A stretch of 64,000 nt of DNA from Candidatus Gastranaerophilales bacterium (GTDB lineage Bacteria > Cyanobacteriota > Vampirovibrionia > Gastranaerophilales > Gastranaerophilaceae): the NCBI GenBank assembly GCA_944326565.1, contig CALVEL010000007.1, positions 1 through 64,000 of the forward strand. Reading direction: 5' to 3'. The notes beneath the pieces were generated by a model. The model did not search any database. It saw only the letters and a program-made list of their open reading frames with translations, and was not told the DNA's origin. The position numbers were made by a program, and so were the translations under genes. Below are positions 1-64,000 of this stretch, piece by piece. The first letter of the stretch is position 1, and each line of letters opens with the position of its first letter.

Positions 1-1
1 A

Positions 2-1540
2 GTAACATATAATGTAAAACGAATAGAGACATCAGGCTTGAATGTTTCAGCGATAGCGGAATTACAAGAGTGTTCAATGCTAGTTAGTGATGGCGGAAAC
101 TCAACTTGTGCAATAAAAGTAGTAGCCGCCGGGGATACGAGTAAGAATGCATATTGCAGTATACATTTGACAGGAAATGAAGTTAAAAATGATTCACTAA
201 GTAAAAGTAATTCATATAAAGTTATTTGGGAAAACTTAGAGTGCGGTAAGCAATATTTTGTCCGCGCAACTGATGGCGGAAACGATACCGGACCAAATAC
301 AGTGCAAGTAGATGCAAGTCCGACACTAATAAATTCATTAACAGGCACGCAGACCGTCACAGTAACATTTGGAAATCCTGGGGATGCTAGTTGTCGTCTG
401 ACATTTACAAGCAGTGGCGATACCGGCGGAGCAGCAGAGGGCCAATGTACAGTCACAAGCGGTAAGGACAATTCGACAAAGACTGTAAACTTGAATAAAG
501 GAACACAGTATAAGGGCAGCTTGTCAGGCTTGTATTGCGGTTACGGCTATACAATAAGCTGTAGCGGTACAGGCACAGGTTCAACTTATAAACTTACACC
601 TACACCGCCAATTATATCATCACTTACTGGTACTCAGAATGTTGATGTTAAGTTTGAAAAAGGACAAGAAAATAATTGTACTGTAACAATGCAGAGTGCA
701 ACAGGTGGTACAACAATTCCTGCAGGAGGTACAACCAAAACTGTTGAATGTGGAGAAGTTTTCGATGTAGAAGCAATAACTTCAACTGGATATACATTTG
801 GAGGTTGGAAAGTTATTAGTGGAGATGGAAACTTCCAAGGTCCACAATACGAAAGTTCTCCATTCTATGCAGAAAGTGATTGTACTATAGCACCTACATT
901 TAATAAAGATAATAATTGTAAGGTTACAATGCAGAGTGCAACAGGTGGTACTACAGAACCAGCAGGAGGTACTACAACTACAGTAGAATGTGGCAAATCA
1001 CTTCAAATAGATGCAAGTGCATCATCAGGATATTCATTTGGTGGATGGAAGATAGTAAGTGGTACTGGTTCATTCAGAGGTTCTACATCTGATGCAGCAA
1101 ATGAATTTTATCCTGACACAACATCTACAATTGCACCTATATTCAATGGTGGACTAAAAGACAATAGAATAGATTTGATTGAAATAACATCTAGTGGCGG
1201 TTGGATTTCGTATAAGATAGTTGCAGATTATCCTATAAAAACTCCTATCACTATAAAACTAAGTGCAAGAGGTACTTGTGAAGGATATGAGCCACCATAT
1301 CATGGTGGGCAAGTAGAAAGACCTGATTATTCTGACTTTGATGAATATGAACCAGGTGGTGGAGCTCAAATGACAGCAACATTAAGTGCAAATCAAAGCA
1401 GTTGGTCTTTTGGTATGAATCTACCTTGTAAAGTTCTAGGCGGTGTTTACCGAGTTGAGGGTGTTGGAGCCTTTAGTTTTACAGAATTTTCTGATAGTAG
1501 TTACAACTATAAACGCGGTACAACAAGTGCTAATTTCTAG
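2..1540 (+). CDS. Partial repeat-containing surface/secreted protein with InlB B-type repeats (5' end outside window)
   Basis: The frame is open to the left edge, so the N terminus and any signal peptide are missing; the first in-frame start-like codon (TTG at 38) is probably internal. The visible 513 residues hold about two Ig-like or fibronectin-like segments with paired cysteines, each carrying an S-L-T-G-T-Q strand. Two tandem modules of about 80 residues follow, with V-T-M-Q-S-A-T-G-G-T and F-G-G-W-K signatures, typical of divergent InlB B-repeat (Listeria-Bacteroides repeat) modules. The C-terminal 130 residues are unique. The fold suggests an extracellular adhesin-like protein; the ligand is unknown. 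Base composition shifts from GC-richer to AT-rich near position 620. An intrinsic terminator follows. Confidence 0.7.
   Translation, partial: VTYNVKRIETSGLNVSAIAELQECSMLVSDGGNSTCAIKVVAAGDTSKNAYCSIHLTGNEVKNDSLSKSNSYKVIWENLECGKQYFVRATDGGNDTGPNTVQVDASPTLINSLTGTQTVTVTFGNPGDASCRLTFTSSGDTGGAAEGQCTVTSGKDNSTKTVNLNKGTQYKGSLSGLYCGYGYTISCSGTGTGSTYKLTPTPPIISSLTGTQNVDVKFEKGQENNCTVTMQSATGGTTIPAGGTTKTVECGEVFDVEAITSTGYTFGGWKVISGDGNFQGPQYESSPFYAESDCTIAPTFNKDNNCKVTMQSATGGTTEPAGGTTTTVECGKSLQIDASASSGYSFGGWKIVSGTGSFRGSTSDAANEFYPDTTSTIAPIFNGGLKDNRIDLIEITSSGGWISYKIVADYPIKTPITIKLSARGTCEGYEPPYHGGQVERPDYSDFDEYEPGGGAQMTATLSANQSSWSFGMNLPCKVLGGVYRVEGVGAFSFTEFSDSSYNYKRGTTSANF
671..1150 (+). repeat. Tandem 240-bp coding repeat (two InlB-like modules)
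   Basis: Two copies start at 671 and 911, exactly 240 bp apart. The first 80 bases are nearly identical, including a long block around the shared V-T-M-Q-S-A-T-G-G-T codons. Similarity then falls but the F-G-G-W-K region is kept. A recent duplication of one module explains this, and unequal recombination could vary the copy number. Confidence 0.85.
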
Positions 1541-1580
1541 CAAATGAAAATAAAAATATAAAATATTTTTGCTCAATATA

Positions 1581-1630
1581 GGCGCCCAAATTTAAATATG
1601 TTTCATACTTGGGGCGCCTTTTCCTTTTTT
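1581..1630 (+). terminator. Intrinsic terminator after the surface protein
   Basis: A GGCGCCC arm and a GGGGCGCC arm enclose an AT-rich loop and are followed by a T-rich stretch. It lies 40 nt after the stop codon at 1540. Confidence 0.8.
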
Positions 1631-1672
1631 ATGTTGACATTATTAAAATAAACCTTAAATAAATATTGAATA

Positions 1673-1692
1673 TATCATACGAAAGTATGATA
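1673..1692. promoter_or_regulatory. Perfect palindrome upstream of the TPR gene, possible operator
   Basis: TATCATAC-GAAA-GTATGATA is a perfect 8-bp inverted repeat. A TTGACA hexamer (1634-1639) lies upstream and a TATAGT hexamer (1713-1718) downstream. There is no T run, so it is not a terminator. It could be a repressor site or an RNA hairpin in the leader of the gene at 1781. Confidence 0.45.
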
Positions 1693-1780
1693 ACATTATG
1701 TGTAATTCAGGTTATAGTAGAATTGTCGCATTATTAGTTTTAATGCAGGTTAAGATTAGTGAGGTATTGTAAAAACCGGT

Positions 1781-3289
1781 ATGGGGCTGAACTTAAATAA
1801 TATTTACCAACGCCCATATATTGTAAGGGATGGCAGAGGACTTGTTAAGAAAAAACAGGATGATGATGCCAGAAAGTCTCTTGTACAAGCGGAGCAGGAG
1901 GATAAATCCCAAAATAATTCACGTAGTCGTGGCTTGCAATATGTTGAGGATGCAAATTCTCAATATGTAAAATCTTATCAGAATATTACTCCTGCTGAGT
2001 CTCAGAAAGCTCAACAGTTATATGGCCAAAATGCCCGTAGTATAACTAATTCAAATTCTTCAGTAGAGGGACGTTCCTCTAAAATTAATATTGCTCAGAT
2101 TTTAAAGGATTTTAAAAATACAGCAGTAGCGATTGGTACACCTCCTGAATTAAGTGAGGAAGTCAATAACAGAATTAGTCTTATTCAGGCTCAACTGGCT
2201 CAGCCTAATCCTGATACTAATCTTGTAAAATCTGACTTGATGAATGCTTCAAGACAGCTTGATAAATATATTTCTAAAACTCTTAATAAAGATTCAAAAG
2301 TCGTAGAAAATTGGGTGAATGCTCTATTTTTACAAGATATTGATTTTAAATATAACGAACAAGAAATTAATCCGCAATTTCTTGTAAAATTTCCAGAGGG
2401 GTCTACTGAGCAGGCTGAAAAAACTCAGGTTAAAAATCTCCCTGAAAATGTTTCAGAAGTTGAAGTAGCAAAAGGGGTAGTAGAAACTGTTGATAATGAG
2501 CAAAGTGCTCAAACAAAAGTTTATATTCCTCAAGATAAAGAATTAAAATCACTATTTTTGCAATCTAAAAAATTAGCTTATGCCAATCAACCTAAAAAAG
2601 CAATTGAAAATTTTCAAAAGGCTTTAAGTCGCGCTGAAGAAATTGGTGATACCGAGACAGGCGCAAAAATTTATTTTGAAGTCGGAAAAATATATGATGA
2701 TCATGATTATTATGTTCAAGCATTAAAAAGTTATAATAAATCTATTAAACAGACATCTGATAATAATGTAAAAACGAAAGCCCATTATTCAATGGCTCAA
2801 ATTTATGATGATGTCAATCAGATTAAACCTGCTTTGGATCATTATTACAGTTCTGCTGCCTGGGGTGGAGAATGTGAAAATCTTGCTGCGCAATCTACTT
2901 CTTTGACAAAGATGGGAAATATTTATACTGATATGTATGAGCAGGATGCTATTGATTATTTAACTGTGGCTGATGATTTGGCTGCTGAGACTGATAATGC
3001 AAAAGTTAAAGGCTATGTATCATCAAGTCTTGCAAAGGCTTATGACAAGTTCGGCGAACCGCAGGAAGCTTTAAAATCTTATTCAAAGGCTGTTAAGTAC
3101 TATTCTGATGCCAATTCGCCTTTGAAAGCTGCTCAAAGTTATATGGATGCTGCTGATATCATGATTGATTACAATTGTACTAATAAAGCTAGAGGTTTAT
3201 TACAAAAAGCTAAAAATTATGCTTTACAAGCTGATAGTGCTGATTTGACCGAAGAAATAGAAAAAAAATTAGCAAACCTTGTAGCTTAA
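1781..3289 (+). CDS. TPR-repeat protein, function unknown
   Basis: 502 residues. No signal peptide or membrane segment is visible. The first 110 residues are polar, Gln/Asn-rich and probably disordered; a helical segment follows. From about residue 255 to the end there are six or more TPR-like helical pairs (S-K-K-L-A-Y-A-N-Q, Y-Y-V-Q-A-L-K-S-Y-N-K-S, E-A-L-K-S-Y-S-K-A-V), which suggests a protein-binding scaffold. Neighbours do not show the partner. The Shine-Dalgarno before the ATG at 1781 is weak. Its stop codon lies inside the loop of a bidirectional terminator. Confidence 0.85.
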   Translation: MGLNLNNIYQRPYIVRDGRGLVKKKQDDDARKSLVQAEQEDKSQNNSRSRGLQYVEDANSQYVKSYQNITPAESQKAQQLYGQNARSITNSNSSVEGRSSKINIAQILKDFKNTAVAIGTPPELSEEVNNRISLIQAQLAQPNPDTNLVKSDLMNASRQLDKYISKTLNKDSKVVENWVNALFLQDIDFKYNEQEINPQFLVKFPEGSTEQAEKTQVKNLPENVSEVEVAKGVVETVDNEQSAQTKVYIPQDKELKSLFLQSKKLAYANQPKKAIENFQKALSRAEEIGDTETGAKIYFEVGKIYDDHDYYVQALKSYNKSIKQTSDNNVKTKAHYSMAQIYDDVNQIKPALDHYYSSAAWGGECENLAAQSTSLTKMGNIYTDMYEQDAIDYLTVADDLAAETDNAKVKGYVSSSLAKAYDKFGEPQEALKSYSKAVKYYSDANSPLKAAQSYMDAADIMIDYNCTNKARGLLQKAKNYALQADSADLTEEIEKKLANLVA

Positions 3290-3307
3290 TAAGGTTTGCT
3301 AGTTTTT
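3271..3307. terminator. Bidirectional intrinsic terminator overlapping the TPR gene end
   Basis: A perfect 10-bp stem, AGCAAACCTT (3271-3280) with AAGGTTTGCT (3291-3300), has a T run after it on the plus strand and another on the minus strand. It ends the TPR gene and the convergent hisS-side operon. The 5' arm is coding sequence. Confidence 0.85.
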
Positions 3308-3333
3308 ATAATTTATTTTTAATTTTTTAAATA

Positions 3334-3522
3334 TTATTTTTTTACGTCATCTTTAATTATGATAAGATTATTGGCTATTTTCATAGCACAAGTTGGTAGT
3401 ACAACGTGGTTAAGCCCGTCTGCAATGCTTAAAATGCTTCTTGCTTTTAAAGTTACATCCTCGCCTTTGTACTGGAATGTGTAATCAGTGTCTCTGTCTG
3501 AACGAATTGTAATTTTGTCCAT
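3334..3522 (-). CDS. Small hypothetical protein (62 aa)
   Basis: I do not recognise a family. The protein is short, soluble and beta-prone, with alternating charged and hydrophobic residues and one cysteine. The start is supported by an AAGGGG Shine-Dalgarno about 7 nt upstream of the ATG at 3522. It is the last gene before the bidirectional terminator on this strand and sits 70 nt after the nucleotidyltransferase-like gene, so it could share the hisS transcript. Confidence 0.6.
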   Translation of the reverse strand: MDKITIRSDRDTDYTFQYKGEDVTLKARSILSIADGLNHVVLPTCAMKIANNLIIIKDDVKK

Positions 3523-3592
3523 TTCTTTCCCCTTATGTCGACTAACAATTCTTAATTATACCATAATTTCTAAATAAATCAAGGGCTTATGT

Positions 3593-3946
3593 CTATAAAT
3601 CCTTGTCTTGTTTGATTCCCAGTGGATTATAAAAAATGCCTTCTTCTACTACTTCGTTATATAAATCTTCATCTTTTTTAAAGTCAGATAATGTATAAGG
3701 ATACAAGTCGATGCATACATCCATTTCAGTCTCTATTTGACCTATTATTGGCCAAATCTGTTCTCGTTTTGATTTGTCCTCAGTATCAAAAATGGCTACT
3801 AGTTCAATATCTTCATCTTCATGATCTTGACCGTCAAGATATGCCCCAAAAAGGTATAAACCCTTATAGTCATCAAACTTTTTCCTGAATGAGTTTGATA
3901 ACTTTCTAATTACTTCATTTAGTTTTTCAGACATTTTTGAATTCAC
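3593..3946 (-). CDS. Nucleotidyltransferase-fold protein, probably inactive (MNT/KNTase-like)
   Basis: 117 residues. The block L-F-G-A-Y-L-D-G near residue 35, followed by D-E-D-I-E-L-V, matches the G-S-x-A-x-G and D-x-D core of minimal nucleotidyltransferases. The usual Gly-Ser is Gly-Ala, and the metal-binding D-x-D pair reads as D-I-E. Catalysis may therefore be lost, or the protein may be a divergent antitoxin-like or regulatory member. The 5' end overlaps the 3' end of hisS by 20 nt, so translation is probably coupled. A second in-frame ATG three codons in is an alternative start. No HEPN-type partner lies next to it. Confidence 0.6.
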   Translation of the reverse strand: MNSKMSEKLNEVIRKLSNSFRKKFDDYKGLYLFGAYLDGQDHEDEDIELVAIFDTEDKSKREQIWPIIGQIETEMDVCIDLYPYTLSDFKKDEDLYNEVVEEGIFYNPLGIKQDKDL

Positions 3947-5171
3947 TCCTTAAATTATTTCTGTCTATTGTCTTTTGTATAGATGTAGACAGATTTTTTA
4001 CGGAAACCATATTATTTGCAATTTCATCTTCGCCTAAAATAAATGCATATCTGGCAACTTTGGATGCTTTTTCAAGTTGTTTTGTGAATTTTTTATTCTG
4101 TAGATCAAACTCTACGCAAAGTCCCTGTTCTCTTAATTCTTGTGCAAGTTTTATTGCATCAGTAGTTGAATTTGAGACTATGTAGGCATCAAATTTTTCA
4201 GGCTCAATTGGTTCTATAAGCGAAATTAATCTTTCCATTCCCATAGCCCAGCCTACTGCAGGGGTATCTTCTCCGCCTAAATTCCTTACCAGACTGTCAT
4301 ATCGACCACCGCCGCATACTGCGTTTTGAGAACCTAAATTGTTTGATTTTATCTCAAAAACAGTTCTGTTATAATAATCCAGTCCTCTTACAAGAAGTTT
4401 ATTTTCTGTAAATTTTACATTTAATTCTTTTAAATATGTTTTTAATTTTGAATAGTGTTCTGCACATTCTTCGCATATAAAGTCAGATTGGATAACAGCT
4501 TTGATTTCAGGTTTTTCAAAAATCTTTTGACAGCTTTCAACTTTGCAGTCTAAAAGTCTTAGGGGGTTTTTTTCATATCTGTTTTGACAATCTTCGCAAA
4601 GATTATTAAACTCAGGTTTCAATATTTCTTTAATTTTTTTCTTATATTCTTCTCTGCATTTAGGACATCCTAGTGAATTAATCTCAACTTCCAAATCATT
4701 AAGTCCGAGTGATTTTAAATAATTTACGGCAAGTAATATAGCCTCTGCATCAGCTGTTGGTTCTTTTATTCCAAACATTTCAATTCCTACTTGATGAAAT
4801 TGACGTTGTCTGCCTGCTTGTGGTCTTTCATAGCGGAACATCGGCCCTTTATACCATAGTTTAACCGGGGAAGATAATCTGCTCATACCGTTCTCTATGA
4901 AAGAACGTACAACACCTGCTGTATTTTCTGGGCGCAATGTTAATGAACGATCACTTTTTTCAAAAGTATACATTTCCTTATTTACGATATCTGTGGTATC
5001 TCCTACTCCGCGTGCAAATAATTCTGTTACTTCAAAAATCGGTGTTCTTATTTCTTTATATCCGTATTTTGAAAAAATCCTATTAGCGGTATCTTCTAAA
5101 AAGTGCCACATAGGCATATCTTGAGGAAGTATATCCTTTGTCCCTTTTACTACTTTTAATATATTAGCCAT
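3927..5171 (-). CDS. hisS: Histidine--tRNA ligase
   Basis: Class II aminoacyl-tRNA synthetase that charges tRNA-His in the cytosol. The 414-residue protein begins with the family signature V-K-G-T-K-D-I-L-P. Motif 2 reads M-F-R-Y-E-R-P-Q-A-G-R-Q-R-Q-F-H-Q, the histidine-specific block is L-V-R-G-L-D-Y-Y-N-R-T, and motif 3 lies at G-G-R-Y-D...G-W-A-M-G-M-E-R. A C-terminal anticodon-binding domain follows. I chose the ATG at 5171 rather than an upstream in-frame start at 5213, because the upstream codons run through a consensus promoter and the family starts here. There is no ribosome binding site; the mRNA is probably leaderless. The next gene overlaps its end. Confidence 0.97.
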   Translation of the reverse strand: MANILKVVKGTKDILPQDMPMWHFLEDTANRIFSKYGYKEIRTPIFEVTELFARGVGDTTDIVNKEMYTFEKSDRSLTLRPENTAGVVRSFIENGMSRLSSPVKLWYKGPMFRYERPQAGRQRQFHQVGIEMFGIKEPTADAEAILLAVNYLKSLGLNDLEVEINSLGCPKCREEYKKKIKEILKPEFNNLCEDCQNRYEKNPLRLLDCKVESCQKIFEKPEIKAVIQSDFICEECAEHYSKLKTYLKELNVKFTENKLLVRGLDYYNRTVFEIKSNNLGSQNAVCGGGRYDSLVRNLGGEDTPAVGWAMGMERLISLIEPIEPEKFDAYIVSNSTTDAIKLAQELREQGLCVEFDLQNKKFTKQLEKASKVARYAFILGEDEIANNMVSVKNLSTSIQKTIDRNNLRSEFKNV

Positions 5172-5206
5172 AAAAAAATTATATTTTGAGCATATATATT
5201 TGTCAA
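5172..5206 (-). promoter_or_regulatory. Consensus sigma-70 promoter giving leaderless hisS mRNA
   Basis: Read on the minus strand: TTGACA (5206-5201), a 17-bp spacer, TATAAT (5183-5178), then 6 nt to the ATG. Standard spacing puts the +1 on the A of the start codon. Confidence 0.8.
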
Positions 5207-5272
5207 CAAACACTATAATTCAGATTTTTTTGAATTATTGTAAAGATTTGTAACTATTTTTGTGATATAGAG

Positions 5273-5306
5273 CAATTATATTGGAATAATATACTTTATA
5301 TATGTA
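5273..5306 (+). promoter_or_regulatory. Shared two-block promoter motif, copy 1
   Basis: AGCAATTATATT is followed, 18 nt start to start (5273 to 5291), by ATACTTTATATATGTA. The same pair occurs at 25763/25781 and 55435/55454, each upstream of a small-protein gene. The downstream block could be a -10 element and CAATTAT a -35-like element or activator site. Confidence 0.6.
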
Positions 5307-5344
5307 TAAGAGATATAGAGTTTCTGTAACTGAGGAGATACATT

Positions 5345-5560
5345 ATGACGGATAGTATGAGAATCGATGCTGATTATAAAGTTAAACCAGGGTATGAAGA
5401 TTATTCAAGTAAGACAGTAAAGACTGATGATGATGAATTTAAAAAGAAATTAAATTCAATTCATGTATCAAATAATCTTGCATATATGCCGCCTGGAGGC
5501 ATTGGGTCTCTATTAAACGGTTCAGGTACGCAAAATACTGACGGGGCGTTTTCTGCTTAA
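5345..5560 (+). CDS. Small hypothetical protein (71 aa) under the shared promoter motif
   Basis: A strong GAGGAG Shine-Dalgarno precedes the ATG at 5345. The protein is hydrophilic; its first half is rich in Asp and Lys, and the C-terminal half has a Gly-rich M-P-P-G-G-I-G-S-L segment. There is no signal peptide, membrane helix or cysteine. I do not recognise it. Its promoter region matches those of two other small genes in the window, which suggests co-regulation. It is transcribed divergently from hisS. Confidence 0.7.
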   Translation: MTDSMRIDADYKVKPGYEDYSSKTVKTDDDEFKKKLNSIHVSNNLAYMPPGGIGSLLNGSGTQNTDGAFSA

Positions 5561-5594
5561 TGTTTATTTTGCATAAAAAAATATTTGTTATAAA

Positions 5595-5618
5595 ATAGTC
5601 CTTGAAACAGAGGACTAT
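5595..5618 (+). promoter_or_regulatory. Hairpin covering the coaX ribosome binding site
   Basis: ATAGTCCT (5595-5602) and AGGACTAT (5611-5618) are perfect arms around an 8-nt loop. The AGAGGA Shine-Dalgarno lies in the loop and 3' arm, and the ATG at 5623 follows after TTTT. Folding would limit ribosome access; the short T run also makes it terminator-like. Confidence 0.5.
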
Positions 5619-5622
5619 TTTT

Positions 5623-6393
5623 ATGCTTTTGACAGCTGATATCGGGAATACGAGTATTACTTTAGGCTTATTTGAAGAAGATGCTCTTGTAGAAGAGTTT
5701 CGTTTGGCATCTGATAAGGATTTATCTTTAGAAGAGTATGAGGTGCTTTTGAAATCTTTATTTAAAGATTTTAAAGTAGATGGATGTATAATATCTTCAG
5801 TAGTTGAAGAATTGAATGATAAATTTAAAAAAGCAGTTAAAAACGTCTTTAAATTTGATCCGATGTTTTTAAGTCTGGATATAAATACAGGTATAAAAAT
5901 TGCTTTAGATAATCCTTATGAAGCAGGTGCTGATAGAATTGCAAATGCTGCGGGTGCTTATGTTTTGTATAATAAGCCGGTTATTGTTGTTGATTTTGGT
6001 ACAGCTACGACTTTCGATATAGTAAATAAGGATGGAGAATTTATTGGAGGTGTAATAGCTCCGGGAATAAATTCTCAATTAAAGGCATTGAATAAATTTA
6101 CTTCTAAATTGCCGAGAATTGATGTTGCAATTTCCAATTCAGCAATAGGTCATAATACTGCTGATGCTATTTTATCTGGTGTAATAAGAGGTTCTGCTTG
6201 TATGATTGACGGGCTAATTAAGCAGTGTGAGAAAGAGCTTGGAGAAAAAGCTGTTTTGGTTGCAACAGGAGGTTATTCAGGACTTATTTGCAATTATCTG
6301 AAACGTCCGTTCGATTTTATTAACCCTACACTTACTCTGGAAGGACTTAGATATCTTTATCAACTTAACAGGCTCTCTGCTGTTGTAGAGTAA
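5623..6393 (+). CDS. coaX: Type III pantothenate kinase
   Basis: Catalyses ATP-dependent phosphorylation of pantothenate, the first committed step of coenzyme A synthesis. The 256-residue ASKHA-fold protein shows the N-terminal phosphate loop T-A-D-I-G-N-T, the G-A-D-R-I-A-N-A block near residue 105, and V-V-D-F-G-T-A-T-T-F-D near residue 125, all diagnostic of CoaX. It is of normal length. A TTG 21 nt upstream is in frame, but the ATG at 5623 has the Shine-Dalgarno and matches the family start. It stands alone and is convergent with the unknown gene that ends at 6411. The 5' hairpin suggests translational control. panD at 28.2 kb belongs to the same pathway. Confidence 0.95.
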   Translation: MLLTADIGNTSITLGLFEEDALVEEFRLASDKDLSLEEYEVLLKSLFKDFKVDGCIISSVVEELNDKFKKAVKNVFKFDPMFLSLDINTGIKIALDNPYEAGADRIANAAGAYVLYNKPVIVVDFGTATTFDIVNKDGEFIGGVIAPGINSQLKALNKFTSKLPRIDVAISNSAIGHNTADAILSGVIRGSACMIDGLIKQCEKELGEKAVLVATGGYSGLICNYLKRPFDFINPTLTLEGLRYLYQLNRLSAVVE

Positions 6394-6410
6394 ATTTTGA
6401 TATTTAAAAG

Positions 6411-7427
6411 TTATTTGTTTAGGTTTATATCCGATTTAATTTTAAGTTTTTGACGGCTGAGTGCTTTAAATAATCGGAGAGTTTTTTCTTGTGGGTAGGA
6501 TTTAATTAAGTTGTCAATCTCTTCAAGAGTTCTGCAAGCTTCAATTTGTCTTATATCATTTTCTCTTTCATCTAAAAGCTTGTTAAAAATTTTTAGTATC
6601 TCTTGATCATAATTTTTGTTATTAAAAAACTCTCTTGAAATTTTAATTTTTTTATTTGTGTCTAATTGTTTTGTAATCATCCATATTGTATTATAACATT
6701 GCAGATCTGATATTTTGAAACTGGCTTGTCCTTGATCACTAAGTCCTTGAGTCGTTCTTAAATTTGGTATTTCAAAGACTTTGCCTTGGTATCCGACAAT
6801 TTCTGGAAGTTTTGAATTGTCATGATAAATATTGACAGTTGCTTTTTTGTTACTTGCTTTTATTGCTTTTAACATTTCTTTCATTGTGTTCATATGTTTG
6901 ACATACCATTGAGCATCCCCAGGTATTATATAAGCGTTTGTAAAGTTTTCAGGCATAAATGTGTTTATTAAGAATTTAAAGTCTTTGCTGTCTGCATTGT
7001 AATATGTGTGGTACAAAAAATGGGTGTTTTTATCTTTGTTATATAGATATAAAACTGAGCAATCATAAACTGATGAGGTAGATAGTGGTTTATCGGCACT
7101 TGATTTTAAAAAACAATTTGCCATTGCATCTATATTGGTAGAGTATCCTATTTTATATAATTTTTTTAGTTCTTTAATCCCGAAATTTTCTTCAAAATCA
7201 GGTAAAGGTATTGACCCTTTACATTCTGTCCCAAATTCTCCTGGATGAACATTTTTTATTATTGATATACATTGAGGAATATCTTGTTTGTTTTTTGTAA
7301 ATAGGTCTGTTAAAATTTTGGGTTTAAGATTTATTCCAAAAGAAGGTATAGTATATCCGCTTTTTAAACTTATCTTTGTGTAGTTTTTATAATGATTATT
7401 AATTTTATATTGTGAAGTTATTTGCAT
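6411..7427 (-). CDS. Unknown protein with a possible CheD/CNF-like deamidase core
   Basis: 338 residues, no signal peptide, no membrane segment. The N terminus is polar and contains I-P-S-F-G at residues 27-31. A central region reads T117-S-S-V-Y-D-C123, then a strand, then H140. This reproduces the Thr(-6), Cys(0), His(+17) spacing of the catalytic Thr21-Cys27-His44 of Thermotoga CheD, in a similar strand context. The C-terminal 100 residues are charged helices. The assignment rests on spacing and local pattern only, and no chemotaxis gene is nearby. A papain-like or unrelated fold is possible. A good AGGAG lies about 15 nt upstream of the ATG, which is a long distance. Confidence 0.6.
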   Translation of the reverse strand: MQITSQYKINNHYKNYTKISLKSGYTIPSFGINLKPKILTDLFTKNKQDIPQCISIIKNVHPGEFGTECKGSIPLPDFEENFGIKELKKLYKIGYSTNIDAMANCFLKSSADKPLSTSSVYDCSVLYLYNKDKNTHFLYHTYYNADSKDFKFLINTFMPENFTNAYIIPGDAQWYVKHMNTMKEMLKAIKASNKKATVNIYHDNSKLPEIVGYQGKVFEIPNLRTTQGLSDQGQASFKISDLQCYNTIWMITKQLDTNKKIKISREFFNNKNYDQEILKIFNKLLDERENDIRQIEACRTLEEIDNLIKSYPQEKTLRLFKALSRQKLKIKSDINLNK

Positions 7428-7479
7428 TATGTTTATATATAACTCCTAAAAATTTTTTTTGCTTATTAATTTAAAATAA

Positions 7480-8094
7480 TTAAATCATATATGTAAATTG
7501 CAAAAAATTCCCCATAAGATTTTCGTTCCATACTTGTACATTTTTAGGAACTGAAAGGACTACAGGGGTAAAATTCCAAATATATTTGATATCAGCCTCT
7601 ACGAGAAAATCAGCAGTTGTCTGTGCAAAATTTTTAGGAACGGTTAATATTGCTATATCTACATTTGATTTTTTGCTTAAATTTGGAAGTTTTTTTATAT
7701 CAAGTATTAACTTATTATTTACGGTATTACCTATTTTTTTAGGGTCATTGTCAAATAATGCGATGATATTTAGTCCGTAATTTGTAAAATTGTCATATTT
7801 TGCAAGTGCCATTCCAAGGTTTCCCGCACCAATTATGAATGCATTTTTGGTTTTTGAAAAACCAAGGGTTGTCTCTATTGATTTTTTAAGCTCTTTTACG
7901 ATATATCCGACTCGGCATTTTCCTGAATTGTTTAAAATGCTTATGTCTTTTCTGACTTGGGAGTCATCAATGTTTAAAAGAGCAGCAATCTGTTTACTGG
8001 CAATGAATTCAATATTCTTGTTAATGTAATCATCCAGAATACAATGATATAAAGTAAGCCTGTTAATAACTTTTTCCGAAATTTTTTTATCCAT
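7480..8094 (-). CDS. rex: Redox-sensing transcriptional repressor Rex
   Basis: DNA-binding repressor that senses the NADH/NAD+ ratio and controls fermentation and respiration genes. The N-terminal winged helix contains A-S-K-Q-I-A-A-L-L-N-I-D-D-S-Q-V-R-K-D. The Rossmann domain starts at I-G-A-G-N-L-G near residue 78, and F-D-N-D-P-K-K-I-G follows at the second strand, as in Rex. The 204-residue length is normal. I chose the ATG at 8094 because the family begins there and a TATAAT box sits 6 nt upstream, which excludes the longer frame starting at 8139. It lies just downstream of a terminator that ends the candidate RNA, so it probably has its own leaderless transcript. Confidence 0.92.
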   Translation of the reverse strand: MDKKISEKVINRLTLYHCILDDYINKNIEFIASKQIAALLNIDDSQVRKDISILNNSGKCRVGYIVKELKKSIETTLGFSKTKNAFIIGAGNLGMALAKYDNFTNYGLNIIALFDNDPKKIGNTVNNKLILDIKKLPNLSKKSNVDIAILTVPKNFAQTTADFLVEADIKYIWNFTPVVLSVPKNVQVWNENLMGNFLQFTYMI

Positions 8095-8106
8095 ACCTAT
8101 ATTATA
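8095..8106 (-). promoter_or_regulatory. -10 box 6 nt before the rex ATG
   Basis: TATAAT occupies 8106-8101 on the minus strand, 6 nt before the ATG at 8094, the same geometry as hisS. No good -35 is visible; that region is occupied by the upstream terminator hairpin. Confidence 0.5.
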
Positions 8107-8109
8107 CAC

Positions 8110-8137
8110 AAAATAAAAGAGCGGATACTTTCCGCTC
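8110..8137 (-). terminator. Intrinsic terminator between the candidate RNA and rex
   Basis: On the minus strand, GAGCGGA, a 5-nt loop and TCCGCTC are followed by TTTTATTTT. It lies directly upstream of the rex -10 box. Confidence 0.8.
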
Positions 8138-8292
8138 AATGTATATGATATTAGTCTAAGAGATTGTGGATTTCAAGTTTGATATAACTAAGAGGTGCAG
8201 TTGTGGCAGCAACTGCACATTATTGAATGGTTGCACTTCTGCCAAAGTACATTGTATTCGGGGTTAATATAAAACTGTAATCGATATCTCTT
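8110..8292 (-). ncRNA. Candidate structured RNA, about 183 nt, family not recognised
   Basis: A minus-strand TATAAT (8304-8299) predicts a start at 8292, and the terminator ends the transcript near 8110. The 5' end AAGAGAT can pair with ATCTCTT (8164-8158) to close the molecule. Inside is a perfect 9-bp hairpin, GTGCAGTTG/CAACTGCAC (8218-8195). Its 6-nt loop CTGCCA is exactly complementary to TGGCAG at 8244-8239, allowing a pseudoknot or an alternative stem. No open frame of note is present. The length and closing stem recall 6S RNA; the pseudoknot and terminator also fit a riboswitch or attenuator leader for rex. I cannot assign a known family. Confidence 0.55.
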
Positions 8293-8349
8293 GTCTATAT
8301 TATATATACCCAAGAGGTAATTCTTTATAACTATTTGTTAAGAAAAATT

Positions 8350-8384
8350 AATACTTTAGTATTACTTTTTTATGAAGTAATACC
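8350..8384 (-). terminator. Probable terminator of the murT-pdxJ operon
   Basis: On the minus strand, GTATTACTT and AAGTAATAC form a perfect 9-bp stem, followed by an AT-rich stretch ending in TTTTT. It lies about 50 nt after the stop of the zinc-ribbon gene. The remaining bases between it and 8435 show no gene. Confidence 0.55.
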
Positions 8385-8434
8385 AGTCTTGAGAATTAGT
8401 GCTTAAAAATAAGAAAATTAGAAGAGTAATACTT

Positions 8435-8749
8435 TTAGTTTAATCCTCTTTGTTCTTCTTGTTTGAGAAATTCACACATGCCTTCAAGGCGGTTATCTTC
8501 CATCGCATCAATTAATTCTTGGACATCTTTGATTTTATTCAGAGCAAAACTTGTCTCAGCAAGTAATACGCAGTCATTACAGAGACGATATTGTCCGTAT
8601 TGGATGGATCCTGCAAGACATTTGTACTGTCCGCAGCAATCGCAGTCAAAAAATTCGTTTTCAATATCTGGATTTTCTTCTATATCATCAAGACGCATTT
8701 GTTCAGTTACTTGTTGCATTTCTTCAATTATTTCTTGTTTGCTTTTCAT
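8435..8749 (-). CDS. Small zinc-ribbon-like protein (104 aa)
   Basis: The N-terminal 35 residues are acidic and helical. Then come C-D-C-C-G near residue 36 and C-N-D-C about 20 residues later, spaced like a treble-clef or zinc-ribbon metal site, and a helical C terminus. I do not recognise a named family. It starts 11 nt after the pdxJ stop behind an AAGGA ribosome site, so it is the last gene of murT-pdxJ. The metal site suggests a nucleic-acid-binding or structural role, but that is inference. Confidence 0.7.
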   Translation of the reverse strand: MKSKQEIIEEMQQVTEQMRLDDIEENPDIENEFFDCDCCGQYKCLAGSIQYGQYRLCNDCVLLAETSFALNKIKDVQELIDAMEDNRLEGMCEFLKQEEQRGLN

Positions 8750-8760
8750 AATTTTTCCTT

Positions 8761-9471
8761 CTATTTAATCAATTCAGCCATTTCTGATACAGCTTTGCCT
8801 AGTCCTGTAAATACGGCTTTTGATATTATCGAGTGTCCTATATTAAGTTCAATGAGTCCCGGTATTTCCTGCATTCTGTGAACGTTTTGATAATTAAGTC
8901 CATGTCCTGCATTAACTTTAAGTCCAAGACTTTGAGCTAATTTAGCTGCATTTTTAAGTTTTAAAAATGCAATTTCTTCATTTTTTGTCCCAAATGATTC
9001 AGCGTATGTGCCTGTGTGCATTTCAATAAATTGAGCGCCGGTTTTTGCAGAGGCTTTGACCTGTTCTTCTTCAGGGTCTATAAAAAGACTGACAATAGTT
9101 CCATTATCAAGTATCGGCTTAATAAACTCGGTTACTTTTTCAAGTTGACCAAAGACATCAAGTCCGCCTTCGGTTGTAATTTCTTGTCTTTTTTCAGGTA
9201 CAAGACATATTGAATGAGGTCTAATATCAAGTGCGATTTTTTGAATGTCTTCAGCCATTGCCATTTCAAGGTTTAATTTAGTTTTTAGAGTTTTTGTGAG
9301 TGTATATACATCTTCATCTTTTATATGTCGTCTGTCTTCTCTTAAATGAGTTGTAATTGATGTTGCTCCATTTTCTTCTGCAATTCTTGCAGCATCGATT
9401 ACTGATGGTTCCACTCCTCCTCTTGCGTTTCTCAATGTAGCAACGTGATCTATATTTACACCTAATAACAT
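8761..9471 (-). CDS. pdxJ: Pyridoxine 5'-phosphate synthase
   Basis: Condenses 1-deoxy-D-xylulose 5-phosphate with 3-amino-2-oxopropyl phosphate in the DXP-dependent vitamin B6 pathway. The TIM-barrel protein of 236 residues starts with the signature G-V-N-I-D-H-V-A-T-L-R-N-A-R-G. It also has T-T-H-L-R-E-D-R-R-H-I near residue 42 and the conserved V-N-A-G-H-G-L-N-Y near residue 190. Length and start are normal, and an AGAGG site precedes the ATG. It follows murT by 20 nt, so the two are co-transcribed. Confidence 0.96.
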   Translation of the reverse strand: MLLGVNIDHVATLRNARGGVEPSVIDAARIAEENGATSITTHLREDRRHIKDEDVYTLTKTLKTKLNLEMAMAEDIQKIALDIRPHSICLVPEKRQEITTEGGLDVFGQLEKVTEFIKPILDNGTIVSLFIDPEEEQVKASAKTGAQFIEMHTGTYAESFGTKNEEIAFLKLKNAAKLAQSLGLKVNAGHGLNYQNVHRMQEIPGLIELNIGHSIISKAVFTGLGKAVSEMAELIK

Positions 9472-9491
9472 TTTGACCTCTTTTCTTTTTA

Positions 9492-10835
9492 TTATTTTTT
9501 TAGTTTTAGTTTGTTTATTTTTAACAGTGCTGTATATGACGGTAAAATAGTAATTTTCTCATTATTTTTACAGTATTTTACTGTATAATTAATAGCTTTT
9601 TCAATATCAGGATTTATTTCTATTTTATCAACTGGTATACCTGCATATTTTAGTCTTACAGCCATATCATTTGCACGAGTTCCTGATGTGATGATTGTGT
9701 TTTTGGCATGTTTTAATTGCTCAAAATCACTGTCCCACAGCCAGGAAATATCTCTTCCATCAGCATAATTATCGTTTATAGCAATTATTATTCTTGAGTT
9801 TAAATCAACAGTTTTTAAGACTTCACTTGCCCCGGTAGGGTTTTTTATAAGTTGGATTAAAGTATTATGACCGCAGATTGTGCGTTTTTCGGTTCTGCCA
9901 AAAATTGATTTGTAGCTATCGAGAGCTTTTTGAATTTCAGCTTGGTTTAGTCCCAATTCAAAAGATAAAGCAATTGCAGCCAGTGCATTGTAAGCATTAT
10001 ATAGGCCTACAAGGTTTACTGTAAATTCATATTTGATACCGTTATGGAGTATAGATATTTCAGAATAATCGTTATGTATGACAGCATTTGCTGAATAATC
10101 GCAATTTGGACGTTTGTATCCGCATTTGGGACAATAATAATGTCCTTGTTGAGCAAAAAATCTTTTAGAATATTCTAATGGTTCTTTGCATTGGCAATTA
10201 AATATTTCAGCAGGTGCATTAGAGTCATTTTTATAGTCGCATTCATATCGGACATTTTCAAATCCGTAAAATACTGCGTAATCTGTTCTGTTAAATGTTG
10301 CTACAATTGGATCATCGGCATTTAGAACTAATTTTAATTTTTTATTTTTATCAATTGCATTTTTTATGAAATTAGCTGTTGTCGCAAGCTCTCCGTATCG
10401 GTCCAATTGATCCCTGAAAAGGTTTGTGACAACAAGATAATCAGATGGCATATAGTCATATAATTTTGTAAGATAAGCTTCATCAGATTCTATAACTGAA
10501 TAGTCAAACCTTTTAAATGGGGCTATATTAAGTGCAAATACGTTAGCGACTCCTGTCAGCATATTTGCCCCTTTAAGATTATGAATTACCGACTGATGTG
10601 CAGTTTCTAAAATATGTGAGATTAGTCCTGATGTTGTTGTTTTACCGTTAGTACCTGTTATGGTAATACTTTTTTCTTTTATATAATTTCTGCAATGAGA
10701 GAGAAAATTTGGATAATATTTCAATACAGCCATTCCGATAAAGGAAGTGCCGCCTGATTTTGATAATGTTTTTATTCCTAAATAGGCGCATCTTGCGAAA
10801 AGTAATGATGTATAAAATCTTAAATGTTTAAGCAT
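9492..10835 (-). CDS. murT: Lipid II isoglutaminyl synthase subunit MurT (Mur-ligase family)
   Basis: MurT with the glutaminase GatD amidates the D-glutamate of lipid II. The 447-residue protein has the Mur-ligase ATP loop T-G-T-N-G-K-T-T-T near residue 60 and a four-cysteine zinc ribbon (C-Q-C-K, then C-P-K-C-G) near residues 215-240. The C-terminal DUF1727 domain carries I-F-G-R-T-E-K-R and D-G-R-D-I-S-W-L-W-D, which is diagnostic of MurT. The ATG at 10835 is chosen over 10898 because AAGGAC lies 6 nt upstream and homologues start there. No gatD is adjacent, which is unusual because the pair is normally co-transcribed. Confidence 0.9.
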   Translation of the reverse strand: MLKHLRFYTSLLFARCAYLGIKTLSKSGGTSFIGMAVLKYYPNFLSHCRNYIKEKSITITGTNGKTTTSGLISHILETAHQSVIHNLKGANMLTGVANVFALNIAPFKRFDYSVIESDEAYLTKLYDYMPSDYLVVTNLFRDQLDRYGELATTANFIKNAIDKNKKLKLVLNADDPIVATFNRTDYAVFYGFENVRYECDYKNDSNAPAEIFNCQCKEPLEYSKRFFAQQGHYYCPKCGYKRPNCDYSANAVIHNDYSEISILHNGIKYEFTVNLVGLYNAYNALAAIALSFELGLNQAEIQKALDSYKSIFGRTEKRTICGHNTLIQLIKNPTGASEVLKTVDLNSRIIIAINDNYADGRDISWLWDSDFEQLKHAKNTIITSGTRANDMAVRLKYAGIPVDKIEINPDIEKAINYTVKYCKNNEKITILPSYTALLKINKLKLKK

Positions 10836-10915
10836 AAATAGTCCTTTAGGCGTATTCCCAATCTCTTTTAAATATTCTATAATCCCAATATAATACAAAA
10901 TAAGAAATATTTAAA

Positions 10916-11275
10916 ATGTTTTTATTTATCGCAATAATTTTTATAGCAGAAATAATAATAGCCTTGACATTAATTTCATATATTGTAAAGGCAGATAAAG
11001 CAGTATTGCAATTAAAATCCGATATATCAAAGATATTACCTGATATAAAAACGCTATTAGGAAATGTAAAATCTGGTGTAAGTTTACTTAAAGAAAAGCG
11101 TTTGTGGTTGTTTGCATATATCAGAATAAAACGTAATCAGTATTTATTTAAGGCAATAAAGATAATTATAATATACACACTATTGTTTTTATTAAAGGGT
11201 AAATGTAAAAAAGCTGCTTCTGTGTGCAATGGGATATTGCTTGTAAGAGACATCTTAGAGGGCATTTCAGCCTAA
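10916..11275 (+). CDS. Small membrane protein (119 aa), unknown
   Basis: The N terminus is one hydrophobic helix (residues 1-23). A charged, probably coiled segment follows, and a second hydrophobic stretch lies near residues 80-93. The layout resembles DUF948-like envelope proteins, and a DUF948-type gene lies 0.8 kb downstream, but identity is not clear. There is no Shine-Dalgarno; a TATAAT 21 nt upstream would give a very short leader. It is divergent from murT and heads the row of small envelope genes. Confidence 0.6.
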   Translation: MFLFIAIIFIAEIIIALTLISYIVKADKAVLQLKSDISKILPDIKTLLGNVKSGVSLLKEKRLWLFAYIRIKRNQYLFKAIKIIIIYTLLFLLKGKCKKAASVCNGILLVRDILEGISA

Positions 11276-11280
11276 AATGC

Positions 11281-11308
11281 TTGTAAATTTTTGAAAAACT
11301 GTTATAAT
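11281..11308 (+). promoter_or_regulatory. Promoter of the first ytxH-like gene
   Basis: TTGTAA (11281-11286), a 16-bp spacer and TATAAT (11303-11308) lie 31 nt upstream of the ATG at 11340. Confidence 0.6.
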
Positions 11309-11339
11309 ATGTATATACATTATGAAAGAAGAGGTAAAT

Positions 11340-11657
11340 ATGAGTAAGAATAAATCTTTTATGTTCGGAATGGGTTTACTTGCAGGGGTCGTTGGCGGAA
11401 TTATAGCAGGCGTCTTGTATGCACCTAAATCCGGTGAAGAATCAAGAAGAGAGATAAAAGAAGCGGCTTGTGAATTGTATGAAAAACATTCACCGGCTAT
11501 AAATGAAGCTAAAAGACAAGCATTAGAAAATGTTGATTTGATGAAATATAAGTTAGAAAGACAATTCAGAAAATTCAACAATATGATAAAATCAAAGAAG
11601 TTGCAAAAAGCCAAAGAATTAGAAGATAACGGTGAAGCAACAGAATTTGATTACTAG
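11340..11657 (+). CDS. YtxH-domain protein
   Basis: 105 residues with an N-terminal Gly-rich membrane helix ending in A-P-K-S-G-E-E-S, the hallmark of YtxH (general-stress, Gvp-related) proteins, then a charged helical tail. It is membrane-anchored with the tail probably cytoplasmic; the biochemical role is unknown. The ATG at 11340 is chosen because GAAGAGG sits just upstream; an earlier ATG at 11322 would have no site. It is followed by the DUF948 gene after 27 nt and shares the A-P-K-S-G-E-E motif with the gene at 12186. Confidence 0.8.
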   Translation: MSKNKSFMFGMGLLAGVVGGIIAGVLYAPKSGEESRREIKEAACELYEKHSPAINEAKRQALENVDLMKYKLERQFRKFNNMIKSKKLQKAKELEDNGEATEFDY

Positions 11658-11684
11658 AGTCTAACTTAAAAAGGAAAGAATTAA

Positions 11685-12044
11685 ATGGAATTTTCACAAA
11701 TCGCATTAAATCAAGGACTGACATTTTTAGCCTGGGCTACAGGGATTGTAATTCTTGTAGTGGGGAGCTTTTTGGTAAAATTGCTTATTGATTTGTCAGC
11801 TCTTTCGAAAAACTTAAATGAGACATCAATTTTAGTAAACACGGAATTAAAGCCTACATTAAAAGAGATTAATGAGACATTACATGCGGTGAATGCTCTT
11901 GTAAAAAGTACAGATAAGAATGTAGATAGTTTTAAAAATGCTATTGAAAAGACTTTCGGGAAGACAAAGATGATTTCCGAATCGATAGTCAGCGGATTAG
12001 TTAAAGGGTTTGTTACCGTAATGGGCTTGTTTGCAAAGAAGTAA
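11685..12044 (+). CDS. DUF948-type membrane protein
   Basis: 119 residues with an N-terminal membrane helix (about residues 10-34). A long amphipathic, probably coiled-coil region follows (L-S-A-L-S-K-N-L-N-E-T), then a short hydrophobic C-terminal segment with F-V-T-V-M-G-L-F. This matches DUF948 proteins, often encoded beside YtxH. A strong AAGGAAAG site precedes the ATG. It lies between two ytxH-like genes, so the three probably act together at the membrane. Confidence 0.75.
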   Translation: MEFSQIALNQGLTFLAWATGIVILVVGSFLVKLLIDLSALSKNLNETSILVNTELKPTLKEINETLHAVNALVKSTDKNVDSFKNAIEKTFGKTKMISESIVSGLVKGFVTVMGLFAKK

Positions 12045-12185
12045 AAAATAGCCTTTAGCGGTGATTATTTTCCCGCTTGGTATTGTTAGTATGGAAATGC
12101 AAGTTAACATTTACAGTATAAATAACTTTTTCGCAGAAAGTAAAATCAGATAACCAGATTATAAAAAGAAAAGGAGTAATTAATT

Positions 12186-12461
12186 ATGTCAGCAACAAAA
12201 TTTTTAGCAGGATTCTTGGTAGGTGGTGCAATCGGAGCTATTGCAGGTATTCTATTGGCACCAAAATCAGGAGAAGAGACAAGACAAATGATTGCGGATT
12301 CCGCAAAAGATGCAATGCGCCGTGCAGATGAGACTGTAAAACAAATTCAGTCAAAAGCTGATGATGTTGTATCAGATATGCAGAAAAAAGGTGATGAAAT
12401 AAGAGATAAATTACAAAATCTTATTAATCAGCAAAAAACAGCAACAGTTACAGAAGAATAA
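12186..12461 (+). CDS. YtxH-domain protein, second copy
   Basis: 91 residues. A Gly/Ala-rich N-terminal membrane helix is followed by L-L-A-P-K-S-G-E-E-T-R, then a long helical tail rich in Lys, Asp and Gln. It is a paralogue of the protein at 11340 with a shorter tail. AAAAGGAG is an excellent ribosome site. A 141-bp gap separates it from the DUF948 gene and may hold its own promoter. A strong terminator follows. Confidence 0.8.
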   Translation: MSATKFLAGFLVGGAIGAIAGILLAPKSGEETRQMIADSAKDAMRRADETVKQIQSKADDVVSDMQKKGDEIRDKLQNLINQQKTATVTEE

Positions 12462-12475
12462 TTTATTTTTTAAAC

Positions 12476-12507
12476 AAAAGCGGCACCGCAATTGCGGTGC
12501 CGCTTTT
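12476..12507. terminator. Bidirectional terminator
   Basis: A 32-nt perfect palindrome centred on CGCAATTGCG, with GCGGCACC arms flanked by AAAA and TTTT, lies between the convergent ytxH-like and lapA-like genes. Confidence 0.92.
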
Positions 12508-12523
12508 GTTAGTGCTTTGGAAA

Positions 12524-12901
12524 TCAGTTATTTTTTTTCAATGCATCTTCAAGTGCTTTTTCAAGTACCTGAATTTTATTTTCTAAAACTTTTACTTTTG
12601 CACTACTTTCCTCGTTTGATACAGAAGTTTTTTCAAGTCTTCTTTCATAAGCTCCTTCTTTTTCTCTATTTTGCATTATTACAGGCAAAAAGAATAAAGC
12701 AAGCTCCAATTCTCCAAGGAAATATATTAATAAAATGAATACCCAAGCACCCATGGTTAAGCTATATGGAGTAATATTAAACAAATTTGCAATTTGCTGA
12801 TTTATTAAGGTTATAGTAATTGTATTTCCAAAATTAACTATCATAAGATATATCCAAATGATCGCTATAAATAATGATATTATCCAAAATCCGTATTTCA
12901 T
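12524..12901 (-). CDS. LapA-domain (DUF1049-like) membrane protein
   Basis: 125 residues with two membrane helices (about residues 5-25 and 48-72) separated by a short loop containing F-N-I-T-P-Y-S, as in LapA-type lipopolysaccharide assembly proteins. A C-terminal coiled coil with heptad Leu/Val (V-L-E-N-K-I-Q-V-L-E-K-A-L) follows. AGGAG precedes the ATG. It is 4 nt downstream of the rluD-like gene. Confidence 0.65.
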   Translation of the reverse strand: MKYGFWIISLFIAIIWIYLMIVNFGNTITITLINQQIANLFNITPYSLTMGAWVFILLIYFLGELELALFFLPVIMQNREKEGAYERRLEKTSVSNEESSAKVKVLENKIQVLEKALEDALKKNN

Positions 12902-12905
12902 AAAT

Positions 12906-13814
12906 TTAGCTCCTGTTTTTTAAATAAGTGAGTACTTTTTTTATTTTTTCATCTGGTTCTATTTGCAATTCTATTATTTCATCAGAAAATGGTTTTGTAA
13001 ACCTCAGATAGTAAGACTGTAAAACCTGTTCATCTGTTTTTACTTTAGCCATCCCCGCACCATAAAGAGTATCGTTAAATATAGGAAATCCTTTTTTGCT
13101 TAAATGAACTCTTATTTGATGAGTACGTCCAGTAATTAGAGTTATATCAATATATGTGGCATCTTTGTATCTTTCAATAACATTCACGATAGTAGTACTT
13201 TCTTTTCCGTTTTCGACAACTGCCATTTTATGAGGCTGTGTCGGGTGACGACCTATCGGAAGATTAATTATATCTTCATCAAGCGGATATACCCCTTTTA
13301 TGATTGCTCTGTATTTTTTTGTAAGATTATGATTTTTAATCATATCTGCAAGATATTCATGTGTTTTGTTATTTTTTGCAATCATTAAAAGTCCCGAGGT
13401 GTTTTTATCAAGTCTGTGTACAATACCTCGTCTGAATTCTCCGTTTATATCAGATAAATTTTCGCCGAATTTATATAAAAGCGCATTAACTAAAGTCTCG
13501 CTTTTTTCTTGCGTTGTAGGATGTGTAAGCATACCAGAAGGCTTATTTACGACAAGCATATTTTCATCTTCGTAAATAATTTCAAGCGGTATATTTTCGG
13601 GTTGAATTTTTGAAATATCTGTATCAGGGATTTCAAGTTCTATTTTGTCATTTTCTTTTATCAAGTAAGAAGGCTTTTTATTTGTCCCGTTGACTGTGAC
13701 ATTACCTGTTTTAATCAATTCTTGAATTTTAGAGCGTGAGATATTTTCTGTAACGGATGCTAAAAAGCTGTCCAATCTTAAATCTTCATCATTTTCGTCA
13801 ACAAAAAGTATCAT
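12906..13814 (-). CDS. rluD: RluA-family pseudouridine synthase (RluD-like)
   Basis: Isomerises uridines in 23S rRNA. The 302-residue protein has an N-terminal S4 RNA-binding domain (residues about 10-70, L-D-S-F-L-A...S-R-S-K-I-Q-E-L-I) and a catalytic domain. The signature R-G-I-V-H-R-L-D-K-N-T-S-G-L holds the catalytic Asp, and G-R-T-H-Q-I-R-V-H lies near residue 230. An S4 domain plus this motif fits RluD, but RluC-type specificity cannot be excluded. lspA is 49 nt upstream and the lapA-like gene 4 nt downstream. Confidence 0.9.
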   Translation of the reverse strand: MILFVDENDEDLRLDSFLASVTENISRSKIQELIKTGNVTVNGTNKKPSYLIKENDKIELEIPDTDISKIQPENIPLEIIYEDENMLVVNKPSGMLTHPTTQEKSETLVNALLYKFGENLSDINGEFRRGIVHRLDKNTSGLLMIAKNNKTHEYLADMIKNHNLTKKYRAIIKGVYPLDEDIINLPIGRHPTQPHKMAVVENGKESTTIVNVIERYKDATYIDITLITGRTHQIRVHLSKKGFPIFNDTLYGAGMAKVKTDEQVLQSYYLRFTKPFSDEIIELQIEPDEKIKKVLTYLKNRS

Positions 13815-13863
13815 AAATAAAATCCGTTTTTATTTCTAAAAACAATTATAGCGCAAATAAAAA

Positions 13864-14328
13864 TTATTTTGTTTTCTTTATTAGTATCAATATAATTAAC
13901 GCAATAACGCCGATTGTGATGAAAATATCAGAAATATTGAATACAGGAAAGTTAAAAGCTTTAATCTCAAAGAAATCTCTTACGTACCCAAAAATAATTC
14001 TTTCATGAAGATTTCCGGCAATTCCGGCAGATAAAAGTGCTATAAAAAATATACTTTTAAAAGAAATTGATTTCAAATGTTTTATTACATAAGCAAAAAG
14101 TAGTGTAATGGCGACAACTGAAAGTATAATTAAGATTTCACGAGAGTTTTGCATTATACTAAAAGCTGCGCCGTAGTTTTTTACATATGTAAGAGCAAAT
14201 ACACTGTTTGAAATGTGCAGTCCATGAGCTAGTTGTCTTACAAGTTGAGTAGAAAAATATAAATCAACCCAAAGAAAAAAGATAAAACAAACAATCAAAT
14301 ATATAGAACTACTCAGTTTTCTGTGCAT
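13864..14328 (-). CDS. lspA: Lipoprotein signal peptidase, atypical active site
   Basis: Type II signal peptidase that removes signal peptides from prolipoproteins in the inner membrane. Four hydrophobic segments and the motifs N-Y-G-A-A-F-S, A-G-N-L, G-Y-V-R-D-F and F-P-V-F-N-I-S-D identify it. In the canonical N-L-x-D-R motif the first catalytic Asp is replaced by Glu (N-L-H-E-R); the second Asp in F-N-I-S-D is kept. The early D-Q-x-x-K motif is also altered. I prefer the second of two tandem ATGs because of its spacing to AGAGG. The start lies inside the end of the NTF2-like gene, so translation is coupled. Confidence 0.85.
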   Translation of the reverse strand: MHRKLSSSIYLIVCFIFFLWVDLYFSTQLVRQLAHGLHISNSVFALTYVKNYGAAFSIMQNSREILIILSVVAITLLFAYVIKHLKSISFKSIFFIALLSAGIAGNLHERIIFGYVRDFFEIKAFNFPVFNISDIFITIGVIALIILILIKKTK

Positions 14329-15226
14329 CATCTTCCTCTTCTGTAATATATTTATTTTCAGGTATTACATTCACTCTGGACATTAAAAATGCAATTCCTG
14401 ATACATAAACTCTTGATCTTGTCTCATCATAAGGGACAGTTTTTGCTATACCTATTGATGCTGTCGCATACTCATTTATATTTTTTTTATTGGCTTTAAA
14501 AAGTCTCTCCAGTTCATTATTTTCACCTAATTGTCTGAAAATTTCTTTAGGTTTTCCGATTGGATGAATAATTTCTTGATTTTCGATTGATGCGATAGCA
14601 CTTTCATCTTCACCTAGCTCAATATCTAGTGAAGCTGAGTATTCTTGACCTGCACTTACCATATTTGGAGCTTTTAAATCCATTTTTATAAATCTTGCAT
14701 CACCATATTTAAGCTGCGATTCTTCATTGAGAATCTGTTCGGCTGTAATTAACCATTTGTTTCCGAATTTTTGCAAATAATAAATACTGTTTGCACTTGA
14801 CCTTAATTCACCAAAAGCATCTAAAGTCTCTGATTGTTCATGAGTAGTAGCAAGAGCCGTTTCAAAAGTCTGTACTGTTGCGTAATCCCCATTTACTTGA
14901 ATATCTCTTACGACAGTTCCATAAATAATATCAGAATATGTTTCCCATGTATTTTTTATTAATTCAAAATAAACTTTTTTCCCAAATCCATCAGTATTTA
15001 CAAAATTTTCAGCATATAACTCTGACAATTTGTCTAAATTATGAGAATTGGTATGCTTATCTTGCAGTTCGAATACTTCTTTAATTTGAGAAATAGTATT
15101 TCTGTATTCTCTATTTTGTACAATTTGTGCTTTGTAAGTTTTTAAAAACCCTGCATGAGCAGGTTCTGAATGAATGCTTAAAAAAGCTATGCTTAAAATT
15201 AATGGTAAAATAAATCTCTTCTTCAT
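14309..15226 (-). CDS. Secreted NTF2-like (SnoaL-type) domain protein
   Basis: 305 residues with a clear signal peptide (K-K-R-F, hydrophobic core, cleavage after A-H-A near residue 25). Residues about 45-170 look like a cone-shaped NTF2/SnoaL domain: a helix with L-Y-A-E-N-F, then strands with V-R-D-I-Q-V-N-G-D-Y-A and I-Y-Y-L-Q-K-F-G-N-K-W. The second half is a beta-rich domain of unknown type. It is probably periplasmic. The gene overlaps lspA by about 20 nt. TTAACG, 17 bp and TATAAT end 8 nt before the ATG, so the leader would be 2 nt or less. Confidence 0.65.
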   Translation of the reverse strand: MKKRFILPLILSIAFLSIHSEPAHAGFLKTYKAQIVQNREYRNTISQIKEVFELQDKHTNSHNLDKLSELYAENFVNTDGFGKKVYFELIKNTWETYSDIIYGTVVRDIQVNGDYATVQTFETALATTHEQSETLDAFGELRSSANSIYYLQKFGNKWLITAEQILNEESQLKYGDARFIKMDLKAPNMVSAGQEYSASLDIELGEDESAIASIENQEIIHPIGKPKEIFRQLGENNELERLFKANKKNINEYATASIGIAKTVPYDETRSRVYVSGIAFLMSRVNVIPENKYITEEEDDAQKTE

Positions 15227-15346
15227 AATACAGGATTATAATATAAATTTTTTAAAACGTTAATAGTATGAATAAATTATATTTTAAATTTGCGATAGAA
15301 TCTTTTTTGTGCTACCCTTTTTATGCGAAGAATTAGGGAGAAAAAG

Positions 15347-17833
15347 ATGAAAGAATCATACTATCCGCAAGAAATAGAAAAGAAATGGCAAAAAGTTTGG
15401 GAAGAAAACAAAGCTTTTAAAACAACAGATGATGATGATAAACCGAAATATTATGCATTATCAATGTTTCCATATCCTTCAGGAAAGCTTCATATGGGGC
15501 ATGTTAGAAATTATACAATTACAGATGTAATTGCCCGATATAAAAAAATGAACGGATTTAACGTACTTCATCCAATGGGGTGGGACAGTTTCGGATTGCC
15601 GGCTGAAAACGCGGCTATGAAACATGGTGCAAACCCTGAAGTTTGGACTGATGAAAATATAAAATATATGACAAAACAGCTTAAAATGCTTGGACTTTCT
15701 TATGACTGGGATAGAGAAGTTACAACTTGCAAACCTGATTATTATAAATGGACGCAATGGCTTTTCTTGCAATTATACAAAAAAGGGCTAGCATATAAAA
15801 AAGAAGCTGCGGTAAACTGGTGTGAAGAATGCGGAACGGTTCTTGCAAATGAACAGGTAATTGATGGTAAATGCTGGAGATGCGATCATGTAGTAGAAAA
15901 GAAATATCTATCACAGTGGTTCTTAAAAATTACTGATTATGCTGAAGTTCTTCTTAAAGACCTTGACAAGCTAAAAGGCTGGGGTGATAACGTAAAAACT
16001 ATGCAGGTAAACTGGATAGGCAAATCTCAAGGTGCGATTTTAAAATTCAAAGTCTGTGATATGCCAGATGGATCTGATTTGGAAATTCCAGTCTATACAA
16101 CCCGTCCGGATACAGCTTATGGTATTACTTATTTGGTTGTAGCTCCAGAGTATAAAGATATAGAAAAATTAACAACAGCAGAAAACAAAAAAGCTGTAGA
16201 AGAATATCGTGCAAATGCCCGCAAAATGACGGAAATTGAAAGACTTTCGACTGAAAGAGTAAAAACAGGTGTCCCTTTAGGTACTCACTGTATAAATCCG
16301 TTTACAGGTGAAAAATTCCCGCTATGGACTGCTGATTATGCGCTTGTCGAATATGGAACCGGTGCGGTAATGGCTGTACCTACACACGATACAAGAGACT
16401 TTGATTTTGCTAAGAAATATAATCTTCCAATGAAAGTCGTTATTGAAAATCCTGATAATCCTTCAGATTGCAAGGAAGAAGCTTATACCGAACCTGGTAT
16501 CATGGTTAATTCAGGTGAGTTTAACGGAATGAGTAATGAAGATGCAAAAAAAGCAATTACTGAAAAAGCTGTCAAAGAAGGTTTTGGCGAATTCAAAACA
16601 CAATACAGACTTCGTGACTGGCTAGTATCTCGTCAAAGATATTGGGGTGCTCCAATTCCGGTTGTATATTGCGAAAAATGTGGTATTCAGCCTGTTCCTG
16701 AGGGTCAGCTTCCGGTTTTATTGCCTAAGGATGTTGATTTTAGTGTAGTTGGAAAATCTCCGATTACTACATCTAAGACTTTTGTTGAAACAACTTGCCC
16801 GTGCTGCGGCGGAAAAGCAAGAAGAGAAACCGATACAATGGATACTTTTGTATGCTCAAGTTGGTATTATTTGAGATATTCAGACGCAAAAAATGATAAA
16901 ATGCCTTTTGCAAAGGATAAAGTGAATAAATGGCTTCCTGTTGACCAGTATGTGGGAGGTATAGAACATGCAATTCTTCACCTGTTATACTCAAGATTTT
17001 TCACAAAAGCATTGAGGGATTTGGGACTGTTGGATTTTGATGAGCCATTCAAAAACTTGTTAACACAGGGTATGGTTTTAAAAGACGGTGCTAAAATGTC
17101 AAAATCTAAAGGTAATACAGTAGATCCTGATGAAATATTTGAAAACTATGGAGCTGATACAGCAAGGTTATTTATTTTGTCAGATTCACCTCCAGCAAGA
17201 GATTTTGACTGGTCAGATGCAGGAGTAGAGGGCTGTTATAAATTCTTGAATCGTGTATGGCGTCTGATTTCATCAAATTCAGAAAATATAACGCTTGATT
17301 ATAAACTGAATTTTCCGCTTAAAAAAGAAAATGATGACCTCGTACGCCTTGTGCATATTGCAATAAAAGGAATTTCTAACGATATTGCGAATGATTTCCA
17401 ATTTAATACGGTAATTTCTAAATATCGTGAGCTTGTGAATGCTATATATGATTGGCAGGGTAAGAAATCTCAATTTGATAATGAGGATAGACAAGTTGTA
17501 AGTTTTGCAATTTTAACTCTAATTAAATTGATTTCACCAGTTGCTGTACACTTATCAGAAGAAGCTTGGCATGAATTAGGCGCTGATAGCTCTATTCATG
17601 AAGAAAAGTGGCCTGAGTGGGATGAGAATCTAGCAAAAGCAAGTTCTATCACTTTAGTTGTACAGGTAAACGGAAAACTCCGTGATAAAATAGAAGCGGA
17701 TGAGTCTTCAAGTGAAGAGGATTTAAAGAAATTAGCTCTATCAAGTGCTAAAGTAAAAGAATTTACCGATGGTAAGACGATTGTGAAAACAATTGTTGTT
17801 CCTAAAAAATTGGTAAATATTGTAGTAAAATAG
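15347..17833 (+). CDS. leuS: Leucine--tRNA ligase
   Basis: Class Ia synthetase charging tRNA-Leu, 828 residues, full length. It shows the HIGH motif H-M-G-H at residues 49-52, cysteine pairs C-E-E-C and C-W-R-C near residue 155 that probably bind zinc, a CP1 editing domain with T-R-P-D-T-A-Y-G and G-T-G-A-V-M-A-V-P, and K-M-S-K-S near residue 580. A C-terminal domain ends with V-Q-V-N-G-K-L-R-D. The ATG at 15347 is preferred over one at 15323 because GGGAG lies just upstream of it and homologues begin near here. A bidirectional terminator follows. Confidence 0.97.
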   Translation: MKESYYPQEIEKKWQKVWEENKAFKTTDDDDKPKYYALSMFPYPSGKLHMGHVRNYTITDVIARYKKMNGFNVLHPMGWDSFGLPAENAAMKHGANPEVWTDENIKYMTKQLKMLGLSYDWDREVTTCKPDYYKWTQWLFLQLYKKGLAYKKEAAVNWCEECGTVLANEQVIDGKCWRCDHVVEKKYLSQWFLKITDYAEVLLKDLDKLKGWGDNVKTMQVNWIGKSQGAILKFKVCDMPDGSDLEIPVYTTRPDTAYGITYLVVAPEYKDIEKLTTAENKKAVEEYRANARKMTEIERLSTERVKTGVPLGTHCINPFTGEKFPLWTADYALVEYGTGAVMAVPTHDTRDFDFAKKYNLPMKVVIENPDNPSDCKEEAYTEPGIMVNSGEFNGMSNEDAKKAITEKAVKEGFGEFKTQYRLRDWLVSRQRYWGAPIPVVYCEKCGIQPVPEGQLPVLLPKDVDFSVVGKSPITTSKTFVETTCPCCGGKARRETDTMDTFVCSSWYYLRYSDAKNDKMPFAKDKVNKWLPVDQYVGGIEHAILHLLYSRFFTKALRDLGLLDFDEPFKNLLTQGMVLKDGAKMSKSKGNTVDPDEIFENYGADTARLFILSDSPPARDFDWSDAGVEGCYKFLNRVWRLISSNSENITLDYKLNFPLKKENDDLVRLVHIAIKGISNDIANDFQFNTVISKYRELVNAIYDWQGKKSQFDNEDRQVVSFAILTLIKLISPVAVHLSEEAWHELGADSSIHEEKWPEWDENLAKASSITLVVQVNGKLRDKIEADESSSEEDLKKLALSSAKVKEFTDGKTIVKTIVVPKKLVNIVVK

Positions 17834-17851
17834 ATTAAAATAAAAAATAAT

Positions 17852-17888
17852 AAAAAGCAGGATTAATATTATAAAATCCTGCTTTTTT
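17852..17888. terminator. Bidirectional terminator after leuS
   Basis: AAAAAGCAGGATT and AATCCTGCTTTTTT form a stem around a 10-nt loop. The A run on one side and T run on the other serve both convergent genes. Confidence 0.88.
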
Positions 17889-17889
17889 A

Positions 17890-18357
17890 TTAAAATTTTT
17901 CGAGAAACATACAAGTGCCATAAAACATTTTTATAGGAAGTGGTTGATTATTTTTAATTGCTTCATCAATAATTTTGGTATCCTCTGGTTTATGGCAGGC
18001 AAATCCTAGTTTTCTGTAAAACTTATGAGGAGGTTCTGAAATTTTTTCAGCATTATAAGCAATTAAATGTATTCTACCTTCCCCACCTTCTGTTTTGCTT
18101 AAATATTTTCCGAATTTAATAAAATCTGTACCAATTTTTTGTCCTTTTTTATAGGCTTCCAGTTTGTTTAAATAAAGAGATTTTGTAGGTTTTGTAATAG
18201 GATAAAAATCTTTTGTCAATGGTACAACATTAGCTTGCATATGTCCAAGCAGTTCTCCGGTTTTAGTTGAGAACATGTTAAATTTGTCCATTGACGAAAA
18301 CCTGTAAATCAGTCTTGGCGGTATTTGTTTTAATGCTTTTACTGCCCCAATAAACAT
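17890..18357 (-). CDS. GNAT-fold acetyltransferase-like protein
   Basis: 155 residues. The central and C-terminal part has the GNAT pattern: a strand (L-Y-L-N-K-L), a turn and helix with K-K-G-Q-K-I-G-T-D-F-I where acetyl-CoA pyrophosphate would bind, a strand (I-H-L-I-A-Y-N), and F-Y-R-K-L-G-F near residue 118. The substrate is unknown; the N-terminal third is not typical. An AAGGGAA ribosome site supports the ATG at 18357. The gene stands alone and is divergent from murC. Confidence 0.65.
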   Translation of the reverse strand: MFIGAVKALKQIPPRLIYRFSSMDKFNMFSTKTGELLGHMQANVVPLTKDFYPITKPTKSLYLNKLEAYKKGQKIGTDFIKFGKYLSKTEGGEGRIHLIAYNAEKISEPPHKFYRKLGFACHKPEDTKIIDEAIKNNQPLPIKMFYGTCMFLEKF

Positions 18358-18467
18358 AATAAATTTCCCTTGTAATTATAATAAATAATTTAATCTGAAA
18401 AAATTGACTAAGTAAAATATTTTTTTTACAAAAGGTTAATATTCACTCCTTTAAAATATTTATGTAA

Positions 18468-18473
18468 TATAAT
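18468..18473 (+). promoter_or_regulatory. -10 box of the murC-nadE cluster
   Basis: A perfect TATAAT lies 40 nt before the TTG start of murC. The -35 region is not convincing. It is the only good -10 between the divergent genes on this strand. Confidence 0.45.
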
Positions 18474-18512
18474 TAAATAAGTAGATAGCATTTAAAGAAT
18501 AGGGATAGAGCT

Positions 18513-19889
18513 TTGAATAAGAAATATCATTTTATAGCAATTGGCGGAATTGGGATGAGCGGACTTGCAAAATATTTATTGGAAAACGGGTGTGAGGTCT
18601 CAGGCTCTGATATAAAAGACAGCAAATATGTTGATAAATTAAGAAAGTTAGGTGCAAAAGTATATATCGGGCATAATGAAAGTAATTTGCCAGAAGAGTG
18701 TGTAGTAGTAGCAAGTACTGCAATTAAAGAGGATAATCCAGAATTAATAAAAGCAAAACGATTAGGTTTACCGATTTATCATAGATCTGATTTGTTGGCA
18801 GAAATATCAAAACAGGACAAGTTTTTTATAGGCTTTTCAGGTACTCATGGAAAGACTACTACAAGCGGTTTGGCATCTTATGTTCTTGATTTGGCAGGAT
18901 ATGAGCCTTCTTTTGTTGTCGGCGGAATAATTCCAGAGTTAGGTGTAAATTCTCAATCAACAAAGCAAAAATATTTTATTGCAGAATTAGATGAAAGTGA
19001 CGGGACTATTGTAAAATATACTCCGAATATTTGTGTAATAAACAATTTGGAACCTGACCATTTGGATTTTTATAAAGATGGTATGAAATCACTTCTTGAA
19101 ACTTTTGAAAAATTTATTTCAAATTTAAAAGAAGACGCAATTGTTTTAATTAACAATGACTGTGAAGTATTAAAACAGTTACATGCACATAAGGTTATGA
19201 CTTTTGGTCTTAACCAGGCTGATTATGTTGCTAAAAATATAGTATTTACTCAAGATTGTACAACTTTTGATGTCTTTTACAAAAATGAATTACTCACATC
19301 ACTTTCAATTATATTGAAAGGTAATCACAATGTATATAATTCACTTGCCGTTATAGCAAGTCTCCATCAAGCAGGAGTTGATATAGAAAAAATTAAAAAG
19401 CACTTTGCGACATTTTCAGGTATGGGCAGAAGATTCCAAAAAGTCGGAGAATTTGACGGAATTTCTCTATATGATGACTATGCACATCATCCGACAGAAA
19501 TAAAAGCGACTTTATCTTGTGCGGAAAGCTTTAAAAATAAAAGAGTAATAGCTGTATTCCAACCACACAGATATACCAGACTAAAAAATTTGTGGGATGA
19601 TTTTTTAGGTGCTTTTGATGGAGTAGACAAAGTTATTGTTACAGATGTCTACGCTGCTTCAGAAGATCCTATAGAAGGTGTGAGCGGAAGAGCTTTTGCC
19701 AAAGAATTGTCAGAAAAAACGGATATTCCTTGTGAATATTTGAGTGGGGATATGAGAGAAGTTGCAAAAAAAATGTTCCCTTCATTGGAAAACGGTGATG
19801 TGGTGATCGGGCTTGGGGCAGGGACTATTACCGCATTAGGAAAAGAACTTCTTGCTTTAAATGAGGGGCTTGTAAACATTGCTAATTGA
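18513..19889 (+). CDS. murC: UDP-N-acetylmuramate--L-alanine ligase
   Basis: Adds L-Ala to UDP-MurNAc in cytosolic peptidoglycan precursor synthesis. The 458-residue protein starts with the Rossmann motif I-G-G-I-G-M-S-G-L-A, carries the ATP loop F-S-G-T-H-G-K-T-T-T near residue 110, E-L-D-E-S-D-G-T near residue 160, and Y-D-D-Y-A-H-H-P-T-E near residue 320, all typical of MurC. The start codon is TTG at 18513 behind AGGGAT; no ATG fits the conserved N terminus. It is the first gene of murC-murB-ddl-ftsQ-nadE and overlaps murB by 11 nt. Confidence 0.96.
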   Translation: MNKKYHFIAIGGIGMSGLAKYLLENGCEVSGSDIKDSKYVDKLRKLGAKVYIGHNESNLPEECVVVASTAIKEDNPELIKAKRLGLPIYHRSDLLAEISKQDKFFIGFSGTHGKTTTSGLASYVLDLAGYEPSFVVGGIIPELGVNSQSTKQKYFIAELDESDGTIVKYTPNICVINNLEPDHLDFYKDGMKSLLETFEKFISNLKEDAIVLINNDCEVLKQLHAHKVMTFGLNQADYVAKNIVFTQDCTTFDVFYKNELLTSLSIILKGNHNVYNSLAVIASLHQAGVDIEKIKKHFATFSGMGRRFQKVGEFDGISLYDDYAHHPTEIKATLSCAESFKNKRVIAVFQPHRYTRLKNLWDDFLGAFDGVDKVIVTDVYAASEDPIEGVSGRAFAKELSEKTDIPCEYLSGDMREVAKKMFPSLENGDVVIGLGAGTITALGKELLALNEGLVNIAN

Positions 19890-20775
19890 AGAAAATTTTG
19901 AGATAAAAAAGCTAACATCATTTAAATGTGGCGGCAAAATAAAACGAGTGATTTTACCGGAGTCCGTTGACGAATTTGTTGATGTCTTGAAAGATAATCC
20001 AAAAGCAAAAGTGTTTGGAAATCTTTCAAATACGTTAGTCTCATCTGATGGATATGACGGTACTATTGTTCTGACCGCTAAAATGGATAAATATATTTTT
20101 GAAAACGATTTTGTAACTTCTGAATGCGGATTAAAAGGTCCAAAATTGTCTCAAGCGGCAGCCGAAAAAGGATTAAGCGGTTTGGAATTTATGATTGCTT
20201 TTCCCGGCTCTGTGGGTGGTGAGGTCTTTATGAATGCCGGTGCACATGGGCAGTCTGTTAAAGATGTTTTAGTTGATGCACTTTGTTATAGTCCTGCAAA
20301 AGGAATTATAAAATTGTCAAATGATGATATGAGGTTTGGGTATCGTACATCTATCTGTCAAAAGGAAAATCTTACAGTATTATCTGCAAAGTTCAAGCTG
20401 AATAAAGAACCAATTGAGCAAATAAAAATTAAAATGCAAGAGAATTTAAATTTTAGAAAAAATAAACAACCATCACTTGCTATGCCTAATTGTGGCAGTG
20501 TATTCAGAAATCCTGAAGGTGATTCAGCAGGCAGGCTATTAGAAAGTGTAGGAGCTAAGACTTTTAGTATCGGCTCAGCTAGAGTATATGAAAATCATGC
20601 AAATTTTATTATAAACCCAGCAAATGCAACTTCTGAAGATATTTTGGAGTTGATGTTGAAAATGCATAATGCTGTAAAAGATAAGTATAATATAGAATTG
20701 ACGCCTGAGGTAAGATATCTCGGAGGTTGTAATAAAAGAGAGGATGAAATATGCAAAATATTATATCAAAAGTAG
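19879..20775 (+). CDS. murB: UDP-N-acetylenolpyruvoylglucosamine reductase
   Basis: FAD enzyme that reduces UDP-GlcNAc-enolpyruvate to UDP-MurNAc. Its 298 residues show T-S-F-K-C-G-G at the start, the FAD-binding G-L-E-F-M-I-A-F-P-G-S-V-G-G and N-A-G-A-H-G near residue 100-115, the catalytic Ser in N-C-G-S-V-F-R-N-P, and the C-terminal Glu in T-P-E-V-R-Y-L-G. It starts with TTG at 19879, inside the end of murC, with GAGGGG about 10 nt upstream. It overlaps ddl by 25 nt. Confidence 0.95.
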   Translation: MLIEENFEIKKLTSFKCGGKIKRVILPESVDEFVDVLKDNPKAKVFGNLSNTLVSSDGYDGTIVLTAKMDKYIFENDFVTSECGLKGPKLSQAAAEKGLSGLEFMIAFPGSVGGEVFMNAGAHGQSVKDVLVDALCYSPAKGIIKLSNDDMRFGYRTSICQKENLTVLSAKFKLNKEPIEQIKIKMQENLNFRKNKQPSLAMPNCGSVFRNPEGDSAGRLLESVGAKTFSIGSARVYENHANFIINPANATSEDILELMLKMHNAVKDKYNIELTPEVRYLGGCNKREDEICKILYQK

Positions 20776-21701
20776 ATAAGAATGCCAAAATAGCTGTATT
20801 AGCAGGAGGGATGTCTTCTGAGGCAGAAGTCTCAATGCGATCTGGTAAAGGTTGTTATGATGCATTAAAAAGACTTGGCTATAAAAATGCAGAGCTTGTA
20901 ATTGTAGACAAAAATATTGCCCAGACATTGCAAAATGGTAAATATGATTATGCTTACAACGCATTACATGGTAAATACGGTGAAGATGGTTGTATACAGG
21001 GTGTTTTGGAAATATTGAGAATTCCCTACTCAGGCTGTGGTGTGATGGCAAGTTCTGTTTGTATGAATAAAGAATATACAAAAAGAATTCTATTTACAGA
21101 TTCAGAAATCCCATTGATAAAATCTGTTTTTGTAAGAAAAGGTGATGATGTAAAAGAAAAAACAAAGGATTTAAAATATCCGCTGATAACAAAACCAGTC
21201 TCAGAAGGCTCAAGCTTTGGAATGACAAAAGTAAATACTCCTGATGAACTTGAAAAAGCATATCAAGAGGCAGTTAAATACAATGATGATGTTCTTATTG
21301 AAGAATATTTAGTTGGGATATGTGCAACTGTTGGTGTATTAGAATGCGATGGGGAGCCTTTTGCAACAGAAATTTTGGAATTGCGTCCGAAAAATGAATG
21401 GTATGATTATGAAGCAAAATATACTAAAGGTATGACAGAATTCATTTTGCCAGCAGAATTGTCTGATGAAATGACAAAAAGAGTTAAAAATATTGCGGTA
21501 AAATCACATAAAATTGCAGGCTGCAGCGGTGTATCACGGGTAGACTTCTTGATTGTAAATGATGTTCCTTACGTTTTGGAAATAAATACAAGCCCTGGTA
21601 TGACTGAGACAAGTGATTTACCTGCTCAGGCGGCTGCAATGAATATTTCTTATGATGAATTGGTTCAATTAATTTTAAACAGCGTAGGGTTAAATAAATA
21701 A
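20751..21701 (+). CDS. ddl: D-alanine--D-alanine ligase
   Basis: Joins two D-Ala for the peptidoglycan stem peptide. The 316-residue ATP-grasp protein has L-A-G-G-M-S-S-E-A-E-V-S near residue 20, A-L-H-G-K-Y-G-E-D-G near residue 70, K-P-V-S-E-G-S-S-F-G near residue 148, and E-I-N-T-S-P-G-M-T near residue 285. The omega loop has Y-D-Y-E-A-K-Y, with the Tyr usual for D-Ala-D-Ala rather than D-Ala-D-lactate ligases, so intrinsic glycopeptide resistance of that kind is not indicated. It is translationally coupled to murB. Confidence 0.96.
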   Translation: MQNIISKVDKNAKIAVLAGGMSSEAEVSMRSGKGCYDALKRLGYKNAELVIVDKNIAQTLQNGKYDYAYNALHGKYGEDGCIQGVLEILRIPYSGCGVMASSVCMNKEYTKRILFTDSEIPLIKSVFVRKGDDVKEKTKDLKYPLITKPVSEGSSFGMTKVNTPDELEKAYQEAVKYNDDVLIEEYLVGICATVGVLECDGEPFATEILELRPKNEWYDYEAKYTKGMTEFILPAELSDEMTKRVKNIAVKSHKIAGCSGVSRVDFLIVNDVPYVLEINTSPGMTETSDLPAQAAAMNISYDELVQLILNSVGLNK

Positions 21702-21714
21702 TCGGTGTTAATAA

Positions 21715-22581
21715 ATGGAAGAAGAAAAATATTCACAGCAAAACGAAATAGTTGACGGGAAGCGTTTGGTAAAAAAAATGCAGCGCAGCCGTCAAGTAAG
21801 ACAAGGCAGAAAACGTCAAAATGCTTTTCGTTCTTTTATGTGTTTATTTGTAAACATTATTCTTATTGTAACTTTAGTTTATGCTGTCAAAATGCCGCAA
21901 TGGTATTTGGATAAAAATATTTTTACACATCCAGATAGCGCAACTTTGGAAATACTAAACAATAATATAGTTTCTACTTCAAAAATTTTGACTGCATTAA
22001 AGACTGAAAAAGTCCCTGATGTACCTATATATATGGCAAAGACAAAAAATTTGGAAGATAAATTAATGCAATTTGCACCGATAGAAGAAGTCTATATAAG
22101 AAGATATGCATTTCCTGCAAGATTGCAGATAATAGTAAGAGAAAGAGAGCCTTTTGTATCTATTTCACCTGATGTAAATGTAGCACCTATTGCATTTTTT
22201 ACTAGGGACGGAAAGCTTATTGGCAGGGAGTATCTTCCCCTAAAAAAAGAATATAAGACTTTGAAAGTCTTATCTTATGGTAATAAGGGTGATGATTATA
22301 GCAAATGGGATGTCAAAAAATTGTTGAAAATTGATAATCTTGCAAAGTATATCGAAACATATTCAAAGGAGCCAGTTGAATATGTGGATTTAAGGAATCC
22401 AGAGGATGTATATGTAAAAATCAAATCTGTTAATATCAGACTTGGACGACTGGATGAGAACGCGTATGAAAGAATAAAACGTATACCGTCTATCATACCT
22501 CAAATTCAGTTAATGGATTCAAAAATAAAATATCTTGATTTACGATGGGAAGATACTAATTATTTAAAACTTGATGAATAG
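21715..22581 (+). CDS. ftsQ: Cell division protein FtsQ/DivIB
   Basis: Bitopic inner-membrane protein of the divisome (FtsQ-FtsB-FtsL). The 288 residues have a basic cytoplasmic N terminus of about 40 residues, one membrane helix (about 42-60), a POTRA-like segment with E-E-V-Y-I-R-R-Y-A-F-P-A-R-L-Q-I-I-V-R-E-R-E-P near residue 130, and a beta domain where V-D-L-R-N-P-E and L-D-L-R-W occur. Order and position after ddl match dcw clusters. No good ribosome site precedes the ATG; coupling to ddl, 13 nt upstream, is likely. Confidence 0.88.
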   Translation: MEEEKYSQQNEIVDGKRLVKKMQRSRQVRQGRKRQNAFRSFMCLFVNIILIVTLVYAVKMPQWYLDKNIFTHPDSATLEILNNNIVSTSKILTALKTEKVPDVPIYMAKTKNLEDKLMQFAPIEEVYIRRYAFPARLQIIVREREPFVSISPDVNVAPIAFFTRDGKLIGREYLPLKKEYKTLKVLSYGNKGDDYSKWDVKKLLKIDNLAKYIETYSKEPVEYVDLRNPEDVYVKIKSVNIRLGRLDENAYERIKRIPSIIPQIQLMDSKIKYLDLRWEDTNYLKLDE

Positions 22582-22590
22582 GAGAAATTT

Positions 22591-23997
22591 ATGAAAATAG
22601 CATTAGCTCAGATAAAATATAAAACAGCGGATTTTAGTTTTAATTATGAAAATATAATAAAAAATATAGAAAATACTGATTGTGATTTAATTGTATTGCC
22701 AAGAGTAGATTTGGCGTCTATTGGCGGAAAGGATTTAGCATATAATATCGATTGTCTTGATAAAGAAATAGAAATGTATAATAAAATTGCAGAAAAGAAT
22801 TATTCCAAAAAAGTTTTAATTGGAGATATTCTTATACAGGATGGAAATGCTGAGGAAGTAGAATTTTTTGAAATTGGAAATAAAAAAATCTTTGTATCTG
22901 ATGAATTTGTGGAAGATGTAGATTGTGATTTGTATATTCTTGCGAAGAACAGATATTTTGCAATGAATGAAAATTATAAATTTATGGAAAGTATTGATGC
23001 CAAGTTTGACTTGATATATGTAAATTCTATTGGTATGGCAGATGAAAATATTTTTTATGGCAGAAGTTTTGCAAAAAATAAAAATAATGAATATGTATTG
23101 CAAATGCCTATTTGTGAAGAAAAAGTTGCAATTATTAATTTTGAGACACAAGTGAGTGTATGTGAAGATTATTTAGAAGGAGATGTATTTAAAGTAACAA
23201 CATTTGCACTAAAGGAATATTGTGAAAGTACAGGATTTAAAAAAGTTGTATTGGGACTTTCAGGAGGTATAGACAGTGCTCTTACTGCGGTATTAGCAGT
23301 CAATGCATTAGGTAAAGAAAATGTTTTAGGAATTTTAATGCCTAGTATGTTTTCATCAGATGGAAGTATTGTAGATTCACTTCAATTGGCTCAAAATCTT
23401 GGAATAAAGACAGTTAAACATCCTATAACACCATTGTTTGATAATTTTATCGAAAAAATTGCACATGAAAGACTTCATGATTTAGCTGAAGAGAATTTGC
23501 AAGCGAGATTAAGAGCGCTGATATTGATGTTTATCTCTAATAGAGACAATTATTTATTACTTTCTACAGGTAACAAATCCGAAGCAGCAATGGGATATGG
23601 AACTTTATACGGAGATCTTGCTGGCGGATACAATTTGATATGTGATTTGACAAAGACAAATGTATATAGACTTTCTAATTATATAAACAAAGAAGATGAA
23701 ATTATCCCGCAGGCGATAATTGATAAAGCGCCTTCAGCGGAATTAAGACCAAATCAAAAAGATCAGGATAGTCTTCCTGAATATGCAGTTTTGGATGATA
23801 TAATCGAAATGTATGTAGAAAAAATGCTTCCTATAGAAGAGATTTATCAAAAATATTCAAAATCTCTTGTAGATGAAGTAATTCGAAAAATTCACAGATT
23901 CCAGTTTAAACGTAAGCAATGCTGTCTTGGTGTAAGATTGACAGAAAGATCTTTCACAAACGGAGTCTCTTATCCTATAGTTCAAAAATATGTCTAA
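22591..23997 (+). CDS. nadE: NAD+ synthetase with a degenerate glutaminase (nitrilase) domain
   Basis: Makes NAD+ from deamido-NAD. The synthetase domain (about residues 205-468) is intact, with L-G-L-S-G-G-I-D-S-A-L at 222-232 and S-T-G-N-K-S-E near residue 330. The N-terminal nitrilase-like domain is shortened and lacks the family's Glu-Lys-Cys triad: the Glu of the P-E-L motif is Arg38, the lobe carrying the Lys is deleted, and the I-C-E-D motif reads V-S-D-E near residue 103. The protein is about 80 residues shorter than usual glutamine-dependent NadE. I infer that it uses free ammonia. An AGGAG site precedes the ATG. Confidence 0.92.
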   Translation: MKIALAQIKYKTADFSFNYENIIKNIENTDCDLIVLPRVDLASIGGKDLAYNIDCLDKEIEMYNKIAEKNYSKKVLIGDILIQDGNAEEVEFFEIGNKKIFVSDEFVEDVDCDLYILAKNRYFAMNENYKFMESIDAKFDLIYVNSIGMADENIFYGRSFAKNKNNEYVLQMPICEEKVAIINFETQVSVCEDYLEGDVFKVTTFALKEYCESTGFKKVVLGLSGGIDSALTAVLAVNALGKENVLGILMPSMFSSDGSIVDSLQLAQNLGIKTVKHPITPLFDNFIEKIAHERLHDLAEENLQARLRALILMFISNRDNYLLLSTGNKSEAAMGYGTLYGDLAGGYNLICDLTKTNVYRLSNYINKEDEIIPQAIIDKAPSAELRPNQKDQDSLPEYAVLDDIIEMYVEKMLPIEEIYQKYSKSLVDEVIRKIHRFQFKRKQCCLGVRLTERSFTNGVSYPIVQKYV

Positions 23998-24028
23998 TAT
24001 TTTTGTATTATAAGTATATTCAATACTA

Positions 24029-24057
24029 TTTACAAAATAAATAAAATATATTAAAAT
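24029..24057 (+). promoter_or_regulatory. Promoter giving a leaderless transcript of the MBL-fold gene
   Basis: TTTACA (24029-24034), 17 bp, TAAAAT (24052-24057), then 6 nt to the ATG at 24064. There is no Shine-Dalgarno between. Confidence 0.65.
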
Positions 24058-24063
24058 CATCTT

Positions 24064-24846
24064 ATGGAATTAACAGTATTAGTCGATAATAATACGCAAA
24101 AAAATTATGATTTGCTGGGAGAGTTCGGACTTTCTATATTGATAGAAGACGAATATAGAAAAGTTCTCTTTGACTGCGGTTACAGTAATGTTTTCATCAA
24201 AAACGCATATCATATGAATATTGATTTGGCGGATATTACTGACATTGTTCTTTCGCACAGTCATAATGACCATACAGGCGGTTTTTTGTGGCTGCAAAAT
24301 CTATATAAAAAACTTGTAAAAGTCGGATTTGTAATTAATAACAAGAGATTAATTCTTCATCCTTATGCTCTGCAGCCGCATTATGATGAAAATTTTGAAA
24401 ATATCGGATTCCCCGGTGATGAAAATACAATAAGTGACTTCTTTGATATCACTTATGTAAAAGAGCCTTATAAAATAACCGATAATTTAATATATTTAGG
24501 TGAATTTCCTGTATCAGACAGTAGTGAAGACCCTGATGAATCTGCGCTTGTGTATACATCACCAAAAGGATTAGTAATAATTTCAGGTTGTTCTCATGCA
24601 GGACTTGTAAATATTGTAGAATATGCAAAACAAGTGACGGGCCACCAAAAGATTTATGCAATTATAGGTGGAGTACATTTGCTTGCTAAATCAGATACAG
24701 ATGTTAAAAAATTAGGTATATATTTGCAAAGACAGGGGGTTCAGATGATATATCCCTGCCATTGCTGTGATTTGCGTGCTAAAATTATTTTATCAAAATA
24801 TATCCCTGTTAAAGAAGCATACTCAGGATTTAAACTGACAGTTTAA
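24064..24846 (+). CDS. Metallo-beta-lactamase-fold hydrolase (dihydropterin phosphate synthase-like subgroup)
   Basis: 260 residues. Metal-binding motif L-S-H-S-H-N-D-H-T-G-G near residue 62, later ligands in S-G-C-S-H-A-G near residue 180 and G-G-V-H-L, and a C-terminal C-H-C-C-D. The early F-G-L-S-I-L-I-E and L-F-D-C-G blocks are typical of the archaeal Mj0301-like subgroup. The true substrate is unknown; an exported phosphodiester or pterin is possible. It follows nadE by 66 nt but has its own promoter and no ribosome site, so the mRNA is probably leaderless. The 113 bp after it hold no gene I can support. Confidence 0.85.
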   Translation: MELTVLVDNNTQKNYDLLGEFGLSILIEDEYRKVLFDCGYSNVFIKNAYHMNIDLADITDIVLSHSHNDHTGGFLWLQNLYKKLVKVGFVINNKRLILHPYALQPHYDENFENIGFPGDENTISDFFDITYVKEPYKITDNLIYLGEFPVSDSSEDPDESALVYTSPKGLVIISGCSHAGLVNIVEYAKQVTGHQKIYAIIGGVHLLAKSDTDVKKLGIYLQRQGVQMIYPCHCCDLRAKIILSKYIPVKEAYSGFKLTV

Positions 24847-24989
24847 CTATACAAGTTCATTGAATTTTATAGGTAAAATTGAAGTTGCTTTTTCAAAATC
24901 TTCATTGGATACCCTAATTGATTTTGCCAAAGTGCTTGATACTGCAGTAAGTGATTTAACAAAATTTGATAACTAAAGTTTACAATTGC

Positions 24990-25018
24990 TTGCAATTAAA
25001 AGTTTTCTGTAATAGAAT
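24990..25018 (+). promoter_or_regulatory. Promoter of rpmI-rplT
   Basis: TTGCAA (24990-24995), 17-bp spacer, TAGAAT (25013-25018). Transcription would begin near 25025 and give a leader of about 70 nt. Confidence 0.7.
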
Positions 25019-25030
25019 CAAATATGCCGA

Positions 25031-25065
25031 AAGTTTCAAGGCTTTGGTATGCCTGGAACTTTTTT
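25031..25065 (+). terminator. Attenuator-like hairpin in the rpmI-rplT leader
   Basis: The arms AAGTTTCAAGGC and GCCTGGAACTT pair over 11 positions with one bulged A and one G-U pair, then TTTT. It stands inside the leader, between promoter and rpmI, so it is more likely a regulated attenuator than a plain terminator. L20-dependent autoregulation is known for this operon in other bacteria. Confidence 0.65.
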
Positions 25066-25095
25066 GTAACTACTTAACTTAAAAAGGAGAAGAAA

Positions 25096-25305
25096 ATGCC
25101 AAAAATGAAAACACACAGAGCCGCTGCTAAACGTTACAAAGTAACAGCATCAGGCAAAATTACCAGAAGAAAAGCCGGAATAGGCCACTTACTCCAACAC
25201 AAATCTGCTTCAAGAAAACGCAGAATTTTCAAGGTAGAACAAATTTCAGATTCACATGTAAAATTGGTATCTCATGAGTTACCATACAAGAAGTATTCAA
25301 GATAG
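25096..25305 (+). CDS. rpmI: 50S ribosomal protein bL35
   Basis: Large-subunit protein, 69 residues, strongly basic. It begins with P-K-M-K-T-H-R-A-A-A-K-R, the universal bL35 signature, and has L-L-Q-H-K-S-A-S-R-K-R-R in the middle. AAAAAGGAG is a strong ribosome site. The usual upstream infC is absent here; the gene starts its own two-gene operon with rplT, 9 nt away. Confidence 0.98.
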   Translation: MPKMKTHRAAAKRYKVTASGKITRRKAGIGHLLQHKSASRKRRIFKVEQISDSHVKLVSHELPYKKYSR

Positions 25306-25314
25306 GAGCAGACA

Positions 25315-25665
25315 ATGAGAGTAAAACGTGGTAATGTAAGTCGTAAAAGACATAAAAAAATATTAAAACTTGCTAAAGGCTTTATTGGAGCAAGAAGCAG
25401 AATTTTTAAAGTAGCTAATATAGCTGTTATGAAAGCATTAAAATATGCTTACCGTGACAGACGTACTACTAAACGTAATATGCGCCGTTTATGGATTATA
25501 AGAATCAATGCTGCTGTTAGAGAACGCGGTATGAGCTATTCAAGATTCGTAAATGCTTGCAAAAAAGCTAATATTATCGTAAACAGAAAAATGCTTGCTG
25601 ATATGGCTGTAAAAGATCCTGAAGCTTTTTCAGTAGTATTTGAAGCAGCTAAAGCAGCTAAGTAA
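25315..25665 (+). CDS. rplT: 50S ribosomal protein bL20
   Basis: Binds 23S rRNA early in large-subunit assembly. The 116 residues begin [15 protein letters not shown] and contain [10 protein letters not shown] and [10 protein letters not shown]. Length and start are normal. In other bacteria L20 represses its own operon by binding a leader that mimics rRNA, which fits the hairpin before rpmI. A terminator follows. Confidence 0.98.
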
Positions 25666-25688
25666 TCAATAAAGTTCAAATAAAAAAT

Positions 25689-25727
25689 AAAAAGACTTCT
25701 TTTCAAAATTTTGAAAGAAGTCTTTTT
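25689..25727 (+). terminator. Terminator of rpmI-rplT
   Basis: AAAAAGACTTCTTTTCAAAA pairs with a near-complementary arm ending AAGTCTTTTTG; a long stem with one bulge and a T run. Confidence 0.85.
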
Positions 25728-25762
25728 GTTGTAATAAAAGTTTACAAAAAAAAATTAAAAGT

Positions 25763-25796
25763 CAATTATATTAAAAAAAAATACTTTATATATGTA
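25763..25796 (+). promoter_or_regulatory. Shared two-block promoter motif, copy 2
   Basis: GTCAATTATATT then ATACTTTATATATGTA, 18 nt start to start, as at 5273. It lies 26 nt before the ATG at 25822. Confidence 0.6.
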
Positions 25797-25821
25797 CAGG
25801 GTTAAAAATTGGAGTACAGTC

Positions 25822-25995
25822 ATGAAATATCAGGGGAATTATTTTACGGGAAATTTAGCATGTCAAAATCTTGGTGATTGTTCGTTATGTCTTATACCAA
25901 CAATAGCAAAAGATGAAACAAACAAAGAAAGAATTAATACAAAAGAAAATTTTATCACTCAATTGTTAAAAAAGACCAATAGAAAAAACTCTTAA
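25822..25995 (+). CDS. Small cysteine-containing hypothetical protein (57 aa)
   Basis: The ATG at 25822 has a GGAG site 8 nt upstream; an in-frame ATG at 25792 lies inside the promoter motif and is rejected. The N-terminal half has A-C-Q-N-L-G-D-C-S-L-C, a three-cysteine cluster that could bind a metal or form disulfides. The C-terminal half is Lys/Asn-rich. I do not recognise a family. The next gene follows after 18 nt. Its promoter matches those of two other small genes. Confidence 0.65.
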   Translation: MKYQGNYFTGNLACQNLGDCSLCLIPTIAKDETNKERINTKENFITQLLKKTNRKNS

Positions 25996-26013
25996 AATAA
26001 AACGGAGAAAATT

Positions 26014-26355
26014 ATGCCATCACTATCAGATGATTTTCAAATGCCAATAATGTATCAGGATTTGCGGAATCCTTCAATGGGTATGCTTCCTTCACCATAC
26101 TTTGGTATGTATACAAATTATCTTGGAGGGATACGCTTACCAAGAGAACTACAAAATGATCAGTTTGTATATAAAAACAGAGCTACTAAAGAAAAAAATA
26201 CTTTTAAAAAAGTTTTGTTAACGCTAGGTACTATTGCTGGTGTTATATTCCTTAAACAAAAAGGAGCATTTACTTGGATAGCACAAAAAAGCTCAAGTGT
26301 TGGAAATTGGCTTAAAAATCTTTTTAAATCAAAACCTCCAACACCTACACCATAA
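26014..26355 (+). CDS. Small single-pass membrane protein (113 aa), unknown
   Basis: The N-terminal 50 residues are polar and rich in Met, Pro and Tyr (P-I-M-Y-Q-D-L-R, P-S-P-Y-F-G-M-Y). One hydrophobic segment spans about residues 67-83, then a basic, Pro-rich tail ends in P-P-T-P-T-P. An ACGGAG site supports the ATG. It is co-transcribed with the 57-aa gene under the shared promoter motif. No family is recognised. Confidence 0.65.
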   Translation: MPSLSDDFQMPIMYQDLRNPSMGMLPSPYFGMYTNYLGGIRLPRELQNDQFVYKNRATKEKNTFKKVLLTLGTIAGVIFLKQKGAFTWIAQKSSSVGNWLKNLFKSKPPTPTP

Positions 26356-26384
26356 TAAAAAAGTTTCAGCAACCCGAAATATAT

Positions 26385-26414
26385 AAGCGAAGAATATAAT
26401 TCTTCGCTTTTTTG
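26385..26414 (+). terminator. Terminator after the small-protein pair
   Basis: AAGCGAAGAAT and ATTCTTCGCTT form a perfect stem, followed by TTTTT. Confidence 0.88.
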
Positions 26415-26459
26415 TGCTATTATTAGCATGATAGTTTTAAAATTATAGGGGGTTATTAG

Positions 26460-26960
26460 ATGGCTAAAGATTGCAGTTTTGATATTGTATCCGAATTCGA
26501 CAGACAGGAGCTTTTGAATGCGGTTGACCAGACAAAAAGAGAAATTACATCAAGATTTGATTTAAAAAATTCAAATTCTGATATTTCATTAGAGGCTGAT
26601 AAAGCTATTACAATTACAACTAATGATGAAATGAAATTGAGAAATATCTATGATATTTTACAATCAAAGCTCGTAAAAAGAAATTTAAGCATCAGAATAT
26701 TAGATCCTCAAGGTATAGAAAATGCTTTGGGCGGTAATGTCCGTCAGGTGTATAATCTTAAAAAAGGACTTACACAAGAGCTTGCAAAGAAAATTACAGC
26801 TGATATAAAAGATATGAAAAAGAAAGTTCAAGCATCAATTCAAGGAGATTCAGTCAGAGTCTCAGGCAAAGATAAAGACGATCTGCAAGATGTTATTAAA
26901 ATGCTTCGCTCTAACGAAGAAAAATATGACTACCCGCTTCAGTTTACTAATTACAGATAG
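26460..26960 (+). CDS. yajQ: YajQ-family nucleotide-binding protein
   Basis: 166 residues matching UPF0234/YajQ: F-D-I-V-S-E-F-D at the start, N-A-V-D-Q-T near residue 22, S-R-F-D-L-K, and a C terminus ending Y-P-L-Q-F-T-N-Y-R. Members bind nucleic acid or cyclic di-GMP in other bacteria; the role here is not known. A GGGGG-rich site sits upstream of the ATG at 26460. It stands alone between terminators. Confidence 0.92.
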   Translation: MAKDCSFDIVSEFDRQELLNAVDQTKREITSRFDLKNSNSDISLEADKAITITTNDEMKLRNIYDILQSKLVKRNLSIRILDPQGIENALGGNVRQVYNLKKGLTQELAKKITADIKDMKKKVQASIQGDSVRVSGKDKDDLQDVIKMLRSNEEKYDYPLQFTNYR

Positions 26961-26979
26961 TTAAATACTCAAATTTAAG

Positions 26980-27010
26980 GCGCCGGATTTTAATAAATCC
27001 GGCGCTGTTT
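26980..27010. terminator. Terminator between yajQ and the convergent pilin gene
   Basis: GCGCCGGATTT and AAATCCGGCGC make an 11-bp perfect stem with a 4-nt loop, then TGTTTAATT. It may serve both strands. Confidence 0.8.
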
Positions 27011-27039
27011 AATTATTTTGAACAATTCCTTTAAAATAA

Positions 27040-27765
27040 TTAATAAGAAATTTTTCTAGGATAATTTTTAGGGATTTTCCACCCGTTTTGCTGGATTAGT
27101 GCTGTACAATATGCACCACTAGCTCCTGTATTGCATCCAGATGTCGGATTTTCATACAAACTTGTAATATTTCCATCCCAAGCATACATATATGGTTCTA
27201 ATCCTTTATTACGGAGATAATCCCAGCCAATACTTTTATTTATAGGGCAAAACAAAAAAGCAAATTCACAAACACCTAGAACATCTTCTCCTTGTGCTTG
27301 TCTTTTTAAACATTTTTCAGGATTTCTAGGATAAAAAAATATATCTCGATTGGTATGTCTTTCAAAACGAAAAGCACTGCCATCAGCCAGATAATACATA
27401 TAAAATTCTTCTCCGGCAAAATTACCTGTAGAATATTTCAGTTTTTCAACCTTGTAAATTTTAAGATATGGAGCGAGATACAAATCAAAAGATTTTTTAT
27501 GATCTTCCTGTCTGTTGAGAGCAACGCCATCTTCACCAATTATATCAGTATTCCAGTATTGCCAGCCATCGAAAGGACCGTTTTTAGCATCAGACTGCAA
27601 AATAGCTTGATTGAAAATAGAATAGAATTTTTTTAATCTGGTCTCAGTTGCAGTAATATCATATTTGTGAATCATAGCCGGCAGAGTCATCGCGATAACA
27701 ACGCCCAAAATACCGAGTGTAATCAGGACTTCTGCCATTGTAAAACCTTTTATAATTTTAAACAT
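27040..27765 (-). CDS. Type IV pilin-like protein
   Basis: 241 residues. The prepilin N terminus reads K-G-F-T-M-A-E-V-L-I-T-L-G, with cleavage expected after Gly and Glu at mature position 5, followed by a hydrophobic assembly helix. The globular part has several cysteines and ends in C-T-A-L-I-Q-Q-N-G-W-K-I. A similar ending occurs in the pilin-like products at 37277 and 61334. It is probably a surface filament subunit or pseudopilin. AGAGGAT precedes the ATG. It is divergent from an XRE regulator, and the promoter carries a palindrome. Confidence 0.88.
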   Translation of the reverse strand: MFKIIKGFTMAEVLITLGILGVVIAMTLPAMIHKYDITATETRLKKFYSIFNQAILQSDAKNGPFDGWQYWNTDIIGEDGVALNRQEDHKKSFDLYLAPYLKIYKVEKLKYSTGNFAGEEFYMYYLADGSAFRFERHTNRDIFFYPRNPEKCLKRQAQGEDVLGVCEFAFLFCPINKSIGWDYLRNKGLEPYMYAWDGNITSLYENPTSGCNTGASGAYCTALIQQNGWKIPKNYPRKISY

Positions 27766-27799
27766 TATATTATCCTCTAAATTTAATGCTATTAATTAA

Positions 27800-27828
27800 A
27801 TAATATAATGTTTAACATTAATTGTCAA
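27800..27828 (-). promoter_or_regulatory. Pilin promoter with operator palindrome in the spacer
   Basis: On the minus strand, TTGACA (27828-27823), 17 bp, TATTAT (27805-27800). The spacer is a perfect palindrome, TAATGTT-T-AACATTA on the plus strand (27806-27820). A protein bound there would block RNA polymerase. Confidence 0.75.
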
Positions 27829-27902
27829 TAAAAAATTAATTAATTGCATAATTAAAATTAAATAATAAAACTTTCATAATTAATTGTAAATTGGAGAAAA
27901 TT

Positions 27903-28217
27903 ATGAAAGAACTTAAAAAAGCATTGGGTAGCCAAATTCAAAAAATCCGCAAACAAAAAAAGTATACTCAGGAACATCTTGCTGAGCTTATAGGAATTGA
28001 GGTGCCAAGTTTAAGTAATATTGAAACAGGTAAGTATGCTCCTTCAATCGAAACTTTGCAAAAACTTTCAGAAGTCTTGCAAGTCAAACCTTGGGAATTT
28101 TATTATTTTAATGAGTTGACAGACAATGAAATGAAGCAAGAACTAATAAAAGCTCTTGATAGTAATCAAAAGCTTTTAAAAATTCTATATAATTTTTATA
28201 AATCAATTGAATATTAA
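27903..28217 (+). CDS. XRE-family transcriptional regulator
   Basis: 104 residues. The N-terminal helix-turn-helix spans about residues 8-62 ([17 protein letters not shown], then S-L-S-N-I-E-T-G-K), the Cro/C1 pattern. The C-terminal 35 residues are helical, with no ligand domain. The ATG at 27903 follows GGAG by 6 nt; an upstream TTG at 27891 is rejected. It is divergent from the pilin at 27765 and probably controls it, or itself, through the palindrome in between. Its end overlaps panD by 4 nt tail to tail. Confidence 0.88.
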
Positions 28218-28570
28218 TGAATTTCGGTGATTTTATTTTTGTCGTCAACCATAACTACTGTTGGTTTATGTTTTTCAATTTCATCTGGTGTCAATTGAAC
28301 ATAGGTGACTATAATTACTTTATCTCCGGGTTGGACTTTTCGTGCAGCAGCACCATTAAGGCAAATACAGCCTGAATCTGGAGTCCCTTTTATTACATAT
28401 GTCTGAAATCTTTCACCATTATTGACATCTAAAATTTCTACTTTTTGCCATTCTCTTATTTTAGATGCTTTCATTAAAGTCTCATCTATTGTGATAGAAC
28501 CTACATAATTTAAGTTGGCATCAGTGACTGTGGCTCTATGTATTTTTGAAAATAAAAATTCTTGTAACAT
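28214..28570 (-). CDS. panD: Aspartate 1-decarboxylase
   Basis: Pyruvoyl enzyme making beta-alanine for pantothenate and coenzyme A. The 118-residue proenzyme has the self-cleavage site Y-V-G-S-I-T-I-D with Gly24-Ser25, K-I-H-R-A-T-V-T near the start, and N-G-A-A-A-R near residue 72. Length is normal. AGAGGAT precedes the ATG. No other pan gene is adjacent; coaX lies at 5.6 kb. Confidence 0.96.
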
Positions 28571-28640
28571 TTTTTAATCCTCTTGAGTTTATTTTAGAAC
28601 AAACAAATTTAAAAATAAACTTTTAATTACTCTATTCTCA

Positions 28641-28669
28641 CAAAGAAATACAACCCGTTAAGGTTGTAC
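28641..28669 (-). terminator. Terminator of the GH13 operon
   Basis: On the minus strand, TACAACC and GGTTGTA form a 7-bp stem, followed by TTTCTTTG, 24 nt after the stop at 28693. Confidence 0.7.
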
Positions 28670-28692
28670 TCTTACTTGTTTATTTAATGTGC

Positions 28693-30444
28693 CTAAAGAT
28701 TTTGCTTATAAACTTTTGTATACTTTTCAATATCAGGAGTATCTATTTCAAATACATGAATTCTTGAAGGACCTAAATCGGCTCTTATTTCTCCTTCTGC
28801 AGCTTGAAGAATACTTTCTTTTCCATAAGAGGGTAGAATGTTATTTATATCCTGATCAGCTTTTAATGTAGGAACTTTTATTATAGCAGCAACTTCTCTG
28901 TCAATGTTTTTGTTTGCAATGACAAGAATTGTTCTGCCATTATAATGTCTTGCATATGTAATTATTTGATCATTATCATCTCCAAGTTTTTCAAGCTCTA
29001 TAAAAGAGCCTTTAGTTAGAATATCTTTATATTTATTTCGAGCCTCGAAGGCTTTTGTCATAAATTCACCAATTTCTGGATGTTTTCCTCCAGGTTTTCT
29101 TGAAAGATTGAATATATCAAGTTTTCCGGCGTGAGCTGTCATTTCATGGTTGTCAGTCATTGTGACAGGATTATATTTTTCTCTGTAAGGATAATCATAA
29201 TAATCTCCGGATTGGAATCCGTCTACGATGTATGGATTAAGCATTGGAAGGGTGATTTGAATACCTGTTGTAAGGTTACAGTAATCAACTCCGCCATGGT
29301 ACATTGGTGAAATATCATCATGTGTTGCAAAAGAACCTATTAAAGATTTGCCTTTGTCCAGTCTGTTGGACATTTCAATATTATCTTTAACATAATTAAT
29401 GAAAGTGCTTGCTTTAGTCCATTCATGGAAAATGTGGTATTGTCCGTATATGGCATCAAAACCTGCTCTTAGAGCATCTTCAGGTCTGTCAAATGGCATA
29501 TTTGCCTGCGGAGAAGCATCTTCGTAAGTATATGTCTCAGCGAGCCATGCAAATTCAGGATCTCTCATTCTAGAATAAGGAATGATTATATCCCAAAATT
29601 CGACAGGTTTAGCTCTCGATACATCAGCTCTTATCCCGTCTACTCCGGCCTCAATACACATATCAATAAATTGTTTGTGAAGTTCTAATAATTTCGGATT
29701 TAATGTTCTTTTACCTTCATCTTCCCATGGTTGAAACATTCTTATATCATTCCAGCCTTGAGGTGTCTTGGCAAGTCCGTCACGCTCTTTTGCCATTAAT
29801 TCAGGTTTTTCTAAAAACATTTCATAAGAAGCACAGCTTGGCAAATCAAGCATTACACGCATACCTCTTTTATGACACTCGTCTGTAAATTCTTTGAATT
29901 GTTCTATAGGTGATCTTTTGTCATTTGGATCCAGTAAAATAGGGTCTATTTCAAGAAGATCTTTTGGAGAATATACAGATCCTGCGGTTCCCATAGCTTT
30001 CTTTTTCCCCGGAGTATTAATCGGCAATATATGGAATGTGTTAAAGCCTTGTGCTTTAATTTCATCAAGGCGTTCTATGGCATTCTTAAAGTTTCCAGGT
30101 GTCTCATTACCGTCTATATATTCATTACCGTTAATATCATTGGCATTGAACGTTCTTGGTATGATTGCAAGAATTTTAGCTTCATTATTTTTAAACATCT
30201 TTCTTAGTTCGTTATGATAAGGCACATTTTGAGCTGGCTCTTTTGAGGCTATAGATTTACTTTTTTCTGTTTTTTCGACTACAGGCGCATTAATTCTTGC
30301 TAAACTCTCCAAATATGAAGAAATAAGTCCCGATCTGTTGTTTTGGGGCTGATTTTCATCATTATTAACAGAAACTTGTTTTAGTACAAGATTTTGTTTT
30401 ATATTATTTAATTTTTCTGTTAAAAAATTTGTTGAATTAATCAT
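28693..30444 (-). CDS. GH13 (alpha-amylase superfamily) protein
   Basis: 583 residues. After a disordered N terminus of about 85 residues comes a TIM-barrel with GH13 regions: V-M-L-D-L-P-S-C (region I, His usual at its end replaced), G-V-D-G-I-R-A-D-V-S-R (region II with nucleophile Asp), W-L-A-E-T-Y (acid Glu), and F-A-T-H-D-D (region IV). The catalytic Asp-Glu-Asp set appears intact. A beta-sandwich C domain follows. There is no signal peptide, so glycogen or maltooligosaccharide is a likely cytosolic substrate. The ATG at 30444 has AAGGAT upstream and is preferred over 30480. It is the last gene of a three-gene operon. Confidence 0.8.
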   Translation of the reverse strand: MINSTNFLTEKLNNIKQNLVLKQVSVNNDENQPQNNRSGLISSYLESLARINAPVVEKTEKSKSIASKEPAQNVPYHNELRKMFKNNEAKILAIIPRTFNANDINGNEYIDGNETPGNFKNAIERLDEIKAQGFNTFHILPINTPGKKKAMGTAGSVYSPKDLLEIDPILLDPNDKRSPIEQFKEFTDECHKRGMRVMLDLPSCASYEMFLEKPELMAKERDGLAKTPQGWNDIRMFQPWEDEGKRTLNPKLLELHKQFIDMCIEAGVDGIRADVSRAKPVEFWDIIIPYSRMRDPEFAWLAETYTYEDASPQANMPFDRPEDALRAGFDAIYGQYHIFHEWTKASTFINYVKDNIEMSNRLDKGKSLIGSFATHDDISPMYHGGVDYCNLTTGIQITLPMLNPYIVDGFQSGDYYDYPYREKYNPVTMTDNHEMTAHAGKLDIFNLSRKPGGKHPEIGEFMTKAFEARNKYKDILTKGSFIELEKLGDDNDQIITYARHYNGRTILVIANKNIDREVAAIIKVPTLKADQDINNILPSYGKESILQAAEGEIRADLGPSRIHVFEIDTPDIEKYTKVYKQNL

Positions 30445-30448
30445 AATC

Positions 30449-33037
30449 TTATCCTTTTTGAGTTTCTGTTGTTTGAGCAATAGGTTTTGGTGTTTTCATT
30501 TTTCCGAAGAAAAACTGAGCCAAAACAGTTACACCAAGGAGTATTCCTCCTGTTTTTCCAAAGGATGTTAGCCATTTTCTTGTGTTGTAAGCTTGTTTGC
30601 AATGGTTATGAACAATTTCATCTGTTGCGGCTCCTATTATTCCAAATATAGTTTTTGCGTCTATATCACAGTTTGAGCCGACTTTATGAAGTTGTTTTTC
30701 AATATAGTGTATATTTCCTATTTTTTCAAATACAACATTTCTATATTCTTTAAATTCAGATAAAATATTTTTATAAGGTTTCAATATTTTTTCTGTTTCA
30801 GGAGATAACATATCCTTATATTGTAATATCATTGCACGTTCAAATAATTTTGTATCTTGCGGAACATCTATTTTTCCTATATTTCTGTGTTTTTTGAAGT
30901 ATTTATATACAGTGCGTCCGTTTTTAAGTTGAATATCACTTGTATCTTCTATATCAGGATATGGATTTCGCTGTTTGAAGAATTTTGTATAGAAATCAGC
31001 ACTATGAGCGCTTATGCCTGAAGTTTTTGATAATTCAACAACTTCTTCTTTAATTTCTCTTGGTAAATCATTGATAGCTTGTATATATTGCTTATCACCA
31101 AGAGCAACTCTTCGGTATACATCTAAAGAATTTAAGATTCTGTATAAAGAACTCTTAACTCCTAATAATCTATGTTTAAGCATAGATTTGTATAAATCAG
31201 CGTATGTTCCTCCTTTTTGATATGGGAAATTGTAATTACCGTATAAATTGCTGAGTTCTTCTACTACATTTTGCATCTCGCCAGCTTTTAAATCAAAGTT
31301 TTTACTTATTTCTTTAACAAAATCATCAAATATTTTATCAACTAATTTGTCAAACTTAGTATTGCCTTGAGGTTGTAAGATATTGTCATTTACGTCTAAT
31401 TTATTAATTAATTTATCTATATTTGCAATTTGAGAGACAAAATCATTCATAACTTTAGTATATGATTTTTTATCAGAAGCAATGTCATCGTATGTATTTC
31501 TGATAAATTCAGCAACTGGCAGCCTGTCTTGTCGTATTGCTTCTATTTGTTTAGGTGTTAGTTTTAATGTTTTTATAAATGTATCAATAGTATTTTGCCA
31601 ATAGTTAGCAATAGTTGTCTCTGGAGCCATTCCCATTTGATTTAGAACATATTTATCGATTTTTACTAGTTTGTTATTCAAATTATTAAGAGCTTTGGTA
31701 ATTATTTTTATAGTGCTTTGATTGTTTGAGTTGAGTACGGAATATTTTTCTAATGTCAGTCCTTTCCAGATAGGATTTTCTTTTTTAGGAGCAGCTATCA
31801 ATTTTTTTATAATTAAATCATATTCATCTTTTGTAATTTTTTTATCAGGATTAGATTCATTATATTCTTTTAAACTATTTCGAATTTCTTTTGCATATTC
31901 TCTAAAAATACTGTTTATTTGACCGGGAGTTTGTTCATTCAAAAAATATCCTTTTTCAAGATCAAAATATTTAGTTAATTGTTCTTGTGATGGAAATATT
32001 TTTTCTGCAATTTCAGGAGCAATAACACCTTCCAGTGCTTTTTTACAGCCGTTTACTATTGTGTTTATAGAATTATTGTTTATTACATAGTTGTTTGATT
32101 CAAAAAGTTTTTTCAAATCTTGTTTTAATGCTTTTCTTACATATATTGAAATAAAATCATCAGTCATAGTTGTTGATAATTCATCTAAAAGATTTTCACT
32201 TAATGGCTGATTGCTATTTATGGATAATATCTTATCAACATTTTTAATAATATCTTTTTGTTTTGGTACTAAAGAGTTAAAATTATCTAAAATATTGTTA
32301 TTAGAATTATTTCTTTGTTTTGCGAGAATATTTAAAAACGGTTTTTCAAGCTGATTGCATATAAGAGCACTCATAACAGGTGTTGCAAATCCCGCTGTAA
32401 GCATCCATAGCGTGTTACACTGAATTGCAATTTTTTTCATTTTCTCTTGTATAAAATCCCTTCTATTAGGAATATTTTTGGGTACTCCCATATAATTGCC
32501 GATTTTGTTTATTTTTTCATCAGAATATAAATCCCAGGGCAAGAACTGCGGATCTTGGAAGAACGGCTTTTTCCTGCCCATACTGTCTTCATATTGTTGT
32601 TGTACGTTAAATCCATATAATAAACGCGCAGGCAGTTGAATTGCCAGTTTAGGCCAAAGTGCCATTGAAGCTAAAAATGATCCTAGCCCTACAAATTCCA
32701 TTCCCTTGGTCAGGGGAGTTTGTTTTTTTGTGAATAAATATCCTGCAATTGCAAGTCCGCCTATCTTCAATCCCAAATCGTTCATTTTACCTAATTGGTG
32801 ATCATTGGCTTCTCCTTTTGCTGCATGTTTTAAAGCATTTACATCATATGCGATATCTTTAGCCATAATTACAGGTGCATTTAAAATATTACCTTTTATT
32901 AACCTACCCTCACCTTTTAATGGCTTTATAAAGTTCTTGTTTTTTAATTCATGATGTATGTCAAAATCAGGTACCTCTTTTTTAGATGTTGAGGTATTTT
33001 GCGTATGTATGAAATTTTGGATTAAATTAGTTCTCAT
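30449..33037 (-). CDS. Large membrane-associated protein of unknown function (862 aa)
   Basis: Not recognised. Hydrophobic segments appear near residues 90-130 (two) and 205-225, plus one near the C terminus (G-G-I-L-L-G-V-T-V-L-A). About 600 residues between them are charged and mostly helical, so the protein probably has membrane-anchored ends and a large soluble centre. There is no signal peptide. Spacing is 1 nt to the upstream gene and 4 nt to the GH13 gene, so translation is coupled. The start lacks a good ribosome site, consistent with coupling. Confidence 0.75.
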   Translation of the reverse strand: MRTNLIQNFIHTQNTSTSKKEVPDFDIHHELKNKNFIKPLKGEGRLIKGNILNAPVIMAKDIAYDVNALKHAAKGEANDHQLGKMNDLGLKIGGLAIAGYLFTKKQTPLTKGMEFVGLGSFLASMALWPKLAIQLPARLLYGFNVQQQYEDSMGRKKPFFQDPQFLPWDLYSDEKINKIGNYMGVPKNIPNRRDFIQEKMKKIAIQCNTLWMLTAGFATPVMSALICNQLEKPFLNILAKQRNNSNNNILDNFNSLVPKQKDIIKNVDKILSINSNQPLSENLLDELSTTMTDDFISIYVRKALKQDLKKLFESNNYVINNNSINTIVNGCKKALEGVIAPEIAEKIFPSQEQLTKYFDLEKGYFLNEQTPGQINSIFREYAKEIRNSLKEYNESNPDKKITKDEYDLIIKKLIAAPKKENPIWKGLTLEKYSVLNSNNQSTIKIITKALNNLNNKLVKIDKYVLNQMGMAPETTIANYWQNTIDTFIKTLKLTPKQIEAIRQDRLPVAEFIRNTYDDIASDKKSYTKVMNDFVSQIANIDKLINKLDVNDNILQPQGNTKFDKLVDKIFDDFVKEISKNFDLKAGEMQNVVEELSNLYGNYNFPYQKGGTYADLYKSMLKHRLLGVKSSLYRILNSLDVYRRVALGDKQYIQAINDLPREIKEEVVELSKTSGISAHSADFYTKFFKQRNPYPDIEDTSDIQLKNGRTVYKYFKKHRNIGKIDVPQDTKLFERAMILQYKDMLSPETEKILKPYKNILSEFKEYRNVVFEKIGNIHYIEKQLHKVGSNCDIDAKTIFGIIGAATDEIVHNHCKQAYNTRKWLTSFGKTGGILLGVTVLAQFFFGKMKTPKPIAQTTETQKG

Positions 33038-33038
33038 A

Positions 33039-34049
33039 TTAGTTCACCACATACTTTCTTTCTTTTTCGATAATATCAGCACTATCAAGTTTTGATGGCT
33101 TTTGAGAACTTGACATTACATTTAAAACACCAAGAATTGTTGCCCCAAGAGAGGTGAATAACATAGCTTTACCTGTAGGTTTGCGGTAAAACGCTTTTAG
33201 GCTGTTTTCCATGCTTTTTCCAAATGTAGATAGTGATTTTTTAAATTCTTCTTTGTTCCAGAATTTTAACGTTGCAACATCGAAAAACTCTTCCCAAGGT
33301 TTTTGGAACGCTATTGCTACACCTGTTGCTGCCCATAAATATGATGTTATATTTTTAGCAAGACCTGATTTTACTACAATTTCTTTTATTCTCGGTTTGA
33401 CTTCTTGATCAGAATCTTTTAGTTTTGTACCTAACCCGAGTTTTTTAGCGACTTTATCATAATAAGCATTACGAGGCTTTCCGCTTTCAGGACTCATATA
33501 TAATAAATCCCATCTTGGAAATTCTACACTTTCAAATACTTTATGATATTCAATGCTTGTAATATCTGTATCATAAATGTCATCAGGCAATTCATAATTA
33601 ACTTTTGCATAAGGTAAATTGGTATCCACACCTGTAAGCCATTTTACAGGTGTGGTGATAAATGATTTTGAAAACTCTTTAGTAAGACCGTAAAATAATA
33701 CACCTAGCGCCATTTTTCGACCTAAAGGTTTTGCAGCTTTTTGGGCTTCGGGACCTACAAAAAATTTGTTTGCAGAGTTAAAAACAGCCATGAGCATACC
33801 ACTGCCGATAAGATAAGGAACTTGACCCATAGTTAAAAATTCATAGAAATTGGCATTTCGGTTACCTTTAAGTCCTTTTGCTGGGTATAGAGTGATTGCA
33901 TTGGTAAATTTATCCATGCCGATACGAAAACGGGTAGAAAAATTGTTGCGTAATAATGTATCGTGGTTATATTTTTTTTCGTCAGATTTGTCTTTATCTG
34001 CAGAAAAATTAAGTTGTAGGTTTTTGTTACTGCTGACTGGTAAAATCAT
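33039..34049 (-). CDS. Membrane protein of unknown function (336 aa), first gene of the GH13 operon
   Basis: Not recognised. The N terminus is polar with L-N-F-S-A at residues 13-17. Hydrophobic stretches lie near residues 75-95 and 112-128, around residue 235, and near residue 300 (L-F-T-S-L-G-A-T-I-L-G-V-L). The W-D-L-Y-S/W-D-L-L-Y-M motif preceded by an aromatic-rich stretch is shared with the 862-aa neighbour (F-L-P-W-D-L-Y and F-P-R-W-D-L-L-Y), so the two are probably distant relatives. GGAG precedes the ATG. Confidence 0.75.
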   Translation of the reverse strand: MILPVSSNKNLQLNFSADKDKSDEKKYNHDTLLRNNFSTRFRIGMDKFTNAITLYPAKGLKGNRNANFYEFLTMGQVPYLIGSGMLMAVFNSANKFFVGPEAQKAAKPLGRKMALGVLFYGLTKEFSKSFITTPVKWLTGVDTNLPYAKVNYELPDDIYDTDITSIEYHKVFESVEFPRWDLLYMSPESGKPRNAYYDKVAKKLGLGTKLKDSDQEVKPRIKEIVVKSGLAKNITSYLWAATGVAIAFQKPWEEFFDVATLKFWNKEEFKKSLSTFGKSMENSLKAFYRKPTGKAMLFTSLGATILGVLNVMSSSQKPSKLDSADIIEKERKYVVN

Positions 34050-34145
34050 TATTACTCCACATAAATTTATGCAATATATTAATATCCCTGAAAGAAATAT
34101 TTTGTCAGTTGCATATTGATAATTTACATTTTTTTACATTTAATT

Positions 34146-34991
34146 TTATCCGAAAATATTAAAGAAAATCAGTGTTCCTAGACCTGCTAAAATACAATAC
34201 CATCCAAATATTGCAAGTGAAAATTTAGATACAAATTTAAGGAAATATTTTATACACAAGTATCCTACAAGACCGGATACAATTGTACCTAAAGTTATAG
34301 CAAGCCAATTATAAGTAAGAGCTTCATGGAAATCAATTTTTATAAACGGATATACCATGGATGCTCCTAGAATAATTGGAATACTTAATAAAAATGAATA
34401 TTTGGCTGCTGTTACACGATCTAATCCAGTAAAAAGTCCTGTTGCAATTGTCCAGCCTGATCTTGAAAATCCGGGAAGAACAGCAAGGCCTTGTGCTAGT
34501 GCTATCAGAATTGAGCTTTTTAAATCAACTCTTTCTTTTTGAGCAACGACATTTTTAGAGATATATTCACTTACAAAAAGTACGATACCTGTAATTACTA
34601 GAAGTCCTCCGACTATAGATGGTGAATATACAAGCATTTCAGCAATGTCATGCAAAGGCAATGCCAGTGCTATTGTGATTAGGGTACCTAAAATTATAAA
34701 AAGACCGATTTTAGCTTCTTGGTCTGTGTAATCTTTTGTTTTTATTGCTTTTATCAGAGCTTTTAAAATAGATAAAATTTCTTTTCTGAAAAATATCAAT
34801 ACTGCAATTAAAGTACCGAAATGCAGCATTATATCAAAAAATACTTCTTCATTTGACTGTTGGACTATTTCTATTCCTTTAAATACTTTATAAAAATTTG
34901 AAGTAAATACCAAATGCGCAGAGCTTGAAATAGGCAAAAACTCGCTCAGTCCTTGCACAATCCCCATTAATATTGCTTGAATTAAGTTCAT
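34146..34991 (-). CDS. uppP: Undecaprenyl-diphosphatase
   Basis: Inner-membrane BacA/UppP enzyme that recycles the undecaprenyl carrier for peptidoglycan and O-antigen. The 281 residues form about eight membrane helices, with the catalytic motifs G-L-S-E-F-L-P-I-S-S-S-A-H near residue 15 and L-P-G-F-S-R-S-G near residue 170. AAGGAG is a strong ribosome site. It follows queD by 3 nt and ends a kdsD-kdsC-queD-uppP operon. Confidence 0.96.
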   Translation of the reverse strand: MNLIQAILMGIVQGLSEFLPISSSAHLVFTSNFYKVFKGIEIVQQSNEEVFFDIMLHFGTLIAVLIFFRKEILSILKALIKAIKTKDYTDQEAKIGLFIILGTLITIALALPLHDIAEMLVYSPSIVGGLLVITGIVLFVSEYISKNVVAQKERVDLKSSILIALAQGLAVLPGFSRSGWTIATGLFTGLDRVTAAKYSFLLSIPIILGASMVYPFIKIDFHEALTYNWLAITLGTIVSGLVGYLCIKYFLKFVSKFSLAIFGWYCILAGLGTLIFFNIFG

Positions 34992-34994
34992 TTA

Positions 34995-35360
34995 TTACTG
35001 CTCCTTTTCATAATAACTTGCACATGATGTCTGTGTTTCCCATACAGAAATTTTGCTTAATTGAACGATACGTTCTTTTAATTTTGAATAAATAAAGGCT
35101 GCAATCATTTCTGATGATGGACTTTCATTATGAAATTCAGGAATTTCATTGATATCTTTGTGATCAAGCAAATCTAATACAGAATTAAGTTCTTTTTTTA
35201 GAACTTTATAATCAATGAGAATATTACTTTTATCAAGAGTCTCTCCTTTTACATAAGCTTCTACCATCCAATTATGTCCATGCTGATTTTCACATTCTCC
35301 ATTGTAGTTTAGAAGATGATGTGCGGCTGAAAAGAAAGCCTGTGTTTTAATTTCGTACAT
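34995..35360 (-). CDS. queD: 6-carboxy-5,6,7,8-tetrahydropterin synthase (QueD/PTPS family)
   Basis: Makes carboxytetrahydropterin for queuosine and other 7-deazaguanine compounds. The 121 residues have F-S-A-A-H-H, C-E-N-Q-H-G-H-N (zinc His residues and the catalytic Cys), and the C-terminal Glu in W-E-T. AAGGGAT precedes the ATG. It lies between kdsC and uppP, an unusual place for it; no other que gene is in the window. Confidence 0.93.
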   Translation of the reverse strand: MYEIKTQAFFSAAHHLLNYNGECENQHGHNWMVEAYVKGETLDKSNILIDYKVLKKELNSVLDLLDHKDINEIPEFHNESPSSEMIAAFIYSKLKERIVQLSKISVWETQTSCASYYEKEQ

Positions 35361-35381
35361 ATTGATATCCCTTCTTAAATT

Positions 35382-35873
35382 TTATTGTCTATTTTTCAGA
35401 ATTAATTCGCAAAATTCTCTTACAGCACCTTTTCCACCATTTTTAGAAGATATAAAATGGGCTGTTTGTTTTACTTCATCTACAGCATCATAAGGACAAG
35501 CGCTAAGTCCTGCTTTTTCTAAAATGCATAAATCAGGCAGGTCATCTCCCATATATGCAACTTCATCCATATTAAGACTGTATTTTTTTAAAATTTCTTT
35601 TAATGTTTCAAGTTTATTTTTTGAACCTTGATGAATTTCTTTGAATTTTAAATTTTCAGCACGATGTTGTACGGTGCCATTATTTCTTGCGGTTATAATT
35701 GCAGTAATAATACCGGCATTATTTAGCATTGTAATACCCTGACCGTCTTTTGCATTAAAAGTTTTATATTCAACACCGTTTTCGTCATAAGTAATACTTC
35801 CGTCTGTCATAACTCCATCAACATCAAATGCTGTGAGTTTAATTTTTGAAGCTCTTTGTGCTAAAGTATTCAT
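35382..35873 (-). CDS. kdsC: 3-deoxy-D-manno-octulosonate 8-phosphate phosphatase
   Basis: HAD phosphatase giving free Kdo for LPS core. The 163 residues have D-V-D-G-V-M-T-D-G (nucleophile motif I), the KdsC-type F-N-A-K-D-G-Q-G-I, I-I-T-A-R-N (motif II) and Y-M-G-D-D-L-P-D (motif IV). No cap domain is present, as usual. Its ATG follows the kdsD stop directly, so translation is coupled. A related family, CMP-sialate phosphatase-like proteins, looks alike, but the kdsD neighbour supports KdsC. Confidence 0.92.
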   Translation of the reverse strand: MNTLAQRASKIKLTAFDVDGVMTDGSITYDENGVEYKTFNAKDGQGITMLNNAGIITAIITARNNGTVQHRAENLKFKEIHQGSKNKLETLKEILKKYSLNMDEVAYMGDDLPDLCILEKAGLSACPYDAVDEVKQTAHFISSKNGGKGAVREFCELILKNRQ

Positions 35874-36860
35874 TTATGCAACCCCAGCTTTCAACAGGTC
35901 ATGTATATGAATTACTCCTATTGGTTTGTTATTTTCATCAACAACCGCAAGGGCAGTGATTGAATATTTTTCCATTAAATTCAATGCACTGGCGCCGTAA
36001 GAATCTGCAGAAATACATTTCGGGTTCTTTGTCATGACATCTTTTATTAAAAGATGTGTAGTGTCATGATATTTTAATAAAGTTCTTCTTATGTCACCGT
36101 CAGTCAGCACCCCTGATAACTGACCTTCAGAATTCAAAATCATTGCCATACCCAATTTAAATTCAGTAATAGTTTCTATTACATCAGTAAATTTATCATT
36201 TTCATGTGCTATAGGTAATTTGGATTTATCAGCGAGCATAAGGTCACTGACTTTGTATAAGAAACCTTTTCCTAATGCACCTGACGGATGGAATACAAGG
36301 AAATCTTCTTCTGAGAATCCTCTTTTTTCCAAAAGACATACAGCCAAAGCATCACCCATCGCAAGAGTTGCGGTTGTACTTGCTGTAGGTGCTTTATTAA
36401 GTGGACATGCTTCTCTTTCTACTGATATATCAAGTGTAACATCGCTGGCATGGGATAGAGTGGAATTTAAATTTCCTGTCATACCAATCATTGTGACTCC
36501 AAAACGTTTAATTAAAGGTAAAAGATTTAAAAGTTCATGTGTCTCCCCGCTGTTTGAAATAGCTATTATTACATCATTTCTTGTAATAATACCAGAATCT
36601 CCATGAGTGCTTTCAGCAGGATGTAGAAAATAAGCAGGAGTGCCTGTAGATGACAATGTTGCTGCTATTTTTCTTCCGATAAGTCCAGATTTTCCCATAC
36701 CGGTAACTATTACTCTGCCTTTGCAGTTATATAAAAATTCGACAGCTTTATCAAATTCTTCACCTATGTTATTTTTTAATCTCAAAATAGAGTTTGCTTC
36801 TATTGTTAATACTTCTTTTGCAAGTTCGTTAATATTTTTTGTTGTCATTGTAATACCCAT
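35874..36860 (-). CDS. kdsD: Arabinose-5-phosphate isomerase (KdsD/KpsF)
   Basis: Converts ribulose 5-phosphate to arabinose 5-phosphate, the Kdo precursor. The 328 residues comprise a SIS domain (G-M-G-K-S-G-L-I-G-R-K near residue 55, H-P-A-E-S-T-H-G-D-S-G near residue 82) and two C-terminal CBS domains (G-V-L-T-D-G-D-I-R-R in the first). AGGAAGG lies 6 nt before the ATG at 36860. It is the first gene of the operon with kdsC. Divergent from the STAS-like gene. Confidence 0.95.
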   Translation of the reverse strand: MGITMTTKNINELAKEVLTIEANSILRLKNNIGEEFDKAVEFLYNCKGRVIVTGMGKSGLIGRKIAATLSSTGTPAYFLHPAESTHGDSGIITRNDVIIAISNSGETHELLNLLPLIKRFGVTMIGMTGNLNSTLSHASDVTLDISVEREACPLNKAPTASTTATLAMGDALAVCLLEKRGFSEEDFLVFHPSGALGKGFLYKVSDLMLADKSKLPIAHENDKFTDVIETITEFKLGMAMILNSEGQLSGVLTDGDIRRTLLKYHDTTHLLIKDVMTKNPKCISADSYGASALNLMEKYSITALAVVDENNKPIGVIHIHDLLKAGVA

Positions 36861-36972
36861 ACCATACCTTCCTAAAACTTTTTTCAGTTAAAGTATACTA
36901 TAAAATCGTACAAAAGTATTAAAAACTCGAAAAATATTAAATTTTATATATTTTCTTTCGATAAAAAAAAAT

Positions 36973-37248
36973 ATGGAAAGAACTTTTGATAAAAACTTCA
37001 TATATCCATACTCATCAAATCCTATTAAAGCTATGAATGAGCTGAAAAAGATGATTAAAAAAAGTGAGCAGGATATACAAGTCGATTTATCAGAAATGAA
37101 CGTAATTGATGCCATTAAGGTTTTGGTTATGCTTTCTTCTTACCTTTATCAAAAAACACCTGATAAAAAGCTTAAATTCAGATTTTATTCAAGTGATATA
37201 AAAAATGTTTTGACAACATTTTCTTTAAATAATTTGGTAATGGTATAG
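36973..37248 (+). CDS. STAS-like small protein (91 aa)
   Basis: The pattern I-Q-V-D-L-S-E-M-N-V-I-D-A-I-K-V-L-V near residues 35-52, followed by a strand with L-K-F-R-F-Y and a helix, resembles STAS-domain (anti-sigma antagonist-like) proteins. The usual phosphorylated Ser after the Asp is replaced: D-A-I rather than D-S/T-x. The match is by pattern only. There is no ribosome site before the ATG. The pilin with the G tract follows after 28 nt. Confidence 0.55.
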   Translation: MERTFDKNFIYPYSSNPIKAMNELKKMIKKSEQDIQVDLSEMNVIDAIKVLVMLSSYLYQKTPDKKLKFRFYSSDIKNVLTTFSLNNLVMV

Positions 37249-37276
37249 ATTGTAATTAAAGAACTAGGAGTAAAGT

Positions 37277-38060
37277 ATGAAAACGAAGACTATGATTGAA
37301 ATTTTAGGGGGGGGGGGCACCCGCAAATAACGCTCCTGAGCAGGTTTTAGGTAAAAATATAGCATTTACATTATCAGAAGTTTTGATAACATTAGGTATA
37401 ATTGGTATTGTTGTTGCTATGACATTACCATCTATAATCGGTAAATACCAAAAAAAGGTAACAGTTGAAAGACTTAAAAAAGTATATACCTTGATATCAC
37501 AAGCGGTAGCACTATCAGTAAAAGAGCATGAAGAATTGGAGTATTGGGATTTTGAACTTGGCGCACAGGAGTTTATGGATACTTATTTGAGTCCGCATTT
37601 TCAAAAAGTGACTTCGGAGAAAAAAACTAACAACGATCGGTATTCCAAAACTTATGTATTGCCAGATAGCACAACATTTTATGGGTGGATGTTTAAGAAT
37701 CCGAACCCAACGGTTCATGATCTAACAACTTTTTATCAAATAACGATAGATATAAACGGGGAACAAAAACCAAATCAATTAGGTAGAGATATTTTTATTT
37801 TTTATTTATTCCCAATGAAAAGAAATGTATTTAATGGAGGTTTAGGCAATCTGGCTATAAATGTCCCGAGAGCTGGATTATACCCTGATGGTTATGGTTA
37901 TGATAGAGAAACTCTAAAAAACGATACTTGGCGTGGATGTAACAGAAGAGGTGATGAAGAAGCTTCAGGGGCAAGTAACGGATATAATACTGTTGGATCC
38001 TTTTGTTCAGCTTTAATTATGCTTGATGGATGGGAAATAGCTGACGATTACAAGTGGTAA
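37277..38060 (+). CDS. Type IV pilin-like protein, frame broken by an 11-G tract (probable phase-variable, OFF)
   Basis: AGGAG precedes the ATG at 37277. Translation reaches eleven G (37307-37317), shifts out of the pilin frame and stops at TAA 37328-37330 after 17 codons. With 10 or 13 G the frame joins A-F-T-L-S-E-V-L-I-T-L-G, a pilin assembly helix, and runs to the stop at 38060, giving 260 residues with 10 G. The leader of about 30 residues is long for a prepilin. The C terminus has C-S-A-L-I-M-L-D-G-W-E-I, like the pilin-like products at 27040 and 61334. A downstream TTG at 37383 would lack the leader. An assembly error in the tract is the alternative. Confidence 0.75.
37307..37317 (+). 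repeat. Homopolymeric tract of 11 G
   Basis: This is the only G run of this length in an AT-rich window (next longest is 6). Tracts of 8 or more G commonly slip during replication and act as ON/OFF switches in other bacteria. Confidence 0.85.
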
Positions 38061-38154
38061 TATTCTATAATCTCTTTCTATTATGTTAATTTGCATTTTA
38101 GCATTTTTATAATAAGATAGACTTGTATGTGTACAAATTAATAGGGAGGTAAAA

Positions 38155-39480
38155 ATGGAATTTTTACACAGTATCGTGCAGGCACATAGTGTTGGAATTT
38201 CTGCCGGTATTTTGCTTATCGCTTACGTGTTTATCGCATTAGAAAAAATCCCTAAAGTTACAATTGCACTTTTAGGTGCCGCTATAACTATATTATTAGG
38301 ACTCGTAAGCCAAACAAAAACACTTGACGGCGGGCTTGATCCGCATTATTTTATCAATTTCGTTGATTTCAACGTAATTTTCTTACTTGTATCCATGATG
38401 ATTATAGTAAGCATTGCTACAAGAAGTGGTATGTTCAACTGGATTGCAAACCAGCTTTTGAAACTTACCAAAGGACACCCTGTCGGAGTTTTAATAGCTT
38501 TAGGTTTGTTTACAGCTGTCACATCAGCATTTTTGGATAACGTAACAACTGTTATTTTGATAATGCCTGTGACATTCTTTATTGCAAGCAAATTGGATAT
38601 TAACCCGATACCGTATCTTTTGACCGAAATTTTCGCATCAAATATCGGCGGTACAGCAACTTTAATCGGTGATCCTCCAAATATTATCATTGGTAGTGCT
38701 GCTGGACTATCATTTATGGATTTTGTAAATGAATTAACTCCGATAATTGCAGTTATTATGGTTGTTGTACTTACTGTACTATGGTTATTCTTTAGAAAAG
38801 ATCTCCATACAACATCGGAAAGAATGGCTGAAGTTGCTAATCTGGATAACTCAAAGACTATCACTGATTATCCATTGATGATCAGAAGTGGTATTGTTCT
38901 TTTGTTAGTTATTTTAGGGTTTGTTTTGCATGACGTAACTCACATTGAAACTTGCGTTACAGCAATGCTTGGAGCAAGCTTCTTGCTATTATTTGAAAAA
39001 CCAAAAGATATTTTATGTGATGTTGAATGGAATACAATATTTTTCTTTATTGGTTTATTCATAATTATTGGAGGCTTGGAAGCTTCAGGCGGTATCGCAT
39101 TAATGGCAAGATGGATTTTGAGAGTTACAGAAGGATCTCAATCTGCGACTGCTATGATTATTCTTTGGGCTTCAGGTTTTATAAGCGGTATTATTGATAA
39201 TATCCCATATACTGCAACTATGACGCCTATGTTATTAGAAATCAGAAGTGTTATGGGCGCTGAATATACACTTCCTTTGTGGTGGTGCTTATCTTTAGGT
39301 GCTTGTCTTGGTGGCAACATGACAATTATTGGTGCTGCAGCTAACGTAATCGTATCTGAGACTTCAGCTCATCATGGTCATCCGATTGCATTTATGAGAT
39401 TCCTCAAATATGGTGTAACGGTTATGATTATTTCACTTGTTTTAAGTTCAGTATATATTTGGTTAAGGTTTTTACACTAA
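38155..39480 (+). CDS. ArsB/NhaD-family ion transporter
   Basis: 441 residues and about eleven membrane helices. Family marks include F-L-D-N-V-T-T-V near residue 122 and G-G-T-A-T-L-I-G-D-P-P-N near residue 163, repeated in the second half as I-D-N-I-P-Y-T-A and G-G-N-M-T-I-I-G-A-A-A-N, the inverted-repeat layout of the ion transporter superfamily. It could exchange Na+ for H+ (NhaD-like) or export an oxyanion; no ars gene is nearby. GGGAGG is a strong ribosome site. Confidence 0.85.
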   Translation: MEFLHSIVQAHSVGISAGILLIAYVFIALEKIPKVTIALLGAAITILLGLVSQTKTLDGGLDPHYFINFVDFNVIFLLVSMMIIVSIATRSGMFNWIANQLLKLTKGHPVGVLIALGLFTAVTSAFLDNVTTVILIMPVTFFIASKLDINPIPYLLTEIFASNIGGTATLIGDPPNIIIGSAAGLSFMDFVNELTPIIAVIMVVVLTVLWLFFRKDLHTTSERMAEVANLDNSKTITDYPLMIRSGIVLLLVILGFVLHDVTHIETCVTAMLGASFLLLFEKPKDILCDVEWNTIFFFIGLFIIIGGLEASGGIALMARWILRVTEGSQSATAMIILWASGFISGIIDNIPYTATMTPMLLEIRSVMGAEYTLPLWWCLSLGACLGGNMTIIGAAANVIVSETSAHHGHPIAFMRFLKYGVTVMIISLVLSSVYIWLRFLH

Positions 39481-39514
39481 TAAGCTGACTTAGATGAAAG
39501 CATAATGTAAAAAA

Positions 39515-39561
39515 AGTTCCCGTTTTTTATCATTTGAAAAGATACGAACGGGAGCTTTTTT
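39515..39561 (+). promoter_or_regulatory. Terminator-like hairpin ending at the dehydrogenase start codon
   Basis: AGTTCCCGTT (39515-39524) pairs with AACGGGAGCT (39547-39556, one G-U), followed by TTTTT and the ATG at 39562. It can end the transporter transcript, and it also buries the GGGAG ribosome site of the next gene. Confidence 0.7.
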
Positions 39562-40575
39562 ATGAAGAAAATATTATTTTTTGATGTTGCAGAATATGAG
39601 GTCGAATTTTTAAAGCGAGCTTGTGAAGGGAAATTTGAATATCAGCTTACTGTTGAACCGTTAAACAGTTTGTTTAAAGTCTCTAAAGAACAAGAAGATG
39701 CTCAAGTAATTTCTTGTTTTACAACCTCAAGAATTTCTCAAGATGTATTAGAAAAATTTAAAAATCTTGAATTAATAGCACTTAGATCAGTAGGTTTTAA
39801 TCATATTGATATTGACTATTGCAAGAAAAATAATATTTTTGTTGAAAATACCCCAAATTACGGTAATATGACAGTTGCAGAATTCGCACTTGCTTTACTT
39901 TTGGATGTGACAAGAAAAGTTACTTATTCTGCCAATAATTTAAAAAATTCAATAGTTGATGCCAAATGCACAATTGGGATAGAAATTTTTGGAAAAACAA
40001 TTGGTATTGTAGGGCTTGGCGCAATAGGCAGTGAAATGGCAAGATTAGCGCATGGTATCGGATTGAAAATTTTAGGATATGATTTGGTTGAAAAAGAGGA
40101 TTTAAAAGAAAAATATCATGTTCAATATACTGACTTTGAAACTTTAATAAAAAATTCTGATTTTATTTCATTACATTCTCCTTTGACAAGAGACAATTTT
40201 CATATGTTTAACAAAGACGTTTTTGATATGATGAGACCTAATTCTATTATCGTAAATACGGCAAGAGGTGAGCTTATTGATACACAGGCTTTTTATAATT
40301 CATTATCCGAGAAAAAAATTGCAGGAGCAGGTTTGGATGTATTAGAAAGTGAAGATACTCTTACTGATGTTGAATATCTTGTAGATGTTGGCAGAATGTC
40401 ACCTCAAGCTCTTCAAAAGACCGTATTAAATAATCGACTTATGAAGCTGGATAATGTAATTGTGACACCTCACATAGCATATGATACTAACGAGGCTATC
40501 AATAGAATTTTAAATACCGCAATTTCTAATATAAATGCCTTTATTGAGGGTAAAATTCAAAATAATGTATATTAA
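39562..40575 (+). CDS. D-2-hydroxyacid dehydrogenase (D-lactate dehydrogenase-like)
   Basis: NAD-dependent reduction of a 2-oxoacid, probably pyruvate to D-lactate. The 337 residues show the Rossmann motif G-I-V-G-L-G-A-I-G near residue 150, and the catalytic set Arg in A-L-R-S-V-G-F, Glu in L-D-V-L-E-S-E and His in T-P-H-I-A-Y-D. This order and the L-R-S-V-G-F-N-H block fit fermentative D-lactate dehydrogenases more than glycerate dehydrogenases. A redox regulator (Rex) is encoded at 7.5 kb, but no Rex operator is recognised here. Confidence 0.88.
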   Translation: MKKILFFDVAEYEVEFLKRACEGKFEYQLTVEPLNSLFKVSKEQEDAQVISCFTTSRISQDVLEKFKNLELIALRSVGFNHIDIDYCKKNNIFVENTPNYGNMTVAEFALALLLDVTRKVTYSANNLKNSIVDAKCTIGIEIFGKTIGIVGLGAIGSEMARLAHGIGLKILGYDLVEKEDLKEKYHVQYTDFETLIKNSDFISLHSPLTRDNFHMFNKDVFDMMRPNSIIVNTARGELIDTQAFYNSLSEKKIAGAGLDVLESEDTLTDVEYLVDVGRMSPQALQKTVLNNRLMKLDNVIVTPHIAYDTNEAINRILNTAISNINAFIEGKIQNNVY

Positions 40576-40602
40576 TGTAAAAAATATTAAAGAAGTAATT
40601 CC

Positions 40603-40632
40603 AACCTGCCGTAAATTGGGTATAGGTAGGTT
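40603..40632 (+). promoter_or_regulatory. Hairpin covering the ribosome site of the TPR gene
   Basis: AACCTGCC (40603-40610) pairs with GGTAGGTT (40625-40632, one G-U). The only purine-rich ribosome site lies in the 3' arm, 3 nt before the ATG at 40636. Confidence 0.45.
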
Positions 40633-40635
40633 AGA

Positions 40636-41931
40636 ATGTCAAAAACGGAAAATCAAAATAAAGAGCTTGAAATAACTTTTTTTAATGGTGTTTGGATGTG
40701 GTTTAAGCTGCAAAAAGAAATTAAAGTAGGAAAAGCCACTTCTCAAACCTATGTTCATCTTGCTGAAATTTATTTAAATTATTTCATGTATAAACTTTCT
40801 CTTAAAAATGCACTCAAAGCAATAAAATTGGACAGAACAAATCCAGAGGCCTATTATTTAGCAGGATTTAGTAAATCTTATTTGAAAGCTAATTCTTTGT
40901 ACGCGAAAAAATATCTTATAAAAGCTATTGATCTCGGTATGAAACAAAAGTATGTTCCCCTAGCTCTGCTTGCGATTATTGCAGTTCAGGATGATGACTT
41001 TGAAAAGTGTTTGGATTATAAAAAACAAGTTTTAAGTATGAATGAAGAAAATTCTAATTTCTATTTTATGTGTACTTGTATCTATATTCAGTCTTTTATG
41101 CTAAAAGAATCACTGGAATATTTGTTTAAAGGAATAAAATATTCTATATTAGAGCGTAAATGTCCTTTATATGGAATATTTGGTATAACACGTTTTTTAC
41201 TTGAAAATTTTATAGTCAATTACTTTTATAAAAATTATTGCAAAGCATATTATCTTCTTTTCTCTGGAGAATCAAGAGCTGAAGGAGAAAAATTGTTTTT
41301 AAAAATAGCGGAAAAACATAAAAAGTATAAAGATACCTGTTATGAAACTCTTTTAGGTTATTATTATGAAAAAGACGATTATAAAAAATGTATTGATATA
41401 GCAAATAAGATTTTGATAAAGGATAGACATTGGAAAGTGTATAAATATAAAAAACTTTCATATATGGCACTAGGTCAAGAAGATAAAGTTATTGAAGTGA
41501 TAAAGACAATGCAAAAAAACAATATTCAAACTGATGAAGAAGATTACAATATTCAACTTGGTAAAATATATTTTGCAAAAGAAAATTTTTCAAAAGCTTT
41601 GAACTATTTTAATAAACAAATCATTTCCTCGCCCAGCTCTCACCCTTTTTTGTATAAGGGAATGTGCTTAGAGGGACTTTCAGATTATGAAAATGCTATA
41701 AAAGCCTATAATTCATCTTTGGATTATGAAAAGACAGATCTTGCATATTATAGAGTGGCAAATTTGTATTATAAGGAAAAAGACTATCAAAAGGCTCTTG
41801 AAAATATAAATAAAGGGCTTTTATTGAATAAAGATGCCTATAATTACAATCTCAAAGGTGATATTTTGACAGCGATGCAAAGAATTAAAGAGGCTAGAAT
41901 TTGTTATAAAAAAGCGGAAAATCTAGGATAA
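40636..41931 (+). CDS. TPR-repeat protein (431 aa), unknown
   Basis: Made almost wholly of tetratricopeptide-like helix pairs, for example H-L-A-E-I-Y-L-N-Y near residue 42, A-Y-Y-L-A-G-F near residue 72, and four regular repeats from residue 300 on (F-S-K-A-L-N-Y-F, Y-E-N-A-I-K-A-Y, Y-Q-K-A-L-E-N-I). No signal peptide or membrane segment. It is probably a cytosolic scaffold. The gene follows the dehydrogenase by 60 nt and is convergent, with a 3-nt gap, with the MCE gene. Confidence 0.8.
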   Translation: MSKTENQNKELEITFFNGVWMWFKLQKEIKVGKATSQTYVHLAEIYLNYFMYKLSLKNALKAIKLDRTNPEAYYLAGFSKSYLKANSLYAKKYLIKAIDLGMKQKYVPLALLAIIAVQDDDFEKCLDYKKQVLSMNEENSNFYFMCTCIYIQSFMLKESLEYLFKGIKYSILERKCPLYGIFGITRFLLENFIVNYFYKNYCKAYYLLFSGESRAEGEKLFLKIAEKHKKYKDTCYETLLGYYYEKDDYKKCIDIANKILIKDRHWKVYKYKKLSYMALGQEDKVIEVIKTMQKNNIQTDEEDYNIQLGKIYFAKENFSKALNYFNKQIISSPSSHPFLYKGMCLEGLSDYENAIKAYNSSLDYEKTDLAYYRVANLYYKEKDYQKALENINKGLLLNKDAYNYNLKGDILTAMQRIKEARICYKKAENLG

Positions 41932-41934
41932 AAT

Positions 41935-42873
41935 TTATCTGCAAGTCCTTTTACATTTTGGAGCATTTATTGGTTTCCCGAAAATCAGTCTGAGTCCGCC
42001 AAAGTTCTTTGACATTGTGTTTTTAATTCCACCTGTGATATCAGCAAGATTTTGCGTAATTATTTCTGCATTAGCTATAGAAGAGGAAATTTCTGCACCT
42101 TGAGAACTAATATCACCTGTTATAGAATCTATATTTTTTGTAATTCCTTCTATATTTTTCCCGGTCTCAACTATGCTAGAGGATGTTTTATCAATATTTG
42201 AAAAAGTGTTTTTTAATTGGTTTTCATTAATTGAATTGTTCATTTTTAATGCAAAAAGTCTGAAACTGTTTGACATTTGGGCAAGATTATTTGTCATGAT
42301 TTTTATGGAAGGTCTGTTTTCATCTACAGTATCAGTTAATACATTTAAAAATTCGGTTAGAGCATCACTTGTAAGTTTTAAACTTTCCATAAGGCTGTTT
42401 GCGTTATTTGTTAATGCATCCAACTCACCGGTCAGTGCCTTGCTTGAAAAATAATTTTCGATATCAACTGTCATAAATCCGTTTATTCTATCTCCGTTTT
42501 TTAATGAGATTGAAGAAGGTTTTTCAGGATAAATTAAGTTTATAAAATCAATTTCTTTTCGCTCACGTTTTTCTTTGGTTAAAAGCGCTGTTGTATTTTC
42601 AGGTAATTTTAAATTTTTAGGATAAAGTACGATTGTAACTAAAGTTGATTGAAAGTTGTCATTAGGTTTAATTTTTTCAACTTTACCTATTCGATAACCT
42701 TTATAATATACAGGGATTTTGTTCCTGACTGGTCTTGCATCATTGAATTCTACTGTTAAATATGTGTAAGTCTTAAATCGGTATACACACATTAATGCTG
42801 ATAAAATTACAAAAATTATAATAGCAATTCTTGCTGTTTTTTGTGTAATAGCCTTGGTTAAAAATTCTTTCAT
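41935..42873 (-). CDS. MCE/MlaD-domain protein
   Basis: Periplasmic substrate-binding part of an Mla/MCE-type lipid transport system. The 312 residues have an N-terminal membrane helix (about 14-32), an MCE domain (V-Y-Y-K-G-Y-R-I-G-K-V-E-K-I near residue 55), and a long helical tail with many S/N/I-rich heptads (residues about 150-290) that probably forms a needle or barrel. The ATPase (MlaF) and permease (MlaE) genes are not adjacent. There is no clear ribosome site. Confidence 0.85.
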   Translation of the reverse strand: MKEFLTKAITQKTARIAIIIFVILSALMCVYRFKTYTYLTVEFNDARPVRNKIPVYYKGYRIGKVEKIKPNDNFQSTLVTIVLYPKNLKLPENTTALLTKEKRERKEIDFINLIYPEKPSSISLKNGDRINGFMTVDIENYFSSKALTGELDALTNNANSLMESLKLTSDALTEFLNVLTDTVDENRPSIKIMTNNLAQMSNSFRLFALKMNNSINENQLKNTFSNIDKTSSSIVETGKNIEGITKNIDSITGDISSQGAEISSSIANAEIITQNLADITGGIKNTMSKNFGGLRLIFGKPINAPKCKRTCR

Positions 42874-42935
42874 ATTTGTATATTATTATTTTAATACTTT
42901 TATTGAATTGTCCCGTTGGCTATTTAAAAGGTTAA

Positions 42936-43967
42936 TTATTCTATCATATTCGCAAGTTTGAAAAGATAGTCATCTTTTGTGCTTGTATGAAATCCTGTCG
43001 GGATGAAATGCTCTTTATATTTTTCAATTGCATATCTGTCAGTCATCCCTGAAATATAATCTGTTACAATACGCTCTATTCTGTTTTCATCACAAATGTT
43101 TTTTAACTTGTCACAGTATAAGAAATATAATTCTTTTATTACATTTCTAGCTTTGTTTTCTTCAAGTTTTGCCGGTGAGTCGTTATATACATTCTCAAAC
43201 ATCCATTTTCTAAGTTCTGTGGTGTATCCCCAAGCTTCTTCACTCATTGTAACTTTAGGTTTGCCTATTGAGTTTTCTATTATTTCATTTATCATTTTAT
43301 TTAATCTTTTGCTCTGTATTGAGGAAAAGTAATTAATACAGTCTTTTGGAAGATCGCTTTCTGATATAATTCCTGCACGTATTGAGTCTTCTATATCGTG
43401 ATTAATATAAGCTATTTTATCTGCAAGCTGCACAATTTGCGCTTCGGGAGTTTTGGGAATATATCCCCAGGTGTGAGTAAGTATTCCATCAATTGTTTCC
43501 TGACAAAGATTTAATTTTTCTAAAATTTCGACAACTCTTACACTTTGAATATTATGGTGAAAACCGCCTTCTACCAGTTCATTTAACACTCCTTCTCCGC
43601 AGTGACCGAATGGAGTATGACCTAAATCATGACCGAGCGCTATTGCTTCGACCAGGTCTTCATTTAAATTTAATGCGCGAGCTATAGTTCTGCCAATTTG
43701 AGATACCTCAAGCGTGTGAGTCAATCTTGTTCTAAAGTGATCATCAAAAGGCGATAAAAATACCTGTGTTTTATGCTTTAGTCTTCGAAATGCTTTTGAA
43801 TGCAATATTCTATCTCTATCACGTTGAAATCTTGTACGTAATGGACATTCTTCTTCTTGTATTTTTCTCCCTTTTGAAAACTTGCTTTTTGTTGCAAATT
43901 CGCTTAAATAATCAATTTCTCTTTGTTCTAAATTTTCTCTTATTGTATTATTTTCGGTTGTAGTCAT
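42936..43967 (-). CDS. dgt: Deoxyguanosinetriphosphate triphosphohydrolase-like HD protein
   Basis: Hydrolyses dNTP to nucleoside and triphosphate. 343 residues with R-R-L-K-H-K-T-Q-V-F near residue 57, T-R-L-T-H-T-L-E-V-S-Q-I, the HD pair in G-H-D-L-G-H-T-P-F-G-H, and A-D-K-I-A-Y-I-N-H-D. These mark the dGTPase subgroup. The ATG at 43967 follows GAGAAG and is preferred over an upstream TTG at 43979. Upstream, TTGTTA and TATAAA spaced by 16 bp could be its promoter. Confidence 0.92.
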   Translation of the reverse strand: MTTTENNTIRENLEQREIDYLSEFATKSKFSKGRKIQEEECPLRTRFQRDRDRILHSKAFRRLKHKTQVFLSPFDDHFRTRLTHTLEVSQIGRTIARALNLNEDLVEAIALGHDLGHTPFGHCGEGVLNELVEGGFHHNIQSVRVVEILEKLNLCQETIDGILTHTWGYIPKTPEAQIVQLADKIAYINHDIEDSIRAGIISESDLPKDCINYFSSIQSKRLNKMINEIIENSIGKPKVTMSEEAWGYTTELRKWMFENVYNDSPAKLEENKARNVIKELYFLYCDKLKNICDENRIERIVTDYISGMTDRYAIEKYKEHFIPTGFHTSTKDDYLFKLANMIE

Positions 43968-44041
43968 AAATCTTCTCAAAATTTTATACTTTGCTATTGA
44001 ATTATAACAAAAATAAAATAATTTAGGCTACATTATTTAAA

Positions 44042-45697
44042 TTATTTAATTTGAGCTTTAACGGGGAAGTGCTTTTTTCTGTATTCATCAAGCATAGATC
44101 CAGCTTTACTTATCAAAAGTCCTGATATACCGCCATATAGCATTGCACGTCCACCTGATACAAGACTTGCAGAAAAATATAATGACGTTGCAATCGCTCC
44201 GACTGCAGGAATACCTGCTTTTAGTAAAACTGAATACTGCTGATCTTTGTTTTCAGATTTTGAAAGCCCTAATCCGATTGCTCCTATTGCTGCAAGTATT
44301 GATAAGATATCAGTTGGTGCTGATCCCATTTTTAAATCGCGCATCATATCAAAAAAGTGGTCTGTTTCTTTGGTAATTGCACTGTCCATATATTTGACGG
44401 TTTTATTTGCAGATTCTTTTAATTTTAAATAGTCTTCTCTTGGCATAAGTTTTTTGTAAATGGTCAGAATCTCTTGTATTGAACCTTTTCCGCTGTCTCC
44501 CATGATATCTTGGATGCCTTGTATTTGTGATGAAAGCTGGTGTACTGTTTCTGTGTCATATTTATATATTTTTTTGTTCTCGCAGATTGAATTTGAGAGT
44601 TTTTTTAATATATTTTGAATTTCCTTATTGAGCTCAGTTCTTTTTTTAGCTTCACTATAGCCTGCAAGTTTTTTGTAATCTTCCAGTTTAAGTCTTAAAT
44701 TTTTTATTAATTCTCTAGAGGCTTTATCTTTAGGATTTACAAAAGAGGTAATGTTTTTTACAACGTCAATTGAGCTGTTATAGATATCGTCAATATCACG
44801 AGTGATTATATATCTTGGATTTTTCGCCTCATTTATTAATTTTAGTTTTTTACCAGCAAGCATTTCTTCTGCAATGAAAGATTCATATACATTTTTTTTG
44901 CCGAAATTATCAAGATTTCCGATAGTTGCTTCCCACACATCATCAGATAGTGTTTTTACAGCTTTTTGCATATCTTCATATCGCTGATTTCTGCTCCTTT
45001 GTCCAAAGTTGCTGTTCCAGGTTCTTCTGATTTTTGTTTTTAAATTTTCTATATCATCTAGCCATTTTTTAACAGCTTTCCCTTCTACTAGCTCTTGACC
45101 GTTTCGGGTATTCAACAGAATTTTGTCATCAAAGTCTTCAAATGTTTGGAACATTCCATACATTTTTGATTTAGCTTTTTCATAAGATTTGTCTACTGTT
45201 CTTCTTCCTATTTTTTCGTATATTGATGTAATTTTACGATGTATTTTTTTTGTATATTTATTTTTGGACATTAATTTTTCAAAAGAAATATCTTTAATTG
45301 ATACAAAATTATTTATACTTTTTGCTTTTGCCATAAAGGAGGTAAGTTTATTTAAGGTAAATGTATAAAACTCTTCAAGTTTGCCAACTTGACCGTTTTG
45401 TCTTTGTTTATATAATTTTGCTTCTAGTTTTTGTGCCCATCTTTCAAGATTCTTATATGAATTTTTAGGCAATCCTCTCATTAAAAATAAAATAACAGCG
45501 CCTACACTTAGTGCTGATATTGCAATCGTTTTACCAAGTCGGTTTGTTTCTTTATCCTCTCTTATTTTTTTCGATAAAAAACAGTCGCTGGTCTGTGGTA
45601 ATTTTGTTGTCGCAAAGTAATACTTTGCCTTTTTTGAATTAAATTCAGCAAAAGGGTTTTGAGTATTATTTTTTTGTATAACTACCGCTTCAGTCAT
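44042..45697 (-). CDS. Large membrane-associated protein of unknown function (551 aa)
   Basis: Not recognised. A polar N terminus contains N-P-F-A-E-F. One hydrophobic helix lies near residues 57-74, then about 360 charged, helical residues that may form coiled coils. Three hydrophobic segments near residues 455-535 include D-I-L-S-I-L-A-A-I-G-A-I-G-L and G-G-I-S-G-L-L-I. The layout (anchor, long helical centre, anchor) resembles the 862-aa protein at 30449. It lies 67 nt after lpxB; the leader holds a 21-nt copy of its own 5' coding sequence. Confidence 0.75.
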   Translation of the reverse strand: MTEAVVIQKNNTQNPFAEFNSKKAKYYFATTKLPQTSDCFLSKKIREDKETNRLGKTIAISALSVGAVILFLMRGLPKNSYKNLERWAQKLEAKLYKQRQNGQVGKLEEFYTFTLNKLTSFMAKAKSINNFVSIKDISFEKLMSKNKYTKKIHRKITSIYEKIGRRTVDKSYEKAKSKMYGMFQTFEDFDDKILLNTRNGQELVEGKAVKKWLDDIENLKTKIRRTWNSNFGQRSRNQRYEDMQKAVKTLSDDVWEATIGNLDNFGKKNVYESFIAEEMLAGKKLKLINEAKNPRYIITRDIDDIYNSSIDVVKNITSFVNPKDKASRELIKNLRLKLEDYKKLAGYSEAKKRTELNKEIQNILKKLSNSICENKKIYKYDTETVHQLSSQIQGIQDIMGDSGKGSIQEILTIYKKLMPREDYLKLKESANKTVKYMDSAITKETDHFFDMMRDLKMGSAPTDILSILAAIGAIGLGLSKSENKDQQYSVLLKAGIPAVGAIATSLYFSASLVSGGRAMLYGGISGLLISKAGSMLDEYRKKHFPVKAQIK

Positions 45698-45746
45698 AAA
45701 AATACATCTACCTGTTATTATAAACGTTTTGAGTATTATTTTTTTG
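45656..45746. repeat. 21-nt direct repeat, 70 nt apart, at the 5' end of the 551-aa gene
   Basis: The 21 nt at 45656-45676 (coding) recur at 45726-45746 (upstream of the start codon), both reading GTTTTGAGTATT on the plus strand and then a T run. Possible remnant of a 70-bp tandem duplication. Confidence 0.7.
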
Positions 45747-45764
45747 CTTAATATCTCAAAATAG

Positions 45765-46895
45765 TTAATTTATATTAACAATAGAATTATTTATTTCAAT
45801 AGCGGCTTCTTCTGATGAAATTTTATCTGATAAAAGATTTTTTATATGAGATAGCTGCTCTTTATAATTTTTTCTGTATTCGTTATCATATAAAATCTTT
45901 TCAATTTCGTAAGTAATATTTGCTACAGTTACATTTTTTTGAATAATTTCAGGTACAATAATTTTGCCTGCTATAATATTTGGCAATGATACCATTTTTA
46001 TACATCTTACAATCAGGTAAATAAAATAGAACAGCCAAGGTCCTCGATAGGCAATAATCATAGGTGTTTCATAAATTGCAGCTTCCAGTGCAACAGTACC
46101 TGATGCTAAAATCAGTGCATCAGATACGCTTAGTAATGCCTGATTATCACCTTTGATAACTTTATATTCAGTGTTTTTTAAATATCTATCAAACACTTCA
46201 TCTGATAAATTTGGAGCATGGGAAATTACAATTTGTATATCAGAGTGTAAGTTTTCAAGGTTTTTTGCCGTTTTTACAAAAATATTCATAAGCTGAGCAA
46301 GTTCAAAAGTTCTTGAGCCCGGAAAAATAGAGACAAGTTTTTTTGATTTATCAAGGTTATATTTTTCAAAAAAGATATCCCTGTCTGATTTTTCAGGCAA
46401 TTGTGATACCAGTGGATGTCCGCAATAGTGTGTTTTTATTCCATATTTTTCATACATTTCTTTTTCAAATGGAAATATGCATAATACTTCATCAATATTT
46501 TTTTTGATTGTATTTATTCTCCATTTACGACTTGCCCATACTTGAGGGGGAATGTAATAGAAAGTTTTGATTCCGGCTTTTTTTAAAAACTTTGAAATTG
46601 AAAGGTTAAAAGCTCCATAATCAGTTAATAAAACCAAATCAGGTTTATATTCTTTTGTAAGATAATCTACCAACCTTTTTCCAAGAGAAAGGTGATCAAG
46701 AATAATTTTTAAAGACAATCCGACAGCTCCCATTTTTTTATGGTCTGCAAAAAGTTTTACTCCTGCTGATTTTAAATTTTCACCGCCAATTCCTTCTATT
46801 TTTATGTCAGAATTTAACTCGAAAAGTTTTTTTGCAACTTTTGAAGCATGGATATCTCCTGAGTGTTCTCCTGTAATTATGAAGACTTTTTTCAT
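45765..46895 (-). CDS. lpxB: Lipid-A-disaccharide synthase
   Basis: Joins UDP-diacylglucosamine and lipid X in lipid A synthesis at the inner membrane. The 376-residue GT19 protein has T-G-E-H-S-G-D at the start, Y-I-P-P-Q-V-W-A near residue 118, F-P-G-S-R near residue 196, and L-A-S-G-T-V-A-L-E near residue 268. The start overlaps the lpxI end by 4 nt (coupled). Its presence with lpxI shows that this organism makes lipid A. Confidence 0.96.
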   Translation of the reverse strand: MKKVFIITGEHSGDIHASKVAKKLFELNSDIKIEGIGGENLKSAGVKLFADHKKMGAVGLSLKIILDHLSLGKRLVDYLTKEYKPDLVLLTDYGAFNLSISKFLKKAGIKTFYYIPPQVWASRKWRINTIKKNIDEVLCIFPFEKEMYEKYGIKTHYCGHPLVSQLPEKSDRDIFFEKYNLDKSKKLVSIFPGSRTFELAQLMNIFVKTAKNLENLHSDIQIVISHAPNLSDEVFDRYLKNTEYKVIKGDNQALLSVSDALILASGTVALEAAIYETPMIIAYRGPWLFYFIYLIVRCIKMVSLPNIIAGKIIVPEIIQKNVTVANITYEIEKILYDNEYRKNYKEQLSHIKNLLSDKISSEEAAIEINNSIVNIN

Positions 46896-47713
46896 GAATT
46901 TACTGCCATTAATACAATATTATTTTCATCTGCAAATTTTACAACTTCTTCTTGATTTACAATAATTGTCTCATTAGCCTCTACTGCAAGAAGTGATGCT
47001 TTATATCGTTTCATTGTCTTTAGAGTTCTTAATCCAACTGCAGGTATGTCAAATCGTTTATCTTGAGCCGGTTTGGCAACTTTTACAACAACAGCATCAT
47101 GTTTTGCAAGTTTTGCACCTCTTTTGATGCACATGTCAGTACCTTCAATTGCTTCTACTGCCATAATCATTTTGTCTTTTATGACTACTGATTGACCGAC
47201 ATCTATTTTACCCATTTCTTTTGCAAGCCAAAAACCATAGTTTACATCTTGCAATTGTTCTTCGGTCGGTTTATTTTTACCGAGAACTCCGGCTGGAATC
47301 ATCAAGTTTTTTATAAATATTGTCTGATCAAGAACTGTTATGCCAAGTTTTTCAAATTCTCTCACAATAAGCAGCATTACCTCATCATCATTTAGTCTTT
47401 TAATATTTTTCAGCAATTCTATTGCTCGTGAATCAAATTTATGAAGCTGTAATAGCACTCTTTTATGAACTTTACCTAAAAATGTTGCTTGTTTTATTTC
47501 TTCTGTTTTTAATATCTTTTCTATCTTATTAATTTCTCCTGGGTGACATTCATATACTTTTGAGCAGTATTTTTTTAGTTTTGATCTATTATCACTTGCA
47601 AGTGAAATACAGATTACATCAAAACCGTTTTCTTTTGCATATTGAGCCATTTTAACCGGTAATATGCCGTCTCCTGCTATTAATCCCTGTTTGTTTTCTA
47701 ACATTAATGACAC
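46892..47713 (-). CDS. lpxI: UDP-2,3-diacylglucosamine pyrophosphatase LpxI
   Basis: Hydrolyses UDP-diacylglucosamine to lipid X, replacing LpxH. The 273 residues show G-L-I-A-G-D-G-I-L-P near the start, F-L-G-K-V-H-K-R near residue 78, D-V-G-Q-S-V-V-I-K near residue 173, A-V-E-A-I-E-G-T-D and the C-terminal L-A-V-E-A-N-E-T-I, all LpxI/DUF1009 marks. A GTG at 47713 has the better ribosome-site spacing; an ATG at 47704 is the alternative. Followed directly by lpxB. Confidence 0.93.
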   Translation of the reverse strand: MSLMLENKQGLIAGDGILPVKMAQYAKENGFDVICISLASDNRSKLKKYCSKVYECHPGEINKIEKILKTEEIKQATFLGKVHKRVLLQLHKFDSRAIELLKNIKRLNDDEVMLLIVREFEKLGITVLDQTIFIKNLMIPAGVLGKNKPTEEQLQDVNYGFWLAKEMGKIDVGQSVVIKDKMIMAVEAIEGTDMCIKRGAKLAKHDAVVVKVAKPAQDKRFDIPAVGLRTLKTMKRYKASLLAVEANETIIVNQEEVVKFADENNIVLMAVNS

Positions 47714-47749
47714 TTTATATTTCCTCTTTTCATTGTTATTTTATCACAA

Positions 47750-48373
47750 TTATTTTTTTAGTGAATTTATTTCTTCAACTTCTTTTTCTGAAAGCAAAAC
47801 AGCACCGCCTAAAAGTTTTGTTTGCAATACCACTTGAGCGTAGCTTTCTGCTAATTCTAAATTAAGATAAGTCTCTTTAATTGTTTTACCGCATGTAATC
47901 ATTCCATGATTTGCCATAAGTATTACATTATAATTTTTGAAATATTTTGCAGTTTTATTAACAAGATCTTCAGATCCGGGTAATCCGTAATCTGCTAATG
48001 GAATTTCGCCGAAATAAAAAATATTCTCTGGCATTATAGGCTCATCCAGTGCTTTTTTACAGGCTGCAAATGTGCTTAAATATGGTGAATGCATATGTAA
48101 AATATAGTTTATTTCTGGTCGTTGTTTGTAATATTCGATGTGCAGCATTTTCTCACTTGAAGGTTTTTTATTTCCTTCGACTAGGTTACCTTCAAAATCT
48201 ATTAGTACAAGCTCATCGTATTCAAGAAATTCATTAGCAGAGCCTGAGGTTGTAATTAAAATTTTATCTTTGTATCTTGCAGACATATTGCCTGATATAC
48301 CGGGTGTAAAATTTTTTCTCCCGGCAAGTTTTCCGTATTTTATTAATTCATTTTTTAACTTTTCTAATTCCAT
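47750..48373 (-). CDS. Class II aldolase/adducin-family protein
   Basis: 207 residues of the family that includes L-fuculose-phosphate and ribulose-phosphate aldolases/epimerases and methylthioribulose-phosphate dehydratase. Substrate-binding block G-I-S-G-N-M-S-A, T-T-S-G-S, zinc ligands in H-M-H-S-P-Y and A-N-H-G-M, and a Glu in L-E-L-A-E-S-Y. The exact sugar is not clear. It lies between the LptD-like gene and lpxI, which is unusual; a role in making or salvaging an envelope sugar is a guess. Confidence 0.85.
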   Translation of the reverse strand: MELEKLKNELIKYGKLAGRKNFTPGISGNMSARYKDKILITTSGSANEFLEYDELVLIDFEGNLVEGNKKPSSEKMLHIEYYKQRPEINYILHMHSPYLSTFAACKKALDEPIMPENIFYFGEIPLADYGLPGSEDLVNKTAKYFKNYNVILMANHGMITCGKTIKETYLNLELAESYAQVVLQTKLLGGAVLLSEKEVEEINSLKK

Positions 48374-48378
48374 TTTAC

Positions 48379-50724
48379 TTAAATCTGTTCCTTATTAGGA
48401 TCTTCTATATTAATAACTTCAGCGTAGGTTCTTTTTTCTTGTTTTCTGATTGGTCTATCTTCAGGGAATACTACCGGTTCTACGTATTTCTTTTTATCTT
48501 TTCCCAGTTTGTCGGGATGTCTTATTTCCATTCTATCATATTCTACAGAAGAGCCTTTGGTATCAAGTGCGAGAGCAATCGTAAAATATGTCTGTTCTCT
48601 CATAAAATCATATCCAAAACTTACTTTAAAATCATCCGGACCTAATGCTATTATAAAAGCACTTTCTTGAATATCTTTGTTGTTTGGAGAATCTCCTGAT
48701 AAGTTGATTGATGTTGCATAAGCAAGTGTAAGATATTTGTTTACTCGCAAGGCTTCTCTTATTGATACGTTTGATTTGCCGTAACGGTATGCGTCAAATC
48801 GAGGCATTGGTGTATCATCGGAGTATCCTGCAAGAAAATAAGAAATATCCTGCATCCAGTATTTATATTGTGTGTGAATATAAGGTCCCACTCTACCTAC
48901 AAATTGGGTATCTCCAGTTCCGTATAATGCTGCACTTCCTTGAAGAGCAACACCTGCATCCAAATGCAGTCTTTTTTCTTTATTATGATAGGAATATAAT
49001 GACTGCATTATTTGTGACATATATTTGAAACGCATTGTACCTATTTTAGAATCAGGTATGCTGTTATCAAATTTATTAATATTACCAGCCTGAGCGTAGC
49101 CTATACTAGCTCTATGACTGAAGTTTAGGGGACGATTTTCTCCCATGAAGTTAGGAAGGGTTGTCTTATCTGCATAAACCAATTCAGCCATATATTTTGC
49201 CATACGTTGTCCCATCCACCAATCGTTCATGTATGAATTTACACCGTATTGCATAAACAAATTGTCATCTAAATATTGACGACCTCTTAGCACAAATATA
49301 TCGTTTGCACTTCCATACATCATATCAGTACGGTTAGTACTGCTTGTGTATCTTATCGCTCCGCCTATTCCAAAATCGTTTTTATAGTTTAAAAACGGAA
49401 TCAGTTTTATCGTTGAGGCAAAAGGTGTATCGAAAGCAAAACCAGGTCCTAAAAACATACCTATTTGGGATCTTGAACCAAACTCTGGAATATTTGTCTC
49501 TACGTAGCCGTGATTTTTATTTGTATGCGCTGTAAAGCTTCTAAAGTTAAATAATTTTGAGTCTCCCAATTGGATTGAGCCGTCTTTTACTGTAATTACA
49601 TCATGTTCTTCTTTTGCATCTACTTTAATATTTTTTGCTATAACTTTTACTTTTGTATGACCGACAAGTTCATCAAAACTTGACCTTGCAGCTTCTGGAA
49701 TGACCATTTTGTCTATTCTTACGCGCATAAAACTTGTTTGAAGTTGTAAAATATAAGGATGTTCTGATTTTAAAGAGCCTTTTTCCAATACGACCAAATC
49801 GTCTGAAGCGTTTGCTGTTTTGGCATATACGGTCATATTCATTTGTTCTGATTTAAGGTTTGTTATAAGCGCATTTTCTTCATTCATATTTACTTGAAGA
49901 AAATCTCCGTACATTTTATTTCCGTCTTTTTCAACTTCTACATTATCAAAAGCTTTCAATACATTGGTTTCTGTATTGTACGTAATTCTATCTGCTATAA
50001 TAGTCACTCCTTGAGGGGGGAAGATTATTTTAGGACGCCCTAGAGCTTCTACTTCAGAAGTTTCTTCAAGATAATTGACTACATCACAATCCAATATAAC
50101 ATCTTTTTCTGCTTCTACTTGTTTTACTCCGCCCTCAATTTTTGTAACGTCATTTCCATTAGCTGGAGTTATTTCTGTTTCTTTATTATTTTTATTTTCA
50201 GTTTCTTTTTCATTAATTTTTATTTCGGAGTTATCTTCGTTTTTATTTTTTTTAAATAAATTCAGTTTTTTCTTTTCTTTATTTTTTTCTTGTTTGTTTG
50301 CAACATCTAATAAATTTTGCAAATTTTCTTCTTGAAGATCTTCTAGAGTTGTCTCTTCATCGAATTCATCTTCAAGTTGTTTCAAATACTCTTCCTGAAG
50401 CTGTTTTTCTTTAAGCATTTCTTCATGAGCTTTTATTTTATAATGATTTGTTATTTTAATCCGGAGCTGTTTAAAAAGGGGCATACCTCGAAGGTCTTTT
50501 GTCTGTGGACCATATAATTCTGTCATTCCCGTATCAAAATGTTCTTCTTGGGATTTAACTTCAAACTTTCCTACAGGACTTTCATAAAAAAACTGCTGGA
50601 TATTTTCTAATTCCTGTTGTTCTTTTGTCTTTTCTACCTCAGAGCTTTCATACATATCCATAAAAGCATATGCTGTATTCGGTAACATTAGTGATATTAA
50701 AGTTATGATAACTAATTTTTTCAA
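48379..50724 (-). CDS. LptD/OstA-like outer-membrane LPS assembly protein
   Basis: 781 residues. A signal peptide (M-K-K-L..., cleavage after A-Y-A) is followed by a Glu/Lys-rich insert (about residues 85-200) and an OstA jelly-roll (about 200-400, with V-I-L-D-C-D-V-V-N-Y, I-T-Y-N-T-E-T-N-V-L-K-A and V-E-V-E-K-D-G-N-K-M-Y-G-D). A beta-rich region rich in aromatic residues follows (about 400-730) and is probably an outer-membrane barrel. The TTG start at 50724 has AAGGAA 9 nt upstream. It is followed by the aldolase, lpxI and lpxB in one operon, which supports LPS transport. The barrel is divergent from LptD, so I do not give the symbol. Confidence 0.78.
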   Translation of the reverse strand: MKKLVIITLISLMLPNTAYAFMDMYESSEVEKTKEQQELENIQQFFYESPVGKFEVKSQEEHFDTGMTELYGPQTKDLRGMPLFKQLRIKITNHYKIKAHEEMLKEKQLQEEYLKQLEDEFDEETTLEDLQEENLQNLLDVANKQEKNKEKKKLNLFKKNKNEDNSEIKINEKETENKNNKETEITPANGNDVTKIEGGVKQVEAEKDVILDCDVVNYLEETSEVEALGRPKIIFPPQGVTIIADRITYNTETNVLKAFDNVEVEKDGNKMYGDFLQVNMNEENALITNLKSEQMNMTVYAKTANASDDLVVLEKGSLKSEHPYILQLQTSFMRVRIDKMVIPEAARSSFDELVGHTKVKVIAKNIKVDAKEEHDVITVKDGSIQLGDSKLFNFRSFTAHTNKNHGYVETNIPEFGSRSQIGMFLGPGFAFDTPFASTIKLIPFLNYKNDFGIGGAIRYTSSTNRTDMMYGSANDIFVLRGRQYLDDNLFMQYGVNSYMNDWWMGQRMAKYMAELVYADKTTLPNFMGENRPLNFSHRASIGYAQAGNINKFDNSIPDSKIGTMRFKYMSQIMQSLYSYHNKEKRLHLDAGVALQGSAALYGTGDTQFVGRVGPYIHTQYKYWMQDISYFLAGYSDDTPMPRFDAYRYGKSNVSIREALRVNKYLTLAYATSINLSGDSPNNKDIQESAFIIALGPDDFKVSFGYDFMREQTYFTIALALDTKGSSVEYDRMEIRHPDKLGKDKKKYVEPVVFPEDRPIRKQEKRTYAEVINIEDPNKEQI

Positions 50725-50741
50725 AAAAGATATTCCTTATG

Positions 50742-51866
50742 CTAAATATAATTTAACGGATTGTTTGGCTTTCCGTTAATTCTTACTTCAAAATGGCAAT
50801 GAGGTCCTGTTGAGTATCCTGTTGTGCCTTCCAGTCCTATAACTTGTCCTTTTGTAACTGTTTGTCCATTGTTTACTTTTATTGTTGACATATGGGCATA
50901 TAAAGTTGTCATAGGTTGTCCGCCTACTATACCATGGTCAATAATAACAACTTTTCCATAGCCACCATACCAGCCTGAGTAAATTACTTTACCTCCATTT
51001 GATGCTTTTATGCTTCCGTAATTCGGACCACCTATATCTACTCCTGAATGGAATGTTCTGCTGTTAAATATGGGGTGTGTCCGCCATCCAAAAGGAGAGG
51101 TAATGCGTCCTGCGATAGGTTTCATAAAGCCGGAAGAAGATACTTTTACTGTTGAGTTTTTGTATCCTTTGCTGATCATTTTTTGCAGGCTCTCTGATTG
51201 TCGTTCCAATTCTCGCTCAGCTCTTTGGTAATAAGCTTTATCTGTTTTTAATTTGTTTATCATACTCTGATTCTGAGCAATAGCTTGTTTTATTGAACGT
51301 TGCTGATGATTCATGTTCTCAATCGTAGCGGCAAGTGCTTGTTTTTTTGCCTCAACATCTTTTTTCATTTTTGCAAGTTTGGTAGATTTCTCTTTTAGTT
51401 CCACCATTTTTTTATAATCACGTTTTATGATAATTCTTTCAAAATATACTACATCTAAAAGAGCATTTAAATCTTTTGCTGAAAGTATTAATTCAAACAT
51501 TCCTAGTCGCTGGGTTTTAAATACTTGTCTTATCCTGTTTTTCAGCTGAGCATCAGTAGTATTAAAATCTCGTTGAGCTTTGGAAAGTTCTATTTCCATT
51601 TGATTTAATTGATTTTGAATGGCATTGTATTGACTTTTGGTACTTGCAAGAGTCGAATGGGTTGTTTCTAATTTTTGTTGATTTTTATATAATTTATTTT
51701 TTTCAAGCCCTTCTAGTATTTGGATTCTTTTAATTTTTTCACGTGTTTGTTTTTTCTTTTGATCCAAAGATGTTGCAAACACAGGTTGCGGAGCTATTGT
51801 AAGAATACAAATTAACACCGCTAAAACGCTTATAAATAAGTTTTTTATAGTTCTATTTAAATTCAT
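50742..51866 (-). CDS. M23 (LytM-type) peptidoglycan endopeptidase with coiled coil
   Basis: 374 residues. N-terminal signal or anchor helix (about 12-31), then a coiled coil of about 190 residues, then an M23 domain (about 250-374) with zinc ligands H-S-G-V-D and H-C-H-F-E and the I-D-H-G core. This EnvC/NlpD-like arrangement fits a cell-wall hydrolase or an amidase activator; since the ligands are complete, it may be active. AGGAAAC precedes the ATG. A 34-aa membrane peptide is encoded just upstream. Confidence 0.9.
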   Translation of the reverse strand: MNLNRTIKNLFISVLAVLICILTIAPQPVFATSLDQKKKQTREKIKRIQILEGLEKNKLYKNQQKLETTHSTLASTKSQYNAIQNQLNQMEIELSKAQRDFNTTDAQLKNRIRQVFKTQRLGMFELILSAKDLNALLDVVYFERIIIKRDYKKMVELKEKSTKLAKMKKDVEAKKQALAATIENMNHQQRSIKQAIAQNQSMINKLKTDKAYYQRAERELERQSESLQKMISKGYKNSTVKVSSSGFMKPIAGRITSPFGWRTHPIFNSRTFHSGVDIGGPNYGSIKASNGGKVIYSGWYGGYGKVVIIDHGIVGGQPMTTLYAHMSTIKVNNGQTVTKGQVIGLEGTTGYSTGPHCHFEVRINGKPNNPLNYI

Positions 51867-51874
51867 TTAGTTTC

Positions 51875-51979
51875 CTATTTGAATAAAATTGGTAGCATCA
51901 TTAAACCTACCGTCCAGGCAATAAAAGTTACGGCAATAATACCGATTATCAATTTCTGGTGTTTTCTGAAAAATTCCAT
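51875..51979 (-). CDS. Single-pass membrane mini-protein (34 aa)
   Basis: Reading frame M-E-F-F-R-K-H-Q-K-L then a hydrophobic helix (I-I-G-I-I-A-V-T-F-I-A-W) and stop. A basic N terminus plus one helix predicts an inner-membrane peptide with the N terminus in the cytosol; it resembles the first 30 residues of PpiD/SurA-type proteins but has no chaperone domain. GGGGAAG sits just before the ATG at 51979. It ends 8 nt before the M23 gene, so the two are probably co-transcribed. Confidence 0.6.
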   Translation of the reverse strand: MEFFRKHQKLIIGIIAVTFIAWTVGLMMLPILFK

Positions 51980-52048
51980 CTTCTTCCCCTAAGTTACTAT
52001 CTATATTGTACTATAAAAAATATTTTGTGCAATTATGTAAAATTATAT

Positions 52049-52077
52049 TTGCAAAAAATCCTGTTATCTATTAATAT
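52049..52077 (+). promoter_or_regulatory. Promoter giving a leaderless transcript of the ATPase-TPR gene
   Basis: TTGCAA (52049-52054), 17 bp, TAATAT (52072-52077), then 6 nt to the ATG at 52084. No ribosome site is present. Confidence 0.55.
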
Positions 52078-52083
52078 TACTTT

Positions 52084-54489
52084 ATGGATTATACTTTTAT
52101 CAGTGATATTGAAGACAAAAAAAATTTTATGAATGTGCAAGATACAAGCATATCTCCTTTGCTTGTTGAAAACAATCTTGATAATTTTATAAAAATGAAA
52201 AATTTTTTCAGATCGAATGATTTTATGCTTCTTGTAAGCGGATATATGGGAGTTGGAAAGTCTTCGATTATTGAGTATTTTTTTAATTTTCTTGAATCTG
52301 ATACTATCATTCTAAAATATAATTGCTATGAGACTACAATTTTAGATGATATGCTCTTGGTTTTTTTCGAAGTTTTTAAAGAGCTGACTGCTGAAAATAT
52401 TATTCAAGCACCTAAAAATCGTTCTGAAAATTTTATTCAAAAAATTACTTCGTATCTACTGTCTATTAATTCACCGATAGTTATTTTTATTGATTCTTTT
52501 GACGTTGTATTAAAAGCTAATAAAAAAGAAATTTTAGAGTTTTTTAAACAAATTGAAAAATTTTCAAAAATAAAGGTGATTTTTTGTGCAAGAAAATTTG
52601 AAATTGAAGATTTTGATAATAAATTTTCTTATGCAAGGTTGCAAATCGGTGCTTTGGAAAAAAATATTTTTGAAAAATATCTAAAATCTTTTGATATAAA
52701 ATTGATAGGACCTGTTTCTGATGAGTTATACAAACATACTAGAGGTTATTTTTTATATACAGCATTGTCGGTAAAAATTATCCAAATAAGAGGCTTGAGT
52801 TTAATAGAATTTATTGAAGGGTTTAGTAAAACTTTTTTATCGTTTAATGATTTCATTTTGAGAGAGGCTCTTGCTTTGATTGATCCGGTAAGTGGACATC
52901 TGTTTCGTTTTTTGACAATAATCAGGCATCCTGTAAGTATTAATCTTTTAAGAGCCTTAAATCTTTATGATGAATACAAAGTTAAGGTTTTTATTGATAC
53001 TTTGATACTTGCAAAAGAAGGTAATATGATTTATTTGCAGGATTACTACAAATCTATTGCTGAAAATTCAATACCTGCAAATGTTTTAGTAAAACTCCAT
53101 AAAAGTTGTGTCGAATTATATGAAACACAGTTGCCTTTGAAGCCTATGGAAAGAGACTTACTTATTTCACGTGCAACAATGAGGTCTGAAATAGAATATC
53201 ATAGCATGTTTTTACCTAAAAAACCTTTAGTGAAGCCTAAAGCTGTGATTGAAAACGGCTTAGTTTCTATACCTGAAGAAGAAAAAAATGCGGTAATTCA
53301 TGAAGTTCCACCTAAGAAAGATATAGGTAGCATAAGGTTTATTTTTGAAAGTGAAGAAGAAGAAAAAGATATACTCAATAAAATTGCTGATTCAATAAAT
53401 GAATATATAACATTTACTGATGAGCAGATAAAAGAAATTGAAAAAGAAAATAATATGTCATTTGTGGAACTTGTAAATCTCGCTAAAAACGAAGAAGACA
53501 AGTTTAATTTCAAAAGAGTTATAATGATTTATCAAAGAGCCCTAATGATGAAAAATGATCCGGATTATCAGGTGTTCCAGCCGAAAATATATTCTAAACT
53601 CGCTGAAGCATATGAAAAACTTTCGGACTGGTTTAATGCACAAAAATACTATGATGAGGCTTTAAAATTATATCTAGCTTCCGGTGATACTTACAAAAGC
53701 TCAGATATGAAGCTTAAAATCGCAAATATCTATTATGTAACTTTCAAAAAAGATTTAGCAAAAGAATTCTTAAATCAAATTATTACAACAGAAAAATTGC
53801 CATCTGATATATATGTAAAAGCATATATTCTTTTAGCTGATTATGCTGAAGATAATTTGGAGTTTTCATATAATTCTCTTAAAAAAGCCATGAATTATGC
53901 TGAAAATTCTGAAGATGAAGTTCTTTTAGCTGAATTATATTATAAATTTGCCGTAATCAGTGACGAAATCGGTGAAACGAAACAAGCTGTTGTTTTTTAC
54001 AAAAGTTGTATTGAAATAAACAAGAAAAATAATAAATATCTCTCTGCTGCATACTCGAACTTGGCTGCAATATATGAAGAGACTGGAGTGCACGATTCAG
54101 CTGTAAAATTTTATGAGCTGAGTTTGAAAGTGGATGAAGCAAGTAATAATTTGAATGGGATATATCTTTCTTCAATGAAATTAGCATTACTGCACAGAAA
54201 AACTAATAAAGAAAAGGCTCTTAAATATTACAATTATGCTTATGATACGGCTTGCGGGCTAAATGAAGTTTTTTATAAAGTTTCCTCAACTATGGCAATT
54301 GGAGATTTTTATTTGATTTATAAAAATCAAGAATTAGCAGTTTTGAATTATTTAAAAGCTAAAAAAATGGCAGTTGGGAATTTAAGTGAAAATAATATTA
54401 AAAAAATTGAAAAACGTATTAATGATATGATTAATCAAATTGGTGAAGAAAAGTTTAATGAAATTTTGAACAGGCAGGAAAATGTTTGA
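52084..54489 (+). CDS. P-loop ATPase with C-terminal TPR array (STAND-like)
   Basis: 801 residues. The N-terminal NTPase (about 25-230) has a Walker A G-Y-M-G-V-G-K-S-S at about 55-63 and a Walker B I-V-I-F-I-D-S-F-D near residue 140, then F-C-A-R-K as a sensor. A helical linker leads to at least seven TPR pairs (about 455-780). ATPase plus helical repeats is the STAND layout of signalling switches. No effector domain is seen at either end. It overlaps rsmG by 8 nt. Partner and signal are unknown. Confidence 0.75.
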   Translation: MDYTFISDIEDKKNFMNVQDTSISPLLVENNLDNFIKMKNFFRSNDFMLLVSGYMGVGKSSIIEYFFNFLESDTIILKYNCYETTILDDMLLVFFEVFKELTAENIIQAPKNRSENFIQKITSYLLSINSPIVIFIDSFDVVLKANKKEILEFFKQIEKFSKIKVIFCARKFEIEDFDNKFSYARLQIGALEKNIFEKYLKSFDIKLIGPVSDELYKHTRGYFLYTALSVKIIQIRGLSLIEFIEGFSKTFLSFNDFILREALALIDPVSGHLFRFLTIIRHPVSINLLRALNLYDEYKVKVFIDTLILAKEGNMIYLQDYYKSIAENSIPANVLVKLHKSCVELYETQLPLKPMERDLLISRATMRSEIEYHSMFLPKKPLVKPKAVIENGLVSIPEEEKNAVIHEVPPKKDIGSIRFIFESEEEEKDILNKIADSINEYITFTDEQIKEIEKENNMSFVELVNLAKNEEDKFNFKRVIMIYQRALMMKNDPDYQVFQPKIYSKLAEAYEKLSDWFNAQKYYDEALKLYLASGDTYKSSDMKLKIANIYYVTFKKDLAKEFLNQIITTEKLPSDIYVKAYILLADYAEDNLEFSYNSLKKAMNYAENSEDEVLLAELYYKFAVISDEIGETKQAVVFYKSCIEINKKNNKYLSAAYSNLAAIYEETGVHDSAVKFYELSLKVDEASNNLNGIYLSSMKLALLHRKTNKEKALKYYNYAYDTACGLNEVFYKVSSTMAIGDFYLIYKNQELAVLNYLKAKKMAVGNLSENNIKKIEKRINDMINQIGEEKFNEILNRQENV

Positions 54490-55075
54490 TAAAAATGATT
54501 TTCAAAAATATATAGAAGTGTTTTTAGTGCAAAATTCAATGCTCAATTTGATCTCTAAAAATGATGAAAAATATCTCTGGGAAAAACATATTTTTGATAG
54601 TCTTGCTATAGAAAAAGTTTTTGAAAAATATGGCAAAGGGAAAAAACTTCTTGATATAGGTACAGGCGGAGGGTTTCCAGCAGTACCAATTGCGCTTGCT
54701 CATCCTGATATAGAGGTATATGCTCTCGATAGCATTCAAAAAAAAATTAATGCGATAGAAAATTTAAAATCTGAACTTAATATTAAAAACCTTCATCCTG
54801 TGTGCGAAAGGGTTGAAAATTTTCATGAAAAGTTTGATATAATAACTTCTCGAGCTGTTGCACCTTTGAAAGTTATTGTAGAATATTCCGCACCGTTAAT
54901 GCATAGCAACAGCTTCTTTGCAGCTTATAAATCACGTAAGACAAAAGAAGAAATTCAAGATGCACAAAAAGTTCTAAAAAAATACAAACTCTCTATTACT
55001 GATATTTTTGAATATAATCTCCCTTTACTTGAAATTCATTCAAGAAACATTATAGTAATTAAAAAAGATAATTAA
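54482..55075 (+). CDS. rsmG: 16S rRNA (guanine-527-N7)-methyltransferase
   Basis: Methylates G527 of 16S rRNA; loss gives low-level streptomycin resistance in other bacteria. The 197 residues have L-L-D-I-G-T-G-G-G-F-P (SAM loop) near residue 57, Y-A-L-D-S-I-Q-K-K near residue 80, and S-R-A-V-A-P-L near residue 122, diagnostic of RsmG/GidB. Its start lies inside the end of the ATPase-TPR gene, so it is translated by coupling. A terminator follows. Confidence 0.95.
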   Translation: MFDKNDFQKYIEVFLVQNSMLNLISKNDEKYLWEKHIFDSLAIEKVFEKYGKGKKLLDIGTGGGFPAVPIALAHPDIEVYALDSIQKKINAIENLKSELNIKNLHPVCERVENFHEKFDIITSRAVAPLKVIVEYSAPLMHSNSFFAAYKSRKTKEEIQDAQKVLKKYKLSITDIFEYNLPLLEIHSRNIIVIKKDN

Positions 55076-55117
55076 TAAGTTCTAATAAAGAAATTTGCGT
55101 TTAATGCATAAAAAAAA

Positions 55118-55145
55118 CCACTCATTACTGAGTGGGTCGTTTTCT
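55118..55145 (+). terminator. Terminator after rsmG
   Basis: CCACTCA and TGAGTGG pair around TTAC, then GTCGTTTTC. Confidence 0.75.
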
Positions 55146-55189
55146 GCATCCTAATGGTCTCTTTTAGTGTTTATTATTTAGGAGTTTAT

Positions 55190-55360
55190 ATGTTTTTGGG
55201 GTTAATGAATCTATTTATATTTAGTGTTTCGACTACACTTAAATCTTATGTCTTTATTATTGCATATAAGATTTTAAATGTCAACAAGATTGTTCTTTGC
55301 ATTTTAAAAGAAATCCGAAAAGGTACATATAGTGTAGAATTTACACTTTACAAAACTTAA
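55190..55360 (+). CDS. Possible small membrane protein (56 aa)
   Basis: An AGGAG site lies 6 nt before the ATG at 55190. The first 40 residues are mostly hydrophobic, with L-M-N-L-F-I-F-S-V and S-Y-V-F-I-I-A-Y; the tail is basic. There is no family match. It stands in an otherwise empty gap of about 350 bp between a terminator and a promoter motif, so it may be a chance frame. Confidence 0.3.
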   Translation: MFLGLMNLFIFSVSTTLKSYVFIIAYKILNVNKIVLCILKEIRKGTYSVEFTLYKT

Positions 55361-55434
55361 CAAACTGTTATTTTTATAAAAAAACGGGCATGTGGTTATT
55401 GTAAACAAATGTAAATCTAATACCCCCAAAAAGA

Positions 55435-55470
55435 GCAATTATTTAATTAGTATATACTTTATATATATAA
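55435..55470 (+). promoter_or_regulatory. Shared two-block promoter motif, copy 3
   Basis: AGCAATTATTTA then ATACTTTATATATATA, 19 nt start to start, as at 5273 and 25763. It lies 24 nt before the ATG at 55494. Confidence 0.6.
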
Positions 55471-55493
55471 GAGTATAAAAAAGGACAAAGGAT

Positions 55494-55826
55494 ATGGCAA
55501 GCGGTTTTAATAACGGTGGTATCGCACCGATAAATAGAGTCAATTTAGCTGAGGATGCTCAGCTTGGATTGAACAATACATATGATACATCCAAGGTTGC
55601 ACAGTCTGAGAGTACAAGCCGGTATACACCAAATGATGACTATTGGAGCCAAAGTAATATAACCAAAAGCAGTTACAATTTGGTAGGTAAAAATTGGCTG
55701 GCTAACCCATTTGCCCCGAATCCAGATGCGATAGGTTTCATAGGCAAAACAACTCAGACCAAAGTGAATGAATATGGTGAGAAAATAGAAGTTCCAATAA
55801 GAAGAACAGAAATAGCTTGGGCATAA
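55494..55826 (+). CDS. Hydrophilic hypothetical protein (110 aa) under the shared promoter motif
   Basis: Low-complexity, Asn/Ser/Thr-rich and without cysteine, membrane helix or signal peptide. The middle has S-R-Y-T-P-N-D-D-Y-W, and the C terminus has A-N-P-F-A-P-N-P-D-A-I-G-F-I-G. I do not recognise it. AAAGGAT lies upstream of the ATG. A strong terminator directly follows the stop, so it is monocistronic. It is the third gene preceded by the two-block motif. Confidence 0.7.
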   Translation: MASGFNNGGIAPINRVNLAEDAQLGLNNTYDTSKVAQSESTSRYTPNDDYWSQSNITKSSYNLVGKNWLANPFAPNPDAIGFIGKTTQTKVNEYGEKIEVPIRRTEIAWA

Positions 55827-55858
55827 AAAATCAGTACATTAAAAGTACTGATTTTTTA
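55826..55858 (+). terminator. Terminator after the 110-aa gene
   Basis: AAAAAATCAGTAC and GTACTGATTTTTT, perfect arms with a 7-nt loop, overlapping the stop codon by one base. Confidence 0.88.
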
Positions 55859-55966
55859 TTTTCTATTGTAAATTTTTTGTAAAAAATAGACATTTGGCTA
55901 GCAAATATTTTATTTTGGGGTTTAAGTATATGTGGGTATTAATGAAATAGAAAGTGTAGTAATATA

Positions 55967-57841
55967 ATGAGAATTAATCCTATTTCTTCGCTATGGTCAG
56001 TAAAAAAAACTAATATATCAAACGATAACTATAATCAGGGGTATATACAAAATCCTTTATTAGATAATACGAAAAAAGACGTATTTGTAAAAAGTTCAAA
56101 TATTCAATCGGCAAAAGGTTTGGCAATACCCTTCCTTGGATATGACGTCTATATAATAGATGGCGGAAATCATGCTAATGATATGGAGCATTTTGTAAAA
56201 GCTATAAATGAAAATGTTGATGTTCATATGTATCGAGCTGAAAATTCAAGAGATTTTAAATATAATAAACCTCTAAAAAACATAGAAGAACAGCTTAATT
56301 ACATAAACAGGTATGAATTAACCGATGAGAATTCATTTGTTGCAATACCTGTATCAATAACAGTTCCTTTGCAGAATCTTGCAGAGCAGTACAAAAGAAT
56401 TACAGGTAATTACATACACCTGAAACCACATACAGTACAGTCAAATAAAGAAAAGTTATTGAATTTCTTAAAGACGATATATTATAACCCGGACAGTTAC
56501 CGTAAATACATACAATATATGGATCCTGAAAATCAAGGGCTTGAATATGCATATGGTATTATACAAGAAATAAATAAATTAAAGTGTCGAAAAGTCTATG
56601 TACCTGTTGCAATGCCTCAGGTGAAGAATATGGAATGGCTTGCCAAAGAAAGAGGTGAGCTGCCTGAGCTTACAAATTATCTAGCAACCGGCTATGATAA
56701 AGACGGTAAAGTTCAAAATATGATGAATTATCTAAAAGAGAAAGAATGGTATGATTTTAATCTTTTGGCTCTTTCAGATGCGGATGTAGTAAACATGAAA
56801 AAAATGGATAATTCAGAACATCTATATTCAGCTTACGATACTACAATAAAAGACGGAGAGCGCGGGGTGTATAACCTTACACCCATACGCGAAAACGGTA
56901 AAATTGTAGGTTACAGTTTTAATGATACAGAAACCAATGAATATCCTTATTCTGAGTTTCCACATAAAGATAAAGTAGAGTTGGTATCAAAGTTTGTAGG
57001 GCTTTCTACAGATGAGGTTGTAGCAGATGATGAAAAGACTGCTAGATTTAAGCAAGCATTGACAGGTAATGCTGATTTGAGTGAATTTAAAGATAAATTA
57101 TATCCGGTCTGGAAGTTATTTGACGAAAATGATTTGTATAATAACAAAATTTATGATCGTGGTGATTTTGTAGATTCTACATTGCAGTACTATTTTAGAC
57201 GCAACGGAGATTATAAAATAATTTATCCTCAAGCTGATTCTGAAAGTAGCGGAAGACCTAGTGTAATGGGACTTAGAGATGGTAATTACGCAATGATGAC
57301 TGCATTAAGCAGAGATGTTAATCAGCGCAGATTTTTAGATTCTTTGATAGAAAGCAATGTAAATTTGCAAGATGGTATAAGGGGCAGATTGTCTAATGCG
57401 AAAGATAGTATAGAACGCAAAGATTATGTAGCAGGTGAGAATTATCTTGGAGTTGCAAAAGAATATGTAGATATCATGGGCGGTCTTGATAGAAAAAATA
57501 AGATGTTTATGGAAGTCTATAAACTTTTGGCTGAGTCCAAATATCATAATGGAGACTATTTAGGTGCCAATGGATTATATAATGCATATTTAAATAATTT
57601 GTGCAAGAATTATATAGAGCAACTGAAAGCTAATGGATTTAGAAGTGTTGTAAATGAAAGAGATGAAATAACTGAAATCTTTGATATACTTGCAGATATT
57701 GCTGACAAACGTGGGGAGTATTTCCCAGCACAGCACTGCAGACGTGCTGCTAAAGAACTAAGAGAAGGCTCAAAGTTAGGTAATATCATAATTAACCGCA
57801 GAGCTAATGATGATACAAATATAGGAGATATTTTTGCATGA
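55967..57841 (+). CDS. Unknown protein (624 aa) coupled to an amidohydrolase
   Basis: Not recognised. A polar N terminus of about 50 residues with A-I-P-F-L-G-Y-D-V is followed by an alpha/beta-looking region (Y-D-V-Y-I-I-D-G-G-N-H, later S-F-V-A-I-P-V-S-I-T and R-K-V-Y-V-P-V-A-M-P). The last 170 residues are helical, with TPR-like pairs (Y-V-A-G-E-N-Y-L-G-V-A, Y-L-G-A-N-G-L-Y-N-A-Y). There is no signal peptide or membrane helix. No ribosome site precedes the ATG. The stop overlaps the next start as ATGA, so the two proteins are probably made together. Confidence 0.8.
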   Translation: MRINPISSLWSVKKTNISNDNYNQGYIQNPLLDNTKKDVFVKSSNIQSAKGLAIPFLGYDVYIIDGGNHANDMEHFVKAINENVDVHMYRAENSRDFKYNKPLKNIEEQLNYINRYELTDENSFVAIPVSITVPLQNLAEQYKRITGNYIHLKPHTVQSNKEKLLNFLKTIYYNPDSYRKYIQYMDPENQGLEYAYGIIQEINKLKCRKVYVPVAMPQVKNMEWLAKERGELPELTNYLATGYDKDGKVQNMMNYLKEKEWYDFNLLALSDADVVNMKKMDNSEHLYSAYDTTIKDGERGVYNLTPIRENGKIVGYSFNDTETNEYPYSEFPHKDKVELVSKFVGLSTDEVVADDEKTARFKQALTGNADLSEFKDKLYPVWKLFDENDLYNNKIYDRGDFVDSTLQYYFRRNGDYKIIYPQADSESSGRPSVMGLRDGNYAMMTALSRDVNQRRFLDSLIESNVNLQDGIRGRLSNAKDSIERKDYVAGENYLGVAKEYVDIMGGLDRKNKMFMEVYKLLAESKYHNGDYLGANGLYNAYLNNLCKNYIEQLKANGFRSVVNERDEITEIFDILADIADKRGEYFPAQHCRRAAKELREGSKLGNIIINRRANDDTNIGDIFA

Positions 57842-58980
57842 GAGTAGAAGGACTAAGAGGATTATCTTTTACCGGGTCAATAATTGATTCCCATATGCAT
57901 TGGGGACATTGGTCTCGTAATAATAATCCTGAAAATTTGGTGTTTTTTAATAACGACTATTTGGATGCATTTGTAAGATCTCCTTTGGATGTTACTGTGC
58001 AAGGTAAAAAACAGCAGGATAATATAGAAAAAGTTTTAATATCAAATCTTGATTGTTTTGTAAATGGCGGAATAAAAGATGAAATTTCAGGCAATAAAGA
58101 AATGCTTGATTTTTGTAACAGTAATCCTAAATATTTTGCACTCGCCTCTTGTCAACCTTCAAAAACAGAAGGTAAAGCGGTCGCAATAAACAATCTGTTA
58201 AATGAAAATCCGGGTAAGTTTGTAGGATTAAAACTCCATCCAAGAAATTTCAATCTTTCAGCTGAGCATCCCTCATATAGACCTTACTTACAATTAGCAG
58301 AAAGATATAAACTTCCTTGTCTTTTCCATTCAGATATAAACCTAAATACAACCCCTGAAAATATAGATAAGATATCATCACCTGAATCTATTCATAAATT
58401 AGCAAAAAAATTCCCAAATGTTCCTGTAATAATGGCACATATGGGAGCTGGAGATGCTAAATCTCATCAAAATGCTATTGATGTACTTTTGAAATCAATA
58501 GATAAAAATGATTCAAAACTTTATGTAGATATATCTTGGGTTGATTGGGGTCAAGATGGACTCAGCAGTCCAGAGAAACCAAGTATAGTTAAATTGATAA
58601 AAGAATTGGATAAACGTAATGCTACAGATAGAATATTATTCGGTACTGATGCCCCGCTTGGATGTTTTGGAGAATCTTTAAAAGGCGGATTATCATCAAG
58701 AGAAGCTTATGAAAAGACTGTAGGAGATATAAAAACCGTAATAAAACAAAATTTTGGCGAAAAAGCTGATGAATTAATTGATAAAATTTTCTATAAGAAT
58801 GCAGATGAATTGTTTTTCAAAAAAGAATGGGCAGTGCCTAAAAATATAGCTAAGAACAAAACTTCAGTCGGTAAAGCTGTTGCAATGGCTATTGGAGCAT
58901 TACTTGTTTTAACTGGTCTGAGTTATTTGATAAAATCATTTAAATCTTCAGATAATTCAAATAAAATTGTAAAAAGATAA
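57838..58980 (+). CDS. TIM-barrel amidohydrolase with C-terminal membrane tail
   Basis: 380 residues. The amidohydrolase (PF04909-like) barrel has D-S-H-M-H-W-G near residue 18, V-G-L-K-L-H-P-R near residue 134, F-H-S-D near residue 158, M-A-H-M-G near residue 200 and F-G-T-D-A-P near residue 262, so the metal set is complete. A hydrophobic helix (about 343-363, V-A-M-A-I-G-A-L-L-V-L) and a basic end suggest a tail anchor, unusual for this family. The N terminus has L-S-F-T-G. Substrate unknown. A terminator follows. Confidence 0.82.
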   Translation: MRVEGLRGLSFTGSIIDSHMHWGHWSRNNNPENLVFFNNDYLDAFVRSPLDVTVQGKKQQDNIEKVLISNLDCFVNGGIKDEISGNKEMLDFCNSNPKYFALASCQPSKTEGKAVAINNLLNENPGKFVGLKLHPRNFNLSAEHPSYRPYLQLAERYKLPCLFHSDINLNTTPENIDKISSPESIHKLAKKFPNVPVIMAHMGAGDAKSHQNAIDVLLKSIDKNDSKLYVDISWVDWGQDGLSSPEKPSIVKLIKELDKRNATDRILFGTDAPLGCFGESLKGGLSSREAYEKTVGDIKTVIKQNFGEKADELIDKIFYKNADELFFKKEWAVPKNIAKNKTSVGKAVAMAIGALLVLTGLSYLIKSFKSSDNSNKIVKR

Positions 58981-58991
58981 AAATTATTATT

Positions 58992-59030
58992 AAAAAAAAT
59001 CCTGTTTGATATCAAACAGGATTTTTTTTT
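58992..59030. terminator. Bidirectional terminator
   Basis: A perfect palindrome, AAAATCCTGTTTGAT with its complement, flanked by long A and T runs, lies between convergent genes. Confidence 0.93.
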
Positions 59031-59054
59031 AATGTGTTATATAATCATATAACA

Positions 59055-60179
59055 TTATACACTAATTTTTGATTTTGACTTATTAATACAGTCGATCAAA
59101 GTCTTGGCAACGGTTTGTTGTTCTTCTTTTGTAAGTTCAGGGAACATAGGAAGCGAAATAACCATTTCAGTATCTTTTTCAGTGTAAGGTAAAGAACCTT
59201 TGCCGATGCCTAAATATTCATGAACTTTTTGCAAATGTAAAGGTATCGGATAATAAAGCATAGCACCGATTCCATTTTCTTGAAGCATTTTATGAACTTC
59301 ATCGCGGTTAGGAATTTTAACTGTGTATTGGTGGTAAACACAATATGTATTATCTAACTCATGTGGAGTTTGGATATCAGCACAATCTTTGAATAATTCA
59401 TTGTAGTAATAAGCATGCTCACGTCTTTTTTCATTCCATTCTTTAATGTGAGGAAGTTTAACTCTCAATATAGCAGCTTGTACTTCATCAAGACGGCTGT
59501 TTACACCTATTTCGTCATGATGATAACGGATTGCACCGCCATGGTTTCTTAAAGCGATAACTCTGTCACGAAGTTTTTCATCGCTTGTCATAATAAGTCC
59601 GCCGTCACCCATACCTCCTAAGTTTTTAGTAGGATAGAAACTCAAACATCCGAAATCACCGAATGTGCCGACCATTTTACCTTTGTATAAAGCACCAATA
59701 GCTTGGCAGCAGTCTTCAATTACATGCAGATTATGACGTTTAGCAACATCCATAATGATATCCATATCACAAGGCTGTCCGTATAAGTGAACAGGAATTA
59801 TAGCCTTCGTTCTAGGTGTAATAGCAGCTTCTATTTTAGATGCATCAATATTGAAAGTATCAGGATCAATATCAACAAATACAGGTTTTGCACCAACAAT
59901 ACCAATAGCTTCTGTAGTTGCCACGAAAGTAAATGCAACTGTAATAACTTCATCACCTGTACCGATATTTAAAGCTCTAAGAGCCAAATGCAAAGCATCA
60001 GTTCCAGAGTTTAGCCCAACTGTATATTTGCAACCGATAAAATCAGCCATTTCTTGTTCAAAAGCCTTAGCGTTAGGTCCTAAAATATAAGAGCCTGAAC
60101 GTAGAACTTCACATACTGCTTTTTCAACTTCAGCACCAATTTGTGCATATTGACGTTTTGAATCTAAAATAGGTATCAT
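59055..60179 (-). CDS. DegT/DnrJ/EryC1-family PLP aminotransferase (sugar aminotransferase)
   Basis: 374 residues. It transfers an amino group to a nucleotide-linked keto-sugar, probably for surface polysaccharide. Motifs: G-P-N-A-K-A-F-E near residue 34, L-N-S-G-T-D-A-L near residue 56, E-D-C-C-Q-A-I-G near residue 155, and the PLP lysine in Y-P-T-K-N-L-G-G near residue 183; N-S-R-L-D-E-V-Q-A near residue 227. This pattern fits WbpE/DesV-type members. GGAG precedes the ATG. The 119 bp upstream hold no gene. Confidence 0.92.
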   Translation of the reverse strand: MIPILDSKRQYAQIGAEVEKAVCEVLRSGSYILGPNAKAFEQEMADFIGCKYTVGLNSGTDALHLALRALNIGTGDEVITVAFTFVATTEAIGIVGAKPVFVDIDPDTFNIDASKIEAAITPRTKAIIPVHLYGQPCDMDIIMDVAKRHNLHVIEDCCQAIGALYKGKMVGTFGDFGCLSFYPTKNLGGMGDGGLIMTSDEKLRDRVIALRNHGGAIRYHHDEIGVNSRLDEVQAAILRVKLPHIKEWNEKRREHAYYYNELFKDCADIQTPHELDNTYCVYHQYTVKIPNRDEVHKMLQENGIGAMLYYPIPLHLQKVHEYLGIGKGSLPYTEKDTEMVISLPMFPELTKEEQQTVAKTLIDCINKSKSKISV

Positions 60180-60298
60180 ACTTATCTCCTTCTTAAATTA
60201 CCCATATTTTAAGTTTACCACAACCAGCAAGTGCCTTTACATAAACTTAATAAACAGTTTAAAGCACATTTTTAATATTTTTTAATTATCAAATTTAT

Positions 60299-60574
60299 TC
60301 ATTTGTCGGTTAGTGAAAAATTTTCAGGCAATTCGTTTTCAACAAGTTTGATTAATTCGGAAACCGGCATGTTGAGCGCTTCGCTAATCGTCCATATTGA
60401 AATAAGTTTAGGTTCGTTAATTCCGTTTTCCAATCTGGATAAAAGAGATTTTTGGATGTCGTATTCATCAGCAAGCACGCGTAGAGATTTATTTTGCTTT
60501 TCTCTTTCCTGCCTGATTACTTTTGCAAGGGCTTTAAAAATAAGTTCTGACTTTTTGGTATTTGCATGTTGCAT
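60299..60574 (-). CDS. XRE-family transcriptional regulator
   Basis: 91 residues. The helix-turn-helix spans about residues 18-72, with S-L-R-V-L-A-D-E-Y-D-I-Q-K-S-L-L-S-R-L-E-N-G, the Cro/C1 core. A short acidic tail follows. There is no clear ribosome site. It is divergent from the pilin gene at 60642, with 67 bp between that include a 6-bp inverted repeat. The same divergent XRE-pilin layout occurs at 27.8 kb. Confidence 0.85.
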   Translation of the reverse strand: MQHANTKKSELIFKALAKVIRQEREKQNKSLRVLADEYDIQKSLLSRLENGINEPKLISIWTISEALNMPVSELIKLVENELPENFSLTDK

Positions 60575-60608
60575 ATATAGAATATTAATGATAAAATTTT
60601 TAATATAT

Positions 60609-60622
60609 TTCTATACATAGAA
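60609..60622. promoter_or_regulatory. Operator-like inverted repeat between XRE and pilin genes
   Basis: TTCTAT-AC-ATAGAA, perfect 6-bp arms, lies 20 nt upstream of the pilin ATG at 60642. Confidence 0.4.
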
Positions 60623-60641
60623 CCATAGAGGGAAGCATAAT

Positions 60642-61310
60642 ATGCAAAATAAGATATTTTTGTCCTTCACAATTGCGGAAGTGCTTATTACACTCGGCTT
60701 AATCGGCATTGTTGCGGCAATGACATTGCCTACAGTTATTAAGAAATACCAGGAAGTTCAGTTTAAAAGTGCTTATAAAAAAGCGTATGCAGAACTTTCT
60801 CAAGTTTTTCAAGAGGCTTTGTTTAATCAGGAATTTACACGCACAAAAAGCTATGATGCAGCTTCAACTTTGGAAGAACTTGCTGTGTTTAAAGCAGGAT
60901 TTAAAATTATGCTTGACTGCGGAAACAAGGATATTTATCGATGCTGGGCAAAAGGTGACACTGTTTGTGGCGGAAGTTGTTCTTCAGGCGATCAATCAGA
61001 TGGAATTGACCTTGAAAATGGTTCACCGTCTGAAAATACATCATATTGTTTTTTAGATGTTTCTGGGCGAAGCTGGTGTGTGTATGAAAAAGGTCAAAAT
61101 ATATTTCTTGTCGATACAAACGGATTCTCTGGACCAAATTTATTCGGAAAAGACCGGTGGATATTTACATTTGGTGATGCTAACAACAAACAGGCAAATC
61201 AGGCTCAAAAATACAAGAAAGTAATAACCTTTTATAATCAGGATATTTTAAAACAGAGCAGTTTTTGTAAACATCCACCGTGCTATTACTATAGCTGGCT
61301 TTTGAATTAA
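60642..61310 (+). CDS. Type IV pilin-like protein
   Basis: 222 residues. The N terminus S-F-T-I-A-E-V-L-I-T-L-G-L-I-G is the pilin assembly helix, with Glu at mature position 5 if cleaved before Phe; the residue before Phe is Ser rather than Gly. The globular part is cysteine-rich (C-G-N-K-D-I-Y-R-C, C-G-G-S-C) and ends C-K-H-P-P-C-Y-Y-Y, unlike the C-x-A...G-W ending of the other pilin-like products. GAGGGAAG precedes the ATG. It is divergent from an XRE gene, and a pilin fragment follows. Confidence 0.85.
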   Translation: MQNKIFLSFTIAEVLITLGLIGIVAAMTLPTVIKKYQEVQFKSAYKKAYAELSQVFQEALFNQEFTRTKSYDAASTLEELAVFKAGFKIMLDCGNKDIYRCWAKGDTVCGGSCSSGDQSDGIDLENGSPSENTSYCFLDVSGRSWCVYEKGQNIFLVDTNGFSGPNLFGKDRWIFTFGDANNKQANQAQKYKKVITFYNQDILKQSSFCKHPPCYYYSWLLN

Positions 61311-61333
61311 AAGTCAGACTTTTTTGTATTCGC

Positions 61334-61753
61334 ATGAAACTTCAAGGAAAATATTATAGAGGCGTACAATGCATCAAATTCTGTTTGTATAACAAGTCCA
61401 TATATTTCACGGAAGTTTCTGTTGCTGCAGAAGACTCAAGAGTAACGTTTCAACTTACTGACGGCAGTTTGATTGTGCTCGGTATATATAGTACAGACAG
61501 TGCAGGTGAAAAATATAATTGGCAGGATGTTATTGTTGATATAAACGGAAAAAATAATCCTAATCGTTTTGGGCGAGATGTTTTTTATTTTGTAAAAACT
61601 TCTGAAAAGAGCGCAAAAGGTTTTTTGCCCCGCTGTTACAATAAAAGTTCGGATGAGATAAACACTGAATGCAGCAAAAATGGTACAGGGATGTGCTGTG
61701 CAGCAAAGATTATTGGTGACGGCTGGCAAATTAGAGACAATTATCCATGGTGA
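61334..61753 (+). pseudogene. Pilin C-terminal fragment lacking the prepilin leader
   Basis: 139 codons from ATG. Residues about 60-139 resemble the C-terminal half of the pilin at 37277 (V-D-I-N-G-K-N-N-P-N-R-F-G-R-D and I-D-I-N-G-E-Q-K-P-N-Q-L-G-R-D) and end in C-A-A-K-I-I-G-D-G-W-Q-I. No assembly helix or ribosome site is found upstream. It lies 24 nt after the complete pilin gene. It may be a decayed gene or a silent cassette. Its 3' end overlaps the convergent ligase-like gene by 13 nt. Confidence 0.65.
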
Positions 61754-63072
61754 TTTTCTTTATTAACTGCAGAAATCACCGCAACCATTGTCCAGAAGAT
61801 AAACTGCAATTGCGGTCTAAAGAATACCGTATCAACCAGTCCGTGAATCATAAGTGCACAAATCGAAATTACTGCTGCTGATAAAAATATTACCTCTTTG
61901 GTATCAGCGGATTTAAGAATTATTTTGATACCGTCATGCAAAGTTGAGATTATAAATCCTAAAAAGGCAAGTAGTGCAAAAATTCCGCTTTCAACGGCAA
62001 TTTCAAGAAATATATTGTACGCAGACAATGCATCAAAACCTGTTCTCATATAAAGTCCGTAAGTTTCTCTAAAATTTCTGTTTCCAACCCCGATTCCCAA
62101 AAGCCAGTTATCTTTAAACATATTAAAAGATGAATGGTATACATTAAATCTGAACGAATTTGAAGAATCTTGTCTCATTGCAAACATAGAAAGTACTCTG
62201 GCTCTTAGAGAAGTTGATAAAAGAATTGCGGATGTAATTAGTGCAATGCATCCTCCAACTATAGCAATATAAACTGCTTTGTAATTCTGCCAAAGATATT
62301 TTGCCGAAACCAGAAATGTTCCGCCCAAAATTACCAACATGCCTATATATGAGCCTCGGCATCCTGTTAAAAATAACGCTATACTAGAAACTAAAGCTAA
62401 ACTTCCAAATATAATTGCTAATTTGCTTTTTTTCTCAACCAAAAAATTAGCTAAGACTGCATATAAAGCGGGAAGCCCTGCTACAAAATATCCACCCAAA
62501 AGATTTGGGTTATAAGGTTTCAATGTACCATATACTCTTGTCATAATTTCTTCGGGGTTTAAATTGGATACGTCTTGCCAGGTGGAAATTTCTTCTACGT
62601 GCGCAAAGTTTTGTAAAAATCCTATTATTCCCTCAAAACTTACACATAATCCTATTGTAATAAGGATTGGGAGTATTTTATCTTTATTGCATTTGAGAAA
62701 GTGTGCGACTGAAAAGTAATAAGATATGTAAATGATAGTTTTAATAAACCCTTTTAAACTTAATGAGAAAAGAGTAGAACCTGCAAGGCTTATAATAACT
62801 ATCATAAAATATGCAACAAGCCAAATTTCTGCTTTTGTTAACTCCAGTTTTTCACCTTTTTTAAATAAAATTTTTATAATGGTGAGCATTGCTACTAACA
62901 CAGCAATTAACCCAATATAGTCAGAAGGGAAAATTGTTGAAGCAATAAAAACAGCTATGATTAATAAATATATAAACTTATCAATATTTTGTATGATTAA
63001 GCTGTTGTTATAAATAAACTGGGTTTTATTTTGAATAAAATTAATAAAATTATTGAACATTTTCAACTGCAC
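61741..63072 (-). CDS. O-antigen ligase/IctB-like membrane protein
   Basis: 443 residues and about eleven membrane helices. A Wzy_C-type loop near residues 290-330 carries S-S-N-S-F-R-F-N-V-Y, then W-L-L-G-I-G-V-G-N, the mark of the WaaL/Wzy family; H-G-L-V-D-T near the C terminus recalls the cyanobacterial IctB branch. It probably ligates or polymerises a surface glycan. M1 at 63072 overlaps the upstream gene by 23 nt; M5 at 63060 is an equally possible start. Confidence 0.82.
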   Translation of the reverse strand: MQLKMFNNFINFIQNKTQFIYNNSLIIQNIDKFIYLLIIAVFIASTIFPSDYIGLIAVLVAMLTIIKILFKKGEKLELTKAEIWLVAYFMIVIISLAGSTLFSLSLKGFIKTIIYISYYFSVAHFLKCNKDKILPILITIGLCVSFEGIIGFLQNFAHVEEISTWQDVSNLNPEEIMTRVYGTLKPYNPNLLGGYFVAGLPALYAVLANFLVEKKSKLAIIFGSLALVSSIALFLTGCRGSYIGMLVILGGTFLVSAKYLWQNYKAVYIAIVGGCIALITSAILLSTSLRARVLSMFAMRQDSSNSFRFNVYHSSFNMFKDNWLLGIGVGNRNFRETYGLYMRTGFDALSAYNIFLEIAVESGIFALLAFLGFIISTLHDGIKIILKSADTKEVIFLSAAVISICALMIHGLVDTVFFRPQLQFIFWTMVAVISAVNKENHHG

Positions 63073-63625
63073 TTAATTCTTGGTTATTAACTACCTCATT
63101 TGTTCCATGAGTAAGCTGTATATTTGATACTGTTCCGTTAAGTCTGTAATCAGCGCCTTCTAATGTAATAGGAAGTCCAATTTTTATTTTATTTCCGCCA
63201 ACAACAGCGCCATCTTTTGTAATTTTAGCTGTGTCTTTAAGAGTAACGATTGCATCATATACATTTGGTTGAGATACATCTTCTACAACGATTACGGTTT
63301 TTGTATTTTTTGTATTTAATACAGGAAGTACAATTTTTCTTTTTTCAGCTTTAACATTTGTAATCATAAGATCTGAATAAGGAACATTTCTAATACTGAT
63401 AAAAGTTTTTTCATCAGCTTTTAGTGGTAAATTATTCCCTGTATAGGTAATCCCTCTAATATATACGTCAAAAGAAATTTCAGATACAGCATCAATTGCA
63501 TTGCTTGCTGTTTTGTGGATACCTTTATAAGTTAAAAAGCCTACAAAACCTGCAATAAATATTCCGACAATAATAATGTAGTCGACAATTTTTAAATTTT
63601 TAAAAATATTTAGAAAGTTTTTCAT
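63050..63625 (-). CDS. DUF4330-family protein
   Basis: 191 residues. Begins with a basic stretch and a membrane helix (about 14-32, V-D-Y-I-I-I-V-G-I-F-I-A-G-F), then a beta-rich extracytoplasmic domain (V-Y-I-R-G-I-T-Y-T-G near residue 55, with repeated V-x-V strands). This matches DUF4330, common in cyanobacteria and of unknown function. AGGAG precedes the ATG. It lies between the heptose kinase-like gene and the ligase-like gene, so an envelope role is likely. Confidence 0.78.
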   Translation of the reverse strand: MKNFLNIFKNLKIVDYIIIVGIFIAGFVGFLTYKGIHKTASNAIDAVSEISFDVYIRGITYTGNNLPLKADEKTFISIRNVPYSDLMITNVKAEKRKIVLPVLNTKNTKTVIVVEDVSQPNVYDAIVTLKDTAKITKDGAVVGGNKIKIGLPITLEGADYRLNGTVSNIQLTHGTNEVVNNQELSAVENVQ

Positions 63626-63634
63626 AATTTTCTC

Positions 63635-64000
63635 CTATAAAATATTTTCGACAGCGCAAAGTAATTCGCCGATAGTCGTTGTAGCGCAGCCAAATTGTTT
63701 TACGACAAGGCTGGCTGCAATATTTCCGATTAACGCAGCATATACGCTGTCAGCACCTGTTGCAAGTGCAAGAGTATATACAGCAGTAACGGTATCTCCC
63801 GCACCTGTTACATCAAACACTTCTGATTTATTAAATACAGGAATTTTTGTATATTTTTTACTGGGTTCTGTAACAAACATACCATCTGCTCCGCAGGTAA
63901 TCAAAATTGATTTTGCTTTGGTTTCTCTAAGTAGTTTATCGCCTGCTTTTTTCAAATCTTCTTCATTGTTCAATTCAAATCCGACAGATTTTTGAGTATC
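63635..64000 (-). CDS. PfkB-family kinase, 3' part (RfaE1/HldE kinase-like; start outside window)
   Basis: 122 codons are visible, and the frame is open to the right edge, so the N terminus is missing; TTG at 63973 is internal. The sequence L-I-T-C-G-A-D-G-M-F then V-F-D-V-T-G-A-G-D-T-V holds the PfkB catalytic Asp and anion hole. It fits D-glycero-beta-D-manno-heptose-7-phosphate kinase. The protein ends shortly after the kinase core, so the cytidylyltransferase half of HldE is absent (RfaE1/HldA type). DUF4330 follows after 9 nt. Confidence 0.8.
   Translation of the reverse strand, partial: DTQKSVGFELNNEEDLKKAGDKLLRETKAKSILITCGADGMFVTEPSKKYTKIPVFNKSEVFDVTGAGDTVTAVYTLALATGADSVYAALIGNIAASLVVKQFGCATTTIGELLCAVENIL

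Follow-up and report, generated by a model that had tools for sequence, protein, structure and literature searches.

The window analysed here is a stretch of 64,000 nt corresponding to positions 1–64,000 of contig CALVEL010000007.1 (assembly GCA_944326565.1, Candidatus Gastranaerophilales bacterium; forward strand). It contains a single run of eight or more G, where shuffled sequences are expected to hold 0.05 and none of 100 shuffles matched the observed count. The run lies in a short leader between a start codon and the reading frame of a pilin (Table 1), immediately downstream of a 91-aa ORF without Pfam match (36973–37248). The ATG (37277–37279) is followed by ten codons up to position 37306 and then by the tract, whose 3′ flank reads CACCCGCAAATAA (in a longer excerpt, CACCCGCAAATAACGCTCCTGAG) and closes the ATG frame at a TAA. 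Upstream of the tract the pilin frame is in turn blocked by a TAG (37305–37307). A tract of 10 G gives an ORF of 260 codons whose stop ends at 38060, and 13 G likewise rejoins the ATG to the pilin. The homopolymer is therefore placed inside the translated part of the ORF, with two of every three lengths breaking the frame. The sequence-only reading had described this arrangement, namely the ribosome binding site (RBS), ATG, ten codons, eleven G and TAA, the junction with the pilin frame at 10 or 13 G, the 260 residues with 10 G and the TAG just before the tract, and all these elements were found to be exact.

Table 1. Features of the tract-led pilin locus (window coordinates).
Feature	Position	Strand	Remarks
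Shine-Dalgarno AGGAG	37266–37270	+	6 nt 5′ of the ATG; complementary to CTCCT at 37333–37337; sequence and pairing test
Short ORF with 11 G, MKTKTMIEILGGGGTRK then stop	37277–37330	+	OFF reading, one G too many
Poly-G tract, 11 G	37307–37317	+	10 or 13 G puts the pilin in frame
TAA of the occupied OFF frame	37328–37330	+	Stop
Anti-Shine-Dalgarno CTCCT, shortly 3′ of the tract	37333–37337	+	Within the coding sequence when ON
Pilin reading frame from the tract (GAPANNAPEQVLGKNIA/FTLSEVLITLG...)	37317–38060	+	Stop ends at 38060; PF07963 at 37362–37424
Predicted mature pilin, 231 aa, cleavage before F by prepilin peptidase	37365–38057	+	Alignment, AlphaFold2, dN/dS

The protein encoded behind the tract carries a class III signal (G or A followed by F, E at +5 and a hydrophobic helix), in which F1 and E5 are invariant across an alignment of 35 homologues. 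It matches PF07963 (N_methyl, prepilin) with 23.2 bits in the genome search, above the cut-off, and with 20.0 bits, just below it, when the protein is searched alone. The AlphaFold2 model (pLDDT 80.9) shows a helix of 52 residues (3–54) followed by beta strands, and the mature pilin is thus predicted as an N-terminal helix with a beta-rich C-terminal part. A Foldseek search with the whole model gave no match at E <0.5, the first pilin appearing at rank 40 (E 4.5), and 20 of the 35 homologues match DUF6613, a family of unknown function. The host genome also encodes a prepilin peptidase (PF01478, C1:385674–386063). A conventional prepilin of the same genome (window 27040–27765, minus strand) shares their N-terminal motif and size; unlike the tract-led pilins, it has the usual short leader (MFKIIKG/FTMAEV) and no G tract.

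The locus is not unique within the host genome, an assembly of 1.87 Mb in 14 contigs. Among its 33 runs of at least eight G, 31 are placed less than 400 nt upstream of a PF07963 match of the same orientation (random placement, P about 2e-63); of the other two, one (L040) precedes a pilin-like ORF truncated by the contig end and one (L039) is unrelated. The genome contains 73 PF07963 matches in total, 42 of them with no tract within 400 nt. In all 31 scored tracts the RBS and start codon are correctly placed upstream and the pilin frame is open downstream, so the upstream ATG segment, whose absence from homologues the sequence-only reading named as evidence against itself, is retained, and the same design recurs in five other genera (see below). 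The 11-G tract is one of about 32 slippable start cassettes in the host genome. In 22 cases the leader belongs to one cassette type (AAGGAGCTGGAAATGCAGACTATGATTGAA-G12-CACCCGAAAATAAGCTCCT) with a median nucleotide identity of 91%, whereas the pilin bodies behind these leaders are 34% identical, which suggests that the leader cassette moves, or is homogenized, separately from the pilin body. The proposal of a pilin switched by a poly-G tract is therefore supported, and extended to a family of genes behind a conserved cassette.

Two further types of leader were observed. In six host-genome loci (L009, L010, L017, L033, L037 and L038) the tract leader continues into a second module that has KKAFT at its end; a possible start codon is present immediately before the helix in these pilins, and initiation there might be independent of the tract. 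In L015, L025, L069, L084, L107, L126 and many loci of G053 and G056, sequence resembling interspersed repeats is found between tract and pilin. When read in the pilin frame these segments give CHPE...RRISK...EILRFAQNDKK, SGPDPESI and NLFQHLS, and it seems that the leader tolerates the insertion of repeats in frame.

The stretch between tract and pilin helix behaves as coding sequence. A total of 128 spacers of at least 20 codons, amounting to 8,795 codons, contain 27 stops in the pilin frame (confined to six genes); the remaining two frames together have 1,375. The reading frame of the homologues, suggested beforehand as a check, is completely open in 122 of the 128 spacers, and these counts indicate that the tract-to-pilin frame is selectively kept open. 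In the segment following the tract, highly variable bases stand beside fixed ones at the third positions of the ON-frame codons CTN and GGN, a pattern from a short segment that is supportive only. The window pilin and its close relatives are all out of frame (OFF) as sequenced. Comparison of the window pilin with two of them (L101 and L150) yields dN/dS values of 0.13–0.14, indicating that this pilin is under purifying selection although it is OFF.

The arrangement extends to the genus and the family. Of 14 genomes of the genus that were searched, 13 contain the sequence GGGGGGGGCACCCG, which is absent from all 85 other genomes searched. Contigs with the leader, where named, come from Candidatus Gastranaerophilales or Melainabacteria metagenome-assembled genomes (MAGs), a few being labeled just 'uncultured bacterium'. 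Phage records gave no match, and a phage origin was rejected on this ground. Runs of at least nine G are common throughout the family, the highest count in a genome being 128, whether or not the runs lie in genes. Five other genera were sampled (G034, G022, G016, G053 and G056), and RBS, start codon, G run and prepilin follow each other in the same order in all of them; the leaders differ in sequence while the arrangement is identical. In G026 and some other genomes the sampled G runs fall in non-pilin genes. At L129–L133, L140 and L145 (G026, G041 and G045) the genes concerned include repetitive autotransporter-like ORFs and one methyltransferase-like ORF. In G004 (C8, about 23.3–25.3 kb) three neighboring, similar DNA-methyltransferase-like stretches (L298–L300; ...DFFSGSGT...) carry runs of 9, 10 and 12 G right before the motif and represent a candidate phase-variable methylase. 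In one locus (L374, G008:C155) the tract is interrupted (GGGGGGAGGGGGG), the early-stop frame is retained and an intact pilin ORF lies downstream.

Comparison of orthologous sites gives a view of the changes in the tract. In G000, G001 and G006 the pilin is present between the 91-aa gene and a CitMHS-type transporter, while in G002, G010 and G011 a similar 91-aa gene adjoins the transporter with no pilin in between. The leaders at this site differ among the three genomes with the pilin (30 nt + 11 G, 31 + 13 and 32 + 12), and all three are one G over. The one clear pair of close relatives with different tract lengths between the same flanks is formed by the orthologues L015 (G000; 12 G, ON) and L058 (13 G, OFF), which have a common leader and flanks 80–86% identical. 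In another pair (L292/L295) the total length is retained through a substitution at the tract edge. Within the genus, tracts of 8 and of 10–14 G are found, and the ON state and both OFF states occur.

A second element of the leader is the complementarity between the RBS and a motif 15–20 nt beyond the tract (AGGAGCT/AGCTCCT), seen throughout the genus. In 79 of the 81 leaders of the genus the duplex has a lower energy than the shuffled mean, and own partners pair better than permuted ones in 1,000 of 1,000 trials, a comparison that includes the effect of relatedness; when G000 is taken by itself, the observed pairing is attained in 86 of 1,000 permutations. Paired variants change together, as in AGAGG/CCTCT of L047. 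In G034 about 10 of the 16 leaders have another pair, e.g. AAGGAGA/TCTCCTT, and permutation in this genome gave no significant result (the observed mean was attained in 123 of 1,000 trials). RNAalifold on tract-aligned leaders gave nothing useful because the distance from RBS to ATG varies, and the explicit duplex test was used in its place. The downstream arm would hide the RBS, and ribosomes passing through it in the ON state would open it. The pairing would in this way lower the leak of the OFF state.

The states of the tracts are unevenly distributed. Among 212 tract–pilin pairs, 31 are ON, 125 are one G over and 56 one G short, in assemblies whose homopolymer lengths can be wrong by one. 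The host genome has 6 ON, 22 over and 3 short and the other genomes of the genus 11, 61 and 4 (17, 83 and 7 for the whole genus). The one-over state also prevails in G022 (4 ON, 19 over, 0 short), G053 (3, 15 and 4) and G016 (1, 7 and 4), and the one-short state in G034 (5 ON, 0 over, 25 short) and G056 (1, 1 and 16). In these last two genomes nearly all tracts have 10 G whatever the context, and their lengths may have been mis-measured. Within the genus the number of G shifts with the spacing from ATG to tract in such a way that one frame is kept (chi2 88, P 3e-18, the paralogues not being independent). This excess of a single OFF frame should count against freely slipping tracts unless the frame is subject to selection or recoding. 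A pure tract-length equilibrium was rejected as its cause, as 13 G is common in the genus where it corresponds to the one-over state and absent where it corresponds to the one-short state. Of the two OFF frames, the one whose stop comes sooner is occupied in 143 of 181 OFF genes, and within the genus the window-type OFF frame meets a stop within five codons past the tract in 98 of the 107 leaders scored. The preference for the sooner stop is strong in g1, g2 and g22, absent in g10 and g4 and uninformative in g7, and is therefore only a partial explanation of the bias. Candidate causes are selection for an OFF reading that ends immediately, the commonest direction of slippage from the ON state, and recoding.

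Taken together, the sequence evidence makes it quite probable that the window gene is a tract-led prepilin with a slippable start and that the about 32 genes of this kind make up a phase-variable pilin repertoire, which would be switched in living cells. Translation of the prepilin would start in the short leader that holds the poly-G tract, where slipped-strand mispairing at replication would add or remove G. Ribosomes would accordingly read either the pilin frame (10 or 13 G, with leader and pilin as one protein, of 260 aa with 10 G) or one of the OFF frames, the one found in the window terminating just past the tract. The prepilin peptidase would then remove the leader, and the mature pilin would therefore be the same whatever the leader sequence, so that the tract decides only whether the pilin is made. 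With the pilins presumably located at the surface and about 32 such genes per genome, the cells of a population would therefore differ in the subset of filament subunits that is ON, and together form a mosaic.

Recoding offers a different account of the same tracts. RNA polymerase or the ribosome would slip on the G run, and the DNA length found, in most cases one G over and closely followed by a stop, would be the working state, from which part of the product comes out in frame, giving a low and steady level of pilin with no ON/OFF switch. A stop right after the slippery run is usual at recoding sites. Recoding would also fit the three orthologues (30 + 11, 31 + 13 and 32 + 12 nt), which share the one-over frame despite changes in leader and G number, the position of most OFF genes (143/181) in the frame with the nearer stop, and the interrupted tract of L374, which retains the same frame and an intact pilin. 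However, ribosomal slippage needs no run of ten or more pure Gs, and the runs stay pure and long though slippage would not require it. Moreover, about 15% of the genes are plainly in frame, tract lengths vary among paralogues and orthologues, and the direction of slippage needed varies by genus (one over in g1, g2, g10 and g4; one short in g22 and g7). We consider recoding unlikely on balance. A separate, tentative and rather doubtful reading would treat the cassette as a two-state device that alternates between an in-frame length and a single fixed OFF frame. This OFF frame would be either kept by selection (an immediate stop before the RBS-sequestering arm) or read at low level by slippage of the polymerase or the ribosome; such a module would spread among divergent pilins, with several unrelated versions within the family.

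An error of assembly or sequencing, by which tracts that are in truth all in frame were misread by one, would account for a bias that is mostly of one G and in one direction per genome, and the almost exclusive 10-G tracts of G034 and G056 in any context do look technical for those two. This explanation is very improbable for the set as a whole, given that the one-over state of the genus appears in MAGs of several studies with SPAdes-, MEGAHIT- and IDBA-style contig labels, and that lengths of 10–14 coexist within one genome depending on the frame need, which no sequencer knows; even with wrong lengths, the runs of at least ten G in 32 start regions would stand. Least credible, and close to dismissible, is initiation at an internal codon past the tract, with the upstream ATG and tract left as a remnant, a 5′ leader that regulates and includes a decoy ORF. 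The RBS/anti-RBS pairing that flanks the tract in the genus and the possible start immediately before the pilin motif of some paralogues are in line with it. Against this, the tract and the helix of the window gene are separated by a stretch without ATG or GTG, and the first codon that resembles a start is a TTG (37383) already within the helix. A non-coding leader would also not need a pilin frame open over 8,795 spacer codons.

Slippage of the tract in the DNA, the reading that we favor, has well-known parallels. The best-known cases of poly-G phase variation come from a few mucosal bacterial groups. In Neisseria, pilC undergoes poly-G phase variation and pilE/pilS recombination gives subunit diversity. 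The likeness lies in the switching of a type IV pilus component through a poly-G tract close to the start of its ORF; in contrast to Neisseria, where one or two adhesin genes have a tract and diversity arises through recombination into pilE, Gastranaerophilales have dozens of full-length subunit genes, each with its own tract. Poly-G tracts are an established simple sequence repeat (SSR) device for phase variation, and Campylobacter strains have 5–81 phase-variable genes, with 91% of the SSRs being poly-G/C (PMC6321876). Both are gut bacteria with many long coding-strand G runs in ORFs, the number of G setting the ON or OFF state. The tracts of the host genome differ in that nearly all belong to one gene family, the prepilins, most of them with one leader cassette, and in their length of 12 G, as compared with mostly 9–10 G in the Campylobacter survey, which found almost no sign of recombination spreading the tracts (PMC6321876). 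Against the 5–81 genes of Campylobacter, Gastranaerophilales genomes reach 115–128 runs of at least nine G (all runs, not only genes).

No paper linking phase variation to Gastranaerophilales was found among the open-access papers searched. What is new here is the scale of the tract set, the leader cassette and the OFF-frame bias, which is a sharp and countable puzzle. Gastranaerophilales are non-photosynthetic cyanobacteria of the gut, in which large sets of surface-filament genes probably undergo ON/OFF switching. If so, this uncultured gut branch of the cyanobacteria would have a set of poly-G switches that ranks among the densest known, placed in several genera mostly on a single surface-filament family. 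The filament make-up would then be a mosaic from cell to cell, and with it attachment, phage sensitivity or immune recognition would be mosaic too.
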